Shown one piece after another: positions 1 through 64,000 of a DNA stretch of 64,000 nucleotides (the first letter of the stretch is position 1; every line of letters begins with the position of its first letter). This stretch comes from Micromonospora eburnea (lineage in GTDB: Bacteria; Actinomycetota; Actinomycetes; Mycobacteriales; Micromonosporaceae), in assembly GCF_900090225.1 (NCBI RefSeq), contig NZ_FMHY01000002.1, positions 1,488,001-1,552,000 on the forward strand, written 5' to 3'. The notes under the pieces are model-generated. The model was not told where the DNA came from. It worked only from the letters and a program-made list of their open reading frames with translations, and did no database searches. The translations under genes and the position numbers were made by a program.

Positions 1-86
1 CCGGCGTAGCCGGCCTGCCAGCCGTGCACGTGCACCCGGGCGATCGCCTCGGCGTCGTCCGGTTCTTCCCGGCGGATGGTGAGCAC
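1..86 (-). CDS. GNAT family N-acetyltransferase (5' end only)
   Basis: Only the first 28 codons of a minus-strand gene lie in the window; the rest runs off the left edge. A GTG start at 86 gives an N-terminus reading [20 protein letters not shown], then HGWQAGYAG. This is the typical first strand and helix of a GNAT acyl-CoA-dependent acetyltransferase (beta1, then an 'A.A...V...W...Y' helix). Members acetylate amines of small molecules or protein N-termini; the substrate cannot be inferred here. It is divergent from the downstream glycosylase gene. The assignment rests on a short segment, so family confidence is moderate. Confidence 0.6.
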
Positions 87-199
87 CCGTCTGTTCTATG
101 CCCCGGCGGCCGGCGGGTCCAGCGTCCGCTCCGGCGCGTCCGGAGCCGCGCCGTGACCCGGAGCCACCGTGTCGTACCCGTGGACTAGGGTGCGCGGCG

Positions 200-1429
200 A
201 TGGCCGTACCGGAATCGCTCTCACTCGCCCAGGCCCGACGGGTCGCCCTGGCCGCCCAGGGCTTCGCCGATCCGGCTCCCGCCGGGGTGCCCACCCGCCG
301 GCACCTGCGCCGGGTGCTGGACCGGGTCGGGTTGATCCAGATGGACTCGGTGAACGTCCTGCAACGGGCCCACTACCTGCCCCTCTACAGCCGGCTCGGG
401 CCCTACCCGACCGCGCTGCTCGACACCGCCGCCTACCGGCGTCCCCGGCGACTGTTCGAATACTGGGGGCACGAGGCGTCGCTGGTCCCGGTCGAGCTGC
501 ATCCGGCGCTGCGCTGGCGGATGGCCCGGGCCCGCGACGAGGCGTGGGGCGGGATGCGCCGGATCGTCCAGGAGCAGCCCGAACTGGTCGCCTGGGTCCG
601 CGACGAGGTGGCCGCCCGGGGGCCGCTCACCGCGGCCGAGATCGAGCACGACGCGCCCCGGGAGACCGGCAACTGGGGCTGGAACTGGTCGGCCGTCAAG
701 CGGGCGCTGGAGTTCCTGTTCTGGGCCGGCGAGGTGACCGCCGCCGAGCGCACCAGCTCCTTCGCCCGCCGCTACGACCTGCCCGAGCGGGTGCTGCCGG
801 CCGGGGTGCTCGACGCCCCCACCCCGAGCGACGCCGACGCGTACCGCACGCTGGTGGCGGTCGCCGCGCGGTCGCTGGGTGTGGCGGCCGAGCCGGAGCT
901 GCGCGACTACTTCCGGCTGCCGCTGGCCGGGGCGCGGCGGGCGATCGCCGAGCTGGTCGAGGCGGGGGAGCTGACCCCGGTCGAGGTGCAGGGCTGGCGG
1001 CAGCCGGCCTATCTGCACGCGCAGGCCCGGCTGCCCCGCTGGGTCCGCGGCAACACCCTGGTCAGCCCGTTCGACCCGCTGGTCTGGGAGCGGGCCCGCG
1101 CCGAGCGGCTCTTCGGCTTCACCTACCGCATCGAGATCTACGTGCCCGCTCCGCAGCGGGTCCACGGCTACTACGTGCTGCCGTTCCGCCAGGGCGAGCG
1201 GTTCACCGCCCGGGTCGACCTGAAAGCCGACCGGAAGGCCGGGGTGCTGCTGGTGCCGGCCGCCTGGGTGGAGCCCGGCGTCGACCCGGGGGAGACAGCG
1301 GTGGCGCTCGCCGCCGAGCTCTACCGGCTCGCCGGCTGGCTCGGCCTGGACGCGGTCGCCCCGCCGGTCGCCGGCGATCTGGCGCTCCCGCTGGCCGCCG
1401 CGCTGACGGGCCTGGCCGGTGTACGGTGA
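200..1429 (+). CDS. YcaQ/AlkX-like winged-helix DNA glycosylase
   Basis: A 409-residue protein of the winged-helix 'crosslink repair glycosylase' family (HTH_42; YcaQ/AlkX), which excises bulky alkylated or crosslinked bases. Near residue 45 it has [15 protein letters not shown], which carries the Q-x-D signature I associate with the YcaQ/AlkX branch (AlkZ has Q-x-Q). Later features of the family are also present, such as the [19 protein letters not shown] segment. The ATG at 200 is preferred over an upstream in-frame ATG at 98: the family domain begins at once, and a -10-like TAGGGT (186-191) lies 8 nt upstream, so the mRNA may be leaderless. The enzyme probably protects against genotoxic metabolites. 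The substrate is not determinable from sequence. Confidence 0.8.
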
Positions 1430-1433
1430 GCCG

Positions 1434-2036
1434 GTGACGAGCGTTGACCGGCCGGCCCCCGCGCCCGACCCACAGGCGGTCTCCGTCCCGCCCCCGCCTC
1501 CGCCCGCAGCCGCGCCGCACGTCGAAGGCGCGGCGGCCGACCCCGGGTCGGCGATCTGGCCCGCCGGGGCGGCGTACCAGCCCGTCGAACCGGACCGGCT
1601 CACCCGCTTCGTGCTGCGGGTGCACGCCCGTGCCCCGCGCTGGGCGGTGCCGCTGGCCGCCGTGGGCTGCGTCGGCCTGGGCATGGCGTACGCGCTGCTG
1701 AGCAACCCCACCCACAGCAGCCCGGACGCCCTGCCGACGTGCCTGCTCAAGCTCACCACCGGGCTGGACTGTCCGGGCTGCGGCGGCACCCGGGCCCTGT
1801 GGTACGTGCTGCACGCCGATCTGCCAGCCGCCGCCCGGCACCACTTCGTCTTCGTCTTCTCGCTGCCCTTCCTGGCCTACCTTTTCGTCGCCTGGGCCGG
1901 GAAGCAGGCGTTCGGCTGGCGGCTGCCGGAGCTGCGGCTCAGCCCGAAGGTGCTCGGCGGCTTCCTCGCCGCGTGGTTCGCCTTCTCGGTGGTGCGCAAC
2001 CTGCCCTGGGCCCCGTTCACCTCGCTGTACGTCTGA
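1434..2036 (+). CDS. DUF2752 membrane protein
   Basis: About 200 residues. The N-terminus is proline-rich and disordered, followed by three to four hydrophobic segments. The DUF2752 core shows the diagnostic CLLKLTTGLDCPGCGGTRAL (paired cysteines in CPGCGGTRA) followed by W..LH.D...A..H. DUF2752 proteins are small actinobacterial and Bacteroidetes membrane proteins without an assigned reaction; the CPGC motif suggests a redox or metal role, but this is inference. GTG at 1434 is five nucleotides past the upstream gene's stop; an in-frame GTG at 1419 would overlap it by 11 bp. The position suggests cotranscription with the glycosylase gene. Confidence 0.75.
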   Translation: MTSVDRPAPAPDPQAVSVPPPPPPAAAPHVEGAAADPGSAIWPAGAAYQPVEPDRLTRFVLRVHARAPRWAVPLAAVGCVGLGMAYALLSNPTHSSPDALPTCLLKLTTGLDCPGCGGTRALWYVLHADLPAAARHHFVFVFSLPFLAYLFVAWAGKQAFGWRLPELRLSPKVLGGFLAAWFAFSVVRNLPWAPFTSLYV

Positions 2037-2135
2037 CCCGTTCCGGCCGCCGTGGCCGCGGTGCTGGTGGTGCCGCGTTTCACCTCCGCGTGCCCGAGTT
2101 TCGCCGCCGGCCCACCGGCCACTACAGTCGCAGGA

Positions 2136-2882
2136 ATGCCGGACATGGTGCAGCCCCAGGTCAAGCTCATCGCGTGGACCCAGTTCCAGGCCCCGGACGA
2201 CGTGCCGTGGTCGACCGACGCCGAGGGCGGTCAGGCGCTCGCCGAGTTCGCCGGTCGGGCCTGCTACCAGAGCTGGAAGAAGCCGAACCCGGCCACCGCG
2301 ACCAACGCCGGCTACCTGGCGCACATCCTTGAGGTCGGGCACCTGAGCGTGCTGGAGCACGGCTCGGTGAGCTTCTACTTCAGCGGGGTCTCCCGCTCGT
2401 TCACCCACGAGCTGATCCGGCACCGGCACTTCTCGTACTCCCAGCTCTCCCAGCGGTACGTCCCGGAGCGGGACGCGGCCATGGTCGAGCCGGCGGTGAT
2501 CGCCGACGACCCGGAGCTGCACAAGAAGTTCGTCGAGGCGAGCGAGGCGGCCGTGCGGGCGTACACCGAGCTGCTGGCGGGCCTGGAGGCCCGCTTCGTC
2601 GACGAGCCCAACCCGACGCTGCGCCGCAAGCAGGCCCGGCAGGCGGCCCGCGCGGTGCTGCCCAACGCCACCGAGACCCGGATCGTGGTCACCGGCAACT
2701 ACCGGGCCTGGCGGCACTTCGTCAAGATGCGGGCCACCGAGCACGCCGACGTGGAGATCCGCGAGCTGGCCGTGGAGTGCCTGCGGCAGCTCCAGGGGGT
2801 CGCGCCGAACGTCTTCGCCGACTTCGTGATCTCCACGCTGCCCGACGGCACCGAGGTCGCGGCCAGCCCGCACGCCGAGTGA
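2136..2882 (+). CDS. thyX: flavin-dependent thymidylate synthase ThyX
   Basis: A 248-residue ThyX, which makes dTMP from dUMP with methylenetetrahydrofolate, FAD and NADPH. The family signature RHRxxSxxxxSxR is present as [13 protein letters not shown] (residues 95-107), and the length matches mycobacterial ThyX (about 250). ATG 2136 is chosen because homology begins there ([20 protein letters not shown]). A -10-like TACAGT (2123-2128) lies 7 nt upstream, so the transcript may be nearly leaderless. It precedes dapA and rnj as in the conserved actinobacterial order thyX-dapA-rnj. ThyX is strictly cytosolic and homotetrameric in characterised members. Confidence 0.97.
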
Positions 2883-2923
2883 CTCCTGCGCCCTTCGCCA
2901 CCGAGGTTCCGGTGGTCGTCCGC

Positions 2924-2929
2924 TAGGTT
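2924..2929 (+). promoter_or_regulatory. -10 element TAGGTT for leaderless dapA
   Basis: TAGGTT fits the actinobacterial -10 consensus TANNNT. It is followed by exactly six nucleotides and then ATG at 2936, so transcription is predicted to start on the initiation codon. This decides the start over the GTG at 2930, which lies inside the six-nucleotide spacer. Confidence 0.5.
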
Positions 2930-2935
2930 GTGAAC

Positions 2936-3862
2936 ATGACGCACGACCACCCTGCCGCTCCCGACCGGAGCGCGTCGCGCCCGTTCGGGCGACTGATCAC
3001 GGCCATGGTGACCCCGTTCGCCGCCGACGGGTCGCTCGACCTGGACGGCGCCGTACGGCTCGCCCAGCACCTCGTCGACGAGCAGGGCAACGACGCGCTG
3101 GTGCTCAACGGCACCACCGGGGAGTCCCCGACCACCAGCGACGCGGAGAAGGAGAACCTGATCCGGGCCGTGGTGGAGGCGGTCGGCGACCGGGCCCGGA
3201 TCCTCGCCGGGGTCGGCACCAACGACACCCGGCACACCATCGAGCTGGCCGCGCAGGCGGAGAAGGCCGGCGCGCACGGCCTGCTGGTGGTCACGCCGTA
3301 CTACAACAAGCCGCCGCAGAGCGGCCTGCTGCGGCACTTCACCGCGGTCGCCGACGGCACCGGCCTGCCGATCATGCTGTACGACATCCCGCACCGGGCC
3401 GGCACCGCGATCGCCACCGACACCCTGGTGCGGCTGGCCGAGCACGGCCGGATCGTCGCGGTCAAGGACGCCAAGGGCGATCTCACCGCGACCTCCGAGG
3501 TGCTCGCGCGCACCGACCTGGCCTACTACAGCGGCGAGGACGCGCTGACCCTGCCCGCCCTCGCGGTCGGCACGGTCGGCGTCGTCGGCACCTCGACGCA
3601 CTTCACCGGCGTGCAGACCAAGCAGATGATCGAGGCGTACGAGGCGGGCGACCACGCCACCGCCCTCGCGCTGCACCGGCGGCTGCTGCCGCTGTACACC
3701 GGCATCTTCCGTACCCAGGGCGTGATCCTGGTGAAGGCGGGCCTGGCGGCCAAGGGCCTGCCGGCCGGCCCGGTGCGCCCGCCGCTGGTGGACGCCACCG
3801 CCGACGAACTGGCCCAGCTCCGCGCCGACTGCGCGGCGGCGGGCCTGGCACTTCCCGAATGA
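2936..3862 (+). CDS. dapA: 4-hydroxy-tetrahydrodipicolinate synthase
   Basis: DapA, a class I aldolase-fold enzyme condensing pyruvate with aspartate semialdehyde in the diaminopimelate/lysine pathway. It shows the N-terminal GRLITAMVTPFAADGSLD, the GTTGES phosphate/pyruvate loop, the YYNKPPQSGL segment with the catalytic tyrosine region, and the Schiff-base lysine in AVKDAKGD. At 308 residues it has normal length. ATG 2936 is preferred over GTG 2930 because TAGGTT lies six nucleotides before it. It sits between thyX and rnj, an arrangement conserved in actinobacteria. Its product feeds both peptidoglycan (meso-DAP) and lysine. Confidence 0.97.
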   Translation: MTHDHPAAPDRSASRPFGRLITAMVTPFAADGSLDLDGAVRLAQHLVDEQGNDALVLNGTTGESPTTSDAEKENLIRAVVEAVGDRARILAGVGTNDTRHTIELAAQAEKAGAHGLLVVTPYYNKPPQSGLLRHFTAVADGTGLPIMLYDIPHRAGTAIATDTLVRLAEHGRIVAVKDAKGDLTATSEVLARTDLAYYSGEDALTLPALAVGTVGVVGTSTHFTGVQTKQMIEAYEAGDHATALALHRRLLPLYTGIFRTQGVILVKAGLAAKGLPAGPVRPPLVDATADELAQLRADCAAAGLALPE

Positions 3863-3914
3863 TCAAACGACACGACGGACGCCGGGTGACGGCGTCGCAG
3901 AATGAGGTGGACGC

Positions 3915-5603
3915 GTGACCGAGGCGCACATCGAGGGTGAACTTCCCCCGCCACTGCCGGAAGGCGGCCTGCGGATCATTCCGCTCGGCGGACTCGGCGC
4001 CATCGGCCGGAACATGACCGTTTTCGAGTACGACGGCAAGCTGCTGATCGTCGACTGCGGGGTGCTCTTCCCCGACGTCGAGCAGCCGGGCGTGGACCTG
4101 ATCCTGCCGGACTTCGGCCCGATCCTGGACCGGCTCGACGACGTCCAGGCGATCGTGCTCACCCACGGCCACGAGGACCACATCGGCGCGGTGCCGTACC
4201 TGCTCGCCCACAAGGCGGACATCCCGCTGGTCGGCTCGCAGTTCACGCTGGCCCTGGTCGAGGCGAAGCTGGCCGAGCGGCGCATCCAGCCGTACACGTT
4301 GACCGTGCGGGAGGGCGAGCGGGAGCGGCTCGGCCCCTTCGAGTGCGAGTTCTTCGCGGTCAACCACTCGATTCCGGACGCGCTCGCGGTGGCCATCCGG
4401 ACCGGCGCCGGCCTGGTGCTGCACACCGGTGACTTCAAGATGGACCAGCTTCCGCTGGACGGCCGGATCACCGACCTGGCCGGCTTCGCCCGGCTCGGCG
4501 CCGAGGGCGTGGACCTACTCCTGTCGGACTCCACCAACGCGGAGATCCCCGGCTTCGTCACCCCGGAACGCGAGATCGGTCCGGTGCTCGACTCGATCTT
4601 CGCCAAGGCGCGCGGCCGGATCATCGTCGCCTCGTTCGCCTCGCACGTGCACCGGGTGCAGCAGGTCTTCGACTCGGCGATCGAGCATGGCCGCAAGGTC
4701 GCCCTGATCGGCCGGTCGATGGTCCGCAACATGGGCATCGCCCGCGACCTCGGCCTGCTGAACATCCCGCCCGGCCTGGTGGTCGGGCTGGAGGAGGCCA
4801 CCGCCCTGCCGCCCGAGCAGATCGTGCTGATGTCCACCGGCTCCCAGGGCGAGCCGATGAGCGCGCTGGGCCGGATGGCCAGCGGCGACCACCGGCACAT
4901 CACCATCGCCCCCGGCGACACGGTGGTGCTCGCGTCGTCCCTGGTGCCCGGCAACGAGACCTCGGTCTACCGGGTGATCAACCGGTTGGCCCGGGCCGGC
5001 GCGGTGGTCGTGCACAAGGACGTGGCCAAGGTGCACGTCTCCGGTCACGCCCCCGCCGGCGAGCTGCTGTACCTGCTCAACGTCACCCGCCCGAGCAACC
5101 TGATGCCGGTGCACGGCGAGTGGCGGCACCTGCGGGCGCACGCCCGGCTCGGCGTCGAGTCCGGCGTCGCCCCCGACCGGGTGGTGCTCTGCGAGGACGG
5201 CGACGTCGTCGACCTGGTGGACGGGCGGGCCAGCCTGGTCGGCCACGTGAAGAGCCGGTACGTCTACGTCGACGGTCTCGCCGTCGGGGACGTCAGCGAG
5301 TCGCTGCTCACCGAGCGGCGGATCCTCGGCGACGGCGGCTTCATCGCCGCCACCGTCGTGGTCGACTCGGTCACCGGCAAGGTGGTCGGCGGCCCGACCG
5401 TCTCCGCGAAGGGGTTCTCCGAGGACCCGGAGGCGTTCAGCCCGGTCGTCCCGCTGGTCACCGAGGCGCTCAACCGGGCCGCCGCGGACGGCATCACCGA
5501 CCCGCACCAGCTCCAGCAGATCGTCCGGCGCACCGTCGGGCGCTGGGTCAACGACGCGTACCGCCGCCGGCCGATGATCGTCCCGACGGTCGTCGAGGTC
5601 TGA
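3915..5603 (+). CDS. rnj: ribonuclease J
   Basis: A 562-residue RNase J, a metallo-beta-lactamase/beta-CASP nuclease with 5'-3' exonuclease and endonuclease activity in mRNA decay and rRNA maturation. The zinc-binding motif HGHEDHIGA lies near residues 83-91. Further metal ligands appear in VLHTGDFKMD and SGHAPAGELLYLL, and the C-terminal oligomerisation region is present. The start is GTG 3915, preceded by a GAGGTGG ribosome site. It closes the thyX-dapA-rnj run and ends just before a strong hairpin. The same window also encodes RNase Y, so this organism has both major endonuclease systems. Confidence 0.96.
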   Translation: MTEAHIEGELPPPLPEGGLRIIPLGGLGAIGRNMTVFEYDGKLLIVDCGVLFPDVEQPGVDLILPDFGPILDRLDDVQAIVLTHGHEDHIGAVPYLLAHKADIPLVGSQFTLALVEAKLAERRIQPYTLTVREGERERLGPFECEFFAVNHSIPDALAVAIRTGAGLVLHTGDFKMDQLPLDGRITDLAGFARLGAEGVDLLLSDSTNAEIPGFVTPEREIGPVLDSIFAKARGRIIVASFASHVHRVQQVFDSAIEHGRKVALIGRSMVRNMGIARDLGLLNIPPGLVVGLEEATALPPEQIVLMSTGSQGEPMSALGRMASGDHRHITIAPGDTVVLASSLVPGNETSVYRVINRLARAGAVVVHKDVAKVHVSGHAPAGELLYLLNVTRPSNLMPVHGEWRHLRAHARLGVESGVAPDRVVLCEDGDVVDLVDGRASLVGHVKSRYVYVDGLAVGDVSESLLTERRILGDGGFIAATVVVDSVTGKVVGGPTVSAKGFSEDPEAFSPVVPLVTEALNRAAADGITDPHQLQQIVRRTVGRWVNDAYRRRPMIVPTVVEV

Positions 5604-5617
5604 CCCCACCGGCTCCC

Positions 5618-5652
5618 GACGCCGGTCCACCGTCCCCCGGTGGGCCGGCGTC
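5618..5652. terminator. bidirectional hairpin between rnj and the YbjN pair
   Basis: An 8-bp outer stem GACGCCGG/CCGGCGTC encloses a 6-bp inner stem CCACCG/CGGTGG, separated by one T.G wobble, with a 5-nt loop. It sits between convergent genes whose stops are at 5603 (plus) and 5676 (minus). There is no T-tract, as is common for high-GC terminators. Confidence 0.7.
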
Positions 5653-5675
5653 CCCGTCTGCCGGGTACGCCCTGG

Positions 5676-7460
5676 TCAGGGCAGCGCGGCAACCGCCTCG
5701 GCGTACGCGGCGCCGGTGCTGACCGCCGCCGTCACCAGCACCGCGAGCTGCGCCGGGGCCACCCCGTACGCCAGGTCGGTGGTGACGTCGGCGGCCAGCA
5801 CCAGCGTCCCGTCGCCGGGGTCGTGCACGTACGCCGCCGGCAGCAGCCGGTCGTGGTTCCAGGCGTTGCAGAACGCGTACGCCTCGGCGTGGCGGGCGGC
5901 CGGCAGCCGGCGGGTCGCCACCACCCGGGCGTGCAGGATCTCGCCCCGGCGGCCGAGCCGGCGGAACTGGATCACGGCCTCGCCCCAGCGCCCCACCACC
6001 GTGCCGTCCGGCTGCACCGCGTAGCCGTCGCCGCGTACGTCGAGGGCGGCGGTGAGCAGGGCCAGGCTGAGCGGGACCGGATCGTCCTCGCCCGGCGGGC
6101 CCGGTTCGGCCGGGTCGTCGTCCGGCCAGTCGTCGACGTCGTCCTCGGCGGGCAGCGGCACCGGGTCGGCGACCGGCCGTTCGGCCAGCCAGGAAGCGAT
6201 CCGACCGGACTGGTGCCCGGTGCCGTTGCGGGCGTCGAAGCTGCCGGCCAGCTCGATGGCGAGCGCCTGGAGCTGGCCGCCCAGCGTGGCGACGTCCACC
6301 TCGGCCGCCGGCCGTGCCCCGTGCCCCGGGCGGTGCATCCGCCGCCCGCCGAGACCGGCCTCGACGGCCAACCCGCACAGCAGCGCGCCCGCCGCGGCGA
6401 ACTCCATCGCGGACAGGTCGTCGGCGGGCCGGTCCAGCCGGGGCAGCTGCTCGGCCAGCAGGTCCAGCCCGTGGTCCAGGTGCCCGCCCAGCGCGCAGAA
6501 TCGCAGGTGCGCGGCGAGCAGCGGGAATGCCGTCCGCTCGCGGCGGTGCCGGCGGTACGCCCGTACGTGCGCCCGGGCGGCGCGGGTGGCCGCGCCGGTG
6601 CGCAGCCACGGCAGCAGCGCCACGGCGAGGGCACGTTCCGGTTGGTCGGTGCAGCTCACCTCACCGTCGAACACCGGTCGCAGCGCCGCCAGGGCGGCCG
6701 CCGGCTCCCCCCAGCCGGCCAGCAGCTCGGCTCGCCGCGCCGGCGCGCACCCGGGGCAGCCGTGCCCCAGCCCCACCGTGGAGCTGATGTCGCTGGCGGA
6801 CCGCCGGCCCGCTGAATCGTCTGCGACATCAGCTCCAGAGGCGGCAGCGACCCCATCGCCGCCCCGACGCGAACGCCGCCCGGCGGCGGCCGGGTCGCGT
6901 GCCGCCGACCCCGTCGGGCCGGAGCGGCCGTCCGGCTGTTCCGGATCGTGGCGCGGCGTCCGGCGCGCCGAGTCGGAACGGCCGTCGGGCCAGCGGGCGT
7001 ACTCGCGGCGGGCGGTGGGCTCGTCGCCGAGGTGGTCGGCGAGCCGGCAGCGCAGCTCGGCCACCGGATCGGCGTCCGGTCCGAGCCGTTCGGCCAGGTC
7101 GTCCAGGAGGGAGCGGGCCTGGTCCAGGCTGATCCGCGGGGTGCCGAACAGCGCCTCCACCGCCTGCCGCTGGTGCCGGCGCAGCCGTTCGGCGTCGCCG
7201 GCGCGGCCGTCCAGCAGCCCGGGGTACCGGTCGAGCGCGGCCAGGCAGCGGCGCACCGGCTCGACCAGCCGCCACCGCTCCCCGAGATGCAGGTACGCCT
7301 CGATCAGCGCGAACCGCGCGGCCAGTCCGGTACGCGGGTCGCCGGTCGCGTCGGCCCGGGCGGCGATCCGCTCCAGCTCGGCGCAGCGGGCTTCGCCGTC
7401 GGGCAGGTCCCGGGCGTCGGCGAGGGCGTCGGCCAGCCCCCGGTCGCGGAAGGTGGTCAC
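5676..7460 (-). CDS. TPR-like protein with C-terminal YbjN domain
   Basis: 594 residues. The N-terminal two thirds is helical and alanine/leucine-rich, consistent with TPR-like repeats. The last ~150 residues form a YbjN domain: GDGYAVQPDGTVVGRW, then AFCNAWNHDRLLPAAYVH and VTTDLAYGVAPAQL. YbjN-type domains resemble type III secretion chaperones, but their actinobacterial function is unknown. GTG 7460 overlaps the stop of the upstream YbjN gene by 4 bp (GTGA), so the two are translationally coupled. A low-complexity stretch (roughly residues 160-225) interrupts the helical region and contains a 15-bp perfect inverted repeat (6779-6837). The first and last parts could be an ancestral pair of domains joined by inserted DNA. 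Function is not assigned. Confidence 0.7.
   Translation of the reverse strand: MTTFRDRGLADALADARDLPDGEARCAELERIAARADATGDPRTGLAARFALIEAYLHLGERWRLVEPVRRCLAALDRYPGLLDGRAGDAERLRRHQRQAVEALFGTPRISLDQARSLLDDLAERLGPDADPVAELRCRLADHLGDEPTARREYARWPDGRSDSARRTPRHDPEQPDGRSGPTGSAARDPAAAGRRSRRGGDGVAAASGADVADDSAGRRSASDISSTVGLGHGCPGCAPARRAELLAGWGEPAAALAALRPVFDGEVSCTDQPERALAVALLPWLRTGAATRAARAHVRAYRRHRRERTAFPLLAAHLRFCALGGHLDHGLDLLAEQLPRLDRPADDLSAMEFAAAGALLCGLAVEAGLGGRRMHRPGHGARPAAEVDVATLGGQLQALAIELAGSFDARNGTGHQSGRIASWLAERPVADPVPLPAEDDVDDWPDDDPAEPGPPGEDDPVPLSLALLTAALDVRGDGYAVQPDGTVVGRWGEAVIQFRRLGRRGEILHARVVATRRLPAARHAEAYAFCNAWNHDRLLPAAYVHDPGDGTLVLAADVTTDLAYGVAPAQLAVLVTAAVSTGAAYAEAVAALP
6779..6837. repeat. 15-bp perfect inverted repeat inside a CDS
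   Basis: TGGAGCTGATGTCGC at 6779-6793 is exactly complementary to GCGACATCAGCTCCA at 6823-6837, with a 29-nt spacer. It lies within the reading frame of the TPR-YbjN gene, in the low-complexity segment, and preserves the frame. The structure resembles a small palindromic mobile repeat more than protein-driven sequence. Confidence 0.75.
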
Positions 7461-7936
7461 CGGACCGACCCGCCGGGCAGGCGGCCCACGGCGGCGGCGA
7501 GCTGGCAGCCGGTGGCGATGCCGCGGTCGAGGAACTGGTCGAGCTGGTGCGGGGTGACGCCGCGTTCCAGGTCGGTGGTGACCTCGCCGCAGACCTGGGC
7601 CAGCCCGTCGTCGGCCACGTGCACGAACGCCTTCGGCCAGAGCCGGTCGTGGTTCCAGGAGTTGCAGAACGCGTACAGGTCGGGAACCCGCTCGATGCCG
7701 AAGCGGTGCGCGGCGACCATGCGGACCTGCAACAGCTCCCCGGCGACGCCCCGGCGGTGGAACCAGATCAGGCCCTGTTCCCAGCGGCCCACCAGGTCGC
7801 CGTCGGCGTGTTCGGCCACCGCGTACCCCCGGTTGGCGAGCACGGCGGCGATCAGCTCGCCGGTCAGCGGCCGCAACGCCTGCGGGTGTCCGGCCAGGGG
7901 GCCGTCCGGACCGTCCTCGATCTCCGGCGACGCCAT
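7457..7936 (-). CDS. YbjN domain-containing protein
   Basis: 159 residues, almost entirely one YbjN domain: LTGELIAAVLANRGYAVAEH, VGRWEQGLIWFHRRG, AFCNSWNHDRLWPKAFVHV and VTTDLERGVTPHQLDQF. It is a paralogue of the C-terminal domain of the next gene, sharing AFCN-WNHDRL, VTTDL-GV-P-QL and the alternating motif order. ATG 7936 has an AAGGG ribosome site. The two genes overlap by 4 bp and are probably one operon, divergent from ftsK. No function is established. A chaperone- or regulator-like role in stress is suggested only by distant family members. Confidence 0.75.
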   Translation of the reverse strand: MASPEIEDGPDGPLAGHPQALRPLTGELIAAVLANRGYAVAEHADGDLVGRWEQGLIWFHRRGVAGELLQVRMVAAHRFGIERVPDLYAFCNSWNHDRLWPKAFVHVADDGLAQVCGEVTTDLERGVTPHQLDQFLDRGIATGCQLAAAVGRLPGGSVR

Positions 7937-8037
7937 GGGGCATCCCTTCTGAGGCGAATAACACAGACTGCGGCGCGGTCGGTGCTGCGACGCGCGGACA
8001 CGACCCGGAAAAGCGGCGATCCACCGGGTCCCGCCGT

Positions 8038-8043
8038 TACGGT
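8038..8043 (+). promoter_or_regulatory. -10 element TACGGT for leaderless ftsK
   Basis: TACGGT matches TANNNT and lies exactly six nucleotides before the ATG at 8050. No Shine-Dalgarno sequence precedes that ATG. This predicts a leaderless ftsK mRNA. Confidence 0.5.
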
Positions 8044-8049
8044 GACTCT

Positions 8050-10509
8050 ATGGCGGGCCGTACCTCTCAGGCGAGCCGGCGGCGCGGCGCGTCGCCGCGT
8101 GGCACCACGAACAGCCGTGCCCGTCAGCCGGCGAAGAAGGCCGCCAAGGCGGCTCCCCGGCGGCGGCCCGCGGCCCGGCCGAGTCCGGCCGCCTACGCCG
8201 GTCGTGCGGTGGGCGCACTGTGGATGGGGCTCGCGCACGGCCTGGGCTGGGCGGTACGGGCCGCCGGCCGGCACGCCGCCTCGGCCCGTGACCTCGACCC
8301 GGAGCACCGCCGCGACGGCGCCGGGCTGCTGCTGTTCGGCCTCGCCATCCTCAGCGCGGTGGCCATCTGGTTCGGCGGCGCCGGGCCGGTCGGCGCACGC
8401 CTGGCCGACACCGTCCGGCTCTTCCTCGGCGCGATCGCGATCGTGGTGCCGGTGCTGCTGATGGTCGGCGCCTGGCGGCTGCTGCGTACCCCGTCCGACC
8501 CCGCCCACCGGGGGCGCGGCCTGGTCGGCTGGGGTTCGATGCTGCTCGCCACCGCGGCGATGCTGCACATCGGACAGGACCCGGCCAACGGGGTGCAGCG
8601 GGACTACGCCGGCGGCCTGCTCGGCGCGGGCGTGGGCGACCTGCTGAAGGCCGCCGTCACCGCCTGGGTGGCCGTGCCGCTGCTCGTCCTGCTGCTGGTC
8701 TTCGGCCTGCTGGTGGTCACCGCGACCCCGATCAACAAGATCCCGGAACGGCTCGGGCTGCTCGCCGGCAATCTCATCGGGGCGCCGGCCACCGACGACG
8801 CCGAGGCCGAGGCGACGCCGAAGCCGGCCCGCAAGCGCCCGGCCAAGCGCGTCCCGCCGCCGGCGGACCTGGTGGACCCGGACGACCTCGACGACCTCGA
8901 CGGCGCCGATCTGCAGGACACCCTGGTGCTGCCGCGCAAGCGGCCGGCGAAGGTGCCGGCGACCCGCAAACCGGTGGAGCCGCCGGAGCACTCGCCGATG
9001 CCCAGCCGGGCCGAGCAGCTCGCCCTGACCGGGCTGGCCGGCGACTACACCCTGCCGCCGGCCAACATGCTCGGCAGCGGCGCCGCGCCGAAGAGCCGGA
9101 GCAAGGCCAACGACGAGGTGATCGCCGCGCTGACCGGCGTCTTCGAACAGTTCGACGTGGACGCCGCGGTCACCGGCTTCACCCGCGGCCCGACGGTCAC
9201 CCGGTACGAGGTCGAGCTGGGCCCGGGCGTCAAGGTGGAGCGGATCACGCAGCTCTCCCGCAACATCGCGTACGCGGTGAAGTCACCGGACGTGCGGATC
9301 CTGAGCCCGATCCCGGGCAAGAGCGCGGTCGGTGTGGAGATCCCGAACACCGACCCGGAGAACGTGGCTCTCGGCGACGTGCTCCGCTCGCGGGCCGCCA
9401 CCGGCGACCACCATCCGATGGTGGTGGCGCTGGGCAAGGACATCGAGGGCGGTTACGTGGTGGCCAACCTCGCGAAGATGCCGCATATCCTGATCGCGGG
9501 CGCGACCGGCGCGGGTAAGTCGTCCTGCCTGAACTCGCTGCTCGTGTCGATCCTCACCCGGGCTACCCCGGACGAGGTGCGGCTGCTGCTGATCGACCCC
9601 AAGCGGGTCGAGATGACCGGCTACGAGGGCATCCCGCACCTGGTCACCCCGATCGTGACCAACCCGAAGAAGGCGGCCGACTCGCTGGAGTGGGTCGTCC
9701 GTGAGATGGACATGCGCTACGACGACCTCGCCGCCAACGGGGTCCGGCACATCGACGACTTCAACCGCAAGGTGCGTACCGGCGAGATCAAGGCCCCGCC
9801 GGGCAGCGAGCGCGAGCTGCGGCCGTACCCGTACCTGCTGGTGATCGTGGACGAGCTGGCCGACCTGATGATGGTCGCGCCGCGGGACGTGGAGGACTCC
9901 ATCGTCCGGATCACGCAGCTCGCCCGGGCCGCCGGCATCCACCTGGTGCTGGCCACCCAGCGCCCCTCGGTCGACGTGGTGACCGGTCTGATCAAGGCGA
10001 ACGTGCCGTCCCGGCTGGCGTTCGCCACCTCCTCGCTCGCCGACTCCCGGGTCATCCTCGACCAGCCGGGGGCGGAGAAGCTGCTCGGCCGGGGTGACGG
10101 CCTCTTCCTGCCGATGGGCGCGTCGAAGCCGCTCCGGATCCAGGGCGCCTGGGTGACCGAGCGCGAGATCGCCGACGTGGTGAAGTTCTGCAAGAACCAG
10201 CGCGAGCCGGAGTTCCGCTCGGACGTGCTGACCGTGGCCCAGGACAGCAAGAAGAAGATCGACGAGGACATCGGCGACGACCTGGACCTGCTGGTGCAGG
10301 CGGTGGAGCTGGTGGTCACCTCGCAGTTCGGCTCCACGTCGATGCTCCAACGCAAGCTGCGGGTCGGTTTCGCCAAGGCGGGCCGGCTGATGGACCTGAT
10401 GGAGACCCGGGGCGTGGTCGGGCCGTCCGAGGGTTCCAAGGCCCGCGACGTGCTGGTCAAGCCGGACGAGCTGGAGGAGGTCCTGGCGGGCCTCCGCGGC
10501 GAGGAGTAG
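8050..10509 (+). CDS. ftsK: DNA translocase FtsK/SpoIIIE
   Basis: An 819-residue FtsK-type motor that pumps chromosomal DNA through the division septum. A Lys/Arg/Ala-rich N-terminal tail is followed by about four membrane segments (residues ~90-235) and an acidic/proline linker. The RecA-like motor has Walker A GATGAGKSS near residue 483 and Walker B LLVIVDELADLMM. The C-terminal gamma winged helix that reads orienting DNA motifs is visible as SMLQRKLRVGFAKAGRLMDL. Length fits actinobacterial FtsK. In M. tuberculosis the orthologue sits in the same neighbourhood between rnj and pgsA. Transcription is probably leaderless. The partners XerC/D and dif are not in this window. Confidence 0.97.
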   Translation: MAGRTSQASRRRGASPRGTTNSRARQPAKKAAKAAPRRRPAARPSPAAYAGRAVGALWMGLAHGLGWAVRAAGRHAASARDLDPEHRRDGAGLLLFGLAILSAVAIWFGGAGPVGARLADTVRLFLGAIAIVVPVLLMVGAWRLLRTPSDPAHRGRGLVGWGSMLLATAAMLHIGQDPANGVQRDYAGGLLGAGVGDLLKAAVTAWVAVPLLVLLLVFGLLVVTATPINKIPERLGLLAGNLIGAPATDDAEAEATPKPARKRPAKRVPPPADLVDPDDLDDLDGADLQDTLVLPRKRPAKVPATRKPVEPPEHSPMPSRAEQLALTGLAGDYTLPPANMLGSGAAPKSRSKANDEVIAALTGVFEQFDVDAAVTGFTRGPTVTRYEVELGPGVKVERITQLSRNIAYAVKSPDVRILSPIPGKSAVGVEIPNTDPENVALGDVLRSRAATGDHHPMVVALGKDIEGGYVVANLAKMPHILIAGATGAGKSSCLNSLLVSILTRATPDEVRLLLIDPKRVEMTGYEGIPHLVTPIVTNPKKAADSLEWVVREMDMRYDDLAANGVRHIDDFNRKVRTGEIKAPPGSERELRPYPYLLVIVDELADLMMVAPRDVEDSIVRITQLARAAGIHLVLATQRPSVDVVTGLIKANVPSRLAFATSSLADSRVILDQPGAEKLLGRGDGLFLPMGASKPLRIQGAWVTEREIADVVKFCKNQREPEFRSDVLTVAQDSKKKIDEDIGDDLDLLVQAVELVVTSQFGSTSMLQRKLRVGFAKAGRLMDLMETRGVVGPSEGSKARDVLVKPDELEEVLAGLRGEE

Positions 10510-10533
10510 GGCGCCAAGAGTTGGCCGGTCGGG

Positions 10534-11130
10534 TCACCCGGCCGGTGGCGTGTACGCGGCCTGCAGGGTCGCGTCGATGACGCGGGCGGCGTCCTGTTCG
10601 GCGAGGCGCCCGTCGGCGATCTCGTCCGCCGCCGCGTGCACCACGGTGTGGACCAGCGCGACCATCCAGGTCGCGGGCAGGTCGGTGCGGAACACGCCCT
10701 CGGCCTGACCGCGCTCGATCAGGCCGGCGATGCGGCGCATCGGCCCCTCGTGCGCGGCTCGGATACGGGCGGGTGGCAGTGACCGCTGGGCGGCGTCGAG
10801 CAGGTGCCGGAACTGGTCGACGATCTGCCAGCTCGACGCGACGAGGCGGCTGAGGGCTGCCCGGGGATCGCCGGTCAGGTCCACCGAATCCAACGCCCGG
10901 TCCGCCCGGTCCAGGGTTCGGGTGAACAGCTGGCCGATGAGGTCCTCGCGGGACGAGAAGTGGCCGTAGAGAGTCACCCGGCCGACCCCGGCGCGCCGCG
11001 CGATCTCGGCGATGTTGGCGTCCGGGTTCCGGACCAGGCACTCCAGTGCCGCGTCGAGGATCGCGGCGATGTTCCGTTGCGCGTCCGCCCGCTTGCCCCG
11101 CGTCCCGACGGCGTCGGTGGTCCCGTCCAC
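10534..11130 (-). CDS. TetR-family transcriptional regulator
   Basis: About 198 residues with a TetR N-terminal helix-turn-helix: AAILDAALECLV ... IAEIARRAGVGRVTLYGHF. It is followed by an all-helical ligand-binding domain. GTG 11130 is preferred over a TTG at 11148 because the ribosome site AAAGGAGG (11136-11143) would lie inside the longer version and is correctly spaced for the shorter one. The gene is divergent from a DHA2 efflux pump, the usual arrangement in which a TetR protein represses the pump and itself until a substrate binds. Palindromes in the intergenic region are candidate operators. Confidence 0.9.
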   Translation of the reverse strand: MDGTTDAVGTRGKRADAQRNIAAILDAALECLVRNPDANIAEIARRAGVGRVTLYGHFSSREDLIGQLFTRTLDRADRALDSVDLTGDPRAALSRLVASSWQIVDQFRHLLDAAQRSLPPARIRAAHEGPMRRIAGLIERGQAEGVFRTDLPATWMVALVHTVVHAAADEIADGRLAEQDAARVIDATLQAAYTPPAG

Positions 11131-11141
11131 CACATCCTCCT

Positions 11142-11204
11142 TTGTCAAACACCCGTGTTCAGGTTACCGTGAGGCTCTAAGTCGTACATGAGTGTTCGAC
11201 TTAG
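11142..11204. promoter_or_regulatory. divergent promoter/operator region of TetR-DHA2 pair
   Basis: Two inverted repeats occupy the gap. AACAC-cc-GTGTT (11148-11159) lies between a possible plus-strand -35 TTGTCA (11142-11147) and -10 TACCGT (11165-11170, spacing 17). CTAAGTCG-N12-CGACTTAG (11177-11184 and 11197-11204) lies just downstream. Either could bind the TetR dimer; the second has the longer perfect arms. Operator function is inferred from symmetry and context. Confidence 0.5.
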
Positions 11205-11260
11205 GGCGCCGGCTGGGACGGCCCGCCGGCCCGCCCACCGTCCGGTACGGGAGCCGCCAC

Positions 11261-12688
11261 ATGAACGCCCACGTCACATCGCCACCGCAGGCCGTCGCGT
11301 CGGCCGAGTCCCTGCCGCACCGCTGGCGAGCGCTGGCGCTGCTCAGCGTCGCCCAGTTCATGCTCATCCTCGACGTCACCGTGGTCACCATCGCGCTGCC
11401 GAGCATCGGTGCCGACCTCGGACTCGACCGCGCGGCACTGGCCTGGGTCGTCACCGCGTACACCCTGGTCTTCGGTGGTCTGATGCTCCTCGGCGGACGC
11501 GTCGCCGACCTGTTCGACGCCCGCCGGACCGTCCTCGCCGGCCTGGCGCTCTTCACCGCGTCGTCGTTGGTGGCGGGGCTGTCGGTCGACGCCACGATGC
11601 TCATCGGCGGTCGGATCGGCCAGGGCGTCGGCGCCGCGCTGCTCTCTCCCGCCGCGCTCTCCCTGGTCACCATGCTGTTCCAGGGCGCGGAACGGCACCG
11701 GGCACTGGGCGTCTGGGGCGCCCTGGGCGGCACCGGCGCGGCCGCCGGAGTGCTGCTCGGCGGCCTGCTCACCGCCGGCCCGGGCTGGAAATGGGTCTTC
11801 TACGTCAACGTCCCGATCGGGCTCGCCGTGCTCGCCCTGCTGCCGGTCGTCGTGCCGAGATCGACCCCACGCGGCGCAAGCCGGAGGCTGGACCTGCCCG
11901 GGGCGCTCACCGTCACGCTCGCCACCGCGGCGGCGCTCTACGCGCTGATCAACGCCGGAGACCACGGCTGGGCCGCGCTGTCCACCCTCGGACCGCTCGC
12001 GCTCGCCGCAGTGCTCTACGCGGCTTTCGTGGTGATCGAACGGGCCGTCCGGGCGCCACTGGTGGACCTCTCGATCCTCGCCCGCCGTCGGGTCGCCGCC
12101 GCCGGGTTCCTGATGCTGGTGGCGACCGGGCTGTTGATCGCGAGCTTCTTCCTCGGTTCGTTCTACCTGCAACAGGTACGCGGACACAGCGCGCTGACCA
12201 CCGGGCTGCTCTTCCTGCCGGTCGCCGTCGGCACCATCGTCGGTGCCCATGCGGCCAGCCACGGGGTCGGACATCTCGGCGCCCGGACGACGGCCGCCGT
12301 GGGACTCGCCGTCGCCGCCCTGGGAGCCGCGTTCCCCGCCGCGGGGCCCGCGTCCGCGTCGGTGGTCATCGGAATCAGCGTTGCGGCGGCCGGACTGGGG
12401 ATGACCCTGGTGGCGGCCACCACCAGCGCGCTCGCCGACGTGGCGCCCGAGGAGGCCGGAGTCACCTCGGGCATCGTCAACACGTTCCACGAACTCGGCG
12501 GTTCGGTCGGCGTGGCGGTCGTCTCCACGGTCGCCGCCGCGAGTCTGGCCTCGCATGGGGTGGTGACCACCGGCTTCACGCGCGCCTACGTCTTCAGCGC
12601 GGTCGTCGCCGCCGTGGCCGCGCTGGTGTCACTGGTCCTGGTGCCGCCCGGCCGGCCGCCGGCCGGGGCGTCGGTGCGCCTGCACTAG
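11261..12688 (+). CDS. DHA2-family MFS drug efflux transporter
   Basis: 475 residues with about 14 hydrophobic segments, as in the drug:H+ antiporter-2 (EmrB/QacA) family. The N-terminus has RWRALALLSVAQFMLILDVT, with the acidic residue in TM1 typical of the family. Motif A-like GGRVADLFDARRTVLAG follows, then motif C-like GGTGAAAGVLLGGLLTAGPGW. ATG 11261 is chosen over an upstream GTG at 11192 because it follows a CGGGAG ribosome site and starts just before the transport core. It is divergent from a TetR gene that probably represses it. Substrate unknown; multidrug or a self-made compound are both possible. Confidence 0.9.
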   Translation: MNAHVTSPPQAVASAESLPHRWRALALLSVAQFMLILDVTVVTIALPSIGADLGLDRAALAWVVTAYTLVFGGLMLLGGRVADLFDARRTVLAGLALFTASSLVAGLSVDATMLIGGRIGQGVGAALLSPAALSLVTMLFQGAERHRALGVWGALGGTGAAAGVLLGGLLTAGPGWKWVFYVNVPIGLAVLALLPVVVPRSTPRGASRRLDLPGALTVTLATAAALYALINAGDHGWAALSTLGPLALAAVLYAAFVVIERAVRAPLVDLSILARRRVAAAGFLMLVATGLLIASFFLGSFYLQQVRGHSALTTGLLFLPVAVGTIVGAHAASHGVGHLGARTTAAVGLAVAALGAAFPAAGPASASVVIGISVAAAGLGMTLVAATTSALADVAPEEAGVTSGIVNTFHELGGSVGVAVVSTVAAASLASHGVVTTGFTRAYVFSAVVAAVAALVSLVLVPPGRPPAGASVRLH

Positions 12689-12742
12689 CCGCCCGGACTC
12701 GGGCGGGCCTCGGCCGTCCCGTTCCCCGGGGAGGACCGCGAC

Positions 12743-12772
12743 GAGGGCCCGCCGGCCAGCCGGCGGGCCCTC
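12743..12772. terminator. 13-bp perfect hairpin
   Basis: GAGGGCCCGCCGG is exactly complementary to CCGGCGGGCCCTC across a 4-nt loop. It is placed between the stop of the DHA2 pump (12688, plus) and the stop of the minus-strand small membrane protein (12787), consistent with bidirectional termination. Confidence 0.75.
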
Positions 12773-12786
12773 GGGCGTACGGGGAC

Positions 12787-13029
12787 TCAATGGTGCAGGA
12801 GCGCGTAACCGATGATCAGGCCGATCACCGCGCCGACGACGCTCGCGGCCGCGGCGTACCAGCCGAGCGGCTTGTCGCCCCGCAGCGCGCCGACGATGCC
12901 GAGCACCAGGCCGACCAGGCCGAACAGCGGTGGCAGGAAGAAGATCGCGATGAACGCGAAGACGAACGCGACGATCGTGTAGATGCGGGCCCCGCTGTGC
13001 TGGCCGGTGGTGGCGTGGGTGTGGGCCAT
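12787..13029 (-). CDS. small two-TM membrane protein (DUF4190-like)
   Basis: 80 residues. A short His/Thr-rich N-terminus (MAHTHATTGQHSG) is followed by two glycine-rich membrane segments, AFVFAFIAIFFLPPLFGLVG and VVGAVIGLIIGYALL, joined by a short loop GALRGDKPLGWYAAAA. The pattern 'hydrophobic-G..LG..G.....G' is typical of DUF4190-type small actinobacterial membrane proteins. ATG 13029 follows a GGAGGA ribosome site. It is flanked by convergent efflux genes; nothing ties it functionally to either. The upstream 257 bp (13030-13286) hold only GC-rich hairpins, including an 8-bp stem at 13128-13149. Confidence 0.7.
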   Translation of the reverse strand: MAHTHATTGQHSGARIYTIVAFVFAFIAIFFLPPLFGLVGLVLGIVGALRGDKPLGWYAAAASVVGAVIGLIIGYALLHH

Positions 13030-13181
13030 GGTGTCCTCCGTGATGTCGATCCCTCGCGGATGGGTGCGGGGACCACAGCCCGCGGCACGCCGAGCGCCGA
13101 ACCGGACGGCCGAGCCGTTTCCGGGCACCCGCCCGAGTGCCCGGGCGGGGCGAGACACCGGCGGCGTTCCGCACCCTGGGC

Positions 13182-13226
13182 GGCCCGCATACCCGGCGTT
13201 CGGCCTGCTTACCCGGCGTGCGGGCC
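13182..13226. terminator. long-loop inverted repeat 3' of the SMR gene
   Basis: GGCCCGCA (13182-13189) pairs with TGCGGGCC (13219-13226). The loop contains two imperfect copies of TACCCGGCGT. It lies downstream of the minus-strand SMR gene ending at 13287, so it may be its terminator. Confidence is modest because of the 29-nt loop. Confidence 0.35.
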
Positions 13227-13286
13227 GGGCGCCCCGGCACGCCTCGGAGGCGGCCGTGCGTTCCGGGTCGGCCCGCGTCGCGGGCG

Positions 13287-13601
13287 TCAGTGGAACAGCT
13301 TGAGCCCGACCACACCGGCGACCACCAGCAGCAGGCAGCCGATCCGGGGCAGGGTGGCCGGTTCGTTCAGCGCGAGCATGCCGACCAGCGAGGTGCCGAC
13401 CGCGCCGATCCCGACCCAGACCGCGTAGCCGGTGCCGACCGGGATGTCGCGCAGCGCGTACGCCAGGCCGGCCATGCTCGCCGCCAGCGAGACGACGAAG
13501 ACGAGGGAGGGGAGGGGGCGGCTGAAGCCGGCGCTGCGGTCGAGGGCGATCGCCCACGCGGTCTCCAGCAGCCCGGAGAACACCAACACGATCCAGGCCA
13601 T
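13287..13601 (-). CDS. gdx: SMR-family guanidinium exporter (Gdx/SugE)
   Basis: 104 residues with four membrane helices. The N-terminus MAWIVLVFSGLLETAWAIAL carries the essential membrane glutamate of SMR proton-coupled exporters and the Gdx/SugE subtype pattern (GLLE-.WA.ALD). Gdx proteins export guanidinium with proton exchange as antiparallel dimers. ATG 13601 is preferred over GTG 13610 because GAGG lies 8 nt before it. The decisive support is a guanidine-III (ykkC-III) riboswitch in its leader (13663-13704, same strand), which marks this as the guanidine exporter and not a quaternary-ammonium pump. Expression should rise when guanidine accumulates. Confidence 0.93.
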   Translation of the reverse strand: MAWIVLVFSGLLETAWAIALDRSAGFSRPLPSLVFVVSLAASMAGLAYALRDIPVGTGYAVWVGIGAVGTSLVGMLALNEPATLPRIGCLLLVVAGVVGLKLFH

Positions 13602-13662
13602 GACGGTCACCTCTGCCGGGTGGGGCCCGGCCGCCGGGGCCGGGACGGGTGGTCACTCACTC

Positions 13663-13704
13663 GGGGCGTCTTGGCCTGACCGGGTACGCCCACCACTCGT
13701 CCGG
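13663..13704 (-). ncRNA. guanidine-III (ykkC-III) riboswitch
   Basis: On the minus strand the leader reads CCGGACGAG, a short variable stem, GTACCCGGTCAGG, then CAAGAC and the closing stem. These blocks match, in order, the conserved core of actinobacterial guanidine-III riboswitches such as the crystallised Thermobifida fusca example. The stem GGGC/GCCC is a compensated replacement of GCGCC/GGCGC, and the CCGG pseudoknot half is retained. It lies about 60 nt upstream of the ATG of the SMR exporter. A GC hairpin (CCCGGCC/GGCCGGG) between the aptamer and the ribosome site may be part of the switch. Aptamer identity is seen directly; the expression platform is inferred. Confidence 0.92.
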
Positions 13705-13780
13705 GGCGGCAGTGCCGCCGCAGCCGACGTTAGCACCGCCACAGCCGACCACCGCGGTGAGAAGGGCCACCATCGCTGGA

Positions 13781-13801
13781 GTTGACGTCAACTTCAAGTT
13801 G
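13781..13801. promoter_or_regulatory. overlapping palindromes upstream of the OCD-like gene
   Basis: GTTGACGTCAAC (13781-13792) is a perfect 12-bp palindrome. It overlaps CAACTT-C-AAGTTG (13789-13801). A TTGAC -35-like box lies inside the first. The dyad placed immediately 5' of the start codon resembles MerR-family operators that sit within a stretched promoter spacer. Regulator unknown. Confidence 0.45.
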
Positions 13802-13805
13802 CACC

Positions 13806-14735
13806 ATGGTCGTCATGACCCTGCTCTTCTCCGACGAGGACGTCGCCGCACTGGACGCCCCGGTCACCGTCGCCGCCATGCGGGACGCGCTGCTGGCCGC
13901 GTACGAGGGTCGGTTGGTCGCCCCGCCCCGGGCGTCCGCCTCGCTGGGCGGGGGCCGGATGGTGCTCACCGCAGGTCACCTCACCGGCGAGTGGTACGGC
14001 TTCCGGTCCTACGACACCTTCGGCCTGCCGGAGAGCGGGCAACTCGTCGTGCTGCACGACGCCCGCAGCGGCGCGGTACGGGCGATCGCGGTCGGCGAGG
14101 AGCTGGGCTCCCGGCGTACCGGGGGACTGGGCGGGGCGGCCGTCGACGCCCTCGCCCGCCCCGACGCGGGCACCCTCGGCGTGGTCGGCTCCGGCCGCCA
14201 GGCGTGGACCCAGGTGTGGGCCGCCGCGGCGGTCCGCCGGCTGCGCGAGGTGACCGTGCACAGCCGCACGCCGGCCCGCCGGGAGGCGTTCGCCGCCCGG
14301 GTCCGCGTGGAGCTGGGCGTACCGGCCCGCGCGGTCGACTCGGCCGCCGAAGCGGTCCGCGACCGGGACATGGTGGTGCTCGCCACCACCAGCACCACCC
14401 CCGTGCTGGCCGCCGCCGACCTCGCCCCGGGCACCCACGTCAACACCGTCGGCTTCAAGCAGACCGACCGGCACGAGTTCGGCCCGGACCTGCTGGACGC
14501 CGCCGATGTGCTGGTCACCGACTCGCCCGCGCAGGCCGCCGCGTACGTCCCGCCGATGCTCGCCGCCGTCGAGCCGTACGCCGGGCGGCTGCGCGACCTG
14601 GGCGCGGTGCTGGCCGGGGCGGTCCCCGGCCGGACCGGTGCGGACCAGATCTCGGTCTTCTGCTCCACCGGCCTCGCCGGCACGGAGGTCTTCCTGCTCG
14701 ACCGCCTGGCCCGGGTGGGTGCCGCGGCCCGCTGA
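13806..14735 (+). CDS. ornithine cyclodeaminase / mu-crystallin family protein
   Basis: About 309 residues of the OCD/mu-crystallin family, NAD(P)-dependent enzymes acting on amino or imino acids. Recognisable parts are the N-terminal [20 protein letters not shown], the Rossmann glycine motif [28 protein letters not shown], and the nucleotide-contacting [12 protein letters not shown] and [11 protein letters not shown]. Possible substrates include ornithine, alanine or cyclic ketimines; the sequence does not decide. ATG 13806 or ATG 13815 are both possible and neither has a clear ribosome site. It is divergent from the guanidine exporter, with overlapping palindromes just upstream. Confidence 0.85.
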
Positions 14736-14783
14736 CCCGTGCTCCCCGCCGGCCACCCCACCGGCGGCCGGCCTCTCGCGCGG

Positions 14784-14882
14784 GTTGCGGCATGTTGCGG
14801 TTTCCTGGCTGGTGGAGACCACGATGTGCCGCAACTGGCGGGCGGGCACCCGGGCGCTGGCACCCGGGCGTGGGCACCCGGG
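14784..14882. repeat. inverted and short direct repeats in the OCD-rimO gap
   Basis: GTTGCGGCA (14784-14792) and TGCCGCAAC (14827-14835) form a 9-bp perfect inverted repeat, a possible terminator of the OCD-like gene. It is followed by three copies of GGCACCCGGGCG. The rest of the 245-bp gap up to the rimO promoter shows no gene. Confidence 0.45.
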
Positions 14883-14980
14883 CGCGGGGCGACCCAGGGC
14901 ACCCCGGACGCGTGGCCGGCAGGGCGGTCGATGCGGCGGGCGGCCGTCGCCGGGTTTCCGGCGCGGCCCGGTACCCTCGG

Positions 14981-16480
14981 ATGGTGTCTGCCACCTCCCC
15001 TTCCGGCCCCGACGGCCGTCGTGTCGCCCTGCTGACGCTGGGCTGTGCCCGTAACGAGGTCGACTCGGAGGAGTTGGCCGCCCGGCTGCACGCCGACGGC
15101 TGGCAGGTGACCACCGACGGCGAGGGTGCCGACGTGGTGGTCGTGAACACCTGCGGCTTCGTGGAGAAGGCCAAGCAGGACTCGATCCAGACGCTGCTGG
15201 CCGCCGCCGACACCGGCGCCAAGGTGGTCGCCGCCGGCTGCATGGCCGAGCGGTACGGCCGTGAGCTGGCCGACAGCCTGCCCGAAGCGCAGGCGGTGCT
15301 CAGCTTCGACGACTACCCGGACATCTCCGCCCGGCTGAACGCGGTCGTCGCGGGCGAGGCGCTGGACGCACACACCCCGCGGGACCGGCGGGAGCTGCTG
15401 CCGCTCACCCCGGTCAAGCGGCGTGGGGCGGCGGTGTCGCTGCCCGGCCACGGCACCCCGACCCGGGTGGCCGCGGAGACCGACGAGCACACCCCGGCCC
15501 ACCTTCGGCAGGTGCTGCGGCACCGGCTCGACACCGGCCCGGTCGCCTCGCTCAAGCTGGCCAGCGGCTGCGACCGCCGCTGCGCGTTCTGCGCCATCCC
15601 GGCGTTCCGCGGCGCGTTCGTCTCGCGTACGCCGGACGAGTTGCTTGCCGAGGCGGAGTGGCTGGCCAAGACCGGCGTACGCGAACTGGTGCTGGTCAGC
15701 GAGAACTCCACCTCGTACGGCAAAGACCTGGGTGACCCCCGGGCGCTGGAGAAGCTGCTGCCGCAGCTCGCCGCGATCGACGGGATCGTCCGGGTGCGGG
15801 CCAGCTACCTCCAGCCCGCCGAGACCCGGCCCGGCCTGGTCGAGGTGATCGCCACCACGCCGGGTGTGGCGCCGTACTTCGACCTGTCGTTCCAGCACTC
15901 CAGCGAGCCGGTGCTGCGCCGGATGCGCCGCTTCGGCTCCACCGACCGCTTCCTGGAGCTGCTGGCCTCCGCCCGCGCGCTGGCCCCCGAGGCGGGTGCC
16001 CGGAGCAACTTCATCGTCGGCTTCCCGGGCGAGACCCGGCAGGACGTGACCGAGTTGGTCCGGTTCCTGACCGAGGCGCGGCTCGACGCGATCGGCGTGT
16101 TCGACTACAGCGACGAGGACGGCACCGAGGCGGCCGGCCTGCCCGGCAAGGTCTCCGCCGCCACGGTCAAGCGGCGGTACGACAAGCTCGCCGCGCTCGC
16201 CGACGAGCTCTGCTCGCAGCGGGCCGAGGAGCGGCTCGGGTCGACGGTCGAGGTGCTGGTCGACTCGATCGCCGACGGCGTGGTCGAGGGCCGGGCGGCC
16301 CACCAGGCGCCCGAGGTGGACGGTTCGACCACCCTGGTCGCTCCCGAGGCGGGCGGGGTCGACCTCGCCGCGCTGCGCCCCGGCGACCTGGTCCGGGCCA
16401 CGGTCACCGCGACCGAGGGTGTCGACCTGGTCGCCGTACCGGATGAGATGATCTCGGCGGCGCCCGGCGCGGCACGGTGA
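14981..16480 (+). CDS. rimO: ribosomal protein uS12 methylthiotransferase RimO
   Basis: 499 residues with the three RimO domains. An N-terminal UPF0004 domain begins [20 protein letters not shown], with cysteines also in [14 protein letters not shown] and [12 protein letters not shown] radical-SAM core has [11 protein letters not shown] (CxxxCxxC for the reactive 4Fe-4S cluster). A C-terminal TRAM domain follows. RimO adds a methylthio group to the conserved Asp of S12; NTCGF.E.AK..S distinguishes it from MiaB. A -10-like TACCCT (14972-14977) lies six nucleotides before the GTG at 14984, so a leaderless start one codon downstream of ATG 14981 is possible. Its stop overlaps pgsA by 4 bp. Confidence 0.96.
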
Positions 16481-17139
16481 CGACGGGCCCGGACGGAGCG
16501 GGGGAGCCACGTGGTGCGGTACGAGGGATGCCACGGCGGCCGGAGCGGGGTGCGGGGATGACCGGGGCGGAGTCGACGGTGGCGCCGCGAGTTCCGCTGC
16601 TCAACGCGGCGAACGTGCTGACCGCGCTGCGACTGGCGTTGGTGCCGGTCTTCGCGGTCACCGTGGTCACCTCCGGGATGGCCCACGCCGGTTGGCGGAT
16701 GACCGCCTGCCTGATCTTCGTGGTCGCCTCGGCGACCGACCTGGCGGACGGCTGGATCGCTCGCCGGTTCGGGCTGATCACCTCGCTCGGCAAGGTCGCC
16801 GACCCGATCGCCGACAAGGCGCTCACCGGTGCCGCCCTGGTGCTGCTGTCCTGGTACGACCGGCTGCCCTGGTGGGTGACCGCGGTGATCCTCCTGCGCG
16901 AGTTGGGGATCACCGGGCTGCGGTTCTGGGTGATCCGGCACGGGGTGATCGCGGCCAGCCGGGGCGGCAAGATCAAGACGGCCCTCCAGATCCTCGCCAT
17001 CACCTGGTACCTCTGGCCGATGCCCGCCGCGGCGGCCGCCGTCGGCCCGTGGATCATGGGTGCCGCGGTCATCGTCACGGTGCTGACCGGCTTCGACTAC
17101 ATCGCCCAAGCCCTCCGCCTCCGCCGGCCCACCCCATAA
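16477..17139 (+). CDS. pgsA: CDP-diacylglycerol-glycerol-3-phosphate 3-phosphatidyltransferase
   Basis: A CDP-alcohol phosphatidyltransferase making phosphatidylglycerol phosphate. The signature DG-x2-AR-x8-G-x3-D-x3-D is present as [10 protein letters not shown] then [16 protein letters not shown], with about six membrane helices. GTG 16477 overlaps the rimO stop (GTGA), implying coupled translation. Internal ATGs at 16528 and 16558 are alternatives, and 16558 begins closer to the conserved region. The order rimO-pgsA-cinA-clgR-pspA is conserved in actinobacteria, linking anionic lipid synthesis with the downstream envelope-stress genes. A short hairpin (17145-17158) follows. Confidence 0.93.
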
Positions 17140-17213
17140 CCCCTCCCGCCTGGGCGGGCAGGGATCAGGGGCGCGTGGGTAGGGCCGGTGGCGGCGGGGT
17201 AGAGAGGATCGGC

Positions 17214-17819
17214 ATGGGGACGGATGCGCGGGACCAGCGGCCCGTGGGGAACCCGGCGGCGGGAGTGGTGCACCGCCTGTCGCTGCGGCACGAGACCCTC
17301 GCGACCGTCGAGTCCCTCACCGGCGGGCTGGTCGCCGCCTCGATCGTGGAGATCGCCGGGGTGAGCAACGTGTACCGGGGGGGTCTGGTGGTCTACGCCA
17401 CCGAGCTCAAGTCGGGGCTCGCCGGCGTACCGGAGGATCTGCTGGCGGAGCGCGGGCCGGTCGACCCGGACGTGGCCACCGCGCTCGCCGAGGGTGGCCG
17501 CCGCCGCTGCGGCGCCGACTGGGGCCTGGCCACCACCGGGGTGGCCGGGCCGGAGCCGCAGGACGGCAAGCCGGTCGGCCTGGTGTACGTCGCCGTGGCC
17601 GGTCCCGGCGGCACCCGGGTGCGCCGGCTCGACCTCGACGGCGGCCGCGACCACATCCGGTCGGCCGCGGTGATCGAGGCGCTGCGGTTGCTGGCCGAGC
17701 GGATCCACACCGCCGAGACGGGCGCCGATACCGACGCGGAGACGCACGCCGGGAGCGGCGACGAGACGGGCGACGCGGAGACGGGTGACGCCGACCGGGC
17801 CGGAGCGGGCCGGCGGTGA
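17214..17819 (+). CDS. cinA: CinA C-terminal domain protein (NMN amidohydrolase type)
   Basis: 201 residues comprising only the CinA C-terminal domain (PncC type), which deamidates nicotinamide mononucleotide. Family blocks are ATVESLTGGLVAASIVEIAG, YRGGLVVYATELKSGLAGVP, WGLATTGVAGPEPQDGKPVG and VYVAVAGP. The last ~35 residues are an acidic Gly/Asp/Thr-rich tail of repeated ETGDA-like units, absent from short homologues and probably disordered. ATG 17214 follows an AGAGG ribosome site. The gene lies between pgsA and clgR as in other actinobacteria. Confidence 0.9.
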   Translation: MGTDARDQRPVGNPAAGVVHRLSLRHETLATVESLTGGLVAASIVEIAGVSNVYRGGLVVYATELKSGLAGVPEDLLAERGPVDPDVATALAEGGRRRCGADWGLATTGVAGPEPQDGKPVGLVYVAVAGPGGTRVRRLDLDGGRDHIRSAAVIEALRLLAERIHTAETGADTDAETHAGSGDETGDAETGDADRAGAGRR

Positions 17820-18050
17820 GGCGTGGCGCGACGCGCCCGAGCGCGGGCTCGCCCGGGGACGGCCTTCCGGGGTGTGGTCCGGATGGATCCGGGCAACTGG
17901 AGAGGCGGGGCGGGATGTCGCGCGGGCGGCCAACGGGTACGGTTGCGGGAAGGCTCCGACGGACGGCATCGGCGCCGGGAGCGGTCCGCCGCGCCCGGTG
18001 CGGCACGGCCGGCCGGCCCGGAGCAGGTGGTCCCGTCAGGAGGAGGTGCG

Positions 18051-18500
18051 ATGGTCCTGCTACGCCGGGTGATCGGTGACGCACTGCGGGCGCGCCGGCA
18101 GGGGCAGCACCGTACCCTTCGCGAGGTTTCCTCCGCCGCCAACGTGAGCCTCGGCTATCTCTCCGAGATCGAGCGCGGCCAGAAGGAGCCCTCCAGCGAG
18201 CTGCTGGCGGCGATCTGTGACGCGCTCGGTGCCCGTCTCTCCGAGCTGCTGCGCGAGGTCAGCGACACGGTCGCGCTGGCCGAGCAGCTGCCGGGGGTGC
18301 TGGTTCCGGTGGCCGACCAGCCGGTCGAGTCGTCGCCGGTGGCCCCGTCGGCCGTCCGCAAGGCGACCAACCGGGCGGTTCGCCAGGTGGCCTCCGACGG
18401 GTCGGTGGCCGTCCAGGTCCGTCAGGACTCGCCGCTCAAGGCGACGCTGCGCAGCACCCGGGTCCGTCCTGCGGATCGGGACGTGGTCTGCGCCGCCTGA
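18051..18500 (+). CDS. clgR: ClgR-type XRE family stress regulator
   Basis: 149 residues. An XRE helix-turn-helix occupies the first 75: [20 protein letters not shown] and [18 protein letters not shown]. ClgR activates clp protease and, in mycobacteria, pspA genes during envelope or proteotoxic stress. The C-terminus ends VVCAA; small hydrophobic C-termini are used in ClgR proteins for conditional ClpP-dependent turnover, so degradation control is likely (inference). ATG 18051 follows a strong AGGAGG site. It sits directly upstream of pspA and pspM. The 231 bp before it contain no recognisable gene. Confidence 0.9.
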
Positions 18501-18674
18501 CTCCGCGCGACCACGCCGTGGCTCCGGTGGCATCCGCCGCGTACTGTTGATCAGGGTCGTCCGGGTGCCGGGCTGGCGTACGCCTGGAACGATGGAGGCA
18601 CACCGCGTGGCCCGCCGGTCGACTCGCCGGGCGCGGGCGAGGCGGCGCGACGCTACTGAGGGGACAACGCGGAG

Positions 18675-19535
18675 ATGGCGAACCCGTTCGTCAAGGGTTG
18701 GAAATACCTGATGGCGCTCTTCGGCTCGAAGATCGACGAGCATGCCGACCCGAAGGTGCAGATCCAGCAGGCCGTCGAGGAGGCCCAGCGGCAGCACCAG
18801 GCGCTGGTCCAGCAGGCGGCCGCGGTGATCGGCAACCAGCGCCAGCTTGAGATGAAGCTGTCCCGGCAGATGTCCGAGGTCGAGCAGCTCCAGGCGAACG
18901 CCCGGCAGGCCCTGGTGCTGGCCGACCAGACCCGGGCGCGCGGCGACGAGGCCGAGGCCGGGCGGTACGAGCAGTCCGCGCAGCTCCTCGCCACCCAGCT
19001 GGTCTCCGCCGAGCAGGCCGCGGAGGACCTGAAGACCCTGCACGACCAGGCGCTCGCCGCGGCCGCCCAGGCCCGCAAGGCGGTCGAGAACAACTCCATG
19101 ATCCTCCAGCAGAAGCTGGCCGAGCGCACCAAGCTGCTCAGCCAGCTCGAGCAGGCCAAGATGCAGGAGAGCGTGGCCCACTCGCTGGAGTCCATGTCCG
19201 CGCTCACCGCCCCCGGCACCACTCCCTCGCTGGACGAGGTCCGGGACCGGATCGAGCGCCGCTACGCCACCGCGATGGGCCGGGCCGAGCTGGCCGGCAA
19301 CTCGGTCGAGGGCCGGATGCTGGAGATCCAGAAGGCGACGCTCGACTCGGCCGGGTCGGCGAGGCTGGAGCAGATCCGGTCGAGCATGGCCGGCGAGCGG
19401 CTGACCGGCCGGCAGGAGACGCCGGCCGTCGGGCAGCCGCAGCCCGCCGCCGACCCGGCCGCCGCCGCCCGGCTGGACGAGATCCGGGCCAGCATGAGCC
19501 GGGAGCGTGGCACCGGGGAGAGCACCACCAGCTAG
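18675..19535 (+). CDS. pspA: phage shock protein A (PspA/IM30 family)
   Basis: 286 residues. It starts [20 protein letters not shown], the amphipathic membrane-binding helix of PspA, followed by a long coiled coil rich in Gln/Glu/Ala (residues ~25-190). PspA is an ESCRT-III-like membrane-stabilising protein that assembles on damaged cytoplasmic membrane. The C-terminal ~70 residues contain two similar segments, [12 protein letters not shown] and [13 protein letters not shown], an internal duplication. ATG 18675 follows a GGAG site. It forms the clgR-pspA-pspM module. The 174 bp upstream show no gene and presumably hold a ClgR-responsive promoter, which I cannot pinpoint. Confidence 0.95.
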
Positions 19536-19550
19536 GAACGGGGGAGAGCG

Positions 19551-20330
19551 ATGGCGGACGAACGGGCTCGGCATTTCCGTCGACTGCGCCGGCTGCGGCG
19601 CTCCGCCCGCCGGTGGAGCGTGCTGGCCGGCGGGCTCGGCGGCGCCGCGGCGGTGCTGACCCCGTATGCCGGAATCGGCCTGCCGGACGCGATCTGGGCC
19701 GGCGCCGCGGGCAGCACGATCGCGGTCGCCGCCTGGCGCTGGGCCGACCTGCGGGCCCTCGCGGCCACGCCGGCGCCGCCGGCTCTCGACCCGGCCGAGG
19801 CCGCCGCCCGCTCGCGCGCCCGGCTGGCCGCCGCCGTCGAGCGGCTGCCCGCCGGGCCGGGCGTCCTGGCCGAGGTACGCCGGGTCCGGTCCCGCCTGGC
19901 GCTGCGTGGCACCACGGCCGCGCGGGCGTGGGCCCGGCTCGACCGGGCGGCATCGACGCTGGACGGGTTGTCCGGCCGGCTCACCGGGCTGGCCGAGCCG
20001 GCGGTCCGCGAGGCGGCCGAGGCCGACCGCTCGCTGCGTGATCTGGCCGCCCGGGTGGCCGGCGTGGAGCGGGCGCTCAAGCTCGCGCCGCACGGGCCGC
20101 TGGCCGAGGTGCACGGCACCCTCACCGCCCAGTTGGAGAGCGGGGTGTCGGCTTACGAGCGGCTGGTCGTGGCCGCCGCCGGCTACGTGGCCGAGGACGC
20201 CCGCCCCACCACCGAGCACCCGGCGGCAGCCCGCCTGACCGAGGCCACCGATCTCCTGCACGGCGTGGCCTCCGCCCTGGCCGAACTCCGCACCCCCACC
20301 CCCACCCCCACCCCCACCCCGCACGGTTGA
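19551..20330 (+). CDS. pspM: phage-shock envelope stress protein PspM-like
   Basis: 259 residues. A basic N-terminus (RHFRRLRRLRRSARRW) is followed by two hydrophobic segments (residues ~24-62), then a helical, Arg/Ala/Leu-rich cytosolic region. Position right after pspA and this topology match actinobacterial PspM (the Rv2743c position), a membrane partner of the ClgR/PspA system. The C-terminus ends in TPTPTPTPTPHG encoded by five CACCCC repeats. ATG 19551 follows a GGGGAGAG site 15 bp after the pspA stop, so the genes are cotranscribed. Assignment rests on synteny and topology more than on motifs. Confidence 0.75.
   Translation: MADERARHFRRLRRLRRSARRWSVLAGGLGGAAAVLTPYAGIGLPDAIWAGAAGSTIAVAAWRWADLRALAATPAPPALDPAEAAARSRARLAAAVERLPAGPGVLAEVRRVRSRLALRGTTAARAWARLDRAASTLDGLSGRLTGLAEPAVREAAEADRSLRDLAARVAGVERALKLAPHGPLAEVHGTLTAQLESGVSAYERLVVAAAGYVAEDARPTTEHPAAARLTEATDLLHGVASALAELRTPTPTPTPTPHG
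20291..20320 (+). repeat. (CACCCC)5 simple repeat in pspM 3' end
   Basis: Five perfect hexamers encode the Thr-Pro tail of the PspM-like protein. Unit changes would lengthen or shorten the tail in steps of two residues without a frameshift. Confidence 0.9.
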
Positions 20331-20384
20331 TCAAGGAGTTCGCGTCGGGATCGCGCGAATTCTTGACGCAAACTCCTTGATCAA
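20327..20384. terminator. 14-bp inverted repeat spanning two convergent stop codons
   Basis: TTGATCAAGGAGTT (20327-20340) pairs perfectly with AACTCCTTGATCAA (20371-20384). After one mismatch, GCGTC (20342-20346) pairs with GACGC (20365-20369), with an 18-nt loop. The left arm contains the TGA of pspM and the right arm the TGA of the minus-strand MCO-like gene. It is AT-richer than its surroundings and looks like a repeat element acting as a bidirectional terminator. Confidence 0.8.
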
Positions 20385-23300
20385 GAGGGCTGGCCGGGGG
20401 TGGTGACCGGGACGGGGCCGGTCCAGGCGGAAGTGCCGACGACGTTGAACGACCGGATCCGGTAGTGGTAGGTGACGCCCCGGGCCAGCCCGGTGTTGGT
20501 GAACCCCCGGCCGGTGACGGTGAAGGTGGTCAGCTCGTCGACGAACGCCGGGTCGGCGGCCCGCTGCACCACGAACCCCGAGCCCGGTCCGGCGGGCGTG
20601 CTGGCGGACCAGCTCAGGATCACCGTGGCGGTGTCCGGTGCGGTCGCGGTCGCGGTGGCGCTCACCCCGGTCGGCAGCCCGGGTCGGGGCGGGGTGGTCA
20701 CCGTGGCGACCGTCGACCAGGCCGACGCCGCCCCGAGGTAGGTGGTGCGGACCCGGTAGTAGTACGTGGTGTCCGGGGCGACCGCCGGATCGACGTGGGC
20801 GTCGCCGACCGCGATGGCGGTGGTGCCCGGCCCGCTGGTGAACGTCGGGTTGGTGGCCCGCTGCACGTCCACGCCGGTGGCGAACGAGCGGTTGGCCCAG
20901 CGCAGCGCGACCCGCAGCGGCGCGGCCGGTGGCACCGCCGCGACCAGCTTCTGCGGCGAGGCGAGCTGCACCGAGGCCGGGGCGCTGTTCGACCAGGCCG
21001 AGCAGCTCACCGCGTTCTCCGCCCGGATCCGGTAGTGGTAGGTGACCCCGGGCGTGACCGTCGCGTCCGTGTACCGGGTGGCGGTGGCGGCCACGGTGAG
21101 CTCGGTGACGCCGCTGGTGAAGGCGGCATCGGTGGCCCGTTGCAGCAGGTGACTCGTGGCCTGGGGGCGGCTGCCGTTGCCGGTCCAGGCCAGCGTGATG
21201 GCCGGTAGCGCGGTGGCCGAGCCGGGCGCCGGGGTGGCGGTCAGCCCGGTCGGGGCCGCGGGCGCGACCCGCAGCACCAGGGGCCGGCTCATGCCCTGGT
21301 CGCGTAGCCCCGCCGCGCGGGTCTGCCAGCGGTACTCCCAGCCCAGGTTCACCAGCTGGTTGGCCACCGTGGCCGGCCGCCCGTCGGCCGGGCTGACCGG
21401 GCTGCCGTCGAGCCGGGCGCCGGCCGGCCGGGTCGGGTCGAGCAGCCGTACGCTGTCGCCGATCTTGAACGGGAGGCTGGGTGGGACCGGGCGCAGCGCC
21501 ACGATCACGTCCTCCCGTGGGTTGACCCGGACGGTCTCCTTCCAGCCCAACTCGTCGGGGTCCGGCGGGCGCACCGTGCCGTCCCAGCCCACCCGGTTGA
21601 TTAGCTGCACGTCGCAGCCCTCCAGGTGCACCGGGTGGGTACGCGGGGCGTCCCCGACGATCCGCCAGAGCTGGGTGCCGTCGGTCGGCCCGCCGACCGG
21701 CGCGGTGGGGTCGGTCGCGTACAGCACCTCGGTGGCCGGGTCGACCGGCCCGAGCGGCAGGGTGGCCGAGTCGAGCGGCCCGGCGTTCGGGTGGCCGACG
21801 CCGAGGCGCCCCACCGCCCGGCCGTGCCGGGCCTCGAAGACCTGCCCGACCGACTTCACCAACAGCGGCAGCGTCACCGGGGCGACCGCGCCGGCCGGGG
21901 TGAAGGTGACCGACGTGGCGGGGGCGGAGACGAGCGTCTCCCGGGCCGTGCGGGTGCCGAAGGCCGCGTCGTACGCCGGTTGCGGCACGATCGGCGGTCG
22001 CTGGCTCTCCGCGTACGCGGCCGGGAGGCGGGCGGCGAGCCGAGCCCGGTCGTACGGCGTCGCCGGGGCGCCCGCCACCCGGAACTGGAGCAGGGTCCGG
22101 GTGTTCGGGCCGTAGCCGGGCCGGGCGGCGGGCGGCCCGCCCGTCGGGGTGCGGTCGGCGGCGCCGGTGTGGTGGTCGTACCGGGGGTCGAACCGGGGCA
22201 CCGGGGCGGGGCAGTCGTTGTAGAGGATCAGGGTGCTGCCCGGCGGGACCGTGGCGAAGTCGACCACCACGTCGGCCCGCTCCCCGGGGGCGAGCAGCAG
22301 GGCGTGCCCGTCCACGTTGAGCACGGTCGGGTCCTGCCGGTCGTACCGGTAGCCGATCGGCCGGTTCGCCAGCACCACCGGGGCGGGCAACAGCCCGGAC
22401 TCGTTGCCGATCCGGATCAGCTCCGGGCCGGCTGCGGCGGGATCGGGCACCCCGCCGTCGCGCCCGTCGGTGGGCCAGCACGCCGGCCGGCCGGCCGCCC
22501 GTACCGCCTCGACCATCGGCACCTCCCCGGCGTCCGGGTCGGCCAGGCTGCCGTCCTCGGCCCACATCGGCCCGTCCGAGCCGGCCCGGTAGAGCTGGAG
22601 GTTGAGGCTGCGGTCCGCGCAGGCGTTGAGGATCCGGAACCGGTACGCCCGCGGCGCCACCTCCAGGTACGGATACGCCACCCCGTTGACCAGCGGCGTG
22701 TCCCCGTACGCCTCGGGGACGGCCGACGGGTGCGGCACGTTGGGCGCCAGCGGCGGCTCGTCCGGCTCGGCGACCGGGTCGTGGTGCGGGTTCGGCACCG
22801 GGGCGACCCACGGGCTGCCTCCGCCGTCCGGGTCGTGCGTCCACGGCCCGTAGTCCCAGCGGCCGGTCGGGTTGGTGCCGGTGCCGCCGTACGGGTTCTG
22901 CCGGGGCTGATAGACGTGCGGGTGCCAGAGGCTGCCCTTGGCGCCCCAGCGGTCCCGGTCCCAGGTCGGGTCCTGCGCGGCGAGCTGGGCGTCGTCCGGC
23001 ACGAAGGTCTTGTCCTGGATCACCAGCGGCACCTGGTCGGCGGGGAGCACCCCGTCGTCGACCAGCCGTTCCTCGGCCGGGTCGGTGAGCAGATAGAGGG
23101 CGAGCTGCCCGGAGTAGACGGTGAGCCGGGACAGGCCGAGCGTGTTGTCGTGCAGCCACATCAGCCGGCCGCTCTGGTCGTTCGGGAAGTAGAGGGTGGT
23201 GGCGCCGGCGCCCGGCGGCGGCATGTCCGGCACCGGGACCACCCCCACCCCGACCGGATACGGGGTGATCTCGCCCGCCGGGGTGACCCACTGCCAGGGG

Positions 23301-24148
23301 TTGCCGGCGCTGATCCATGCCGTCTGCGCCCCGGCCAGGTGCGGCACCGCCCGGTTCTGCGGGTACGGCGCCGGCCCGCCCAGCGGCCCGGTACCGGCCC
23401 CGTCGACGGTCTCGTCGACCGGCAGGAAGAGTTCGCCGGCCCGGCCGGTGGGTAGCTGGTTGATGAACTTGATCCGGACCGGCCGGCCGCGGCGGGCCAT
23501 GATCACCGGGCCGAGGTGCCAGGGACGGTCGGGCGGACTGACCGTGTTGTGCCCGGACGGGTCGGTGCCCAGGTTGAGTTGGCGGTAGCCGCGCAGCCGG
23601 GTGGCCGGCAGGTCCCGGTGCAGGCGCTGGGCGTACTCCTGCAGCCCGATCTCGTAGTAGTCGCAGCCCGGCCAGGTGATGGTGTCCGGCACCGCCACCG
23701 GCAGCCGGGCGCCCAGCCCGGCGGTGGCCGGCGACGCCTCCAGCGGCTGCTTCGGACCGGCCCTCATCCGGTCCGGCGTGCCGCCCGGCGGCGCGGAGGC
23801 CGAATCATGGCCGCCAGCCGAGCCGGCGTTGCCGAACGCCGGCTCCTGGTCGTGGCGCGGCGAGCTGGCGGTGTCGAAGCTGACGGGCAGCGGCAGCGCG
23901 TCCACGAACTTGCGGATGCCGGTGCCGGGCACCGGCCGGCCGTCCCGGTCGAGCACGGGCAGCGGGCTGCCGGCGAAGTTCGGGACCGGGCCGAAGCAGC
24001 GCGGCACGGCGGCCGGGTCGAGGCTGGCCGGCCCCGGCCCGGTCACCTCCTCGGCGACGCGGGTGGCGGGCACGGTCGGCGCATGGTCCTCGTCGGTCCG
24101 GACGGCGCGGTCCGCCCAGCCTGCCCGGAGTCTGCGGAACAGGGCCAT
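20381..24148 (-). CDS. multicopper-oxidase-like protein with degenerate copper sites and C-terminal FnIII repeats
   Basis: 1255 residues without a signal peptide. The cupredoxin scaffold aligns with CotA/phenoxazinone-synthase-type oxidases, but the copper motifs are eroded. HLHG is HLAG (residues ~270-273, before WISAGNPWQW). HDH is HDN in MWLHDNTLGLSRLTVYSG (~331-348). HPxHLH is HPVHLE (~835). HCHxxxH is WEYRWQTRAAG before DQGMSRPL (~935). About 300 C-terminal residues form three fibronectin III repeats (YHYRIRAEN, YYYRVRTTY, YHYRIRSFN). It is therefore probably not an active laccase and may be structural or carbohydrate/envelope-binding. ATG 24148 is chosen over a TTG at 24166 because GGGGAGAG precedes it. 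Confidence 0.8.
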   Translation of the reverse strand: MALFRRLRAGWADRAVRTDEDHAPTVPATRVAEEVTGPGPASLDPAAVPRCFGPVPNFAGSPLPVLDRDGRPVPGTGIRKFVDALPLPVSFDTASSPRHDQEPAFGNAGSAGGHDSASAPPGGTPDRMRAGPKQPLEASPATAGLGARLPVAVPDTITWPGCDYYEIGLQEYAQRLHRDLPATRLRGYRQLNLGTDPSGHNTVSPPDRPWHLGPVIMARRGRPVRIKFINQLPTGRAGELFLPVDETVDGAGTGPLGGPAPYPQNRAVPHLAGAQTAWISAGNPWQWVTPAGEITPYPVGVGVVPVPDMPPPGAGATTLYFPNDQSGRLMWLHDNTLGLSRLTVYSGQLALYLLTDPAEERLVDDGVLPADQVPLVIQDKTFVPDDAQLAAQDPTWDRDRWGAKGSLWHPHVYQPRQNPYGGTGTNPTGRWDYGPWTHDPDGGGSPWVAPVPNPHHDPVAEPDEPPLAPNVPHPSAVPEAYGDTPLVNGVAYPYLEVAPRAYRFRILNACADRSLNLQLYRAGSDGPMWAEDGSLADPDAGEVPMVEAVRAAGRPACWPTDGRDGGVPDPAAAGPELIRIGNESGLLPAPVVLANRPIGYRYDRQDPTVLNVDGHALLLAPGERADVVVDFATVPPGSTLILYNDCPAPVPRFDPRYDHHTGAADRTPTGGPPAARPGYGPNTRTLLQFRVAGAPATPYDRARLAARLPAAYAESQRPPIVPQPAYDAAFGTRTARETLVSAPATSVTFTPAGAVAPVTLPLLVKSVGQVFEARHGRAVGRLGVGHPNAGPLDSATLPLGPVDPATEVLYATDPTAPVGGPTDGTQLWRIVGDAPRTHPVHLEGCDVQLINRVGWDGTVRPPDPDELGWKETVRVNPREDVIVALRPVPPSLPFKIGDSVRLLDPTRPAGARLDGSPVSPADGRPATVANQLVNLGWEYRWQTRAAGLRDQGMSRPLVLRVAPAAPTGLTATPAPGSATALPAITLAWTGNGSRPQATSHLLQRATDAAFTSGVTELTVAATATRYTDATVTPGVTYHYRIRAENAVSCSAWSNSAPASVQLASPQKLVAAVPPAAPLRVALRWANRSFATGVDVQRATNPTFTSGPGTTAIAVGDAHVDPAVAPDTTYYYRVRTTYLGAASAWSTVATVTTPPRPGLPTGVSATATATAPDTATVILSWSASTPAGPGSGFVVQRAADPAFVDELTTFTVTGRGFTNTGLARGVTYHYRIRSFNVVGTSAWTGPVPVTTPGQPS

Positions 24149-24303
24149 GGCTCTCCCCGGGATCAAGGCGCGTCCGCCGCCACCCCGGCGTGTCGGGCGT
24201 GCGCGCTGCTGACGATCGGCGAGCGGTCAATCGCAGCATGCGACGTCGGAGGCGGGGGAGGGAAGTACCCAATCGTCCGTATCTCGGGCGGATCTTGCCG
24301 GTT

Positions 24304-24318
24304 CGTGGAACTTCCACG
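24304..24318. promoter_or_regulatory. 7-bp-arm palindrome CGTGGAA-C-TTCCACG
   Basis: A perfect 15-bp dyad lies in the 185-bp gap between the OmpA-like gene (ends 24334) and the MCO-like gene (starts 24148), both on the minus strand. It could be an operator for the MCO-like gene or a weak terminator of the OmpA-like gene. No other signal is evident in the gap. Confidence 0.4.
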
Positions 24319-24333
24319 GATCGACGCCCGGTC

Positions 24334-24948
24334 TCACCGGTCGAAACGGATCTCCACCCGTCGGTTCCGGGCCCGCCCCTCGGGGTTGTCCCGGCCGTCC
24401 ACCTGGTTCGGCGCCACCGGTCGCGCCTCGCCGAAGCCCTGCACCTGGAAGCTGACCGGCGCGGTGCCGAGCAGCCGGGCCAGCTCGGTCCGGACCGCCT
24501 CCGCCCGCCGCCGGGACAGCGCCAGGTTGCTCTGCTCGTCGCCGACCGAGTCGGTGTGGCCCTCGATCCGGACGTCGCCCCGGGCCTCGGCGCGCAGCTG
24601 CTCGGCGATCCCGGCCAGCCGGCCCCGGGCGGCCGGGGTCAGCTCGGCCTTGCCGAAGGCGAAGAGCACGTCGGCGGCCAGCGTCAACTCGACCCGGGAG
24701 GGGGACTCGGCGGTGATACTCCGGTCGGTCAGGTCCTCCACCGGGACGAGGATGTCGAGCGCGGGGGCGGTGATGTCCAGCGCGGGGCGGAGCACCTCCG
24801 TGCCGGCGGCGACGCTCGGCCCGGGCACCACAATCGGCCCGGGCGCCGGGGAGGCGGTCCCCGCCGTGGCGGCCGGCGCGACGAGCAGCACGCCGAGGAC
24901 GAGAGCGGTGGCGGTCAGCGCCGCCACCCGCTCAGCCGAGCGGGACAT
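24334..24948 (-). CDS. OmpA-family secreted protein
   Basis: 204 residues. A signal peptide (MSRSAERVAALTATALVLGV ... PAATA) is followed by a Pro/Ala-rich linker and a C-terminal OmpA/MotB peptidoglycan-binding domain: VLFAFGKAELTPAARGRLAG, VRIEGHTDSVGDEQSNLALS, RRRAEAVRTEL, and final NRRVEIRF. The Asp and Arg that contact meso-DAP (in HTDS.G and NRRVE) are conserved. It is expected outside the membrane, bound to peptidoglycan. ATG 24948 overlaps the upstream lipoprotein gene by 17 bp, so the two form an operon. Confidence 0.9.
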   Translation of the reverse strand: MSRSAERVAALTATALVLGVLLVAPAATAGTASPAPGPIVVPGPSVAAGTEVLRPALDITAPALDILVPVEDLTDRSITAESPSRVELTLAADVLFAFGKAELTPAARGRLAGIAEQLRAEARGDVRIEGHTDSVGDEQSNLALSRRRAEAVRTELARLLGTAPVSFQVQGFGEARPVAPNQVDGRDNPEGRARNRRVEIRFDR

Positions 24949-25525
24949 TCTCGAACACCGGCACCTGGGGGATGACCACGTCGACGGCGGTCACGTCGTC
25001 CGGCGGGGCGCCGAACGTGGCGTACAGCGCGATGGACTGGCCGGGCTTCACGAACACCTTGGAGAGCCCCGAGGAGGCGAGATACTGACTGTCCCTCCCG
25101 TCCAGGGTGGTGTTCGGGTCCACTCTCGCGACCAGGTACCGCTTGCGGTTCTTCCGGTCCACCAGGGTCACCCCGGCGAAGGTGAGCGAGATGGTGTCGC
25201 CCTCGAAGGTGTCGCCGACCTGCCAGTCGTTGTTCCCCGTGCCCTGGTCGGTGCGGGTCATCCTGACGTTGACCGTGACGAACCCGTCCCGGCGCCGCAG
25301 TTCGTACAGCTCCACCCGCACCGAGTACAGGTTCCTGCTCTTGGTGATCTGGACGTCGCGGGTGGCGACGACCGCACCGAGGTCCGCGACGGTCTCGGCA
25401 GCGGCCGCCACCGAGGCGCGGCGGTCACCCGATCCGCCGGTGCCGCCGAGAACTCCGCACCCGCTCAGTGTCAACGCCGCGGTCAGCGCGTACGCACCGA
25501 GCCGGGCCCCGCTGGTGAACCGCAA
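24932..25525 (-). CDS. secreted lipoprotein of unknown function
   Basis: 197 residues. The lipoprotein signal reads LGAYALTAALTLSGC, with the lipobox LSGC giving Cys near residue 23. The mature part is beta-rich, with RDVQITKSRNLYSVRVELYE, a DTFEGDTISLTFAGVTLVDR segment and a C-terminal IPQVPVFENVPLG. The pattern resembles extracytoplasmic Ig-like (DUF4352-type) domains. A TTG start at 25525 is inferred because GGAGGG lies five nucleotides upstream and the signal peptide begins there; longer GTG-initiated forms would bury it. It overlaps the OmpA-family gene by 17 bp. The pair may form a cell-wall-anchored complex (inference). Confidence 0.75.
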   Translation of the reverse strand: MRFTSGARLGAYALTAALTLSGCGVLGGTGGSGDRRASVAAAAETVADLGAVVATRDVQITKSRNLYSVRVELYELRRRDGFVTVNVRMTRTDQGTGNNDWQVGDTFEGDTISLTFAGVTLVDRKNRKRYLVARVDPNTTLDGRDSQYLASSGLSKVFVKPGQSIALYATFGAPPDDVTAVDVVIPQVPVFENVPLG

Positions 25526-25745
25526 GACATCCCTCCCCGTGTCCGGACGCTCGCGCCGGCCTGCGGAGGCGTCCGTGGCGCGGTGTGCGGGCGGCTCGGG
25601 CGGACGAGCACCCAGCCTACAAAGTGGACGCGGGCGGACCGGACGTCGGGCGGTGCGGGAGGCCGTCGTGGGGACCATGGGCCGTCAGCGGTCGAGGCCC
25701 AGGTGCCCGGTACCGACGCCGGTTGCCGCAACCGCAACACCCGGG

Positions 25746-26552
25746 TCACGAGCGGTCCGGCTGGCAGGTCGGGCACCAGTAGGTGACCCGTTCGCCCAGT
25801 TCCTCCTTGCGGATGGCGGTGCCGCAGCGCCGGCAGGGCTGGGCTCGTCGGCCGTACACGTAGCTGGTCTGCCCCCGGTGCAGCGAGCCGGTGGTGCTCT
25901 GCGTCCAGCGTCCCCGGTTCGCGGCCAGCAGCCGCTGCGCCAGGGCGACCGTGCCGGCCAGGTCGGGCACCGCGCGGACGGGCGCCCACGGCGAGACGCC
26001 GCGCAGGAACAGCACCTCGCACTTGTAGAAGTTGCCCACCCCGGCCAGGTTGCGCTGGTCCAGCAGCGCCTCGCCGATGGTCTCGTCCGGGTGGGCGGCC
26101 AGCCGGCGGACCGCCTCGTCCGGGTCCCAGCCCGGGCCGAGCAGGTCCGGCCCGAGGTGGCCGACCAGCGCCTCCTCCTCGGCGGCCGGGATCAGGGCCA
26201 GCTCGTGCAGGTGGTAGCCGACCGCGACCGCGCCGGGCGAGCGGAGCACCACCCGGATCAGGTACGCCGGCCGGGCCGACCACCGTTCCCCCGGGGCGTA
26301 CGTCCGCCAGACGCCGTCCATCCGCAGGTGCGAGTGCAGGGTCCAGTCCCGCCGGCCGTCGGCGTGCCCGTCCGGGGCGGTGAGCCGGAGCAGCAGGTGC
26401 TTGCCCCGGCTGGCCGACTCCCGAACGGTCCAGCCGGTCAGGTCGGTCGCGGCGAGCTGCGGCACCCGGAATTCGGAACCGGTGAGCCGGGCACCGGCCA
26501 GCGCCCGCTGCAGGACGCGAGCGGTGTTCCAGACGGTGTCACCCTCGGGCAC
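25746..26552 (-). CDS. nei: Nei2/Fpg-type DNA glycosylase (endonuclease VIII-like)
   Basis: 268 residues of the Fpg/Nei family, bifunctional glycosylase/AP lyases that remove oxidised pyrimidines. The catalytic N-terminus MPEGDTVW (Pro2, Glu3) is intact if the initiator Met is removed. The helix-2-turn-helix DNA-binding motif is in LLDQRNLAGVGNFYKCEVLF. A C-terminal zinc finger has CRRCG and CPTC. GTG 26552 has GGGAGG eight nucleotides upstream. PEGDT is the Nei/Nei2 signature, against PELPEV of Fpg. The 220 bp between this gene's end and the lipoprotein start contain no gene. Confidence 0.93.
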   Translation of the reverse strand: MPEGDTVWNTARVLQRALAGARLTGSEFRVPQLAATDLTGWTVRESASRGKHLLLRLTAPDGHADGRRDWTLHSHLRMDGVWRTYAPGERWSARPAYLIRVVLRSPGAVAVGYHLHELALIPAAEEEALVGHLGPDLLGPGWDPDEAVRRLAAHPDETIGEALLDQRNLAGVGNFYKCEVLFLRGVSPWAPVRAVPDLAGTVALAQRLLAANRGRWTQSTTGSLHRGQTSYVYGRRAQPCRRCGTAIRKEELGERVTYWCPTCQPDRS

Positions 26553-26589
26553 CCGTCCATCCTCCCTCGCCTGGACCGGGCCGTACGGC

Positions 26590-27510
26590 TCAGCTCGCTG
26601 TCACCGTCACCACGTCCCCGGCGCGTACGCCGAGCAGGTCGACCGCCCGGCCGGTGTTCACCGCCAGCGCGACCAGGCCGGCGGAGTCCGCGTACACGAC
26701 CAGGTCGCCGGCCGGGGCGTCGCCGAAGGTGCGCCCGTGCACTGCACCGACTCCAGCGCCGACCTCGGGTCGGGCCGCGGCTCCGGTGGCGGCCTCGGGC
26801 CGCGGTGCGGTGCCGGAGTCGTCGAGCTGGGGCCGGGATGGCGGCACGCTGTCAGGCGCGCCGAGCTGGTCTCCTCGGTCGGCCGGCCCGGCCACCCGGA
26901 CCCGCGCGGGCAGCCCGTCGAGGAGGCCGGCGGGGGCGGCGAGCTGGACGTTGCCGAAGTGGTCGACGGTGAGCACCTCGGCGGCGAACCCGCCCGGCTC
27001 GGCGCGGACCACCGGCACGGGCAGCCGGACCAGCGCCGCCGGCTCCACCGCCGGGCCGGCCTCGGCGAGCGGCGCGCCGAGCGCCAGTCGGGCGGCGACC
27101 GGCGCGAACACGTCCCGACCGTGGAAGGTGCGGGAGACCGCCGGCGCCAGCCACGCCGGGTTGGTCAGCTCCACCGCTTCGGTGATTCCGCCCAGGGACT
27201 CGGCGGCGTCCAGCAGCAGCCCGTTGTCCGGCCCGACGAGCAACCCGCCGGGGGTGGCCAGGCCGATCCCCCGTCGGGCGGTGCCGACACCCGGATCGAC
27301 GACCGCGACGTGCACCCCCACCGGCAGGTACGGCACGGTCTGCGCGAGCACCGCCGCGCCCCGGCGGACGTCCGCCGGCGGGATCAGGTGGGTCACGTCG
27401 ATCACCCGGGCGGTCGGGGCGAGCCGGGCGAGGACGCCGTGACAGGCCGCCACGAACCCGTCCGCGAGGCCGTAGTCGGTGGTCAACGAGATCCAGGCGG
27501 TCCGGGCCAT
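26590..27510 (-). CDS. S-adenosylmethionine hydrolase (DUF62/SAM hydroxide adenosyltransferase)
   Basis: 306 residues of the fluorinase/chlorinase superfamily branch that hydrolyses SAM to adenosine and methionine. N-terminal ISLTTDYGLADGFVAACHGV has the active-site Asp. IDVTHLIPPADVRRGAAVL, VAVVDPGVGT, LVGPDNGLL and VLTVDHFGN follow. The C-terminal barrel is interrupted by a ~50-residue Pro/Gly/Ala-rich insertion (residues ~210-262) without counterpart in the family. A TAGCCT -10 element (27522-27517 on the minus strand) lies six nucleotides before ATG 27510, so the mRNA is probably leaderless. True halogenase function is unlikely without the fluorinase-specific loop. Confidence 0.88.
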   Translation of the reverse strand: MARTAWISLTTDYGLADGFVAACHGVLARLAPTARVIDVTHLIPPADVRRGAAVLAQTVPYLPVGVHVAVVDPGVGTARRGIGLATPGGLLVGPDNGLLLDAAESLGGITEAVELTNPAWLAPAVSRTFHGRDVFAPVAARLALGAPLAEAGPAVEPAALVRLPVPVVRAEPGGFAAEVLTVDHFGNVQLAAPAGLLDGLPARVRVAGPADRGDQLGAPDSVPPSRPQLDDSGTAPRPEAATGAAARPEVGAGVGAVHGRTFGDAPAGDLVVYADSAGLVALAVNTGRAVDLLGVRAGDVVTVTAS

Positions 27511-27575
27511 GCGGGAAGGCTATCTGGCGGGCCGGTGGCAGCAGGACGGCTGGTCGGCAGGGCGTCCCCACCGGG

Positions 27576-27595
27576 TGAAATGTGACAATCTTTCA
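27576..27595 (+). promoter_or_regulatory. TGAAA-N10-TTTCA dyad in the leader of the TIGR03118 gene
   Basis: A small AT-rich inverted repeat is the only non-GC-rich feature in the 271-bp gap 27511-27781, about 190 nt before ATG 27782. It may mark the promoter of that gene; the remaining gap shows no gene. Confidence 0.3.
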
Positions 27596-27781
27596 TCAAG
27601 TCGGCGTCGAGCCCCGGATTGCCGTGGAAGGGTCGCTATGGGCGACCCGGCCGAATCGGAACGGCCGCGGGCTCCAGGAACTCCCACGCACCGAGCCGCC
27701 GGCGCCCACGCCTGCCCCCGCGACGGTCACCCGACCCGTCTCGCGGACGCGGGTCCCTGTCAGTCGATCGAGAGGAGCAGC

Positions 27782-28879
27782 ATGGCGACGAAGATGGCCC
27801 GGCTGGTGACCATCGGAGCGGTGGCCGCGGCCACCGCCGTCGGTAGTCCGGCGTGGGCCCACGACGGCGGTCACGAGCGGCACCGGACGCCACGCTTCGA
27901 CGTGATCAACCAGGTCTCCGACCAGGCGCTGAAGCAGGATTCCCGAAGACCGGCGCTCGTGGATCCGAACGCGGTCAACACCTGGGGCCTCGCCCTGGGG
28001 CCGGACACGCCGTTGTGGGTGGCCAACAACGGCACCGACACGGCCACCGTCTACAGCGGCGGGGTGGACGGCGAGCGCGTCGACAAGGTCAACATCACGG
28101 TCAGTGTGCCCGGCGGGCCGACCGGCGCGGTGTTCAACGACACGGCGGGCTTCGCGGTCCCGGACGCGGGTGGCGGTGCGCCGGCCAGATTCATCTTCGT
28201 CACCGAGAGCGGCGACGTGATCGCGTGGAACCAGAACGCCGGTGCCAATGGAGTCGCCGTCGCCCACGGTGCGGAGGGCGCGGTCTACAAGGGAGCGGCC
28301 CTGCTGCGTACGCGCTCCGGCAACTTCCTCCTCGCCGCCGACTTCCACAACGCGCGGATCGACGTGTTCGACGAGGACTTCGACAAGGTCGACCTTTCGG
28401 ACCGCAGCTTCCAGGACCGGGATCTGCCGGAGGGCTTCGCGCCGTTCAACGTGTTCGCGGTCGGCGAGCAGGTCTACGTCAGCTACGCGAAGCAGGACGC
28501 GGCGGCCCACGACGACGTGCCCGGCGTGGGTCTCGGCTTCGTGGACCTCTTCAGCGACTTCGGCCGGCAGGTGTGCCGGGTCGCCAGCAGGGGGACGCTC
28601 AACGCGCCGTGGGGCATGGCCATCGCGCCGAAGAGTTTCGGCAGGTTCGCCGGTGACCTGCTGGTGGGCAACTTCGGCGACGGCAAGATCAACGTGTTCG
28701 ACGGGGACGAGTTCCAGGGCCTGCTGCGGGACGACGACGGCGACGTCATCACGATCGACGGCCTGTGGGCGCTGCTGCCGGGGACCGAGCGGACCGGCGG
28801 CGAGGGCACGCTCTGGTTCAGCTCCGGGCCGAACGACGAGCAGCACGGCCTGGTGGGCCAGTTGATCCGGGCGAACTGA
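27782..28879 (+). CDS. TIGR03118 family secreted protein
   Basis: 365 residues. A Sec signal peptide (MARLVTIGAVAAATAVG ... AWA) precedes a His-rich mature start. The body shows TIGR03118 blocks: VDPNAVNTWGLALGPDTPLW, VANNGTDTATVYSG, PTGAVFNDT, FIFVTESGDVIAWN, GNFLLAADFHNARIDVFDE, and the final LWFSSGPNDEQHGLVGQ. It looks like a beta-propeller exported to the wall or outside. The family is described only as a conserved domain; no reaction is assigned. ATG 27782 follows AGAGGAG. It is isolated: divergent from the SAM hydrolase and ended by a strong hairpin. Confidence 0.85.
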   Translation: MATKMARLVTIGAVAAATAVGSPAWAHDGGHERHRTPRFDVINQVSDQALKQDSRRPALVDPNAVNTWGLALGPDTPLWVANNGTDTATVYSGGVDGERVDKVNITVSVPGGPTGAVFNDTAGFAVPDAGGGAPARFIFVTESGDVIAWNQNAGANGVAVAHGAEGAVYKGAALLRTRSGNFLLAADFHNARIDVFDEDFDKVDLSDRSFQDRDLPEGFAPFNVFAVGEQVYVSYAKQDAAAHDDVPGVGLGFVDLFSDFGRQVCRVASRGTLNAPWGMAIAPKSFGRFAGDLLVGNFGDGKINVFDGDEFQGLLRDDDGDVITIDGLWALLPGTERTGGEGTLWFSSGPNDEQHGLVGQLIRAN

Positions 28880-28895
28880 CGGCTGGTTGCCGCCT

Positions 28896-28929
28896 GCCGC
28901 GCCTCCGGGGGCCACCCCGGGGGCGCGGC
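28896..28929. terminator. hairpin terminator with T-rich tail
   Basis: GCCGCGCC pairs with GGCGCGGC, then after a T.G wobble CCGGGG pairs with CCCCGG around a 4-nt loop. It is followed by GTCGTTTCTG. It lies between the TIGR03118 stop (28879) and the convergent GNAT stop (28959). Confidence 0.75.
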
Positions 28930-28958
28930 GTCGTTTCTGTCGCGAGCCCCCGGACCGG

Positions 28959-29465
28959 TTACCGCGGTCGCGGCATCGGCTCCAACCGGCGTTCCAGCCG
29001 CAGCTCGTCGTGCAGCGGGATGTCGTCCTCGCCGACGTACGGGATGGTCGGCTTCAGCCGTCGGGCCCGGTCGACCGCGCCCACGTCGACCGCCACGATT
29101 CGCAGCCCCCGGCGCTGATAGAAGCGCAGCGCCGAGAGGTTGTCGTTGGTGGTGACCAGCCAGAGCCGGTCCACCTCGGCGGCCCGCGCGACCGCCTCCG
29201 CGGCGACGAGCAGGGCGCTGCCGGCGCCGAGTTCCGGGCTGCTCGCGGCGAGGCTGACCACCTCCAGCCCGTCGGCGGCGAGCCGGTACACCAGCGCCCC
29301 CGCGAACTCGCCCGCGCCGTCCACCGCCACCAGCGTCGGCAGCTCCCGCAGGTCGTAGCGGGTGTCGTGGACCACCACGTACGGGCCGCCCCACGCGCGG
29401 TGGTGCAGGACCGCCACGTCGGCCTCGTCGCGCGGTTCCGCAGGTCGTACCTGGATCGGGGCCAC
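28959..29465 (-). CDS. GNAT family N-acetyltransferase
   Basis: 168 residues: IQVRPAEPRDEADVAVLHHR, TLVAVDGAGEFAGALVYRL, VVSLAASSPELGAGSALL (acetyl-CoA loop, a variant of the Q/R-x-x-G-x-G/A signature), and NDNLSALRFYQRRGLRIVAV (C-terminal GNAT strand). GTG 29465 is preferred over longer upstream starts because GGGAGG precedes it and homology starts there. The ending PTIPYVGEDDIPLHDELRLE is typical of a GNAT subgroup. Substrate unknown. Its upstream 208-bp gap to the Lhr gene holds only a pentamer repeat. Confidence 0.88.
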   Translation of the reverse strand: MAPIQVRPAEPRDEADVAVLHHRAWGGPYVVVHDTRYDLRELPTLVAVDGAGEFAGALVYRLAADGLEVVSLAASSPELGAGSALLVAAEAVARAAEVDRLWLVTTNDNLSALRFYQRRGLRIVAVDVGAVDRARRLKPTIPYVGEDDIPLHDELRLERRLEPMPRPR

Positions 29466-29636
29466 CCGGCCGCCTCCCTCGTCGTCCGCCGGCCACACCC
29501 TATCGCCCACGAACCGCCTCCCCGGGCACCTCGCGCCCGCCGCGACGACGGCGGTTCGCAAGATTGCGCTCGATCGGGGAAGTAGTGGTCTCGTCCACCT
29601 TCCGACACCACTCGTTCCTGAATGGAGCACGATCTT

Positions 29637-29665
29637 GACGGGACGGGACGGGACGGGACGGGACG
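29637..29665. repeat. (GACGG)5 microsatellite
   Basis: Five perfect GACGG units plus a partial sixth lie in the gap just 3' of the minus-strand Lhr gene. A pentamer array is unusual in this otherwise non-repetitive window and is likely length-variable between strains. Confidence 0.85.
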
Positions 29666-29673
29666 TGGCGGGG

Positions 29674-32600
29674 TCAGCCGCGTAGGCGCAGGCCGCGCGG
29701 GGTGGCCCGGAAGCCGGCGGCGGTCAGGGCGTCGCGCAGCGGGGAGGAGTGCACCGCCTCACCGTCGGCGCGCTCCACCGAGACCGCGCCGAGGGCGCCG
29801 GAGTGCACCGCGTCCGCGAGCGCCTTGCCGGCCCCGGCGAGCGCGTCGGCGTCGTCGGTGAACGACAGCAGGGTCCGTCCGCCCCGTTCCACGTAAAGCA
29901 CCAGGTCGCCGCCGACCAGCACGATCAGCGCGCCGGCCCTGCGTCCGGCCCGGTGCCCGGTGGCCGGGGCCCCGCCGTCACCCGAGTCGACGACCCGCTC
30001 CGGCCACGGCAGCGCCGCGCCGTACGGGTTGGCCGGGTCGGTGGCGGCGAGCACCACGGCCGGCCCGCCCGGGCCACGGGCGTCGTCGGCCAGGGCGCGG
30101 ATCCGGTCCACCGCCCCGGGCACCGCGAACTGGGCCGCGCCGAGCCCTTCGACGAAGTAGCCCCGGCGGGCCGCCCCGCGCTCCTCCAGCGCGGACAGCA
30201 CCGGGTAGACCGCGGCGAAGCCACCGGTGACCTGCTCGGCCAGGACCGCGCCCCGGGTGACCACGCCGTGCCGTTCGAGCAGCAGGTCGGCGAGGGCGGC
30301 GGCCCGGCGGGTCGGGTCGAGGTCGCGTTCGGGCAGCCGGGACCAGCGCCCGGCCACGGTGGGTGGGCCACCCCGGCTGGGCAGCGCCACCCGGCCCGGG
30401 CGGCGGTAGCGGGTGCGCGGCGCGGACGGCCGGGACCGGTGCGCCCCGCCCCCGCCGAGCACCGCCCGCAGCGGGGCGAGCGTGTCGTTGGTGAGGTGCC
30501 CGGCCCAGACCAGGTCCCAGATCACGACCGCGAGCGCGGCGTCGTCGGTCGAGCCGACCCGATCGGAGAGCTGGCGGAAGAAGAGCGCCTGCCCGTCGCC
30601 GAGCGCGTCCAGCACGGCCTCGTGCAGCGGGGTCAGCGCTAGCGCCTCGCCCGGCGGCGGGAGCAGCAGCGGCGCGACGTCGGCGTACGCCAGGGTGATC
30701 CAGCCGTCGCCGCCGGAGATGGCCCCGGACCCGGCCCAGACCACCTCGCCGCTGGCGCACAGCTCGTCGAGCTGGGCGGGGGAGTAGTCGGCCACCCGGG
30801 CGGGCAGCACCAGCCGTTCCAGCGCGGACGCCGGCACCGCCGCGCCCTGCAACTGCTCGACGGTGGCGGCGACCGCCTCCACGCCCCGGGCCGGCGAGCC
30901 GACCTGCTGCCACCGGGGCAGGAACGCGGCGAGTGCCCGCGGCGGCACCGGCTCGATCTCGCGGCGCAGCGCGGCGAGGGAACGGCGGCGCAGCAGCCGC
31001 AGCACCTCGGCGTCGCACCACTGGGTGCCGACGCTGTCCGGGGCGAACTCGCCGGAGACCACCCGCCCGGTGGCGGCGAGCCGGCGCAGCGCCTGCTCGA
31101 CCACGAACACCCCGAGCCCGAACCGGGCGGCGCAGGTGGCCGCCGCGAACGGGCCGTGGGTGCGCGCGTACCGGGCGACCAGGTCGCCGAGCGGATCGCC
31201 CACCGGCGCCAGGTACGCCTCGGCCACCCCGACCGGCAGCGCCACGCCGAGCGCGTCGCGCAGCCGGGCCGCGTCCTCCACGCCCACCCAGCGGTCCTCG
31301 CCGGCGATCCGGACCCGCAGCACCCGGCGGGCCGCCGCCAGCTCGGCCAGCCACCCGGCCGGTACGCCCCGGTCGGCCAGCTCGGCGTCGCTCAGGTCGC
31401 CGACGACGCGGAGCAGCTCGACCACGTCCTCGGCGTCGCGGGGGCGGCGCTGCTCGGTGCGCCAGCGCAGTTGCCGTTCGGTCTCGGCGAGCACCGCCGG
31501 GTCGAGCAGTTCCCGCAGGTCGACGCGGCCGAGCAGCTCGCCGAGCAGCCCGGAGTCGAGGGCGAGCGCGGCGGCCCGGCGTTCGGCCAGCGGCGCGTCG
31601 CCCTCGTAGAGGAACGCGCCGACGTAACCGAACAGCAGCGAGCGGGCGAACGGGGACGGGCGCTCGGACTCCACCTCGACGAGACGGATCTTGCGGGCGG
31701 CCAGGTCGCGCATCAGCTCGGCCAGCGCCGGCTGGTCGAAGACGTCCTGAAGGCACTCCCGGGCCGCCTCCAGGGTGACCGGGAAGTCGGCGTACTCCCG
31801 GGCGACGTCGAGGAGCTGGGCGGCCCGCTGCCGCTGCTGCCAGAGCGGCTGCCGGCGACGCGGGTCGCGGCGGGGCAGCAGCAGCGACCGGGCCGCGCAC
31901 TCCCGGAACCGGGACGCGAAGAGCGCCGAGGTGCCGACGGACTCCTCGACGAGCTGGGCGATCTCGTCGGGCTCGAAGATCACCACATCGGCGCCGGGCG
32001 GGGAGTCGGCGGTGTCCGGCAGCCGTACCACGATGCCGTCGTCGGCGGGCAGCACCTGGGCGTCCACCCCGTAGCGCTCGGCGAGGCGGCGGCCGATGGC
32101 CAGCGCCCACGGGCCGTTGACCCGGGCGCCGAGCACCGAGTGCACGGCGAGCCGCCAGTCGCCCAGCTCGTCGCGGAACCGTTCGACCACCACCGTCCGG
32201 TCGTCGGGCAGGGCGCGGGTGGCCTCCCGCTGCTCCCGCAGGTAGGCCATCAGGTTGCCGGCGGCCCAGTCGTCCAGCCCGCCGGCCCGCAGCGCGGCGA
32301 CGGCGTCGGAGTCGCCGGACCGCAGCAGCGCCCTGAGCCGGGCGCCGATGGCCCGGCCCAACTCGACCGGGCGGCCGGGCTGGTCGCCCTTCCAGAACGG
32401 CATCCGGGCGGCCTGCCCCGGGGCGGGGGAGACCAGCACCCGGTCGGGGGTGATCTCCTCGATCCGCCAGGACGACGAGCCGAGCAGGAAGACGTCGCCG
32501 ACCCGGGACTCGTAGACCATCTCCTCGTCCAGCTCGCCCACCCGGGCGGCGCGCTCCGCGCCGGCCAGGAAGACGCCGAACAGCCCCCGGTCGGGGATGG

Positions 32601-34368
32601 TGCCGCCGCTGGTCACCGCGAGCCGCTGCGCGCCGGGCCGGCCGGTGAGCAGGTCGGTGGCCCGGTCCCAGACCAGCCGGGGCCGCAGCTCGGCGAAGGC
32701 GGTCGACGGGTAGCGCCCGGAGAGCATGTCGAGCACCGCGTGCAGGGCCGAGTCGGGCAGCTCGGCGAAGGGCGCCGCCCGGCGGACCAGCACGGCCAGG
32801 TCGCCGAGCCGCCACGGCTCCAGGGCCACCATCGCCACGATCTGCTGGGCCAGCACGTCGAGTGGGTTGCGCGGGTAGCGCAGCTCCTCGATCGCGCCCT
32901 GCGCCATCCGCTCGGCGACCACCGTGCAGGAGAGCAGGTCGCCGCGGTGCTTGGGGAAGACCACGCCCCGGGACACCGCGCCCACCTGGTGCCCGGCCCG
33001 GCCGACGCGTTGCAGCCCGGCGGCGACGCTCGGCGGGGCCTCGATCTGCACCACCAGGTCGACGGCGCCCATGTCGATGCCCAGCTCCAGGCTGGAGGTG
33101 GCGACCACGGCCGGGAGCTGTCCGGCCTTCAGCGCCTCCTCGATGTGCTTGCGCTCCTCCCGGGAGACGCTGCCGTGGTGGGCGCGGGCGATCACCGGCG
33201 CCGCGCCGACCGCAGCCCCGGACTGCGCCATCACCTCGGCCGGCTGCCGGGGGGCCCGCGGCGAGCCCGCCGGGCCACTCCACGCGCCGGCTCCGCGCCC
33301 GGGCCCGCCGTCGGCGGCCGCCGGGACGTCGTCCCGCCCAGGCGGATCGGATACGCCCACCGGCCCGCCGCCCGGCGCCACGCGACCGCCGCCCGGGGTG
33401 CCCGCCGACTCCAGTTCCTCGGCGGCCAGCTCGTTGAGGCGCGCGCAGAGCCGCTCGGCGCTGCGCCGGGAGTTGGTGAAGACGATGGTCGACCGGTGTG
33501 ACCGGATCAGCGCGAAGACGCGTTCCTCGACGGCCGGCCAGATCGACGCCCGGCGCGGGCCGGGGCCGCCGAGATCGTCCTCCGGCGGCTCCTGCTCGTC
33601 GAGGCGGGTCATGTCCTCCACCGGCACCTGGACGCTGATCTCGATGGTCTTGCCGCTGGCCGGCTGCACCACGTCGACCGGGTGGGCGCCGCCGAGGAAC
33701 CGGGCGCAGCCGTCGACGGGGCGTACGGTGGCGGACAGGCCGATCCGCTGGGCGGGCGCCTCCAGCAGCGCGTCGAGGCGCTCCAGGGAGAGCGCCAGGT
33801 GGGCCCCGCGCTTGGTGCCGGCGACGGCGTGCACCTCGTCGACGATGACCGTCCGTACGCCGCGCAGCGAGTCCCGGGCGGCGGAGGTGAGCAGCAGGAA
33901 CAGCGACTCCGGCGTGGTGATGAGGATGTCCGGCGGGGTGCGCGCGAACGCCCGTCGCTCGTCGGCCGGCGTGTCGCCGGTGCGCATGCCGACGGTGATC
34001 TCCGGCGGGGCGAGCCCGAGCCGGGTGGCCGCCTGCCGGATGCCGGCGAGCGGGGCGCGCAGGTTGCGCTCCACGTCGACGGCGAGGGCCTTGAGCGGGC
34101 TGACGTAGAGCACCCGGCAGCGCTGCCGTGCCTCGGCCGGCGGGGGCGCCTTGGCCAGCTGGTCCAGCGACCAGAGGAACGCGGCCAGCGTCTTGCCGGA
34201 GCCGGTCGGGGCGACGACCAGGGCGTTGCGCCCGGCGGCGACCGACCGCCACGCGCCGGCCTGGGCGGCGGTGGGCGCCGCGAAGGCGGCGGTGAACCAC
34301 TCCCGGGTCGCCGGGCCGAACTCCGCCAACGCGTTCCCGCCGGTCACCTCGTCCGCCACGCCGTCCAT
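29674..34368 (-). CDS. lhr: Lhr-type superfamily 2 DNA helicase
   Basis: 1564 residues, matching the large actinobacterial Lhr (about 1500). It is a 3'-5' ssDNA translocase/helicase induced by DNA damage in mycobacteria. Visible motifs are I (VVAPTGSGKTLAAF), Ia (YVSPLKALAVD), Ib (ILITTPESLFLLL), II (VIVDEVHA), III (GLSATVRP), IV (IVFTNSRRSAERL), V (VVATSSLELGIDMGAVDLVV) and VI (QRVGRAGHQ). These are followed by the Lhr winged helix and a long C-terminal domain. A ~65-residue Gly/Pro-rich insertion (residues ~325-390) splits domain 2 between motif IV and ARAHHGSVSREER. ATG 34368 has GAGG upstream. Confidence 0.95.
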   Translation of the reverse strand: MDGVADEVTGGNALAEFGPATREWFTAAFAAPTAAQAGAWRSVAAGRNALVVAPTGSGKTLAAFLWSLDQLAKAPPPAEARQRCRVLYVSPLKALAVDVERNLRAPLAGIRQAATRLGLAPPEITVGMRTGDTPADERRAFARTPPDILITTPESLFLLLTSAARDSLRGVRTVIVDEVHAVAGTKRGAHLALSLERLDALLEAPAQRIGLSATVRPVDGCARFLGGAHPVDVVQPASGKTIEISVQVPVEDMTRLDEQEPPEDDLGGPGPRRASIWPAVEERVFALIRSHRSTIVFTNSRRSAERLCARLNELAAEELESAGTPGGGRVAPGGGPVGVSDPPGRDDVPAAADGGPGRGAGAWSGPAGSPRAPRQPAEVMAQSGAAVGAAPVIARAHHGSVSREERKHIEEALKAGQLPAVVATSSLELGIDMGAVDLVVQIEAPPSVAAGLQRVGRAGHQVGAVSRGVVFPKHRGDLLSCTVVAERMAQGAIEELRYPRNPLDVLAQQIVAMVALEPWRLGDLAVLVRRAAPFAELPDSALHAVLDMLSGRYPSTAFAELRPRLVWDRATDLLTGRPGAQRLAVTSGGTIPDRGLFGVFLAGAERAARVGELDEEMVYESRVGDVFLLGSSSWRIEEITPDRVLVSPAPGQAARMPFWKGDQPGRPVELGRAIGARLRALLRSGDSDAVAALRAGGLDDWAAGNLMAYLREQREATRALPDDRTVVVERFRDELGDWRLAVHSVLGARVNGPWALAIGRRLAERYGVDAQVLPADDGIVVRLPDTADSPPGADVVIFEPDEIAQLVEESVGTSALFASRFRECAARSLLLPRRDPRRRQPLWQQRQRAAQLLDVAREYADFPVTLEAARECLQDVFDQPALAELMRDLAARKIRLVEVESERPSPFARSLLFGYVGAFLYEGDAPLAERRAAALALDSGLLGELLGRVDLRELLDPAVLAETERQLRWRTEQRRPRDAEDVVELLRVVGDLSDAELADRGVPAGWLAELAAARRVLRVRIAGEDRWVGVEDAARLRDALGVALPVGVAEAYLAPVGDPLGDLVARYARTHGPFAAATCAARFGLGVFVVEQALRRLAATGRVVSGEFAPDSVGTQWCDAEVLRLLRRRSLAALRREIEPVPPRALAAFLPRWQQVGSPARGVEAVAATVEQLQGAAVPASALERLVLPARVADYSPAQLDELCASGEVVWAGSGAISGGDGWITLAYADVAPLLLPPPGEALALTPLHEAVLDALGDGQALFFRQLSDRVGSTDDAALAVVIWDLVWAGHLTNDTLAPLRAVLGGGGAHRSRPSAPRTRYRRPGRVALPSRGGPPTVAGRWSRLPERDLDPTRRAAALADLLLERHGVVTRGAVLAEQVTGGFAAVYPVLSALEERGAARRGYFVEGLGAAQFAVPGAVDRIRALADDARGPGGPAVVLAATDPANPYGAALPWPERVVDSGDGGAPATGHRAGRRAGALIVLVGGDLVLYVERGGRTLLSFTDDADALAGAGKALADAVHSGALGAVSVERADGEAVHSSPLRDALTAAGFRATPRGLRLRG

Positions 34369-34450
34369 CCTGCCTCGGCGATGTGACATTCGGCCCGTGC
34401 CGGACGCTGTTCTGTCCGGGTAGGGCGGCTTGCGTCATGGATGAGGCGTT

Positions 34451-34501
34451 GCAGCTATTAAGTCTTACTTAACTGCTTGCTTGTGCCGCACAACATAAAG
34501 T
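34451..34501. promoter_or_regulatory. AT-rich promoter/operator region with TTAAGT-CTT-ACTTAA dyad
   Basis: A perfect dyad TTAAGT-CTT-ACTTAA (34458-34472) is flanked by GCAG and CTGC. An AT-rich stretch containing CATAAAGTAAC follows. It is the most AT-rich segment nearby and lies between divergent lhr and the hypothetical gene at 34539. It is probably an operator-bearing promoter; the regulator is unknown. Confidence 0.5.
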
Positions 34502-34538
34502 AACTTCACTCGCAACGCAGCGTGGGTGGAGGGCGTGG

Positions 34539-34922
34539 ATGACCGTCGAGGGGCGAGGCTCCGGGCCCGGGACCGACGTGCTCATCCGTAAGGTCGACAG
34601 CCATCTCGCCGCGCTGCGCGCCGGCCTGCACGGTCCCGAGCTGGAGCTCGCCGAGGAACTGGCCCGCTGCCTGCGGGAGTTGGTCATCGCCACCGCCCAC
34701 TCCAGCGCCGCCGACCGCGGGTTGGTCCGCGCCGCCGTGCACTACTTCGTCCTGCGTCGGGAGAGCCGGGGCAAGCTGCTGCCGGTGCGCTCCCTCGCCG
34801 CCGCGCAGCGGGTGGTCAACAAGGCCGTCCGTCAGCTCGGCCGCCCCGACCTGCTGGTGGAGGCCCCGTGGGAGCGCCCGGTAGTCGAGCCGGCCGCGAT
34901 CATTCCGGCTCGGCACGTCTGA
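34539..34922 (+). CDS. small hypothetical protein
   Basis: 127 residues; I do not recognise a family. It is mostly alpha-helical: LIRKVDSHLAALRAGLHGPE, LELAEELARCLRELVIATAH, a patch VRAAVHYFVLRRESRGKLLP, then AAAQRVVNKAVRQLG. The last ~20 residues are Pro-rich. There is no signal peptide or membrane segment and a single cysteine. ATG 34539 follows GGTGGAGGG. Codon use is like the neighbours, so it is probably real. It stands alone between divergent lhr and the Mrp operon, behind an unusual AT-rich dyad promoter that suggests tight regulation. Confidence 0.6.
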   Translation: MTVEGRGSGPGTDVLIRKVDSHLAALRAGLHGPELELAEELARCLRELVIATAHSSAADRGLVRAAVHYFVLRRESRGKLLPVRSLAAAQRVVNKAVRQLGRPDLLVEAPWERPVVEPAAIIPARHV

Positions 34923-35060
34923 CGCCGCGCGGCGGCCCGGACCTTCCTCGGCCGGCCCGCGCGGGGTGCCACCGGCGGCCAGGGCCGCAGTGAGAGTTGA
35001 TGGCCAGCCGGACATCCGGGGATACGCCCAACGGGCCCCTCGGCGGGGCAATTTTCGCAA

Positions 35061-35095
35061 ACCTGCCCACAGGTCGGGTGATCTGACGTCTGATC
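35061..35095 (+). promoter_or_regulatory. dyads in the Mrp operon leader
   Basis: ACCTG-CCCA-CAGGT (35061-35074) and a 16-bp near-palindrome GATCTGACGTCTGATC (35080-35095) lie 50-85 nt before mrpA. They are the only symmetric signals in the 224-bp gap 34923-35146, which otherwise holds no gene. They are possible operators for the antiporter operon. Confidence 0.35.
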
Positions 35096-35146
35096 GGTCG
35101 TGGCGCGGCGTGGCGACGCGCGCTGCCACCTCGACCTGGAGTCCGC

Positions 35147-37972
35147 GTGCTCGTCCTGCTGATCCTGCACCTGGTGGCGGCCCTGCTCGCGCCGCTGCTG
35201 GTGCGAAGGTGGGGACCGCGGGCCTGCTACCCGCTCGCGCTGGCTCCGGCCGCCACGTTCGGCTGGGCCGTCGCCCACACCGGGGCGGTTCGCGGCGGTG
35301 GTGCGGTGGTCGAGACGTACCCCTGGATTCCGGACCTCAGGCTCGACGTGGCGCTGCGGGTCACCACCCTGTCCTGGCTGATGCTGCTGCTGGTCGGCGG
35401 CGTCGGCGCGCTGGTGCTGGTCTACTCCGCCCGCTACTTCCACGCCGGCTCGGCCGGGCTGGCCCGGTTCGCGGCCGTCATGGTCGCCTTCGCCGGGGCG
35501 ATGCTCGGCCTGGTCGTCTCCGACGACCTGCTGCTGCTCTACGTCTTCTGGGAGCTGACCACGGTCTTCTCCTACCTGCTGATCGGGCACAGCACGGAAC
35601 GGCGGTCCAGCCGGCTGGCCGCCGCCCAGTCGCTGATGCTCACCACGCTCGGCGGGCTGGCCATGCTGGTCGGCTTCCTCCTGCTCGGCCACCACGCCGG
35701 CGGCTACCGCTGGTCCCTGATCACCGCCGTGCCGCCGCCGGGTGGCGGGTACCTCGTCGCTGCCGTGCTGCTGATCCTGGCCGGGGCGCTCACCAAGTCG
35801 GCGGTGTTCCCGTTCAACTCTTGGCTGCCGGTGGCGATGGCGGCGCCGACGCCGGTCAGCGCGTACCTGCACGCGGCGGCGATGGTGAAGGCCGGCGTCT
35901 TCCTGATCGCGCTGCTCGCCCCGGCGCTCGCCCCGGCCGGCCCGTGGCGGCCGGTCACCGTGGTCGCCGGGTCGGTCAGCCTGGTCATCGGGGGCTGGGC
36001 GGCGCTCCGGCAGACCGACCTCAAGCTGCTGCTGGCGTACGGGACGGTGAGCCAGCTCGGCCTGCTGACCATCGTGCTCGGCGCGGGCACCTCGCAGGCG
36101 GCCCTCGCCGGCATCGCGATGCTGCTGGCGCACGCGCTGTTCAAGGCGGCGCTCTTCCTCGTCGTCGGCATCCTTGACCACAGCGCCGGCAGCCGGGACC
36201 TGCGCGACCTGTCCGGCGTGTGGCGGACCGCGCCCGGGCTCGCCGTGGTCGCCGCGCTCGCCGCCGCCTCGATGGCCGGGGTGCCGCCGTTGCTCGGCTT
36301 CGTCGCCAAGGAGGCGGACCTCGCCGCGTTCACCGGGCAGCCGCTCGTGCTGGCGGTGATCGTGGTGGGCAGCGCGCTGACCGTGGCGTACAGCATCCGC
36401 TTCGTGTGGGGTGCCTTCGCCACCCGGCCGGGAGTAGCCGCCACCGACGTCGAGCCGCCGCCGGCCGTGATGCTCGCACCCGCGGCCCTGCTCGCCGTGG
36501 CCGGGCTCGCCGCCGGCCTGGCCGCCGGCTGGCTCGGCGGCCTGCTCCGCCCGTACGCCGAGCTGCTCGGCCCGGTCGAGGAGGGCCTGGCGCTCTGGCA
36601 CGGACCGACCGTGGCGCTGGGCCTCTCCGCCGCCGCGATCACCGGCGGCGTGGCGTTGCACCTGGTCCGTGGCCCGCTCGCCCCGGCGCTGGCCAGGCTG
36701 CGCGCCCCGGTCAGCGGCAACCAGGGGTACGAGTGGGTGACCCACCAGTTCGACCGGTTCGCCATCAAGGTCACCGGCACCACCCAGCGCGGCGCCCTGC
36801 CGCAGTACCTCGGCACCATGCTGCTCGTGCTGGTCCTGGCGCCCGGCACGGCGATGCTGACCAGCCGGCCCTGGCAGACCAGCGTCGTCGCCTGGGACAC
36901 CCCGGCGCAGGTCGTGGTCTGCGTGGTGATCGTGGGGGCGGCGGTGCTCGCGGTCGGTGCCCGGCGCCGGCTCACCGCGATGCTGTTGGTCGGGGTGACC
37001 GGCTACGGCACGGCGATGATGTTCGTGCTCTACGGCGCACCCGACCTGGCGCTCACCCAGTTCCTGGTGGAGACGGCCACCATCGCGGTGTTCGTGCTGG
37101 TGCTGCGCCGGCTGCCGGACCGCTTCTCGGCCCGTCCGCTGCGTCGCAGCCGCTGGGTACGCCGGGGGATCGGGATCGCGGTCGGACTGGTGCTGGCCGG
37201 GCTCGCCATCGTCGCGACCGGTGCCCGGCGTGCCCCGTCGATCTCGCTGGCCTTCCCCGACCTGGCGTTATCCGAGGGCCACGGCCGCAACGTGGTCAAC
37301 GTGACCCTGGTCGACATCCGGGCCTGGGACACCATGGGTGAGATCTCGGTGCTGGTGGCGGCCGCGACCGGGGTGGCCAGCCTGATCTACGAGCGGTCCC
37401 GCACCGGCCCCCGCCCACGCCGCCTGCACCCGTCGCAGGACCGGCGCACCGTGTGGCTGCGCGGCGGGAGCACCCTGCAGAAGCACCGCCGCTCGATCGT
37501 CTTCGAGGTGGTCACCCGGCTGATCTTCCACACCGTGGTGATCTTCTCGCTGTTCCTCCTCGTCTCCGGGCACAACGCTCCCGGGGGCGGGTTCGCCGGC
37601 GGGCTGGTCGCCAGCCTCGCCCTGGCGGTCCGCTACCTGGCCGGTGGCCGCTACGAGCTGGCCGAGGCCGTCCCGGTCGGGGCCGGCACGGTGCTCGGCG
37701 CCGGGCTGGCGCTCTCGGTCGGCAGCGGCGTGGTCGGGCTGCTGACCACCGGCGCCGTGCTGCAGAGCGTGCAGGTGTCCCTGTGGCTCCCCCTGGTCGG
37801 CCACTTCCACCTGGTCACGTCGGTCTTCTTCGACGTCGGCGTCTATCTGATCGTGGTCGGGCTGGTGCTGGACGTCCTGCGCAGCCTCGGCGCCGAGGTG
37901 GACCGGCACGTCGAGGCGGCCGGCGAGCCGGCCCGGGGACTCGCCGTCGAGCGGGAGGGGGAACGGGGGTGA
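35147..37972 (+). CDS. mrpA: Mrp Na+/H+ antiporter subunit A (A+B fusion)
   Basis: 941 residues. The N-terminal ~500 form the proton-translocating module related to NuoL: VFWELTTVFSYLLIGH, ALTKSAVFPFNSWLP with the key Lys, and HAAAMVKAGVFLI. An MbhE/MbhD-like region follows. The last ~170 residues correspond to MrpB/MnhB: HTVVIFSLFLLVSGHNAPGG, GGFAGGLVASLALAVRYLA. This A-B fusion is common in actinobacteria. Mrp complexes expel Na+ in exchange for H+ for pH and salt homeostasis. GTG 35147 starts the hydrophobic N-terminus with a GGAG site. Its stop overlaps mrpC by 4 bp; the operon continues through mrpG. Confidence 0.95.
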   Translation: MLVLLILHLVAALLAPLLVRRWGPRACYPLALAPAATFGWAVAHTGAVRGGGAVVETYPWIPDLRLDVALRVTTLSWLMLLLVGGVGALVLVYSARYFHAGSAGLARFAAVMVAFAGAMLGLVVSDDLLLLYVFWELTTVFSYLLIGHSTERRSSRLAAAQSLMLTTLGGLAMLVGFLLLGHHAGGYRWSLITAVPPPGGGYLVAAVLLILAGALTKSAVFPFNSWLPVAMAAPTPVSAYLHAAAMVKAGVFLIALLAPALAPAGPWRPVTVVAGSVSLVIGGWAALRQTDLKLLLAYGTVSQLGLLTIVLGAGTSQAALAGIAMLLAHALFKAALFLVVGILDHSAGSRDLRDLSGVWRTAPGLAVVAALAAASMAGVPPLLGFVAKEADLAAFTGQPLVLAVIVVGSALTVAYSIRFVWGAFATRPGVAATDVEPPPAVMLAPAALLAVAGLAAGLAAGWLGGLLRPYAELLGPVEEGLALWHGPTVALGLSAAAITGGVALHLVRGPLAPALARLRAPVSGNQGYEWVTHQFDRFAIKVTGTTQRGALPQYLGTMLLVLVLAPGTAMLTSRPWQTSVVAWDTPAQVVVCVVIVGAAVLAVGARRRLTAMLLVGVTGYGTAMMFVLYGAPDLALTQFLVETATIAVFVLVLRRLPDRFSARPLRRSRWVRRGIGIAVGLVLAGLAIVATGARRAPSISLAFPDLALSEGHGRNVVNVTLVDIRAWDTMGEISVLVAAATGVASLIYERSRTGPRPRRLHPSQDRRTVWLRGGSTLQKHRRSIVFEVVTRLIFHTVVIFSLFLLVSGHNAPGGGFAGGLVASLALAVRYLAGGRYELAEAVPVGAGTVLGAGLALSVGSGVVGLLTTGAVLQSVQVSLWLPLVGHFHLVTSVFFDVGVYLIVVGLVLDVLRSLGAEVDRHVEAAGEPARGLAVEREGERG

Positions 37973-38439
37973 GGCAGCCGAGCCTGGTCCTGGTGATCGC
38001 CGTCGGGGTGCTCGTCGCCACCGGCGTCACGCTCCTGCTGGAGCGGAGCCTGTCCCGCATCCTGCTCGGCGTCATCCTGCTGGGCAACGGGGTGAACCTG
38101 CTGATCCTGGTCGGTGGCCGGCCCGGTGGCGCGCCGCTGGTCGGCACCGGGCCGGCGGACCGGATGAGCGACGCGCTGCCACAGGCCATGGTGCTCACCG
38201 CAGTGGTGATCACCTTCGGGCTGACCGCGTTCCTGCTCGCCGTCGCCTACCGGAGTTGGTATCTCAGCGGCGACGACGAGGTGCAGGACGACCTGGAGGA
38301 CCGGCAGATCGCCCGGCTCGCCGAGCGCAACGAGGTGTCCGCGGCGGACCTCGGCGGTGAGGGGCCGGACGAGGACCCGGAGCAGGTGGACCCGGAGCCG
38401 GAGCTGCGCCGGCTCCGCCGCCGCGGGGAGCAACCGTGA
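37969..38439 (+). CDS. mrpC: Mrp antiporter subunit C
   Basis: 156 residues related to NuoK, with three membrane helices: LVLVIAVGVLVATGVTLLLE, RILLGVILLGNGVNLLILVG, and DALPQAMVLTAVVITFGLTA. The acidic, charged C-terminal extension of ~45 residues (DDLEDRQIARLAERNEVSAA) is long for MrpC and predicted cytosolic. GTG 37969 overlaps the mrpA stop (GTGA) and its own stop overlaps mrpD the same way, so translation is coupled along the operon. Confidence 0.93.
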   Translation: MRQPSLVLVIAVGVLVATGVTLLLERSLSRILLGVILLGNGVNLLILVGGRPGGAPLVGTGPADRMSDALPQAMVLTAVVITFGLTAFLLAVAYRSWYLSGDDEVQDDLEDRQIARLAERNEVSAADLGGEGPDEDPEQVDPEPELRRLRRRGEQP

Positions 38440-39947
38440 CGGCCTCGGCGCTGGTGCCGTTGCCGGTGGTGGTGCCGCTGCTCGGTGCCGCGCTGACCCT
38501 GGTCCTGGGCAACCGGCCCAGGTTGCAGCGCTCGATCAGTGTGCTCGGCCTCTCCGCCACCCTGCTCGTCGCGGTGCTGCTGCTGGTCGAGGCGTACCGG
38601 CACGGGCCGGTGGTGGTCCAGGTGGGCGGCTGGCCCGCGCCGGTCGGCATCGTGCTGATCGCCGACCAGTTGGCGGCGCTGCTGCTGGTGGTCTCCTCCG
38701 CGGTGACCCTCTGCGTGCTGGTCTACTCGGTCGGCCAGGGCCGGTGGGAGGTCGGCGAGCGCACGCCGGTGAGCATCTTCCACCCCACCTATCTGGTGCT
38801 CACCGCCGGCGTGACCAACGCCTTCCTGGCCGGTGACCTGTTCAACCTGTACGTCGGCTTCGAGATCCTGCTGTCCGCGAGCTTCGTGCTGATCACGCTC
38901 GGCGGCACCGAGACCCGGATCCGCACCGGCCCGACGTACGTGGTGGTCAACGTCCTCTCCTCGATGATCTTCCTGACCGGGCTGGGCCTGGTGTACGCGG
39001 CCACCGGCACCCTGAACATGGCCCAGCTCGCCGGCCGGCTGGACGCCCTGCCGGGCGGCGTACGCCTGGGGTTGCAGCTCATGCTGCTGCTCGCCTTCGC
39101 CATCAAGGCGGCGGTCTTCCCGGTCTCGGCCTGGCTGCCGGACAGCTACCCGACCGCGCCCGCCCCGGTCACCGCGGTCTTCGCCGGCCTGCTCACCAAG
39201 GTCGGCGTGTACGCGATCATCCGCACCGAGACCCTGCTCTTCCCCGGCGGGCAGGTCGCCGGCCTGCTCCTGGTGGTGGCCGGGCTGACCATGCTGGTCG
39301 GCATCCTCGGCGCGGTCGCCCAGTCCGACATGAAGCGGCTCTTCTCCTTCACCCTGGTCAGCCACATCGGCTACATGATCTTCGGGGTGGGGTTGGGCAG
39401 CGTCGCCGGCCTGGCCGGGGCGATCTTCTACGTGGTCCACCACATCACCATCCAGACCACCCTCTTCCTGGTCGCGGGCCTGGTCGAGGAGCGGGCCGGC
39501 AGCACCGACCTGCGGCGGCTGGGCGGGCTGTCCCGGCTCGCCCCGATGCTCGCCGTGCTCTTCTTCGTGCCGGCGATGAACCTGGCCGGCATCCCGCCGT
39601 TCTCCGGATTCCTCGGCAAGCTCGGTCTGCTCCAGGCCGGCGTGGCGGCCGGCGGGGTGCTGCCTGCCGTACTGGTCGCCGCCGGGACACTGACCAGCCT
39701 GCTGACCCTCTACACCGCCTCCCGGGTGTGGAGCCTCGCGTTCTGGCGGGCGCCCCAGCAGGCCACCCCGCACCCCGCCGTACGGCTGCCCGGGCTGATG
39801 GTCGGCGCCACCACCGCCCTGGTGGCGCTCGGCGTGGCGCTGACCCTGGTCGCCGGGCCGCTGTTCCGGGTCAGCGTGGACGCCGCCACCGACCTGCGTG
39901 ACCGCACCCCGTACGTGCGGGCCGTCCTGCCGGCGGGCGCGCCGTGA
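38436..39947 (+). CDS. mrpD: Mrp antiporter subunit D
   Basis: 503 residues of the NuoN/MrpD type with about 14 helices. Key parts are LFNLYVGFEILLSASFVLIT with the TM5 glutamate, AFAIKAAVFPVSAWLPDSYP with the proton-path lysine, and AGLLTKVGVYAIIRTETLLF. GTG 38436 overlaps mrpC and the stop overlaps mrpE, each by 4 bp. It works with subunit A as one of the two antiporter-like modules in the heptameric-type complex in the cytoplasmic membrane. Confidence 0.95.
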   Translation: MTASALVPLPVVVPLLGAALTLVLGNRPRLQRSISVLGLSATLLVAVLLLVEAYRHGPVVVQVGGWPAPVGIVLIADQLAALLLVVSSAVTLCVLVYSVGQGRWEVGERTPVSIFHPTYLVLTAGVTNAFLAGDLFNLYVGFEILLSASFVLITLGGTETRIRTGPTYVVVNVLSSMIFLTGLGLVYAATGTLNMAQLAGRLDALPGGVRLGLQLMLLLAFAIKAAVFPVSAWLPDSYPTAPAPVTAVFAGLLTKVGVYAIIRTETLLFPGGQVAGLLLVVAGLTMLVGILGAVAQSDMKRLFSFTLVSHIGYMIFGVGLGSVAGLAGAIFYVVHHITIQTTLFLVAGLVEERAGSTDLRRLGGLSRLAPMLAVLFFVPAMNLAGIPPFSGFLGKLGLLQAGVAAGGVLPAVLVAAGTLTSLLTLYTASRVWSLAFWRAPQQATPHPAVRLPGLMVGATTALVALGVALTLVAGPLFRVSVDAATDLRDRTPYVRAVLPAGAP

Positions 39948-40567
39948 CCGGCGACCTGCCCGGCCGCCCGGTCGGCGACGGACCGCCGCCGGAGCCCCGC
40001 CCGCCCGCCATCGTCGGGCGGGGCGGGCGGTGGCGGGACCAGGCCGTGGCGCTCGGCTGGCTGGTGGTGGTCTGGCTGCTGCTGTGGGGCGATCTCTCCT
40101 GGGGCAACCTGGTCGGCGGACTCGTCGTCGGCGCCGCCGTGCTGATCTTCTTTCCGCTCCCGCCGGTCACCTTCGGCGGCCGGCTCCGCGCCGGCGCGTT
40201 GCTGGTCCTCGCGGTCACCTTCGTCCGGGAGCTGGTCAGCGCCAGCGTGCACGTCGCGGCCATCGCGGTCCGTCCCGGCTACCGGCCGCGCGGCGCGGTC
40301 ATCGCGGTGCCGCTGCGGATCCGCACCGACCTCAACCTGGCCCTCACCGCCGAGCTGATCTCCCTGGTCCCCGGCACCCTGATCCTCGATGTGGACCGCG
40401 ACCTGGGCGTTCTCTACGTGCATGTCCTAGAGGTCCTTCGCCCCGAGGACCTGACCGACAGCCGCAACCGCGTCCTCACCGCCGAACGGCGCATCGTCCG
40501 CGCCATCGGCTCCCCCGAAGAGGTACGCCAGCTCGGCGTCGAACCCGACAGGAGGAATTCCACGTGA
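39944..40567 (+). CDS. mrpE: Mrp antiporter subunit E
   Basis: 207 residues. A proline-rich cytosolic N-terminus (PPPEPRPPAIVGRGG) precedes two or three membrane helices (ALGWLVVVWLLLWG, LVGGLVVGAAVLIFFPLP). The MrpE signature region runs VPLRIRTDLNLALTAELISL then VPGTLILDVD, ending with YVHVLEV. GTG 39944 overlaps mrpD by 4 bp. Downstream mrpF starts on a 4-bp overlap and is preceded by an AGGAGG ribosome site inside mrpE. Confidence 0.93.
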   Translation: MTGDLPGRPVGDGPPPEPRPPAIVGRGGRWRDQAVALGWLVVVWLLLWGDLSWGNLVGGLVVGAAVLIFFPLPPVTFGGRLRAGALLVLAVTFVRELVSASVHVAAIAVRPGYRPRGAVIAVPLRIRTDLNLALTAELISLVPGTLILDVDRDLGVLYVHVLEVLRPEDLTDSRNRVLTAERRIVRAIGSPEEVRQLGVEPDRRNST

Positions 40568-40830
40568 CCACCGTCCTCGCCGTCGCGCTGACCGTGCTCC
40601 TCTCGGTCACCGCGCTGCTCGCCCTGACCCGTATCTACCGGGGGCCGTCGCTGCTCGACCGCGTCGTCGCCGCCGACCTGCTGCTCGCCACCATGCTCAG
40701 CGCGGTCGGCGCGGAGGCGGCGGTCAACCGGCACGCCACCACGCTGCCCGTGCTGGTGGTGCTCTCCCTGCTCGGCTTCGTCGGATCGGTCTCCCTGGTC
40801 CGCTTCGCCGTACGCGAGGAGACCCAATGA
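40564..40830 (+). CDS. mrpF: Mrp antiporter subunit F
   Basis: 88 residues with three helices. The MrpF core YRGPSLLDRVVAADLL contains the conserved Asp, followed by a second helix and VVLSLLGFVGSVSLVRF. GTG 40564 has ACAGGAGGAA upstream. Its stop overlaps the mrpG ATG by 4 bp. Confidence 0.93.
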   Translation: MTTVLAVALTVLLSVTALLALTRIYRGPSLLDRVVAADLLLATMLSAVGAEAAVNRHATTLPVLVVLSLLGFVGSVSLVRFAVREETQ

Positions 40831-41156
40831 GCCTCCTCGCCGACTGGCTGGGCGCGGCCTGCCTGCTGGCCGGGGCGCTGCTCGCCCTGGCCGCCGGGAT
40901 CGGCGTGCTGCGTTTCCCCGACGCGCTGGGCCGGATGCACGCGGCCACCAAGCCGCAGGTGCTGGGCGTGCTGGTGCTCCTGGTCGGGCTGGCGCTGCGC
41001 CTGCGTACGCCCGCGGACCTGGGCATGATCGCGTTGGTGGCGATCTTCCAGCTGGCCACCGCTCCGGTCGCGGCCCAGATGATCGGCCGGGCCGCCTACC
41101 GGTCCGGGCGCATCGACCGCGACCTGCTGGAAGTCGACGAGTTGGCCGGGCGGTGA
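40827..41156 (+). CDS. mrpG: Mrp antiporter subunit G
   Basis: 109 residues, three helices. The MrpG motif GIGVLRFPDALGRMHAATKP is followed by a hydrophobic pair of helices with LATAPVAAQMIGRAAYR. ATG 40827 overlaps mrpF (ATGA). It is the last gene of the Mrp operon. The next gene has its own promoter at 41212, so the operon probably ends here, although no strong hairpin is visible. Confidence 0.93.
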   Translation: MSLLADWLGAACLLAGALLALAAGIGVLRFPDALGRMHAATKPQVLGVLVLLVGLALRLRTPADLGMIALVAIFQLATAPVAAQMIGRAAYRSGRIDRDLLEVDELAGR

Positions 41157-41211
41157 ACCGGACGGCGGGGAGGCTTCCCGGCACCCTCAGCGGACGTCCA
41201 GCCAACGCCGA

Positions 41212-41217
41212 TAGAAT
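41212..41217 (+). promoter_or_regulatory. -10 element TAGAAT giving a leaderless upstream ORF
   Basis: TAGAAT is followed by six nucleotides and then ATG at 41224, so transcription should begin on that ATG. No ribosome site precedes it. It drives the short leader ORF and the CNNM gene. Confidence 0.55.
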
Positions 41218-41223
41218 GGCCGC

Positions 41224-41325
41224 ATGATCGACTCTTCTGCCCAGGAGGGCAGCAGTAGCCAGCCGGGTCCGGCCCGGCAACCCCTCACCCCGACGACCCC
41301 GGGAGCCCTGAACCTCCCGTGCTGA
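41224..41325 (+). CDS. 33-residue proline-rich leader peptide (uORF)
   Basis: A short open frame MIDSSAQEGSSSQPGPARQP followed by LTPTTPGALNLPC, with six prolines in 33 residues. Its TGA (41323-41325) lies seven nucleotides inside the following gene, whose GTG is 41319, so translation is coupled. Three hairpins overlap it: 41237-41252, 41262-41278 and 41300-41319. The last one pairs the only GGGAG that could serve the CNNM gene. The arrangement (leaderless start, Pro-rich peptide, hairpins, ion transporter downstream) resembles regulatory leader peptides such as MgtL of Salmonella mgtA. Regulation by Mg2+ or proline is inference; translation is unproven. Confidence 0.55.
   Translation: MIDSSAQEGSSSQPGPARQPLTPTTPGALNLPC
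41300..41319 (+). promoter_or_regulatory. hairpin sequestering the CNNM ribosome site and start
   Basis: CGGGAG (41300-41305) pairs with CTCCCG (41314-41319) across an 8-nt loop. This hides the GGGAG sequence and the first base of the GTG start. A ribosome translating the leader ORF would open it. Confidence 0.45.
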
Positions 41326-42674
41326 TCCTCGTCGGTCTCGTTCTCATCATCGTGCTCACCGCCGCCACCGGCTACTTCGTGGCCCAGGAGTTCGGTTACG
41401 TCGCCGTGGACCGGGGCAAGCTCAAGCAGCTCGCCGACGGGGGCGACCGGGCCGCAGCCCGGGCCCTGGAGGTGACCGGCCGGCTCTCGTTCATGCTCTC
41501 CGGCGCCCAGCTCGGCATCACCGTGACCGCGCTGCTGGTCGGTTACGCCGCCGAGCCGTACCTGGGCGCCGGGCTGGCCGACCTGCTCGGCGTCGCCGGG
41601 GTCTCCTCCGGCGTCGCGCTGCCGCTGTCGGTGGCCCTCGCCCTGATCATCGCCACCGTGGTGCAGATGGTGCTGGGCGAGTTGGCCCCGAAGAACCTGG
41701 CCATCGCCCGCGCCGAGCCCATCGCTCGGGCGTTGGCCCGGTCCACCCTCGGCTACCTGCGGATCGCCGGGCCGTTGATCACCCTCTTCGACCGGGCCGC
41801 CGTCCGGCTGCTGCGTCGGGTCGGCATCGAGCCGATCGAGGAGTTGCCCAGCGGTGCCACCCCGAAGGACCTGGAACAGATCATCGCCGAGTCCCGGGAG
41901 GAGGGGCACCTCGACGCCACGATGTCCGACCTACTCGACCGGGGCCTCGACTTCCGCGAGCTGACCGCCGGGGAGGCCATGGTCCCCCGGGTCGACGTGC
42001 ACACCGTACGGGCCGACGAACCGGTCAGCCGGGTCGTCGAACTGCTCGACACCGGCCACTCCCGGTTCCCCGTCCGGGGCGCCGAGGGGGTCGACGACCT
42101 GGTCGGTGTGGTCGGCATCGCCGACGTGCTCGGGGTGCCACCCGCCGAGCGGGCCACCACCCGGGTCGCGGCGGTGGCCGTACCGCCGCTGCTGGTGCCG
42201 GAGACGCTGCCGTTGCCGACGGTGCTGGACCGGCTCCGGGTCGGGCACCGGCAGCTCGCCTGCGTGGTTGACGAGTACGGCGGCTTCGCCGGCGTGATCA
42301 CGCTGGAGGACATCGCCGAGGAACTGGTCGGGCCGATCCGGGACGAGGACGACCCGCCCGAGCGGGCCCCGGCGCGGCAGGAGGACGGTTCCTGGGTGGT
42401 GCCCGCCCGCTGGCGGATCGACGAGGTCGCCGACAGCACCGGCATCGCGCTGCCCGAGGCCCCCGAGTACGACACCCTCTCCGGGCTGGTCATGCGGGAG
42501 CTGGGCCGGGTGCCCGAGGTGGGTGACCGGCTGGAGATCAGCCTCGGCGTCGACGGTGACGAGTCCGACGTCGAGCCGCGTGCGCTGGTCGAGGTGCTGG
42601 CCGTGGACCGGCACGTGGCCGACTCCGTCCGGCTCCGGATGGCCGCCGCCGAACACGGGGAGGAGGCGGCATGA
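41319..42674 (+). CDS. CNNM/CorC (HlyC) family transporter 1
   Basis: 451 residues. A DUF21/CNNM membrane domain holds about four helices: VGLVLIIVLTAATGYFVAQE, LSFMLSGAQLGITVTALLVG, and VVQMVLGELAPKNLAIARAE with the conserved acidic/Pro motif. Next is a CBS pair (AMVPRVDVHTVRADEPVSRV; CVVDEYGGFAGVITLEDIAE), and then a C-terminal CorC/HlyC transporter-associated domain with EYDTLSGLVMRELGRVPEVG. Members mediate Mg2+ or Co2+ efflux/transport; 'hemolysin' is a legacy name. The GTG 41319 start is coupled to the upstream leader ORF. A second CNNM gene follows after 67 bp, and heteromeric action is possible. Confidence 0.9.
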   Translation: MLILVGLVLIIVLTAATGYFVAQEFGYVAVDRGKLKQLADGGDRAAARALEVTGRLSFMLSGAQLGITVTALLVGYAAEPYLGAGLADLLGVAGVSSGVALPLSVALALIIATVVQMVLGELAPKNLAIARAEPIARALARSTLGYLRIAGPLITLFDRAAVRLLRRVGIEPIEELPSGATPKDLEQIIAESREEGHLDATMSDLLDRGLDFRELTAGEAMVPRVDVHTVRADEPVSRVVELLDTGHSRFPVRGAEGVDDLVGVVGIADVLGVPPAERATTRVAAVAVPPLLVPETLPLPTVLDRLRVGHRQLACVVDEYGGFAGVITLEDIAEELVGPIRDEDDPPERAPARQEDGSWVVPARWRIDEVADSTGIALPEAPEYDTLSGLVMRELGRVPEVGDRLEISLGVDGDESDVEPRALVEVLAVDRHVADSVRLRMAAAEHGEEAA

Positions 42675-42741
42675 GTGAGCGTCCGCGAACGAATCATCGG
42701 TGCGGTGCCCATGCCGGCGCCGACCGGAGCGAGGTGGCGGC

Positions 42742-43806
42742 ATGACGCCCGGTTTCGCGTTGTTCTTCTCGGTCGTGCTGCTGGCGCTCAACGGCTTCTT
42801 CGTGGCGGCCGAGTTCGCCCTGGTGGCGGCCAAGCGGTACCGCCTGGAACAGCTGGCGGTCGGCGGCGGCCGGGCGGCCCGCGCGGCGCTGGACGGCGTC
42901 CGTGAGCTGTCCCTGATGCTGGCCGGGGCGCAGCTCGGCATCACCCTGTGCACGCTGGGGCTGGGCGCCCTGGCCGAGCCGGCGATCGAGCGCCTGCTCC
43001 GCCCCTTGCTGCACGCCGTCGGGCTGCCCGCGGCGGCGAGCCACGCGGTGGGGCTGCTGATCGCCCTGGCCCTGGTGACCTTCCTGCACCTGGTGGTCGG
43101 CGAGATGGCCCCGAAGTCGTGGGCGATCACCGACGCGGAGCGCTCGGCGATGCTGCTGGCGCTGCCGTTCCGGGCCTTCGCCCGGGTCGCCCGTCCGGTG
43201 CTGTCCGCGCTGAACGCGTTGGCCAACGCGGTCCTGCGGCTGGTCGGCGTACGCCAGCAGGACCAGCTCGCCCAGGTGCACGGCCCGGACGAGCTGCGCA
43301 TCCTGCTGGAGCAGTCCCGCGAGCACGGGCTGCTCGGCGCCGAGCAGCACCAGATGCTGACCAGCATGCTGGAGTTGCAGGGCACCACGGTGGCGCAGGT
43401 GATGGAGCCGTTCGACCGGATCGTCACGGTCCGGCGGGACGACGACGCCGAGCGGATCGAGCACGTGTCCCGCGACAGCGGCCGTTCCCGGCTGGCCGTC
43501 GTCGACGCCGGTGGCGAGGTCTGCGGCCTGGTCCACGTACGGGAGGCGGTCCGCGCGGTCACCAACGGCCGTGCGGCGACCGCGGGCGAGCTGATGACCC
43601 CGGCGTTCGTCCTGCCCGCCGGGGCCTCGGTCACCGAGGCGGTGGCGGCGATGCGCGGTCGGCAGGCCCAGTTGGCGCTGGTCCGCAACGGCGGCGGCCC
43701 CACGCGGCCGATCGGCTTCGTGGCCCTGGAGGACCTGCTGGAGGAGGTCATCGGCGAGTTCGACGACGAGACCGATCCGGTGCCCCGGGGCCGCCGGATG
43801 CGCTGA
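42742..43806 (+). CDS. CNNM/CorC (HlyC) family transporter 2
   Basis: 354 residues. It has a DUF21 membrane domain (LFFSVVLLALNGFFVAAEFA, LSLMLAGAQLGITLCTLGLG, LHLVVGEMAPKSWAITDAE) and a CBS pair (VMEPFDRIVTVRRDDDAERI; IGFVALEDLLEEVIGEFDDE). It lacks the C-terminal CorC domain present in the first paralogue, a common asymmetry in actinobacterial tandem pairs. ATG 42742 follows GAGGTGG; longer upstream starts add only Arg/Pro-rich sequence. Probably cotranscribed with the first CNNM gene and ended by the nested hairpins at 43828-43873. Confidence 0.9.
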   Translation: MTPGFALFFSVVLLALNGFFVAAEFALVAAKRYRLEQLAVGGGRAARAALDGVRELSLMLAGAQLGITLCTLGLGALAEPAIERLLRPLLHAVGLPAAASHAVGLLIALALVTFLHLVVGEMAPKSWAITDAERSAMLLALPFRAFARVARPVLSALNALANAVLRLVGVRQQDQLAQVHGPDELRILLEQSREHGLLGAEQHQMLTSMLELQGTTVAQVMEPFDRIVTVRRDDDAERIEHVSRDSGRSRLAVVDAGGEVCGLVHVREAVRAVTNGRAATAGELMTPAFVLPAGASVTEAVAAMRGRQAQLALVRNGGGPTRPIGFVALEDLLEEVIGEFDDETDPVPRGRRMR

Positions 43807-43827
43807 CGTCCCGTCCCTTCCGTCCCT

Positions 43828-43873
43828 GGTGGCGGCACCGGTCGCGCGACCGTTGCCGCCACCGCGCGACCGG
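43828..43873 (+). terminator. nested perfect inverted repeats after the CNNM pair
   Basis: GGTGGCGGCA (43828-43837) pairs with TGCCGCCACC (43854-43863) and encloses the 14-bp palindrome CGGTCGCGCGACCG. Alternatively CCGGTCGCGCG (43838-43848) pairs with CGCGCGACCGG (43863-43873). The two folds are mutually exclusive. It could be a terminator or an alternating structure. Confidence 0.65.
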
Positions 43874-43961
43874 TGTCGGCAACGGACGCCCGGAGGCGTG
43901 TCCGGGCGCTGGCCGGGAAAGCGTGGCGCGCGGGTCGGCAACCGGGACGGGAGGACGCGGG

Positions 43962-44888
43962 GTGCCGCTGACCGGGGTGTCGTCGGAGTCCGTCTGGACC
44001 GGGCTCTCGGTGAGCACCACCCTGCCCAATCCCAGCACCCGGCCGGGCCTGCGGCTGCCCGGCCGGGTGACCCTCACCGCGGCGGGTGAGGACGTGCCGG
44101 TCCGGCACGTTCGGCTCGGGCTGGTCGCCCAGGTCGAGCCGGAGGAACCCGACTCGCCCCGCCGGCTGGTGCAGTACCACCAGGTGCCGGTCGCCGGCCG
44201 GTTCGTGGTGCCGGCCGGGCGGCGGCGCGCGGTCGACTTCGCCTTCCCGCTGCCCTGGGAGACCCCGGTGACCATCTTCGGCGGGGTGCCGCTGATGAGC
44301 CTGCGCACCGGGCTGCGTACCGAGGTGTCGGTGGATCCCGATCTGGACCAGGGCGCGATGGTGCCGGTCTTCGTGCACCCGCTCCCCGTCCAGCAACACG
44401 TGCTCGCCGCGCTGGACACCCTCGGCTTCGTCATGCGCCAGGCGGGCCTGCAGCAGGGCCGGCTGCCCGGGGTGGAGCAGGAACTACCGTTCCACGAGCG
44501 GCTCGGCTACTGGGTGGCGCCGCTGTACGCCGGTCCGATCACCGAGCTGGAAGTGATCTTCGTGACCAACGCGGCGGGACTGGAGGTGCTGCTCTGGCTG
44601 GACCGCCGGCTCGCGCTGGCCGGGGTCACCCACCAGAGCATCAGCCGGTTCCGGGTCTGGCACACCGGGGTCGGGCAGCGGGACTGGGTCGCCACCGTGG
44701 ACGGCTGGCTGCGGCACGCGATCAACCGGCACGCGGCGGCCGCCGCGCACGCCGACTGGTCCGCCGCGATCCGGGAGTCGGCACACGTCAGCCGCCGCCC
44801 GGACGAGCCGGTCGCCCCCGGCTACGGCCTGGGCGGCACAGCCGGCGGCCCGGGCATCGGCGGCGGCGGTGCCGGCGACGGCACCTGA
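43962..44888 (+). CDS. Spo0M-family protein
   Basis: 308 residues of the SpoOM (sporulation-control) family, arrestin-like beta-sandwich proteins that influence sporulation in Bacillus and are common in actinomycetes. Blocks are SVWTGLSVSTTLPNPSTRPG, LRLPGRVTLTAAGEDVPVRH, VVPAGRRRAVDFAFPLPWET, and VSVDPDLDQGAMVPVFVHPL. A longer C-terminal part has LEVLLWLDRRLALAG and a Gly-rich tail. GTG 43962 follows GGGAGG. In a filamentous, sporulating actinomycete a developmental role is plausible but unproven. It converges on the LysE gene with a repeat element between. Confidence 0.85.
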   Translation: MPLTGVSSESVWTGLSVSTTLPNPSTRPGLRLPGRVTLTAAGEDVPVRHVRLGLVAQVEPEEPDSPRRLVQYHQVPVAGRFVVPAGRRRAVDFAFPLPWETPVTIFGGVPLMSLRTGLRTEVSVDPDLDQGAMVPVFVHPLPVQQHVLAALDTLGFVMRQAGLQQGRLPGVEQELPFHERLGYWVAPLYAGPITELEVIFVTNAAGLEVLLWLDRRLALAGVTHQSISRFRVWHTGVGQRDWVATVDGWLRHAINRHAAAAAHADWSAAIRESAHVSRRPDEPVAPGYGLGGTAGGPGIGGGGAGDGT

Positions 44889-44947
44889 GTGCCGCCCGCC
44901 GCTGCGTCAACCGTCACGCTGGCCGCCGCGCATGCCGCCTGCCTCGT

Positions 44948-45001
44948 GTTAACAGGGGCCCCTTGCTCTACCGCAGGCGTTAACAGGGGGCCCCTGCTTA
45001 C
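44948..45001 (-). repeat. bipartite palindromic repeat, copy 1
   Basis: Read on the minus strand it is a palindrome with core GGGGCCCC, the linker TTAACGCCTGCGGTAGAG, and a second palindrome with the same core. It aligns almost end to end with the element at 49210-49262. It overlaps the stop codon of the LysE gene (44998-45000) and sits between convergent genes, so it probably terminates transcription. The preceding 44889-44947 shows nothing else. Confidence 0.8.
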
Positions 45002-45666
45002 ACCGAGGCGGTGGCGAGCTTGAGGCTGAAGCCGAGGAAGAGCATTCCGATGCTGGTCGTGGCGCCGGCGGCCAGGCGGCGCCGGCGGTGGAACTGGGCA
45101 GCCAGGAAGGTGCCCGTGAAGATCAGCGCGGTGAGGTAGAGCGCGCTGGTCACCTGGGCGATCAGTCCGAGCACCACGAACGACAGCGCCGGCCAGGCGT
45201 ACCCGGGGTCGACGAACTGGATGAAGAACGAGATGAAGAAGAGGATCGCCTTCGGGTTGAGCAGGCTGATCACCAGCGCCCGCCGGAACGGGCTGCCCGG
45301 CGCCGCCGGCTCCGCCGCGTCGATCAGCCGTGGCGTCGCCGGGTCGTTGCGGTCGCGCCAGCGCCGCCAGGCCCCGCGCAGCATGGTCAACCCCACGTAG
45401 CCGAGGTACGCGGCACCGGCGTACTTGATCACCAGGAAGAGCGGCGGGTACGCCTTGAGCACCGACGCCACCCCGGCGGCGGAGAGGAACATCAGCACCG
45501 AGTCGCCGACGAACACGCCGCCGGCGGCCCGGTAGCCCGTCCGTACGCCGCGCTTGGCGGCCGTGGAGAGCACGAAGAGTGAGTTCGGCCCGGGCAGCAG
45601 CACGATCGCCACGGTCCCCAGCACGTATGTCCAGATGTCGGTGATGCCCAGCACGCCGGACATCAT
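44998..45666 (-). CDS. LysE/RhtB family amino acid exporter
   Basis: 222 residues, about six helices. Family motifs are VLLPGPNSLFVLSTAAKRGV near the N-terminus (GPxxxF.L..A...G...G), YLGYVGLTML, and LLNPKAILFFISFFIQFVDP (NPKA...F). The branch is closest to LeuE/RhtB. It exports amino acids or related metabolites with the proton gradient. ATG 45666 overlaps the stop of the PPOX-GNAT fusion (ATGA), so the two are one transcription unit under a promoter divergent from a MocR regulator. Substrate unknown. The 3' end lies within a palindromic repeat. Confidence 0.92.
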   Translation of the reverse strand: MMSGVLGITDIWTYVLGTVAIVLLPGPNSLFVLSTAAKRGVRTGYRAAGGVFVGDSVLMFLSAAGVASVLKAYPPLFLVIKYAGAAYLGYVGLTMLRGAWRRWRDRNDPATPRLIDAAEPAAPGSPFRRALVISLLNPKAILFFISFFIQFVDPGYAWPALSFVVLGLIAQVTSALYLTALIFTGTFLAAQFHRRRRLAAGATTSIGMLFLGFSLKLATASV

Positions 45667-46910
45667 GACGCCAGGGGTGCCGTCGGGCGAAGCCTTTCCC
45701 GCAGCCGAACCTGTGCATTGGGCCACTCGGTGGCGAGCATCGAGTAGAGCGCGGAGTCCCGCCAGGAGCCGTCGGGCCGTCGCCGGTTGGACCGCAGCGT
45801 CCCCTCCCGGGTCGCGCCGAGCCGCTCGATGGCCCGCTGCGAGCGCTCGTTGAGCGTGCTGGTCTGCCAGGTCACCCGGATCGCGTCCAGCTCCTCGAAG
45901 GCCCTGGTGAGCAGCAGCAGCTTCGCCTCGGTGTTGATTCCGGTACGCCACCACGGCCGGCCGAGCTGGGTGAAGCCGATCTCCAACGTCCGGAGGTCGG
46001 GATCGGGCTGGTAGTACGAGGTGGTGCCGACCACCACCCCGGTGGCCGCGCAGCGCTGCACCCAGGGTGTCCGGGCGCCGCGCAGGTTCGCGTCCAGGGC
46101 AGCTCGCACGTAGCGGGCCGTGTCGGCCACCGTGGCGGGTCGGGGAGTGCCGACGTACCGCCATACCTCCTCGTCGTCGAGGGCGGCGTACAGCTCCTCG
46201 ACGTGGGACTCGTCGAGCGGTTCCAGCACCACGTGCTCGCCCCGCAGCACCACCGGCTCCAACCACGGCGAGCGGGCCGGCCGCAGGTACGCCGGCACCG
46301 GCACGGTCACCCCGGCGTCCGGCTCCGGCGCCCCGGCGGTGAGCCGCAGCGGCACCACCCCGGCCCAGTGCGGCAGGTCGAGGTCGCCGGGCTCGTCGCC
46401 CACCCCCTTGGCGCGGATCCGGACCGACACCTCGCGCAGCGGCAGTGCCAGCACCGCCGTCTCGGCCAACTCCCGGCGGTTCGGCGGGCGGCTGTCGGTG
46501 CTGCGCCCGGCGGCCACCTTCTCCACCAGCGCGGTGAGCACCTCGGCCTTCTCCCGCTCGTCGGTGACCAGGCGGGCGGTGCCGTGGACGACCACGGACC
46601 GGTAGTTGGCGCTGTGGTTGAACTGGGTGCGGGCGAGGACCAGGCCGTCGAGGTGGGTCACCGCGACGCAGACCGGTAGCCCGTCCCCGCCCCGGGCGGC
46701 GAGCAGCGGCCGGCTGCCGGTGGAGCCGTGCAGGTAGAGGGTGTCGCCGACGCGGACGTGCAGGGTGGGCAGCACGCGCGGCTCACCGTCGGAGACGAAC
46801 GACAGCGCGCAGTGGTACGCCTCGTCCAGGACGGCGTGCGCGGCGGCCTCGTCGTAGTGCATCCGGTTGCGCATCCGGGTGGCGGTGGTGCGTTCGGTCC
46901 GGGGGTACAT
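45663..46910 (-). CDS. PPOX (FMN-binding) - GNAT acetyltransferase fusion
   Basis: 415 residues with two modules. The N-terminal ~200 are a pyridoxamine-5'-phosphate-oxidase-like split barrel: MHYDEAAAHAVLDEAYHCAL, VGDTLYLHGSTGSRPLLAAR, CVAVTHLDGLVLART, NHSANYRSVVVHGTARLVTD. The C-terminal ~190 are a RimJ/RimL-type GNAT: LEPLDESHVEELYAALDDEE, IGFTQLGRPWWRTGINTEAK, LNERSQRAIERLGATREGTL. The fusion suggests sequential action on one substrate (inference). ATG 46910 follows AAAGGTG. It is divergent from MocR and coupled to LysE, so the three genes look like a ligand-controlled detoxify-and-export unit. Confidence 0.88.
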   Translation of the reverse strand: MYPRTERTTATRMRNRMHYDEAAAHAVLDEAYHCALSFVSDGEPRVLPTLHVRVGDTLYLHGSTGSRPLLAARGGDGLPVCVAVTHLDGLVLARTQFNHSANYRSVVVHGTARLVTDEREKAEVLTALVEKVAAGRSTDSRPPNRRELAETAVLALPLREVSVRIRAKGVGDEPGDLDLPHWAGVVPLRLTAGAPEPDAGVTVPVPAYLRPARSPWLEPVVLRGEHVVLEPLDESHVEELYAALDDEEVWRYVGTPRPATVADTARYVRAALDANLRGARTPWVQRCAATGVVVGTTSYYQPDPDLRTLEIGFTQLGRPWWRTGINTEAKLLLLTRAFEELDAIRVTWQTSTLNERSQRAIERLGATREGTLRSNRRRPDGSWRDSALYSMLATEWPNAQVRLRERLRPTAPLAS

Positions 46911-46924
46911 GCGGCAGTCACCTT

Positions 46925-46939
46925 TTGTTCTAGTACAAT
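46925..46939 (+). promoter_or_regulatory. MocR operator and -10 element
   Basis: TTGTTCTAGTACAA (46925-46938) is a near-perfect palindrome of the GntR-type TTGTxCTAGxACAA form. It overlaps TACAAT (46934-46939), a -10 element ten nucleotides before the mocR GTG at 46949. Autoregulation and control of the divergent fusion gene are likely. Confidence 0.6.
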
Positions 46940-46948
46940 CTCCGAACT

Positions 46949-48289
46949 GTGGCAGCACATTATCAGATCGCCGGCTCGTCCTCGGCCGCCATTTCGGCCA
47001 GCGTGGAAACCGGCATCCGCACCGGCGCCCTCGCCCCCGGCGACGCCCTGCCGGCCGTCCGCGCCCTCGCCACCGAGCTGGCCGTCAGCCCGGCCACCGT
47101 CGCCAAGGCGTACCAGGAGCTGCGGCAGCGGGGCCTGGTCGTCACCGCCGGCCGGCACGGCACCCGGGTCCGGCCCCGCCCGCCGGTGGCCACCCGCCGT
47201 GCCATGCTGATGCCGCCTCCGCTGCCGGGCGACCGCAACCTCTCCTCGGGGCAGCCCGACGGCCGGCTGCTGCCGCCGCTCGGCCCGCACCTGGCCGCGC
47301 TCGCCGCCGAGGTCGACCCGTCCAGCGGGTACGCGGCCGGCGGCGTCCTGCCCGAGCTGGCCACCGCGGCGCGGGAGCGGCTCGCCGCCGACGGGGTGCC
47401 GGCCGGGGAGATCACCGTGACCGGGGGCGCGCTGGACGGCATCGAGCGCCTGCTCGCCGCCCACCTGCGCCCCGGTGACGCGGTCGCGGTGGAGGACCCC
47501 GGCTGGACCAACCTGCTCGACCTGGTCGCCGCGCTCGGGCTGCGCGCCATCGGGGTGCCGATCGACGACGACGGCCCCACCGAGCCGGGTGTCCGGGCCG
47601 CACTCGCCGCCGGGGCCCGCGCGCTGGTCGTCACCAGCCGCGCCCAGAACCCGACCGGCGCCGCCGTCTCCGCCGGCCGGGCCGAGGAACTGCGTACGCT
47701 GCTCGCCGGCCGGCCCGACCTGCTGCTGATCGAGGACGACCACGCCGCCGAGCTGGCCCGCGTACCCCTGCACCCGCTGGCCGGGGCGACCCCGAGCTGG
47801 GCCTTCGTCCGGTCGGTGAGCAAGCCCTACGGCCCCGATCTGCGACTCGCCGTGCTCGCCGGCGACGAGGCCACCGTGGCCCGCGTGGCCGGCCGGGTCC
47901 GGGTCGGCGCCGGCTGGGTCTCCACCGTGCTGCAACGCCTGGTCCTGGCGCTCTGGCGCGACCCGGCCACCGCGGACCTGGTGGGCCGGGCGGCGGAGAG
48001 CTACGAGCGACGGCGGTCCGGGCTGGTCGACGCGCTGGCCGCCCGTGGGCTGACCGCCCGGGGGCGGACCGGGATCAACGTCTGGGTGCCCGTGCCGGAC
48101 GAGACGGTGGTGGTCACCGCGCTGCGCGACGCCGGCTGGTCGGTCGCTCCCGGCGCGCTGAACCGGATCGCCGCGGCCCCCGGCGTACGCGTCACCGTCA
48201 GCTCCCTCGACGAGGCCGATCTGGCGCCGTTCGCCGATGCGGTGGCGCGGGCCGTCCGTCCCGTGGCGCCGGCCGGCTACACCGCCTGA
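46949..48289 (+). CDS. MocR-type GntR/aminotransferase-like regulator
   Basis: 446 residues. The N-terminal GntR winged helix includes TGALAPGDALPAVRALATEL and AVSPATVAKAYQELRQRGLV. A class I aminotransferase-like domain follows, with the PLP lysine in SVSKPYGPDLRLA, plus VTSRAQNPTGAAVS and DLLLIEDDHAAELA. MocR proteins bind PLP or PLP-amino acid adducts and regulate pyridoxal or amine metabolism genes. GTG 46949 lies just downstream of TACAAT without a ribosome site, so it is probably leaderless. It is divergent from the PPOX-GNAT/LysE operon, which it presumably controls. A PdxR role is less likely since no pdxS/T is adjacent. Confidence 0.9.
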   Translation: MAAHYQIAGSSSAAISASVETGIRTGALAPGDALPAVRALATELAVSPATVAKAYQELRQRGLVVTAGRHGTRVRPRPPVATRRAMLMPPPLPGDRNLSSGQPDGRLLPPLGPHLAALAAEVDPSSGYAAGGVLPELATAARERLAADGVPAGEITVTGGALDGIERLLAAHLRPGDAVAVEDPGWTNLLDLVAALGLRAIGVPIDDDGPTEPGVRAALAAGARALVVTSRAQNPTGAAVSAGRAEELRTLLAGRPDLLLIEDDHAAELARVPLHPLAGATPSWAFVRSVSKPYGPDLRLAVLAGDEATVARVAGRVRVGAGWVSTVLQRLVLALWRDPATADLVGRAAESYERRRSGLVDALAARGLTARGRTGINVWVPVPDETVVVTALRDAGWSVAPGALNRIAAAPGVRVTVSSLDEADLAPFADAVARAVRPVAPAGYTA

Positions 48290-48348
48290 ACCGGGCGGCG
48301 GCATGGCCCGGCCCCGGACGGGTACCCCGGGCCGGGAGGTGGCCGACC

Positions 48349-48456
48349 GTGGCTTCGCGCAGATCGAGGACCGGGCTCTGGATCGTCGTGGCGGTGATCA
48401 TCTTGGTGATCATCGGCATCGTGCTGGCCATGCGGCACGGTGGCGGCGGCTACTGA
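48349..48456 (+). CDS. 35-residue single-pass membrane peptide
   Basis: GTG 48349, with GGGAGG nine nucleotides upstream, opens a frame of 36 codons. It encodes MASRRSRTGLWIVVAVIILV followed by IIGIVLAMRHGGGGY. This is a basic N-terminus, one clear 20-residue transmembrane helix and a Gly-rich end, which predicts N-in insertion. No family is recognised. It lies between mocR and udgX and could be cotranscribed with mocR (60-bp gap). The good ribosome site and clean hydrophobic helix argue it is real. Confidence 0.55.
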   Translation: MASRRSRTGLWIVVAVIILVIIGIVLAMRHGGGGY

Positions 48457-48500
48457 CGCGGGACCGCACCCCGGAGCGGGCGGCGCGGCCGAAACCGGTA

Positions 48501-48508
48501 TATAAAGT
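48501..48508 (+). promoter_or_regulatory. -10 element TATAAAGT for leaderless udgX
   Basis: TATAAAGT lies four to six nucleotides before ATG 48513, without a ribosome site. A leaderless start is predicted. It is one of the most AT-rich patches in this region. Confidence 0.5.
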
Positions 48509-48512
48509 CGGC

Positions 48513-49211
48513 ATGGCCGAGACCGAGAGCGCCCCCGGAGCCCAGGAGTTCATCCCGCCGCAGGCGGACACCATCGACCAGCTGCGCACCGCCGCAGCCG
48601 GCTGCCAGGGCTGCGAGCTCTACCGGGACGCCTCGCAGACCGTCTTCGGCCGGGGCGACGAGAGCGCCCGGGTGGTCTTCGTCGGCGAGCAGCCCGGTGA
48701 CATGGAGGACCAGAAGGGGCTGCCCTTCGTCGGCCCGGCCGGCCGGGTGCTGCGCCGCGCGGTCGACGACGCCGGCATCGAGCCCGGTCACATCTACCTC
48801 ACCAACGCGGTCAAGCACTTCCGGTTCGAGCTGCGCGGGAAGCGGCGCATCCACCAGACCCCGGACCGGGTGCACATCACCGCCTGCCGGCCGTGGCTGG
48901 TCGCCGAGTTCGCCCGGCTCCGCCCGGAGGTCGTGGTGGTGCTCGGCGCCACCGCCGCCAAGGCCCTGCTCGGTCCGACGTTCCGGGTGACGAGGCAGCG
49001 CGGGGAGCTGATGCCCTGGCCGGCGGCCGCCCAGCGCCCCGAGGACTTCACCCGGGTGCCGGTGGACAACACCGGCAAGGTGGCCGACGCCCCCGACGCC
49101 CAACTGCTGGCCACCATCCACCCGTCGGCGGTGCTGCGCGCCGACAACCAGGACGTGGCGTACGACGGCCTCGTCGCCGACCTCAAGATCGCCGCCCGCG
49201 CCCTGCGGTGA
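48513..49211 (+). CDS. udgX: UdgX-type uracil-DNA binding/glycosylase protein
   Basis: 232 residues of the UDG superfamily. Motif 1 is GEQPGDMED, the late motif is HPSAVLR, and Fe-S cysteines lie in GCQGCELY and ACRPWL. The loop GKRRIHQTP carries the KRRIH signature that defines UdgX, whose histidine forms a covalent bond with the abasic site after uracil removal. This separates it from ordinary family 4 UDG. The ATG at 48513 is supported by the -10 at 48501 and by homology starting soon after. It would trap uracil sites produced by cytosine deamination. The stop overlaps a palindromic repeat. Confidence 0.93.
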   Translation: MAETESAPGAQEFIPPQADTIDQLRTAAAGCQGCELYRDASQTVFGRGDESARVVFVGEQPGDMEDQKGLPFVGPAGRVLRRAVDDAGIEPGHIYLTNAVKHFRFELRGKRRIHQTPDRVHITACRPWLVAEFARLRPEVVVVLGATAAKALLGPTFRVTRQRGELMPWPAAAQRPEDFTRVPVDNTGKVADAPDAQLLATIHPSAVLRADNQDVAYDGLVADLKIAARALR

Positions 49212-49262
49212 AAGGAAGGGCCCCTTCTTAACGCCCACGGTAGAGAAGGGTTCCCTTCTCAC
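49210..49262 (+). repeat. bipartite palindromic repeat, copy 2
   Basis: GGAAGGGCCCCTTC, linker TTAACGCCCACGGTAGAG, then AGAAGGGTTCCCTTCT. It aligns with copy 1 (44948-45001, opposite strand), sharing the linker TTAACGCCnnCGGTAGAG and both palindromes. It overlaps the udgX stop codon (49209-49211) and probably terminates that gene. Confidence 0.8.
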
Positions 49263-49328
49263 GGGAGGCGGCGCGGTGGCGGGTAGGCGGGCTTCCTGAC
49301 TGTGGGTTCGGCGGGCACACTCGTGGAC

Positions 49329-50471
49329 ATGGAGCAGCATCTCTATGATCCGGTGCACGAGGAGTTCCGGGACCTGTGCCGTGCGTTCCTGGCCCGGGAG
49401 GCGGTGCCGCACCACGAGCGCTGGGAGGCCGACGGGATCGTCGACCGGGCGGTGTGGCGCGGGGCCGGCGCCGCCGGGCTGCTGGGCATGGACGTCGACG
49501 AGGCGTACGGCGGCGGCGGGCAGCGTGACTTCCGGTTCAACGCGGTGCTCGACGAGGAGATCGTCGCGGCGGGCTGCTCCGGTCTCGGCTTCGGCCTGCA
49601 CAACGACGTGGTGGCCCCGTACCTCACCGAGCTGACCACCGGCGACCAGCGCAAGCGCTGGCTGCCGGGCTTCTGCTCCGGCGACCTGGTCACCGCCATC
49701 GCGATGAGCGAGCCGGCGGCCGGTTCCGATCTGGCCGGGGTCCGCACCAGCGCGGTCCGTGACGGCGACTCGTACGTCCTCAACGGGCAGAAGACGTTCA
49801 TCACCAACGGGGAACTGGCCGACCTCGTGGTGGTGGTCGCCAGGACGGCGCCGGACCGGGGCGCGCACGGGCTGAGTCTGATCGCGGTGGAGACCGGCAC
49901 CCCCGGATTCAGTCGCGGCCGGCGGCTGGCCAAGGTCGGCCTGAGGGCCAACGACACCGCCGAGCTGTTCTTCGACGACTGCCGGGTGCCGGCGGAGAAC
50001 CTGATCGGCACCGAAAACCACGGGTTCTACCACCTGATGGCCAACCTGCCCCGGGAGCGGCTGAGCATCGCCGTCGCGGCGGTGGCGGCGGCGGAGCGTC
50101 TGCTGGCCCTCACCCTCGACCACGTCCGCTCCCGGGAGGCGTTCGGTCGGCCGATCGGGTCGTTCCAGCACAACCGCTTCCTCCTGGCCGAGCTGGACAC
50201 CGAGGTCACCATCGCGCGGACCTTCGTCAACCACTGCGTCGCCGAGTTCAACGCCGGCCGGCTCTCGGCGACCGACGCGGCCAAGGCCAAGTGGTGGACC
50301 ACGGAACTCCAGAACCGGGTCGCCGACCGGTGCCTCCAACTGCACGGCGGCTACGGCTTCATGCTGGAGTACCCGGTGGCGCGGGCCTGGCTGGACGGCC
50401 GGGTGCAGACCATCTACGGCGGCACCACCGAGATCATGAAGGAGATCATCGGCCGCGGCCTCGGCTTGTAG
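49329..50471 (+). CDS. acyl-CoA dehydrogenase
   Basis: 380 residues with the complete fold: N-terminal helices, MSEPAAGSDLAGVRTSAVRD (signature 1, FAD/substrate), NGQKTFITNGELAD, and ERLSIAVAAVAAAE. The C-terminal signature LQLHGGYGFMLEYPVARAWL is followed by QTIYGGTTEIMKEIIGRGL. It oxidises an acyl-CoA to the enoyl-CoA, passing electrons to ETF; chain specificity is not clear. ATG 49329 (MEQHLYD) is used; a GTG at 49323 is possible. No ribosome site is seen, and a weak -10 (CACACT, 49316-49321) suggests a leaderless transcript. It is preceded by the repeat element. Confidence 0.9.
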   Translation: MEQHLYDPVHEEFRDLCRAFLAREAVPHHERWEADGIVDRAVWRGAGAAGLLGMDVDEAYGGGGQRDFRFNAVLDEEIVAAGCSGLGFGLHNDVVAPYLTELTTGDQRKRWLPGFCSGDLVTAIAMSEPAAGSDLAGVRTSAVRDGDSYVLNGQKTFITNGELADLVVVVARTAPDRGAHGLSLIAVETGTPGFSRGRRLAKVGLRANDTAELFFDDCRVPAENLIGTENHGFYHLMANLPRERLSIAVAAVAAAERLLALTLDHVRSREAFGRPIGSFQHNRFLLAELDTEVTIARTFVNHCVAEFNAGRLSATDAAKAKWWTTELQNRVADRCLQLHGGYGFMLEYPVARAWLDGRVQTIYGGTTEIMKEIIGRGLGL

Positions 50472-50542
50472 CAGAAACCCGGTGCCGGCGGCCCGGTCGG
50501 GTGCGGGAGGATGGGTCACCCCTTACCGAGGAGCATGCACGA

Positions 50543-51841
50543 ATGGCCACCGACCTGACCGCCCCGGCACCGACCCGGCTCGATGTCGCCCCGATCCAAC
50601 GTCGGACGCTGCGGCTGCTCTTCGTCACCCAGACCATCGGCGGGATCGGCGTCACCATCGGCGTCGCCGTGGGCGCGCTGCTCGCCGCCCGGATCGCGGG
50701 CACCGCCGTGGCCGGTCTGGCGCAGAGCGCCGCCGTGGTCGGCGGGGCGTTGCTCGCCGTCCCGGTCACCCGGATCATGAGCGGGTACGGCCGCCGGCCG
50801 GGCCTGGTGGTGGCGTACCTGGCCGGGGCGGCCGGGGGTGTGCTGGTGGTGCTCGCCGCGGTCACCCGGCAGGTGCCGTTGCTCTTCCTCGGCATGCTGC
50901 TCTTCGGCGGCGGCAGCGCGGCGAATCTCCAGGCCCGCTACACGGCGGTGGACCTGGCCGAGCCGGCCCGGCGGGGACGCCAGCTCTCACTGATCGTCTG
51001 GGCCACCACCATCGGTGCGGTGGCCGCCCCGAACTTCGCCACGCTCGCCGATCACACCACCAGCGGCTGGGGGCTGCCCCCGCTGGCCGGCCCGTTCGCC
51101 TTCAGCGCCGCCGCGTTCGTGCTGGCTGCGGTCGTACTGCTGATTCTGCTCCGGCCGGACCCGCTGCTCACCGCCCGCCGGCTGGCGGCGGCCGCGCCGG
51201 TCGCCGCGCCGGCCGAGGCCCCCGCGCGGCGCGGCGCCGGGATGCGGTCGGCCTGGCGGGTGGTACGCGAGCGGCCCGCCGCCCGCCTCGGCATCGCCGC
51301 GGTGGCGGTCGGCCACCTGGTCATGGTCGCGGTGATGTCGATGACCCCGGTACGCCTCGGTGAGTTCCACCACGACGCCGACGTGCTGCGGGTGGTCGGT
51401 GTCGTGTTGAGCCTGCACATCGCCGGCATGTACGCGCTCGCGCCGGTGGTGGGCTGGCTCACCGACCGGCTCGGCCGGCGTCCGGTGATCCTCGGTGGGA
51501 TCGGGGTGCTGCTGGCCGCCTGCGCGGTCGCCGGCACCGCCGGACACCACACGCCGGCGCTCTCGGTGGGTCTGGTGCTGCTCGGGCTGGGCTGGTCGGG
51601 GACCATGGTGGCCGGTTCCACGCTGCTGTCGGAGTCGGTGCCCACCGCCGTCCGGCCGGCGGTGCAGGGGCTCTCCGACCTGACCATGGGGCTGGCCGGC
51701 GCCGGCGCCGCGGCGCTCAGCGGGTTTGTCATGCGGGTGGCCGGTTATCCGACGCTCACCCTGCTGGCGGCGATCGCGGTGGCGCCTCTGGTGGCGCTAG
51801 CGTTGCGTCCGGTGCCGACGGCGCCCGACGAGGAGGATTGA
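50543..51841 (+). CDS. MFS transporter
   Basis: 432 residues, about 12 membrane helices with a central loop of Ala/Pro residues around ~215-235. The inter-helix motif A appears as RIMSGYGRRPGLVVAYLAG in the N-half and LTDRLGRRPVILGGIGVLL in the C-half. Substrate unknown; the shape is typical of drug or metabolite exporters. ATG 50543 follows GAGGAG. The stop is four nucleotides before the DUF3046 GTG, so the two are probably cotranscribed. Confidence 0.85.
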   Translation: MATDLTAPAPTRLDVAPIQRRTLRLLFVTQTIGGIGVTIGVAVGALLAARIAGTAVAGLAQSAAVVGGALLAVPVTRIMSGYGRRPGLVVAYLAGAAGGVLVVLAAVTRQVPLLFLGMLLFGGGSAANLQARYTAVDLAEPARRGRQLSLIVWATTIGAVAAPNFATLADHTTSGWGLPPLAGPFAFSAAAFVLAAVVLLILLRPDPLLTARRLAAAAPVAAPAEAPARRGAGMRSAWRVVRERPAARLGIAAVAVGHLVMVAVMSMTPVRLGEFHHDADVLRVVGVVLSLHIAGMYALAPVVGWLTDRLGRRPVILGGIGVLLAACAVAGTAGHHTPALSVGLVLLGLGWSGTMVAGSTLLSESVPTAVRPAVQGLSDLTMGLAGAGAAALSGFVMRVAGYPTLTLLAAIAVAPLVALALRPVPTAPDEED

Positions 51842-51845
51842 TCAC

Positions 51846-52046
51846 GTGCGGCTGACCGATTTCTGGACCCGGCTGGCGGAGGCGTTCGGTCCGGGCTACG
51901 CGGCCAGCATCGCCAGCGATCAGGTGTTGTCCCAGCTCGGCGGGCGGACCATCGAGCAGGCCCTCGCGGCGGGCGAGGAGACCCACGTGGTGTGGCGGGC
52001 GGTGGTCGCCGCGTATCCCGACCGGGTGCCCGCGCGGCTACGCTGA
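51846..52046 (+). CDS. DUF3046 protein
   Basis: 66 residues, a single DUF3046 domain: [53 protein letters not shown]. This small family is almost always found directly upstream of recA in actinobacteria (Rv2738c position). Function unknown. GTG 51846. The next 185 bp hold the recA promoters. Confidence 0.92.
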
Positions 52047-52083
52047 GCAGCCTTTTTCCCGGTTCCGCGTGTCGCTTGCCGAG

Positions 52084-52106
52084 TCGTACATCTGTTCGGC
52101 TATTGT
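52084..52106 (+). promoter_or_regulatory. LexA (SOS) box and -10 upstream of recA
   Basis: TCGTACATCTGTTCGG (52084-52099) matches the actinobacterial SOS box TCGAAC-N4-GTTCGA at 10 of 12 positions. It abuts TATTGT (52101-52106), a possible -10. This places recA under LexA control. Confidence 0.7.
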
Positions 52107-52153
52107 CCACAGCGGGGTGCTCGTCCACAGCTCGCGGCCCGTCGGCTGGTTTT

Positions 52154-52176
52154 CTGTCGGACCCAGCGCCTAGCGT
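52154..52176 (+). promoter_or_regulatory. RecA-independent (PafBC-type) promoter of recA
   Basis: CTGTCGGAC, eight nucleotides, then TAGCGT (52171-52176) fits the RecA-NDp consensus TTGTCRGTG-N8-TANNNT known from mycobacteria. Seven nucleotides later is a GTG (52184) in frame with recA. Confidence 0.65.
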
Positions 52177-52231
52177 GTCCCGCGTGACGCGAAGCTCAGG
52201 TAAGACGCCGGCGAAGGCAGGGGTGGCAACG

Positions 52232-53278
<1,047 letters not shown>

Positions 53279-53286
53279 CCTGACCC

Positions 53287-53970
53287 GTGGCAGGACGACG
53301 CGCCCGTACGGGGCGGGGCTGGGATGCCAGCCCACCCCGCACGGGTGACGCCATCACTCCGCCCCGCCCCCGCCGGGGCCGCCGTGCCGAGGAGCACGAT
53401 TCCGAGGCCGTGCCGCCCCGGGACGAGGCCGAGCTGGCCCGGGAGATCTGCCTGCGGCAGCTCGCCGTCCGTCCGCGTACCCGGGCGGAGCTGGCCGGTG
53501 CCCTCGCTCGGCGGGGCATCTCCGAGGAGATCGCCGCCCAGGTCCTCGACCGGTACGACGAGGTCGGCATCGTTGACGACGCCGCCTTCGCCCGAGCCTG
53601 GGTCAGCAGCCGGCACGCCGGCCGTGGGCTGGCCCGGCGGGCGCTCGCCAACGAGCTGCGCCAGCGCGGCGTCGACGGCGAGGTGGCCAGCGAGGCGCTC
53701 GGCGAGCTCGACGAGGAGACCGAGGCGGAGACGGCCCGCGCCCTGGTGGAGCGGAAGCTGCGGACCGCCCGGGGCGAGCCCGACGCGGTGTTCCGCCGCC
53801 TGGTCGGCATGCTGGCCCGCAAGGGTTATCCGCCGGGCGTGGCGATCCGGGCGGTGAAGGAGGCCCTGGCCGCGCAGAGCGCCGAGGCGGCCGAGTTCGC
53901 CGAGCACATCGACCCCGACGCCCTGACCGACCCCGACCTCGACCTGAACCCACCCCTCTCCCCTCACTAG
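53287..53970 (+). CDS. recX: RecA regulatory protein RecX
   Basis: 227 residues. An Arg/Pro-rich N-terminal ~45 precedes the three-helix-repeat RecX core: LAREICLRQLAVRPRTRAEL, VLDRYDEVGIVDDAAFARAW, RALANELRQRGVDGEVASEA, RRLVGMLARKGYPPGVAIRA. RecX binds RecA filaments and limits their extension. GTG 53287 is eight nucleotides after the recA stop, so it is cotranscribed with recA. The 120 bp after it show no clear terminator. Confidence 0.95.
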   Translation: MAGRRARTGRGWDASPPRTGDAITPPRPRRGRRAEEHDSEAVPPRDEAELAREICLRQLAVRPRTRAELAGALARRGISEEIAAQVLDRYDEVGIVDDAAFARAWVSSRHAGRGLARRALANELRQRGVDGEVASEALGELDEETEAETARALVERKLRTARGEPDAVFRRLVGMLARKGYPPGVAIRAVKEALAAQSAEAAEFAEHIDPDALTDPDLDLNPPLSPH

Positions 53971-54090
53971 TGCTCAGGGCGGGATGGTCATGAGGCTGTT
54001 GTCCTGCTCGCCGGCGTGTCGGGGCGACAACTTCACGATCAACTTTGCGGGACCAGGTGGGCCTGCGGCCAGGGTGGGGGTGATGGGCGG

Positions 54091-54795
54091 GTGTTGAAGG
54101 GGTGCCTCAACGGGGGACGGCGCCGGGACGAGCATGCCGCCGTCCCGGTCACCCCGGCCGAGTTGGCGGCGGATGCCGTCCGGTGCGCCGGGTCGGGCGT
54201 CGCGGCGGTGCACGTCCATCCGCGCGACGCGGCCGGCGTGGAGTCCCTCGCCCCGGCCGTGATCGCCGCGGCGGTCACCGCGATCCGGGCCGCCCGACCC
54301 GGCCTGCCGGTCGGAGTGAGTACGGGTGCCTGGATCGCGCCGGACCCGGCCGCCCGGGTCGCCGCCGTTCGAGCTTGGACGGTGCTGCCCGACTTCGCCT
54401 CGGTCAACGCGCACGAGCCGGGCGCGACGGCGGTCGCCGCGGCCCTGCACGAGCGGGGCGTCATGGTGGAGGCCGGGCTCTGGACCGTGGCGGCGGTCGA
54501 CGCCTGGCGCCGGTGGTCGGTGCCGACCGGGCGGGTCCTCGTCGAGTGCCTGGCGGAGGAGCCCGACGCGGCGTTGACGGTCGCGGCCGCGATCCTCGCC
54601 GCGCTGCCTGCCGGCGGCCCGCCCGTGCTGCTGCACGGGGAAGGCCCGGCCACCTGGCCGGTGCTCGCCGAGGCGGTCCGCCGGGGCCTGGACACCCGGA
54701 TCGGCCTGGAGGACACCCTGGTGTTGCCGGACGGGCGGCCCGCGCCGGACAATGCTGTCCTCGTGGCGGCCGCCCGCAGCCTGGGTGCCCGCTGA
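54091..54795 (+). CDS. BKACE-type beta-keto acid cleavage enzyme homologue
   Basis: About 234 residues of the BKACE (DUF849) TIM-barrel family. LKGCLNGGRRRDEHAAVPVT and VAAVHVHPRDAAG (zinc histidines) start the barrel. GVSTGAWIAPDPAAR, ASVNAHEPGATAVAAALHER, MVEAGLWTV, VLLHGEGPATWPV, and IGLEDTLVLPDG end it. Characterised BKACE enzymes are 270-310 residues and cleave beta-keto acids with acetyl-CoA; this one is shorter and several loops are missing, so substrate is uncertain. GTG 54091 is chosen because homology starts with that codon; an upstream GTG at 54016 adds unrelated sequence. Confidence 0.8.
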   Translation: MLKGCLNGGRRRDEHAAVPVTPAELAADAVRCAGSGVAAVHVHPRDAAGVESLAPAVIAAAVTAIRAARPGLPVGVSTGAWIAPDPAARVAAVRAWTVLPDFASVNAHEPGATAVAAALHERGVMVEAGLWTVAAVDAWRRWSVPTGRVLVECLAEEPDAALTVAAAILAALPAGGPPVLLHGEGPATWPVLAEAVRRGLDTRIGLEDTLVLPDGRPAPDNAVLVAAARSLGAR

Positions 54796-55030
54796 ACCGG
54801 TGGGTGTCCGCATGTCTTTTCCGGAAATCGGGGCTCCCGTTGCGTCGGGTCACACCTTCCCGGAAGGCGCCGCCCCGAGCCCTGAGCTGCCGAGGCGCGG
54901 GTCTGAGCAGGTCGGACGGGTGGCCGGGTGGGTCAGGCGGCCGGGGTGTTTGTCCGGCGGTGTCCGGCATCTGTTCGGCGCAGGGTAGCCCTGTGACTTC
55001 GCTCCGTCCGGGTGATTTGATCATGAGTTC

Positions 55031-55060
55031 TTGACCGAACGGCCCTCGGAGACCTAGCCT
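55031..55060 (+). promoter_or_regulatory. probable rny promoter
   Basis: TTGACC (55031-55036), 18 bp, then TAGCCT (55055-55060). This would start transcription near 55067, giving a ~560-nt untranslated leader. Confidence 0.5.
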
Positions 55061-55209
55061 CGCCATACAGGCTCACATTGCCCGACCAGCGCAGGCTAAG
55101 CGCACAACATAGAACGCGTAACAGAACAGCATCACTTTGGGCCAGCTTCACCGGCCTTTGACGGTAGTTCCGGAGCGGCGTTCCGGAACCGGCCGACAAC
55201 TGCAACCGG

Positions 55210-55244
55210 CCGTCGGCGATGCCTACCTAAGGCACCGCCGACGG
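55210..55244 (+). terminator. strong hairpin in the rny leader
   Basis: CCGTCGGCG (55210-55218) pairs with CGCCGACGG (55236-55244). After an A/C mismatch TGCCT pairs with AGGCA around a 5-nt loop. There is no T-tract. It could be an attenuator, an RNase target or an RNA-stability element for autoregulation of rny. Confidence 0.5.
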
Positions 55245-55455
55245 AAGCTACCCACGGCCAGTCGCTCCGGTCGGGCGTCCAGAGCCGCAGGTGCGTGCCT
55301 GTTGGCACACCGCCTGCGGCGTGACGTTCAGGGGAGGCGGCCATGGCGGGGCGGCACAGGTTCACCGGTGGTCTTCCACGCGTCACCGGCCGCGCGTCGC
55401 CGGCCGGCGGGCCGGCTGCGGCCCGGCCGTCCGGGAGTCCCGGCCCGACCTGCCT

Positions 55456-55590
55456 CCGCCGCCGTGGTTGCCGGTTCTGGGCGGGCCGTGGCCCCACCGG
55501 GCCCGGGGTCCGGACCACCTTCCGCCGCCGTCGTGGCCGCCTGGTCTGGGCGGGCCGTGATCCCGACCGGCCCGGGTTCCCGGCCACCGG
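55456..55590 (+). repeat. imperfect ~68-bp tandem duplication
   Basis: Two adjacent units share CCGCCGCCGT, TCTGGGCGGGCCGTG and CCGGGCCCGGG/CCGGCCCGGG-like blocks at an offset of about 68 bp. They lie just before the rny ATG. The duplication is noncoding as far as I can tell. Confidence 0.6.
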
Positions 55591-55626
55591 ACACCGGCGA
55601 TCCGGCCGCCCGCTCGGAGTGGCCGC

Positions 55627-57393
55627 ATGAGCGCGTTCGACGTCGTCATCCTCGCGGTGGTGCTGATTCTCGCCGTCGTGGTGGTCGGTGCCGTCCTGGC
55701 CGGCATCCGCATCCTGCGCCGGTTCAGCTTCGCGCCCGCCCCCGAGGACCCGGCCTTCATCGCCGAGAAGGACCGGCAGGAGCAGTCGCTGGCGGCCCTG
55801 CGCAGCGCCGCCGACGAGGCGAACAGCACCATCGACGTGGCGAAGTCGGCCGCCGCGGCGGCCCGCGCGGAGGCGGCTGCCGCCAAGGCGGAGGCGAAGG
55901 CGGCCCGCGCCGAGGCCCGGCGAGTCCTCGACGACGCCCGGGCCGAGGCCGACACCGTGCTGGAGCGGGCGCACAAGCAGGCCGAGGCGGACGCCGAGCA
56001 GCTCCGCGCCACGGCCCGGCGCAGCGGCGAGCGGGAGGTGGCGGTCCTCGCCGCGACCACCCGCGAGCAGGCCGCCGAGGTCGAGCGGCGGGCCGCCAGG
56101 ATGGACGAGCGGGAGCGGCTGCACACCGAGGAGGTGGAGCGGCTCGCCGAGCGGGAGCGGCAGCTCACCGCCGCCAGCGCCGCCCTGGCCGCTCGGGAGG
56201 CCGCCCTGGTCGAACGGGAGCAGGCGCTCAAGCAGGCCGAGGAGCAGCGCCGCCGGGAGCTGGAGCGGGTGGCCGGGCTGACCGCCGAGGCGGCCCGGGT
56301 CGAGCTGGTCGAGTCGATCGAGAGCCAGGCCAAGCGGGAGGCCGTCCTGCTGGTGCGGGACATCGAGTCCGACGCGCGCAGCACCGCCGAGCAGCGGGCC
56401 CGGCACATCGTCGTCGACGCCATCCAGCGGGTCGCCAGCGAGCAGACCGCGGAGAGCGTGGTGAGCGTCCTGCACCTGCCCGGTGACGAGATGAAGGGGC
56501 GGATCATCGGCCGGGAGGGGCGCAACATCCGGGCCTTCGAGTCGGTCACCGGGGTCAACCTGATCATCGACGACACCCCCGAGGCGGTGCTGCTCTCCTG
56601 CTTCGACCCGGTACGCCGGGAGGTCGGCCGGCTCACCCTGGAGAAGCTGGTGCTCGACGGTCGGATCCACCCGCACCGGATCGAGGAGGTCTACGACCTG
56701 GCCCGGCACGAGGTCGAGGAGCTCTGCCACCGGGCCGCCGAGGATGCCCTGGTCGAGGTCGGCATCACCGAGATCCACCCGGAGCTGGTCACCCTGCTCG
56801 GTCGGCTGCGCTACCGGACGTCGTACGGGCAGAACGTGCTCAAGCACCTGGTGGAGACCGCCCACATCGCCGGGATCATGGCCGCCGAGCTGCGGCTGGA
56901 CGTGCCGACGATCAAGCGCTGCGCGTTCCTGCACGACATCGGCAAGGCGCTCACCCACGAGGTGGAGGGCAGCCACGCCATCATCGGCGCGGACCTGGCC
57001 CGCAAGTACGGCGAGAGCGACGACGTGGTGCACGCCATCGAGGCGCACCACAACGAGGTGCCGCCGCAGACCATCGAGGCGGTGCTCACCCAGGCCTCGG
57101 ACGCCTGCTCGGGCGGTCGGCCGGGGGCCCGGCGGGAGAGCCTGGAGGCGTACGTCAAGCGGTTGGAGCGGATCGAAGAGATCGCGGCCGGCAAGCTCGG
57201 CGTGGAGAAGGTCTTCGCCATGCAGGCCGGCCGGGAGATCCGGGTGATGGTCAAGCCGGAGGACGTCGACGACATCGGCGCGGCGGTCCTCGCGCGGGAC
57301 GTGGCCAAGCAGATCGAGGAGGAGCTGACCTACCCGGGTCAGATCCGGGTGACCGTGGTCCGCGAGTCCCGGGTCACCGAGATCGCCCGCTGA
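55627..57393 (+). CDS. rny: ribonuclease Y
   Basis: 588 residues. An N-terminal membrane anchor (VVILAVVLILAVVVVGAVLA) is followed by a long Ala/Glu/Arg coiled coil (~45-240). A KH domain has GRIIGREGRNIRAFE, and an HD phosphohydrolase domain has RCAFLHDIGKALTHE and HHNEVPPQT. RNase Y is the membrane-tethered endonuclease initiating mRNA decay in many Gram-positives. The coiled coil has a low-complexity AAAARAEAAAAKAEAKAARA stretch. ATG 55627. It coexists with RNase J in this window. A perfect 12-bp hairpin ends it. Confidence 0.95.
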   Translation: MSAFDVVILAVVLILAVVVVGAVLAGIRILRRFSFAPAPEDPAFIAEKDRQEQSLAALRSAADEANSTIDVAKSAAAAARAEAAAAKAEAKAARAEARRVLDDARAEADTVLERAHKQAEADAEQLRATARRSGEREVAVLAATTREQAAEVERRAARMDERERLHTEEVERLAERERQLTAASAALAAREAALVEREQALKQAEEQRRRELERVAGLTAEAARVELVESIESQAKREAVLLVRDIESDARSTAEQRARHIVVDAIQRVASEQTAESVVSVLHLPGDEMKGRIIGREGRNIRAFESVTGVNLIIDDTPEAVLLSCFDPVRREVGRLTLEKLVLDGRIHPHRIEEVYDLARHEVEELCHRAAEDALVEVGITEIHPELVTLLGRLRYRTSYGQNVLKHLVETAHIAGIMAAELRLDVPTIKRCAFLHDIGKALTHEVEGSHAIIGADLARKYGESDDVVHAIEAHHNEVPPQTIEAVLTQASDACSGGRPGARRESLEAYVKRLERIEEIAAGKLGVEKVFAMQAGREIRVMVKPEDVDDIGAAVLARDVAKQIEEELTYPGQIRVTVVRESRVTEIAR

Positions 57394-57409
57394 CCGGACA
57401 ACACACGAA

Positions 57410-57437
57410 GGGCCGGCCCGGAAAACCGGGCCGGCCC
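57410..57437. terminator. 12-bp perfect hairpin with AAAA loop
   Basis: GGGCCGGCCCGG pairs with CCGGGCCGGCCC around AAAA, between the convergent rny (ends 57393) and gluD (ends 57457, minus). Bidirectional termination is likely. Confidence 0.8.
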
Positions 57438-57456
57438 ATTCGCCGTACGGGTCGGA

Positions 57457-58425
57457 TCAGTTGCCGCCGGCGCCCTCGGCCTGCGACATGATCGCCGCGG
57501 GCGGCGGGTTCTGGGCCGGCGTGCCGGCGGTCTTGCGGCCGCGGGAGAGGCGGTGCTGGACGTACTGGGCCAGCTTGGACAGCGAGTAGTTCACCGCGAT
57601 GAAGAGCACGGCGATCACGACGTAGACCTGGATCGGGTTGCCCAGCACGCCGATGATCTGCTTGCCGATGTTCAGGGTCTCCTCGTAGCTGATGATGAAG
57701 CCCAGCGAGGTGTCCTTGAGCACCACGACGAGCTGGCTGATCAGCGCCGGCAGCATGATCCGGAACGCCTGCGGCAGCAGGATCATCCGGGTGACCTGCA
57801 GCGGGGAGAGGCCGATCGCGGCAGCGGCCTCCGCCTGGCCGCCGGGCAGGCCCTCCATGCCGGAGCGGAGGATCTCGGCGATGACCACCCCGTTGTAGAT
57901 GGTCAGGCCGATGACCAGGTACCAGAGGGTGTCGAAGGTGACACCGAACTCGGGGAAGCCGCGGGCCACGAAGAAGATGGTGATCACGACCGGGAGGCCG
58001 CGGAACACCTCGACGCAGACCCGGGTGACCGCCGACAGCAGCATGCTCAACCCGCGCAGCAGGTACGCGACCGGCGTGGCCAGCCCGGTGAACCGGCGCC
58101 GGAGCAGGCTCTTGAGCTGGATCCGCAGCACGGCGAGCAGGGTGCCGACCACCAGCGAGGAGACGATGGCCAGGGCGGCGGCCGCCAGGGTGTTCTTCAG
58201 GCCGATGCCGATCCGATCCCAGACCAGGGAGAAGTTCTCGTTGCCAGGGTCGACCAGCGGGCCCCACAGCTCCATCGAGAACTGGCCCTTGTCGGCCAGC
58301 GGCCGGTAGATCAGGAAGTACGCCCCGACGGCGAGCACCACTGCGGCGACCAGGCTGCTGATCAGGGTGATCCGCCGCTGGCGGGGGCCGGGTACGTCGT
58401 AGAGGACGCTGGACTGCTGGCTCAT
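57457..58425 (-). CDS. gluD: glutamate-type ABC transporter permease GluD
   Basis: 322 residues, about six membrane helices, HisM/GlnP-type amino acid permease. The EAA loop that contacts the ATPase is GGQAEAAAAIGLSPLQVTRM, and MEGLPGGQAEAA precedes it. The C-terminus has a charged, Pro-rich tail. ATG 58425 overlaps the gluC stop by 4 bp. It is the last gene of the gluABCD operon. Confidence 0.92.
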   Translation of the reverse strand: MSQQSSVLYDVPGPRQRRITLISSLVAAVVLAVGAYFLIYRPLADKGQFSMELWGPLVDPGNENFSLVWDRIGIGLKNTLAAAALAIVSSLVVGTLLAVLRIQLKSLLRRRFTGLATPVAYLLRGLSMLLSAVTRVCVEVFRGLPVVITIFFVARGFPEFGVTFDTLWYLVIGLTIYNGVVIAEILRSGMEGLPGGQAEAAAAIGLSPLQVTRMILLPQAFRIMLPALISQLVVVLKDTSLGFIISYEETLNIGKQIIGVLGNPIQVYVVIAVLFIAVNYSLSKLAQYVQHRLSRGRKTAGTPAQNPPPAAIMSQAEGAGGN

Positions 58426-59129
58426 CGGGCCACCGCCTGTCGCTTCTCGATTCGGTCGAGGAGGGCGCCGAGCGGCACGGTCATGATCAGGTAGCCGACG
58501 GAGATGCCGATGGCGACCGGGATGAAGGCGTAGCCGCCGGCCGAGGTGAGCTGGTCGGCGGTCTGCGACAGGTCACCGACGACGCCGAAGAAGCCCACCA
58601 GCGCGGAGTTCTTGATCATTGCGATGATCACGGAGCCGAGCGGCACCACCGACGCTTTCCAGGACTGCGGCAGCACCACGTGCCGCAGGTTCTGGCTGAA
58701 GGTGAGGCCGAGCGAGCGGGCCGCTTCGGCCTGCCCCGCAGGCACCGCGTTCACGCCGGAGCGCAGCGCCTCACAGACGAACGCCGAGGTGTAGAGCACC
58801 AGCGCGATCAGCGCGAAGCGGAAGTACGGCAGGTCGGTGCCGAGCCGCTTGAAGATCACATCCAGGCCGGGGACCCGGAGGAAGTCGGCGTTCGACCCCA
58901 GGGCCGGCAGGCCGAACGCGGCGAAGAACATCACCACGGTCAGCGGCATGTTCCGGAAGATGTTCACGTACGCGGTGCCGAGCGCGCGCAGCGGCGGCAC
59001 CGGGGAGATTCGCAGCATCGCCACGACGGCGCCCAGGATCAGGGCGCCGATCGCGGCGAGCACGCAGATCTGGAGGGTGAGCCAGAAACCACCCGCAAAG
59101 ACGTCGAACTTGTCGATGAGCACACTCAC
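58422..59129 (-). CDS. gluC: glutamate-type ABC transporter permease GluC
   Basis: 235 residues, five to six helices. NIFRNMPLTVVMFFAAFGLP is typical of polar amino acid permeases, and the EAA loop is AGQAEAARSLGLTFSQNLRH. GTG 59129 has GGGGAGG upstream. It pairs with GluD as the heterodimeric membrane channel and overlaps gluD by 4 bp; 41 bp separate it from gluB. Confidence 0.93.
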   Translation of the reverse strand: MSVLIDKFDVFAGGFWLTLQICVLAAIGALILGAVVAMLRISPVPPLRALGTAYVNIFRNMPLTVVMFFAAFGLPALGSNADFLRVPGLDVIFKRLGTDLPYFRFALIALVLYTSAFVCEALRSGVNAVPAGQAEAARSLGLTFSQNLRHVVLPQSWKASVVPLGSVIIAMIKNSALVGFFGVVGDLSQTADQLTSAGGYAFIPVAIGISVGYLIMTVPLGALLDRIEKRQAVAR

Positions 59130-59170
59130 GGGACGGTTTCCTCCCCACCCTCCAGACCGAAGGTTTCAGC

Positions 59171-60046
59171 TCAGTAGCGGTCGATGGCCGGCGGGTCGCC
59201 CAGGGTGGCGCCGAACTTGCCGGCGGTGTTGTCCCACGCCTTCTTCCAGCTGCCGTCCTGGAAGGCCTTCTCCAGGGTGTCGTTGATGAAGTTGCGGAAG
59301 TCGGTGTCCTCCTTCTTCACCCCGATGCCGTACGGCTCCTTGGTGAAGTTGTCGCCGGCCATCTTGAAGGACGCCTCGTCCTTGGCGATGTAGCCGAGCA
59401 GGATCACGTTGTCCGTGGTGACCGCGTCGACCTGGCCGCCCTTGAGGGCGTCCCGGCACTTGTCGTAGGTGTCGAAGAGCACCAGCTGGGAGCCGACGTC
59501 CTTGACGTACTTCTTGATCTCCTCGGCCGGCGTCGAGCCGGTGACCGAGCAGACCTTCTTGTCGCCCGCCTTGAAGGAGTCCGGGCCGGTGATCGAGGAG
59601 TCGTCCTTCTTCACCATGATGTTCTGGCCGGCCTCGTAGTACGGCCCGGCGAACGCGATGCGCTCCTTGCGCTTGTCGTTGATCGTGTAGGTGGCCGCGA
59701 CCAGGTCGACGCTGCCGTCAACGATCTTGTCCTCGCGGACCTTCGACGGCGTCTCGATGAACTCGATCTTGTCCTCGGGGATGCCGAGCTCCTTGACGAT
59801 GAGCTTCGCGATCTCGACGTCGAAGCCCTCCGGCTTGCCCGACAGGCCCTTCTGGCCGAAGCCCGGCTGGTCGATCTTGGTGCCGACCTTGATCTTCTGC
59901 GCCTTGTTCAGCCGCTCCATGGTGCTGCCGGCCTTGAAGTTCTTGTCGCCGGAGCCGGTGCCCTCGTCGCTGTCGCCACCGCAGGCGGACAGGCCCAGTG
60001 CCAGGGTCGCCGCCGCGGCGACCGCGGCCACGCGCTTGAAACGCAT
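59171..60046 (-). CDS. gluB: glutamate-type ABC transporter substrate-binding lipoprotein GluB
   Basis: 291 residues. The lipoprotein signal RFKRVAAVAAAATLALGLSAC ends in lipobox LSAC. The bacterial extracellular solute-binding family 3 fold follows: LSGKPEGFDVEIAKLIVKEL, DGSVDLVAATYTINDKRKER, IAFAGPYYEAGQNIMVKKDD, GTxxA-like CSVTGSTPAEEIKKY. ATG 60046 is preferred over ATG 60052 because AAGGAG is six nucleotides upstream of the former and would touch the latter. It captures glutamate (or a related acidic/polar amino acid) outside the membrane. Confidence 0.93.
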   Translation of the reverse strand: MRFKRVAAVAAAATLALGLSACGGDSDEGTGSGDKNFKAGSTMERLNKAQKIKVGTKIDQPGFGQKGLSGKPEGFDVEIAKLIVKELGIPEDKIEFIETPSKVREDKIVDGSVDLVAATYTINDKRKERIAFAGPYYEAGQNIMVKKDDSSITGPDSFKAGDKKVCSVTGSTPAEEIKKYVKDVGSQLVLFDTYDKCRDALKGGQVDAVTTDNVILLGYIAKDEASFKMAGDNFTKEPYGIGVKKEDTDFRNFINDTLEKAFQDGSWKKAWDNTAGKFGATLGDPPAIDRY

Positions 60047-60101
60047 ACTCATCTCCTTCTTCGACGGAGCCGCCGGGAGACGGCCCGCTCCACTCATACG
60101 C

Positions 60102-60857
60102 TCAGTGCGTGAGGATCTTGGACAGGAAGTCCTTGGCCCGCTCGCTGCGCGGGTTCGCGAAGAACTCGGCCGGCGGGGCGTCCTCGACGAGCCTGCCGTC
60201 CGCCATGAAGATCACCCGGTTCGCCGCGTGCCGGGCGAAACCCATCTCGTGGGTGACCACGACCATGGTCATGCCATCGCGGGCCAGCGAGGTCATCACG
60301 TCCAGGACCTCGCCGACCATCTCCGGGTCCAGCGCGCTGGTCGGCTCGTCGAAGAGCATCGCCTTGGGCTGCATGGCCAGCGCGCGGGCGATCGCCACCC
60401 GCTGCTGCTGGCCGCCGGAGAGCTGCGCCGGGTACTTGTCCGCCTGGTTGGCGATGCCGACCCGGTCGAGCAGGGCCAGGCCGCGTTCGCGGGCGGAGGC
60501 CTGCTTCTCCTTGCGGACCTTCACCGGGCCGAGGGTGACGTTCTCCAGGATGGTCTTGTGCGCGAACAGGTTGAACGACTGGAAGACCATGCCGACCTCG
60601 CTGCGCAGCTTGGCGAGGGCCCTGCCCTCAGCCGGCAGCGGGGTGCCGTCGAAGGTGATGGTGCCCGAGTCGATGGGCTCCAGCCGGTTGATCGTCCGGC
60701 AGAGCGTCGACTTGCCGGAACCCGAGGGACCGATCACCACGACCACCTCGCCCCGACCGACGGATAGCGAGACGTCGTCCAACACGTGCAGCGGGCCGAA
60801 CCACTTGTTGACCCCGTCCAGCACGATGAGCGGTTCGCCCGTCGTCACGTCGTCCAC
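60102..60857 (-). CDS. gluA: glutamate-type ABC transporter ATPase GluA
   Basis: 251 residues. Walker [11 protein letters not shown]-loop [12 protein letters not shown], signature [15 protein letters not shown], Walker [16 protein letters not shown]-loop [10 protein letters not shown]. These are the features of the GlnQ/HisP-type ATPases of polar amino acid uptake. GTG 60857 starts the frame; GTG 60848 is an alternative. First gene of the gluABCD operon, which is located between recA/rny and miaB as in other actinobacteria. Confidence 0.94.
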
Positions 60858-60908
60858 CGTCCCTGTCGTTCATGCCGGATGCCGGGGGCGGTCGTCCCCG
60901 GTTGGGCA

Positions 60909-60939
60909 ACTGTAGGCGGCGTGATGTGTCGGGACGCAA
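60909..60939 (-). promoter_or_regulatory. candidate gluA promoter
   Basis: On the minus strand TTGCGT (60939-60934), 19 bp, TACAGT (60914-60909), about 50 nt before the gluA GTG. Spacing is slightly long, so confidence is modest. Confidence 0.4.
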
Positions 60940-61055
60940 CTCGAATGGTCACGGAGCGGTAACACCAGCCGCCGCTGAGCACGCGAGACCGATTTCCGTC
61001 ACCGACCCGGCCCGTTCGAGTGGCGGTCTCGGCAGCCCAGGTAGATCATGTGGGG

Positions 61056-62045
61056 ATGACCGAGCCGCTCAGGTTGACCGATTACGCCCGCGGTGGCGGT
61101 TGTGCCTGCAAGATCCCCCCGGGTGAGCTGGAGGCCATGGTCGCCGGCCTCGGCCCGGCCATGGGCACCGCCGATCTGTTGGTCGGGTTGGACCACGGCG
61201 ACGACGCCGCGGTGGTCCGGCTGGACGAGCGCACCGGCCTGGTCAGCACCGCCGACTTCTTCACCCCGGTGGTGGACGACGCGTACGACTGGGGCCGGAT
61301 CGCCGCCGCCAACGCGCTGTCCGACGTGTACGCCATGGGCGGCACCCCGCTCGTCGCGCTCAACCTGCTCTGCTGGCCCCGGGACGTACTCCCGTTGGAG
61401 TTGGCCCGGGAGGTGCTGCGCGGGGGTCAGGACGTGGCCCGGGAGGCCGGCTGCCATCTGGCCGGCGGGCACAGTGTGGACGACGACGGTCCGAAGTACG
61501 GCCTCGCCGTCACCGGGGTGGTCCGGCCGGAGGAGCTGATCACCCTGGACGCCGGCCGGGCCGGCCTGCCGCTGTCGCTGACCAAGCCACTCGGGGTGGG
61601 GGTGCTGAACACCCGGCACAAGCGGACCGGGGAACGGTTCCCGGAGGCGGTCGCGGCGATGGCCCGGCTCAACCGGGACGCGGCTCGGGCGGCAGTCGCC
61701 GCCGGCATCCGCTGCGGCACCGACGTGACCGGCTTCGGGCTGCTCGGGCACGCCTCGAAGCTGGCCCGGGCCAGCCGGCTCACGGTCGCGATCGACGCGG
61801 CGGCGGTGCCCTACCTGCCGGGGGCCCGGGAGGCGTTGCGCGACGGGTACGTCAGCGGCGGCACCCGCCGCAACCTGGACTGGGTGACCCCGTGGACCGA
61901 CTTCGGTGCCCTCGACGAGGGGGAGCGGCTGCTGCTGGCCGACGCGCAGACCTCCGGCGGGCTGCTGGTGGCGGGCGAGGTGCCGGGCGCCACGGTGATC
62001 GGGGAACTGCTGCCCGCCAGCGAGCACCTGGTCCGGCTCCGCTGA
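61056..62045 (+). CDS. selD: selenide, water dikinase SelD
   Basis: 329 residues. SelD makes selenophosphate from selenide and ATP for selenocysteine or selenouridine. The N-terminal catalytic motif is GGGCACKIPP, with Cys (not selenocysteine) at the active position and the essential Lys. AIRS-type blocks follow: LVGLDHGDDAAVVRLD, VSTADFFTPVVDDAYDWGRI, AANALSDVYAMGGTPL, LAGGHSVDDDGPKYGLAVTG, CGTDVTGFGLLGHASKLARA. ATG 61056 begins the homologous region. selA, selB and tRNA-Sec are not in the window, so the downstream use of selenophosphate is not visible here. Confidence 0.95.
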   Translation: MTEPLRLTDYARGGGCACKIPPGELEAMVAGLGPAMGTADLLVGLDHGDDAAVVRLDERTGLVSTADFFTPVVDDAYDWGRIAAANALSDVYAMGGTPLVALNLLCWPRDVLPLELAREVLRGGQDVAREAGCHLAGGHSVDDDGPKYGLAVTGVVRPEELITLDAGRAGLPLSLTKPLGVGVLNTRHKRTGERFPEAVAAMARLNRDAARAAVAAGIRCGTDVTGFGLLGHASKLARASRLTVAIDAAAVPYLPGAREALRDGYVSGGTRRNLDWVTPWTDFGALDEGERLLLADAQTSGGLLVAGEVPGATVIGELLPASEHLVRLR

Positions 62046-62058
62046 ACCCTCATATCAC

Positions 62059-62073
62059 TGCCCCGGCGGGGCA
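62059..62073 (+). terminator. short hairpin after selD
   Basis: TGCCCC-GGC-GGGGCA, a 6-bp stem with a 3-nt loop, 13 nt after the selD stop. Weak but well placed. The rest of the ~200-bp gap before the next gene shows only a possible -10 (TAAACT, 62084-62089). Confidence 0.45.
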
Positions 62074-62247
62074 CGATACCCGATAAACTGTCATCTTCCC
62101 GCTACTCCGAGCAATGGAGCCGGAGGAAATTTTGCCCGGAATGGTCACAGACCGGTAACTTGCCCCCGGCTGAGGTCATATGCACCCCACCATCGTCAGT
62201 AAGGCCCGATCCGGAGGCCGGTGGGACGAGCACAGCGAGGAGGCGGC

Positions 62248-62727
62248 ATGACCGAGCTGTGGAACTGGAGAATCGATGGCGCGGCGCCCGTGGAGGTCTA
62301 CCCGGCGCTGGCCGAGGCGCTCGGCCGGGTGGTGATGCCCCTCGCCGCCGCCGACCCGGTCCGACTTCCCGCGTACGCGGTGGTGTGCGACGTGTGGGAG
62401 GCACCGGGGGTGTACGGCACCGTGGTCGACTGCTACGGCGTGCCCGAGCGGCTACGTGAGCTGCCCAGCATCGCGGCGCTGGCCAAGCTGCTGAACCGCA
62501 ACTGCCTGATGCGCGACGACACCCTCGACGCCGGGCGGCACCTGCTGGTCGCCCCGGACGGCACGATCCGCCCGGTGCACTTCGACGTCGCCGAGACCGA
62601 CGAGGGTGAGGTGCTCAGCGACCAGCGGCTCTGCACCGTGGCCCACCCCGGCTGTCGGGGCTGGTCGCAGTGCCACCGGTCGCAGTGGGGCCCCGACTCG
62701 GTCGCCCCGGCGCTCGCCGCCGCCTGA
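62248..62727 (+). CDS. hypothetical protein
   Basis: 159 residues; family not recognised. It starts MTELWNWRIDGAAPVEVYPA, then VVCDVWEAPGVYGTVVDCYG, VPERLRELPSIAALAKLLNR and NCLMRDDTLDAGRHLLVAPD. It ends with a cysteine-containing CTVAHPGCRGWSQCHRSQWG. A predicted soluble alpha/beta protein; three Cys and two His at the end could bind metal (inference). ATG 62248 follows a strong GAGGAGGCGG site. The stop lies in a 16-bp tandem duplication. Probably a lineage-specific actinomycete gene. Confidence 0.6.
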   Translation: MTELWNWRIDGAAPVEVYPALAEALGRVVMPLAAADPVRLPAYAVVCDVWEAPGVYGTVVDCYGVPERLRELPSIAALAKLLNRNCLMRDDTLDAGRHLLVAPDGTIRPVHFDVAETDEGEVLSDQRLCTVAHPGCRGWSQCHRSQWGPDSVAPALAAA

Positions 62728-62752
62728 CCGAGGCGCCGCCTGACCGAGGCGC
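62721..62752 (+). repeat. 16-bp exact tandem duplication at a stop codon
   Basis: CGCCTGACCGAGGCGC occurs twice in a row (62721-62736, 62737-62752). Each copy contains TGA; the first TGA ends the hypothetical gene. Likely a recent slippage event. Confidence 0.85.
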
Positions 62753-62800
62753 CGCCGGGCACGCCCGAAGCCGGGACACCGCGGGTTGCCGGGGTACGGG

Positions 62801-63028
62801 TCAACCCCGGGTGGCCGGCTGCTGACCCCGGACCACCAACTGGTCCAGCAGGGTCGCGGTGGCGGCGGCCACCGCGTCCACCGCCGCGTTGAACGCCTCG
62901 GCGTTGTGCGCGGCGGGGGTGCGGAACCCGGAGATCTTCCGGACGTACTGCAACGCGGCGGCCCGGACGTCCTCCTCGGTGACCACCGGCACGTACGGTT
63001 CACGCAGGGTCTTGATGCTCCGGCACAT
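62801..63028 (-). CDS. DUF2277 protein
   Basis: 75 residues with the DUF2277 pattern [20 protein letters not shown] followed by [20 protein letters not shown]. The 'MCR.I..LR' start and '[13 protein letters not shown]' are diagnostic. Function unknown. ATG 63028 follows GAGGAGGAG. It is divergent from miaB with 52 bp between start codons. Confidence 0.88.
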
Positions 63029-63080
63029 GGCTCCTCCTCGTTCGGTCCGATCGGTTCGGCCCGGATACGCTGTTCCCGTC

Positions 63081-64000
63081 ATGACTACCGCAGCCGCGGG
63101 CAGCCCGCGCACCTACCAGGTGCGTACGTACGGCTGCCAGATGAACGTGCACGACTCCGAGCGCATCTCTGGCCTGCTGGAACAGGCCGGGTACGTGCGC
63201 GCCGCCGAGGCCGACGAGCAGCCCGACGTGGTGGTGTTCAACACCTGCGCCGTACGGGAGAACGCCGACAACCGGCTCTACGGCAACCTGGGTCATCTGC
63301 GCCCCGTGAAGGACAAGCACCCCGGGATGCAGATCGCGGTCGGCGGCTGCCTGGCCCAGAAGGACCGCGGCGAGATCGTCCGCAAGGCGCCCTGGGTGGA
63401 CGTGGTCTTCGGCACGCACAACATCGGCTCGCTGCCGGTGCTGCTGGAGCGGGCGCGGCACAACGCCGCCGCCGAGGTGGAGATTCTCGAATCCCTCGAC
63501 GTTTTCCCCTCCACGCTGCCGACCCGCCGCGAGTCGACGTACGCCGGCTGGGTGTCGATCTCCGTCGGCTGCAACAACACCTGCACGTTCTGCATCGTGC
63601 CCTCCCTGCGCGGCAAGGAGAAGGACCGCCGCCCCGGCGACATCCTCTCCGAGGTACGCGCCCTGGTCGACGAGGGCGTGCTGGAGGTGACCCTGCTCGG
63701 GCAGAACGTCAACTCCTACGGCGTCGAGTTCGGGGACAGGTACGCGTTCGGCAAGCTGCTGCGCGCATGCGGCGACGTCGAGGGGCTGGAGCGGGTCCGG
63801 TTCACCAGCCCGCACCCGAAGGATTTCACCGACGACGTGATCGCCGCGATGGCCGAGACGCCCAACGTCTGCCACTCGCTGCACATGCCGTTGCAGTCCG
63901 GCTCCGACGACGTGCTGCGGGCCATGCGCCGCTCGTACCGGTCGGAGAGATACCTGGGCATCATCGAGAAGGTCCGGGCGGCCATGCCGGACGCGGCGAT
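63081..64000 (+). CDS. miaB: tRNA-2-methylthio-N6-dimethylallyladenosine synthase MiaB (3' truncated by window)
   Basis: The first 306 codons of MiaB; the frame is open to the window edge. MiaB methylthiolates isopentenylated A37 in tRNAs reading UNN codons. [40 protein letters not shown] and [13 protein letters not shown] give the N-terminal cluster cysteines. [20 protein letters not shown] gives the radical-SAM CxxxCxxC. ATG 63081; a possible -10 TACGCT (63066-63071) lies nine nucleotides upstream, so the mRNA may be nearly leaderless. It is a paralogue of rimO at 14981. TRAM domain expected beyond the edge. Confidence 0.96.

Follow-up and report, generated by a model that had tools for sequence, protein, structure and literature searches.

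A conserved, probably leaderless leader ORF overlapping the start of a CNNM/CorC transporter gene in Micromonospora and related actinomycetes

Described leader systems and the CNNM locus

How bacteria control Mg2+ export is far less clear than how they control its import. CNNM/CorC proteins are linked to Mg2+ efflux or tolerance, and passages of PMC12421838 report that high Mg2+ induces corC and mgpA, and call the regulation of both genes unclear. The same passages describe YoaL of enterobacteria, which, like the leader reported here, is a small leader ORF that overlaps the beginning of a cation-protection gene with a CorC domain; translation of that gene, which high Mg2+ induces, is raised by the YoaL start codon. 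Those passages describe no leaderless start or codon-hairpin core for YoaL, which comes from a different phylum, and the target of YoaL has TerC membrane domains whereas the target here has CNNM. MgtL of mgtA is also a short leader ORF by an Mg2+ transporter gene with early acidic and proline residues, but according to excerpts of PMC11282234 it serves an importer through Rho-dependent termination, whereas here the gene codes for a probable exporter, the stop overlaps that gene and the proline count is not conserved. The frameshift stem-loops of dnaX and HIV are alike in that the stem begins at +12, counted from the first base of the P-site codon (sections of PMC7282821 and PMC8861025), and dnaX shares a 5-nt linker after the A-site codon (PMC7282821, same section). 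Compared with the systems in those sections (PMC7282821, PMC8861025), the present leader has no slippery site, its hairpin P2 is a short stem of 6-7 bp, and the proposed action is a brake and not frameshifting. The mycobacterial Mbox-pe20 uORF is likewise an actinobacterial small uORF in a regulatory leader (PMC12810186, in part), although the leader here gave no M-box match.

The window, which is the whole stretch of 64,000 nucleotides from Micromonospora eburnea that was analysed, contained a leader uORF of 33 codons at 41224..41325 (+), with six prolines in the ORF translation. It runs from an ATG at 41224 to a TGA at 41323-41325, which overlaps the GTG start at 41319 of a CNNM/CorC transporter gene (41319..42674, +; Pfam CNNM, CBS and CorC_HlyC), the coupled target. 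A -10-like box, TAGAAT, lies 6 nt upstream of the ATG at 41212..41217 (+), and the uORF is probably leaderless. The box with its spacing, the 33 codons with six prolines and the overlapping stop had been pointed out in an earlier note made from the DNA letters, and all were found as described. A second CNNM gene (42742..43806, +; Pfam CNNM and CBS) is the downstream neighbour, and a Spo0M-family gene (43953-44885, +) lies just 3' of both CNNM genes. Mrp-type Na+/H+ antiporter-like genes (38436-41156, +; Pfam Proton_antipo_M, MNHE and PhaG_MnhG_YufB) lie directly upstream of the leader. Elsewhere in the window, a guanidine-III riboswitch aptamer scored above the Rfam gathering score at 13660-13724 (-).

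Three hairpins were present in the predicted fold of the leader. P1 occupies 41237..41252 (+), pairing 41237-41242 with 41247-41252. P2 occupies 41262..41278 (+), with arms GCCGGGT (41262-41268) and GCCCGGC (41272-41278) around the loop CCG, and P3 occupies 41300..41319 (+), pairing 41300-41305 with 41314-41319 over GGGAG and the first G of the CNNM GTG. The fold had an energy of -39.2 kcal/mol (z -1.08), and 26 of 200 shuffles folded as well or better, so the energy by itself is not unusual. Comparison within the genus and with relatives marked a conserved core at 41245..41261 (+), which is codons 8-13 up to P2 (E-G-S-S-S-Q), the last base of codon 13 being the first base of P2. Codon 11 of this core, AGT (41254..41256, +), ends in U and is the A-site codon when P2 stands at +12 from the P-site codon 41251-41253.

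The arrangement was rare in the window. Of 38 long ORFs (24 plus, 14 minus), picked by a rule on length and codon composition, one, the CNNM gene, had a uORF of leaderless type that overlaps a possible start. The genome itself holds one copy of the element: one strong model match (48.5 bits) was followed by seven of 26.7 bits and below, which, when oriented and read, had no leaderless-type start and no CNNM gene. At the gathering score no family of Rfam 15 fitted the leader, the M-box included, and with E up to 10 a search of 41100-41420 gave two weak matches, both outside the uORF (41123-41194). A known riboswitch was rejected on the lack of an Rfam match, and an intrinsic terminator because no U-run was seen by eye in the leader. 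Mycobacterial polycysteine attenuator uORFs are leaderless and carry a run of cysteine codons, whereas no such run was present in the leader sequences of the genus and its relatives. Searches of the open-licence literature found no description of the element, and the conserved core was not found in the literature on mycobacterial uORFs covered by those searches. The leader belongs among leader-peptide systems and would represent a conserved class absent from Rfam 15.

Conservation in the genus and distribution beyond it

In a protein search of 101 genomes, each of the 61 from the same genus, M. eburnea included, proved to have a close CNNM orthologue. The uORF kept its ATG, an open frame and the stop over the CNNM start in 61/61, with 33 codons in 57 genomes and 34 codons in 4, and the stop ended 7 nt into CNNM (+7) in every member. 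Frame 0 was open in 61/61 and both other frames were closed in 61/61. The -10 box was near-invariant, T, A, A and T being fixed in 61/61 at four of its six positions, while the spacer to the ATG (6-7 nt) was variable. Bases 41224 to 41278 were mostly fixed in the genus alignment. The suggested check for synonymous constraint gave a clear answer: 16 of 18 third positions of uORF codons 1-18 were invariant, compared with 5 of 20 in the opening codons of CNNM (Mann-Whitney p = 0.0003, indicative only, as the sequences are related). Codons 19-33 were much freer than codons 1-18 and their amino-acid variety was the same as in the two other frames (59, 59 and 62), so the tail carries no sign of peptide constraint.

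P1 was paired at 6/6 positions in all 61 members, and all its pairs were invariant. The loss of the ORF or hairpins in close relatives, which would have spoken against the proposal, was looked for and not seen (ORF 61/61, P1 61/61), and all 61 members share a uORF of leaderless type, hairpins included, whose stop overlaps the CNNM start. The observation of the leader is real and far from chance, and a chance ORF is ruled out by this conservation. Three hairpins, with the last over GGGAG and the GTG, had also been pointed out in the note. All three fold in M. eburnea, P3 reaching the first G of the GTG, while P3 as drawn kept 6/6 pairs in 25 members, 5 in 9, 4 in 25 and 2 in 2. In predicted folds of -60..+30, GGGAG was paired and the GTG was touched by pairing in 58/61, so the hiding of the start region is general and holds for the genus as the note described it, but the exact P3 hairpin is not general and was rejected in that exact form as the conserved switch. 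The interpretation given in the note is partly supported; its emphasis on proline is not. The proline count was 3 to 7 in the genus and 1 or 2 in some relatives elsewhere, and proline-codon sensing was rejected as the core mechanism on this variation. In one same-genus genome, a different leaderless-type short ORF without the core (by eye) ended across the start of a CNNM paralogue (L068 in G003).

Outside the genus, two genomes of other families carried core-type peptides in the same place, one of them MSPDGCSTEPGLARP, and in seven other non-genus or paralogue loci from the protein search (L065-L071) the core was not seen. The searches were widened by a pattern with GCCGGGY fixed over 150 family genomes, by covariance models over 348 genomes of the order, 394 of the class and 150 of the family, and by a further scan of named genomes (17 stretches). 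The element was found in Actinoplanes, Dactylosporangium, Catellatospora, Planosporangium, Phytomonospora, Actinokineospora, Umezawaea and two actinobacterial bins, and also in Ornithinicoccus halotolerans (L208), genera which we take to lie in Micromonosporaceae, Pseudonocardiaceae and Micrococcales relatives. A c-di-AMP riboswitch aptamer was present elsewhere on the Ornithinicoccus stretch (L208, 2704-2849, +). The family model search matched 79 of 150 genomes and 24 of 44 genera at E up to 0.001, an overstated tally in which three genomes, all the matches of one genus, rest on false places (L234-L236) and not all other places were read. The order tally (220 of 348 genomes at E up to 0.05) contained many weak chance matches and was not used as a count. 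In the class, matches at E up to 0.001 came from 7 of 394 genomes. Three of them, the two outside the order (G510, G576) and one inside it (G267), resembled the core in letters but had neither a leaderless-type start nor a CNNM gene. On reading, 18 of 50 loci were dropped as false in the first set, and 2 (L167, L169), 7 (L180, L183, L185, L187, L188, L190, L191) and 7 (L226-L229, L234-L236) in three further sets of 20. The searches favour places near the known core, and distant versions may therefore be missed.

The overlap was constant at the CNNM-linked loci of the first set read, where the stop overlapped the start in 30/30 (26 at +7 and 4 at +1). Among 18 family genomes without a model match, 11 had no CNNM orthologue at E up to 1e-90. 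Of the other seven, five (L247-L251) had a leaderless-type uORF whose stop lay across the estimated CNNM start, one (L246) had such a uORF ending next to the CNNM start, and one (L252, a CNNM of 48% identity) had none by the same rule. The overlap was thus retained in five of these seven, so the coupling is more widely kept than the core. Three of these relatives, of genus g38 (L249-L251), had uORFs with an arginine-rich N-terminus; their hairpin sequences differ and fold ambiguously, and these hairpins were not counted.

Copies also stood before other genes. Two further copies in G125 preceded Spo0M genes (L108, L109), with the uORF open past the Spo0M start and no stop/start overlap, while in two genomes of genus g83 a copy lay about 450 nt before TerC and its uORF ended about 170 nt short. 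Simple overlap coupling therefore does not cover every copy, and the Spo0M and TerC copies may represent reuse of the module or a different wiring. The presence of Spo0M next to the CNNM pair in the window, together with the element on two G125 Spo0M genes, is a possible sign of a functional link between CNNM and Spo0M. At nine loci of several genera (L074, L102, L110, L152, L156, L158, L164, L212 and L219) a common string like ACCATACAGT-N-ACGTGCTA lay over the promoter upstream of the core, and may be an extended promoter or an operator.

The shared core, its reading frame and hairpin P2

The core was compared in 63 distinct elements, 61 of them from outside the genus (L100 and L101 inside), chosen by a pattern that fixed [AT]GT, the 5-nt linker and most P2 letters. 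It reads GAN GGN WGY AGT ANN NNG CCG GGY, that is [DE]-G-(C/S)-S-(T/S/P)-x-P-G, followed by the 3' arm of P2, and spans about 34 nt with one hairpin. As the search patterns fixed GCCGGGY, [AT]GT, the linker or most P2 letters, the invariance of those letters is partly due to selection. Pro-Gly lay under P2 in 61/63 elements and Pro-Val in two (L079, L080). A second core class, before another CNNM subfamily, has one codon fewer (DGSTxPG).

Candidate starts were all start codons, in any frame, that follow a TANNNT box by 5-8 nt. An open leaderless-type start in frame 0 was found in 53/63 distinct elements (51 of the 53 from outside the genus), at distances of 3, 6, 9, 12, 18, 21, 24 or 33 nt from the core, in steps of three in 53/53. 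In 11/63 there were candidates in another frame: GTGs close to the -10 box, 34-38 nt upstream, and in L113 a GTG at 10 nt. Three of the candidates were open (L155, L158, L219). In the 10 elements without a leaderless-type box, a GTG preceded the core by 21 nt, with GGAG or similar further upstream. Since the distance between start and core changes only by threes, the core is most simply read as codons, and since the third positions of AGT and CCG are fixed too, the RNA matters as well. In five elements the core stood directly after the start codon. P1 is impossible in the relatives where the core begins at codon 2, and was rejected as a universal part.

P2 was the constant hairpin. Its 3' arm was fully complementary in all aligned rows (27/27, and 39/39 in a second alignment), although the family search pattern did not include this arm. 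Three 35-nt cores (L083, L091, L093) were misaligned and left out of models R1 and R2, and their hairpins were complementary. U-A replaced G-C at pair 6 in two genera (with L233 and L243 included by hand), and the remaining pairs hardly varied; the covariation score, with one doubly changed pair, was reached by 1/500 and 9/500 shuffles in the two alignments. Covariation support for P2 is real but thin. The P2 loops were 3-6 nt long, which shifts the downstream frame and leaves the peptide beyond Pro-Gly unconserved.

The codon 5 nt before P2 was AGT in 61/63 elements and TGT in 2/63, in a selection that demanded [AT]GT. At covariance-model places, which were free to differ, it was also TAT (L230, L232, L239, L240) or AAT (L231), all ending in U. 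Such codons are rare in the five neighbouring genes, where 39 of 1629 codons ended in U and AGT occurred once against 20 AGC. The first base of P2 stood at +12 from the P-site codon before AGT in 63/63 elements, a spacing fixed by the search pattern, and also in the model-found places read, except L184, which has three extra nucleotides between AGT and P2. Sections of PMC7282821 and PMC8861025 describe stem-loops at this spacing as hindering A-site tRNA binding. In the portion of PMC8861025 consulted, 11 nt downstream corresponds to a first stem base at +12, translocation became faster as the HIV spacer grew to 12 and 13, and stem length mattered for the hindrance. The stems studied there (PMC8861025, same portion) did not include P2, and as P2 is short (6-7 bp), the result would carry over to it by inference.

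Some relatives had a compact arrangement. In L165, L168 and L171 a longer hairpin holds TTGTTGA, which is the uORF stop and the CNNM start, in its apical loop, and in L076, L237 and L238 the 3' arm of P2 has the CNNM GTG at its end. In these versions P2 thus covers or touches the very start to which a uORF ribosome has to come, and among the observations this points most strongly to the mechanism.

Proposed mechanism and rival explanations

Conservation, frame, overlap, hairpin spacing and the compact relatives are the basis for a reading that we consider probable, in which the leader is leaderless and translationally coupled, and a ribosome slowed at AGT opens P2 and finishes the uORF, after which CNNM is translated. 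The transcript would probably begin at the A of ATG 41224, to judge from the -10 geometry, and the ribosome would start there leaderless. As the 33-codon uORF is translated, codon 10 (AGC) would occupy the P site and codon 11 (AGT) the A site, with the first base of P2 at +12. A pause may occur at AGT, a rare, wobble-decoded codon met with a very short nascent chain. A ribosome going on would open P2, reach the stop over the CNNM start and reinitiate, so that CNNM translation would depend on completion of the uORF, to a degree set by the presumed coupling strength. Too long a stall or drop-off would leave CNNM off, perhaps also through Rho. Several observations count against this reading: the thin covariation in P2, the shortness of P2 given that stem length matters in PMC8861025, the three extra nucleotides in L184, the 10 elements without a leaderless-type box, the Spo0M and TerC copies that simple overlap coupling does not cover, and the arginine-rich N-termini of L249-L251, which do not fit a single peptide effect.

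One competitor, quite improbable in our assessment, is plain translational coupling which sets the CNNM level without sensing; the overlap is indeed more widely kept than the core, but such a device has no need for a near-invariant core and hairpin across genera. The fixed synonymous positions, the near-fixed P2 sequence and the AGT letters fixed across families would suit a metal- or metabolite-binding RNA aptamer of riboswitch type to which the ORF is secondary. This remains rather unlikely, given start-core distances in steps of three in 53/53, the in-frame loss of one codon in the second core class, a core of just about 34 nt with a single hairpin, and no Rfam match. A programmed frameshift that fuses the uORF peptide to CNNM is very improbable: uORF and CNNM overlap in different frames and the stem-loop stands at the dnaX spacing described in sections of PMC7282821, but the AGT site shows no slippery heptamer, the overlap is found 40 nt beyond P2 on its 3' side in the window, and at this overlap CNNM has a start codon of its own.

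An MgtL-type leader, where N-terminal acidic and proline residues destabilise the ribosome at low Mg2+ and P2 and AGT only add to the effect, is judged unlikely. The segments between start and core (pooled related sequences) contained 34% D+E+P against 15% in the five neighbouring genes, and 2% K+R against 8%, an enrichment that would allow for some ribosome destabilisation of the MgtL kind. According to excerpts of PMC11282234, MgtL makes use of IRD, which acts on short nascent chains, and the leader ORF YoaL overlaps the Mg2+-induced mgpA/yoaE in passages of PMC12421838. Against it as a general rule stand the five elements whose core follows the start codon directly, the unconserved proline count, and the three g38 relatives with arginine-rich N-termini; the fixed AGT and P2 spacing would also be left unexplained.

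Under the preferred reading of a coupled leader with a brake at AGT and P2, the signal may be intracellular Mg2+ or another divalent cation, with ample ion letting the ribosome pass and the exporter come on. Mg2+ sensing is plausible in view of the exporter target. Mg2+ is favoured because CNNM/CorC proteins are linked to its efflux or tolerance, corC and mgpA are induced by high Mg2+, and YoaL supports mgpA/yoaE translation (passages of PMC12421838). As CNNM is a probable exporter and MgtL serves an importer, the expected sign, on at high Mg2+, would be opposite to that of MgtL. The fuller proposal is tentative and, as a whole, somewhat doubtful: the ion level would set ribosome passage against drop-off, and hence access to the overlapping CNNM start, which is buried in the compact hairpins, with the module reused before TerC and Spo0M.

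If the proposed mechanism is true, its novelty would lie in a codon-plus-hairpin brake acting on a leaderless uORF. The element is a compact, sequence-defined and genetically tractable candidate for exporter control in actinomycetes, and it would offer a natural test case for a stem-loop at the mRNA entry and a wobble codon acting as a regulatory brake outside frameshifting, on leaderless messages.
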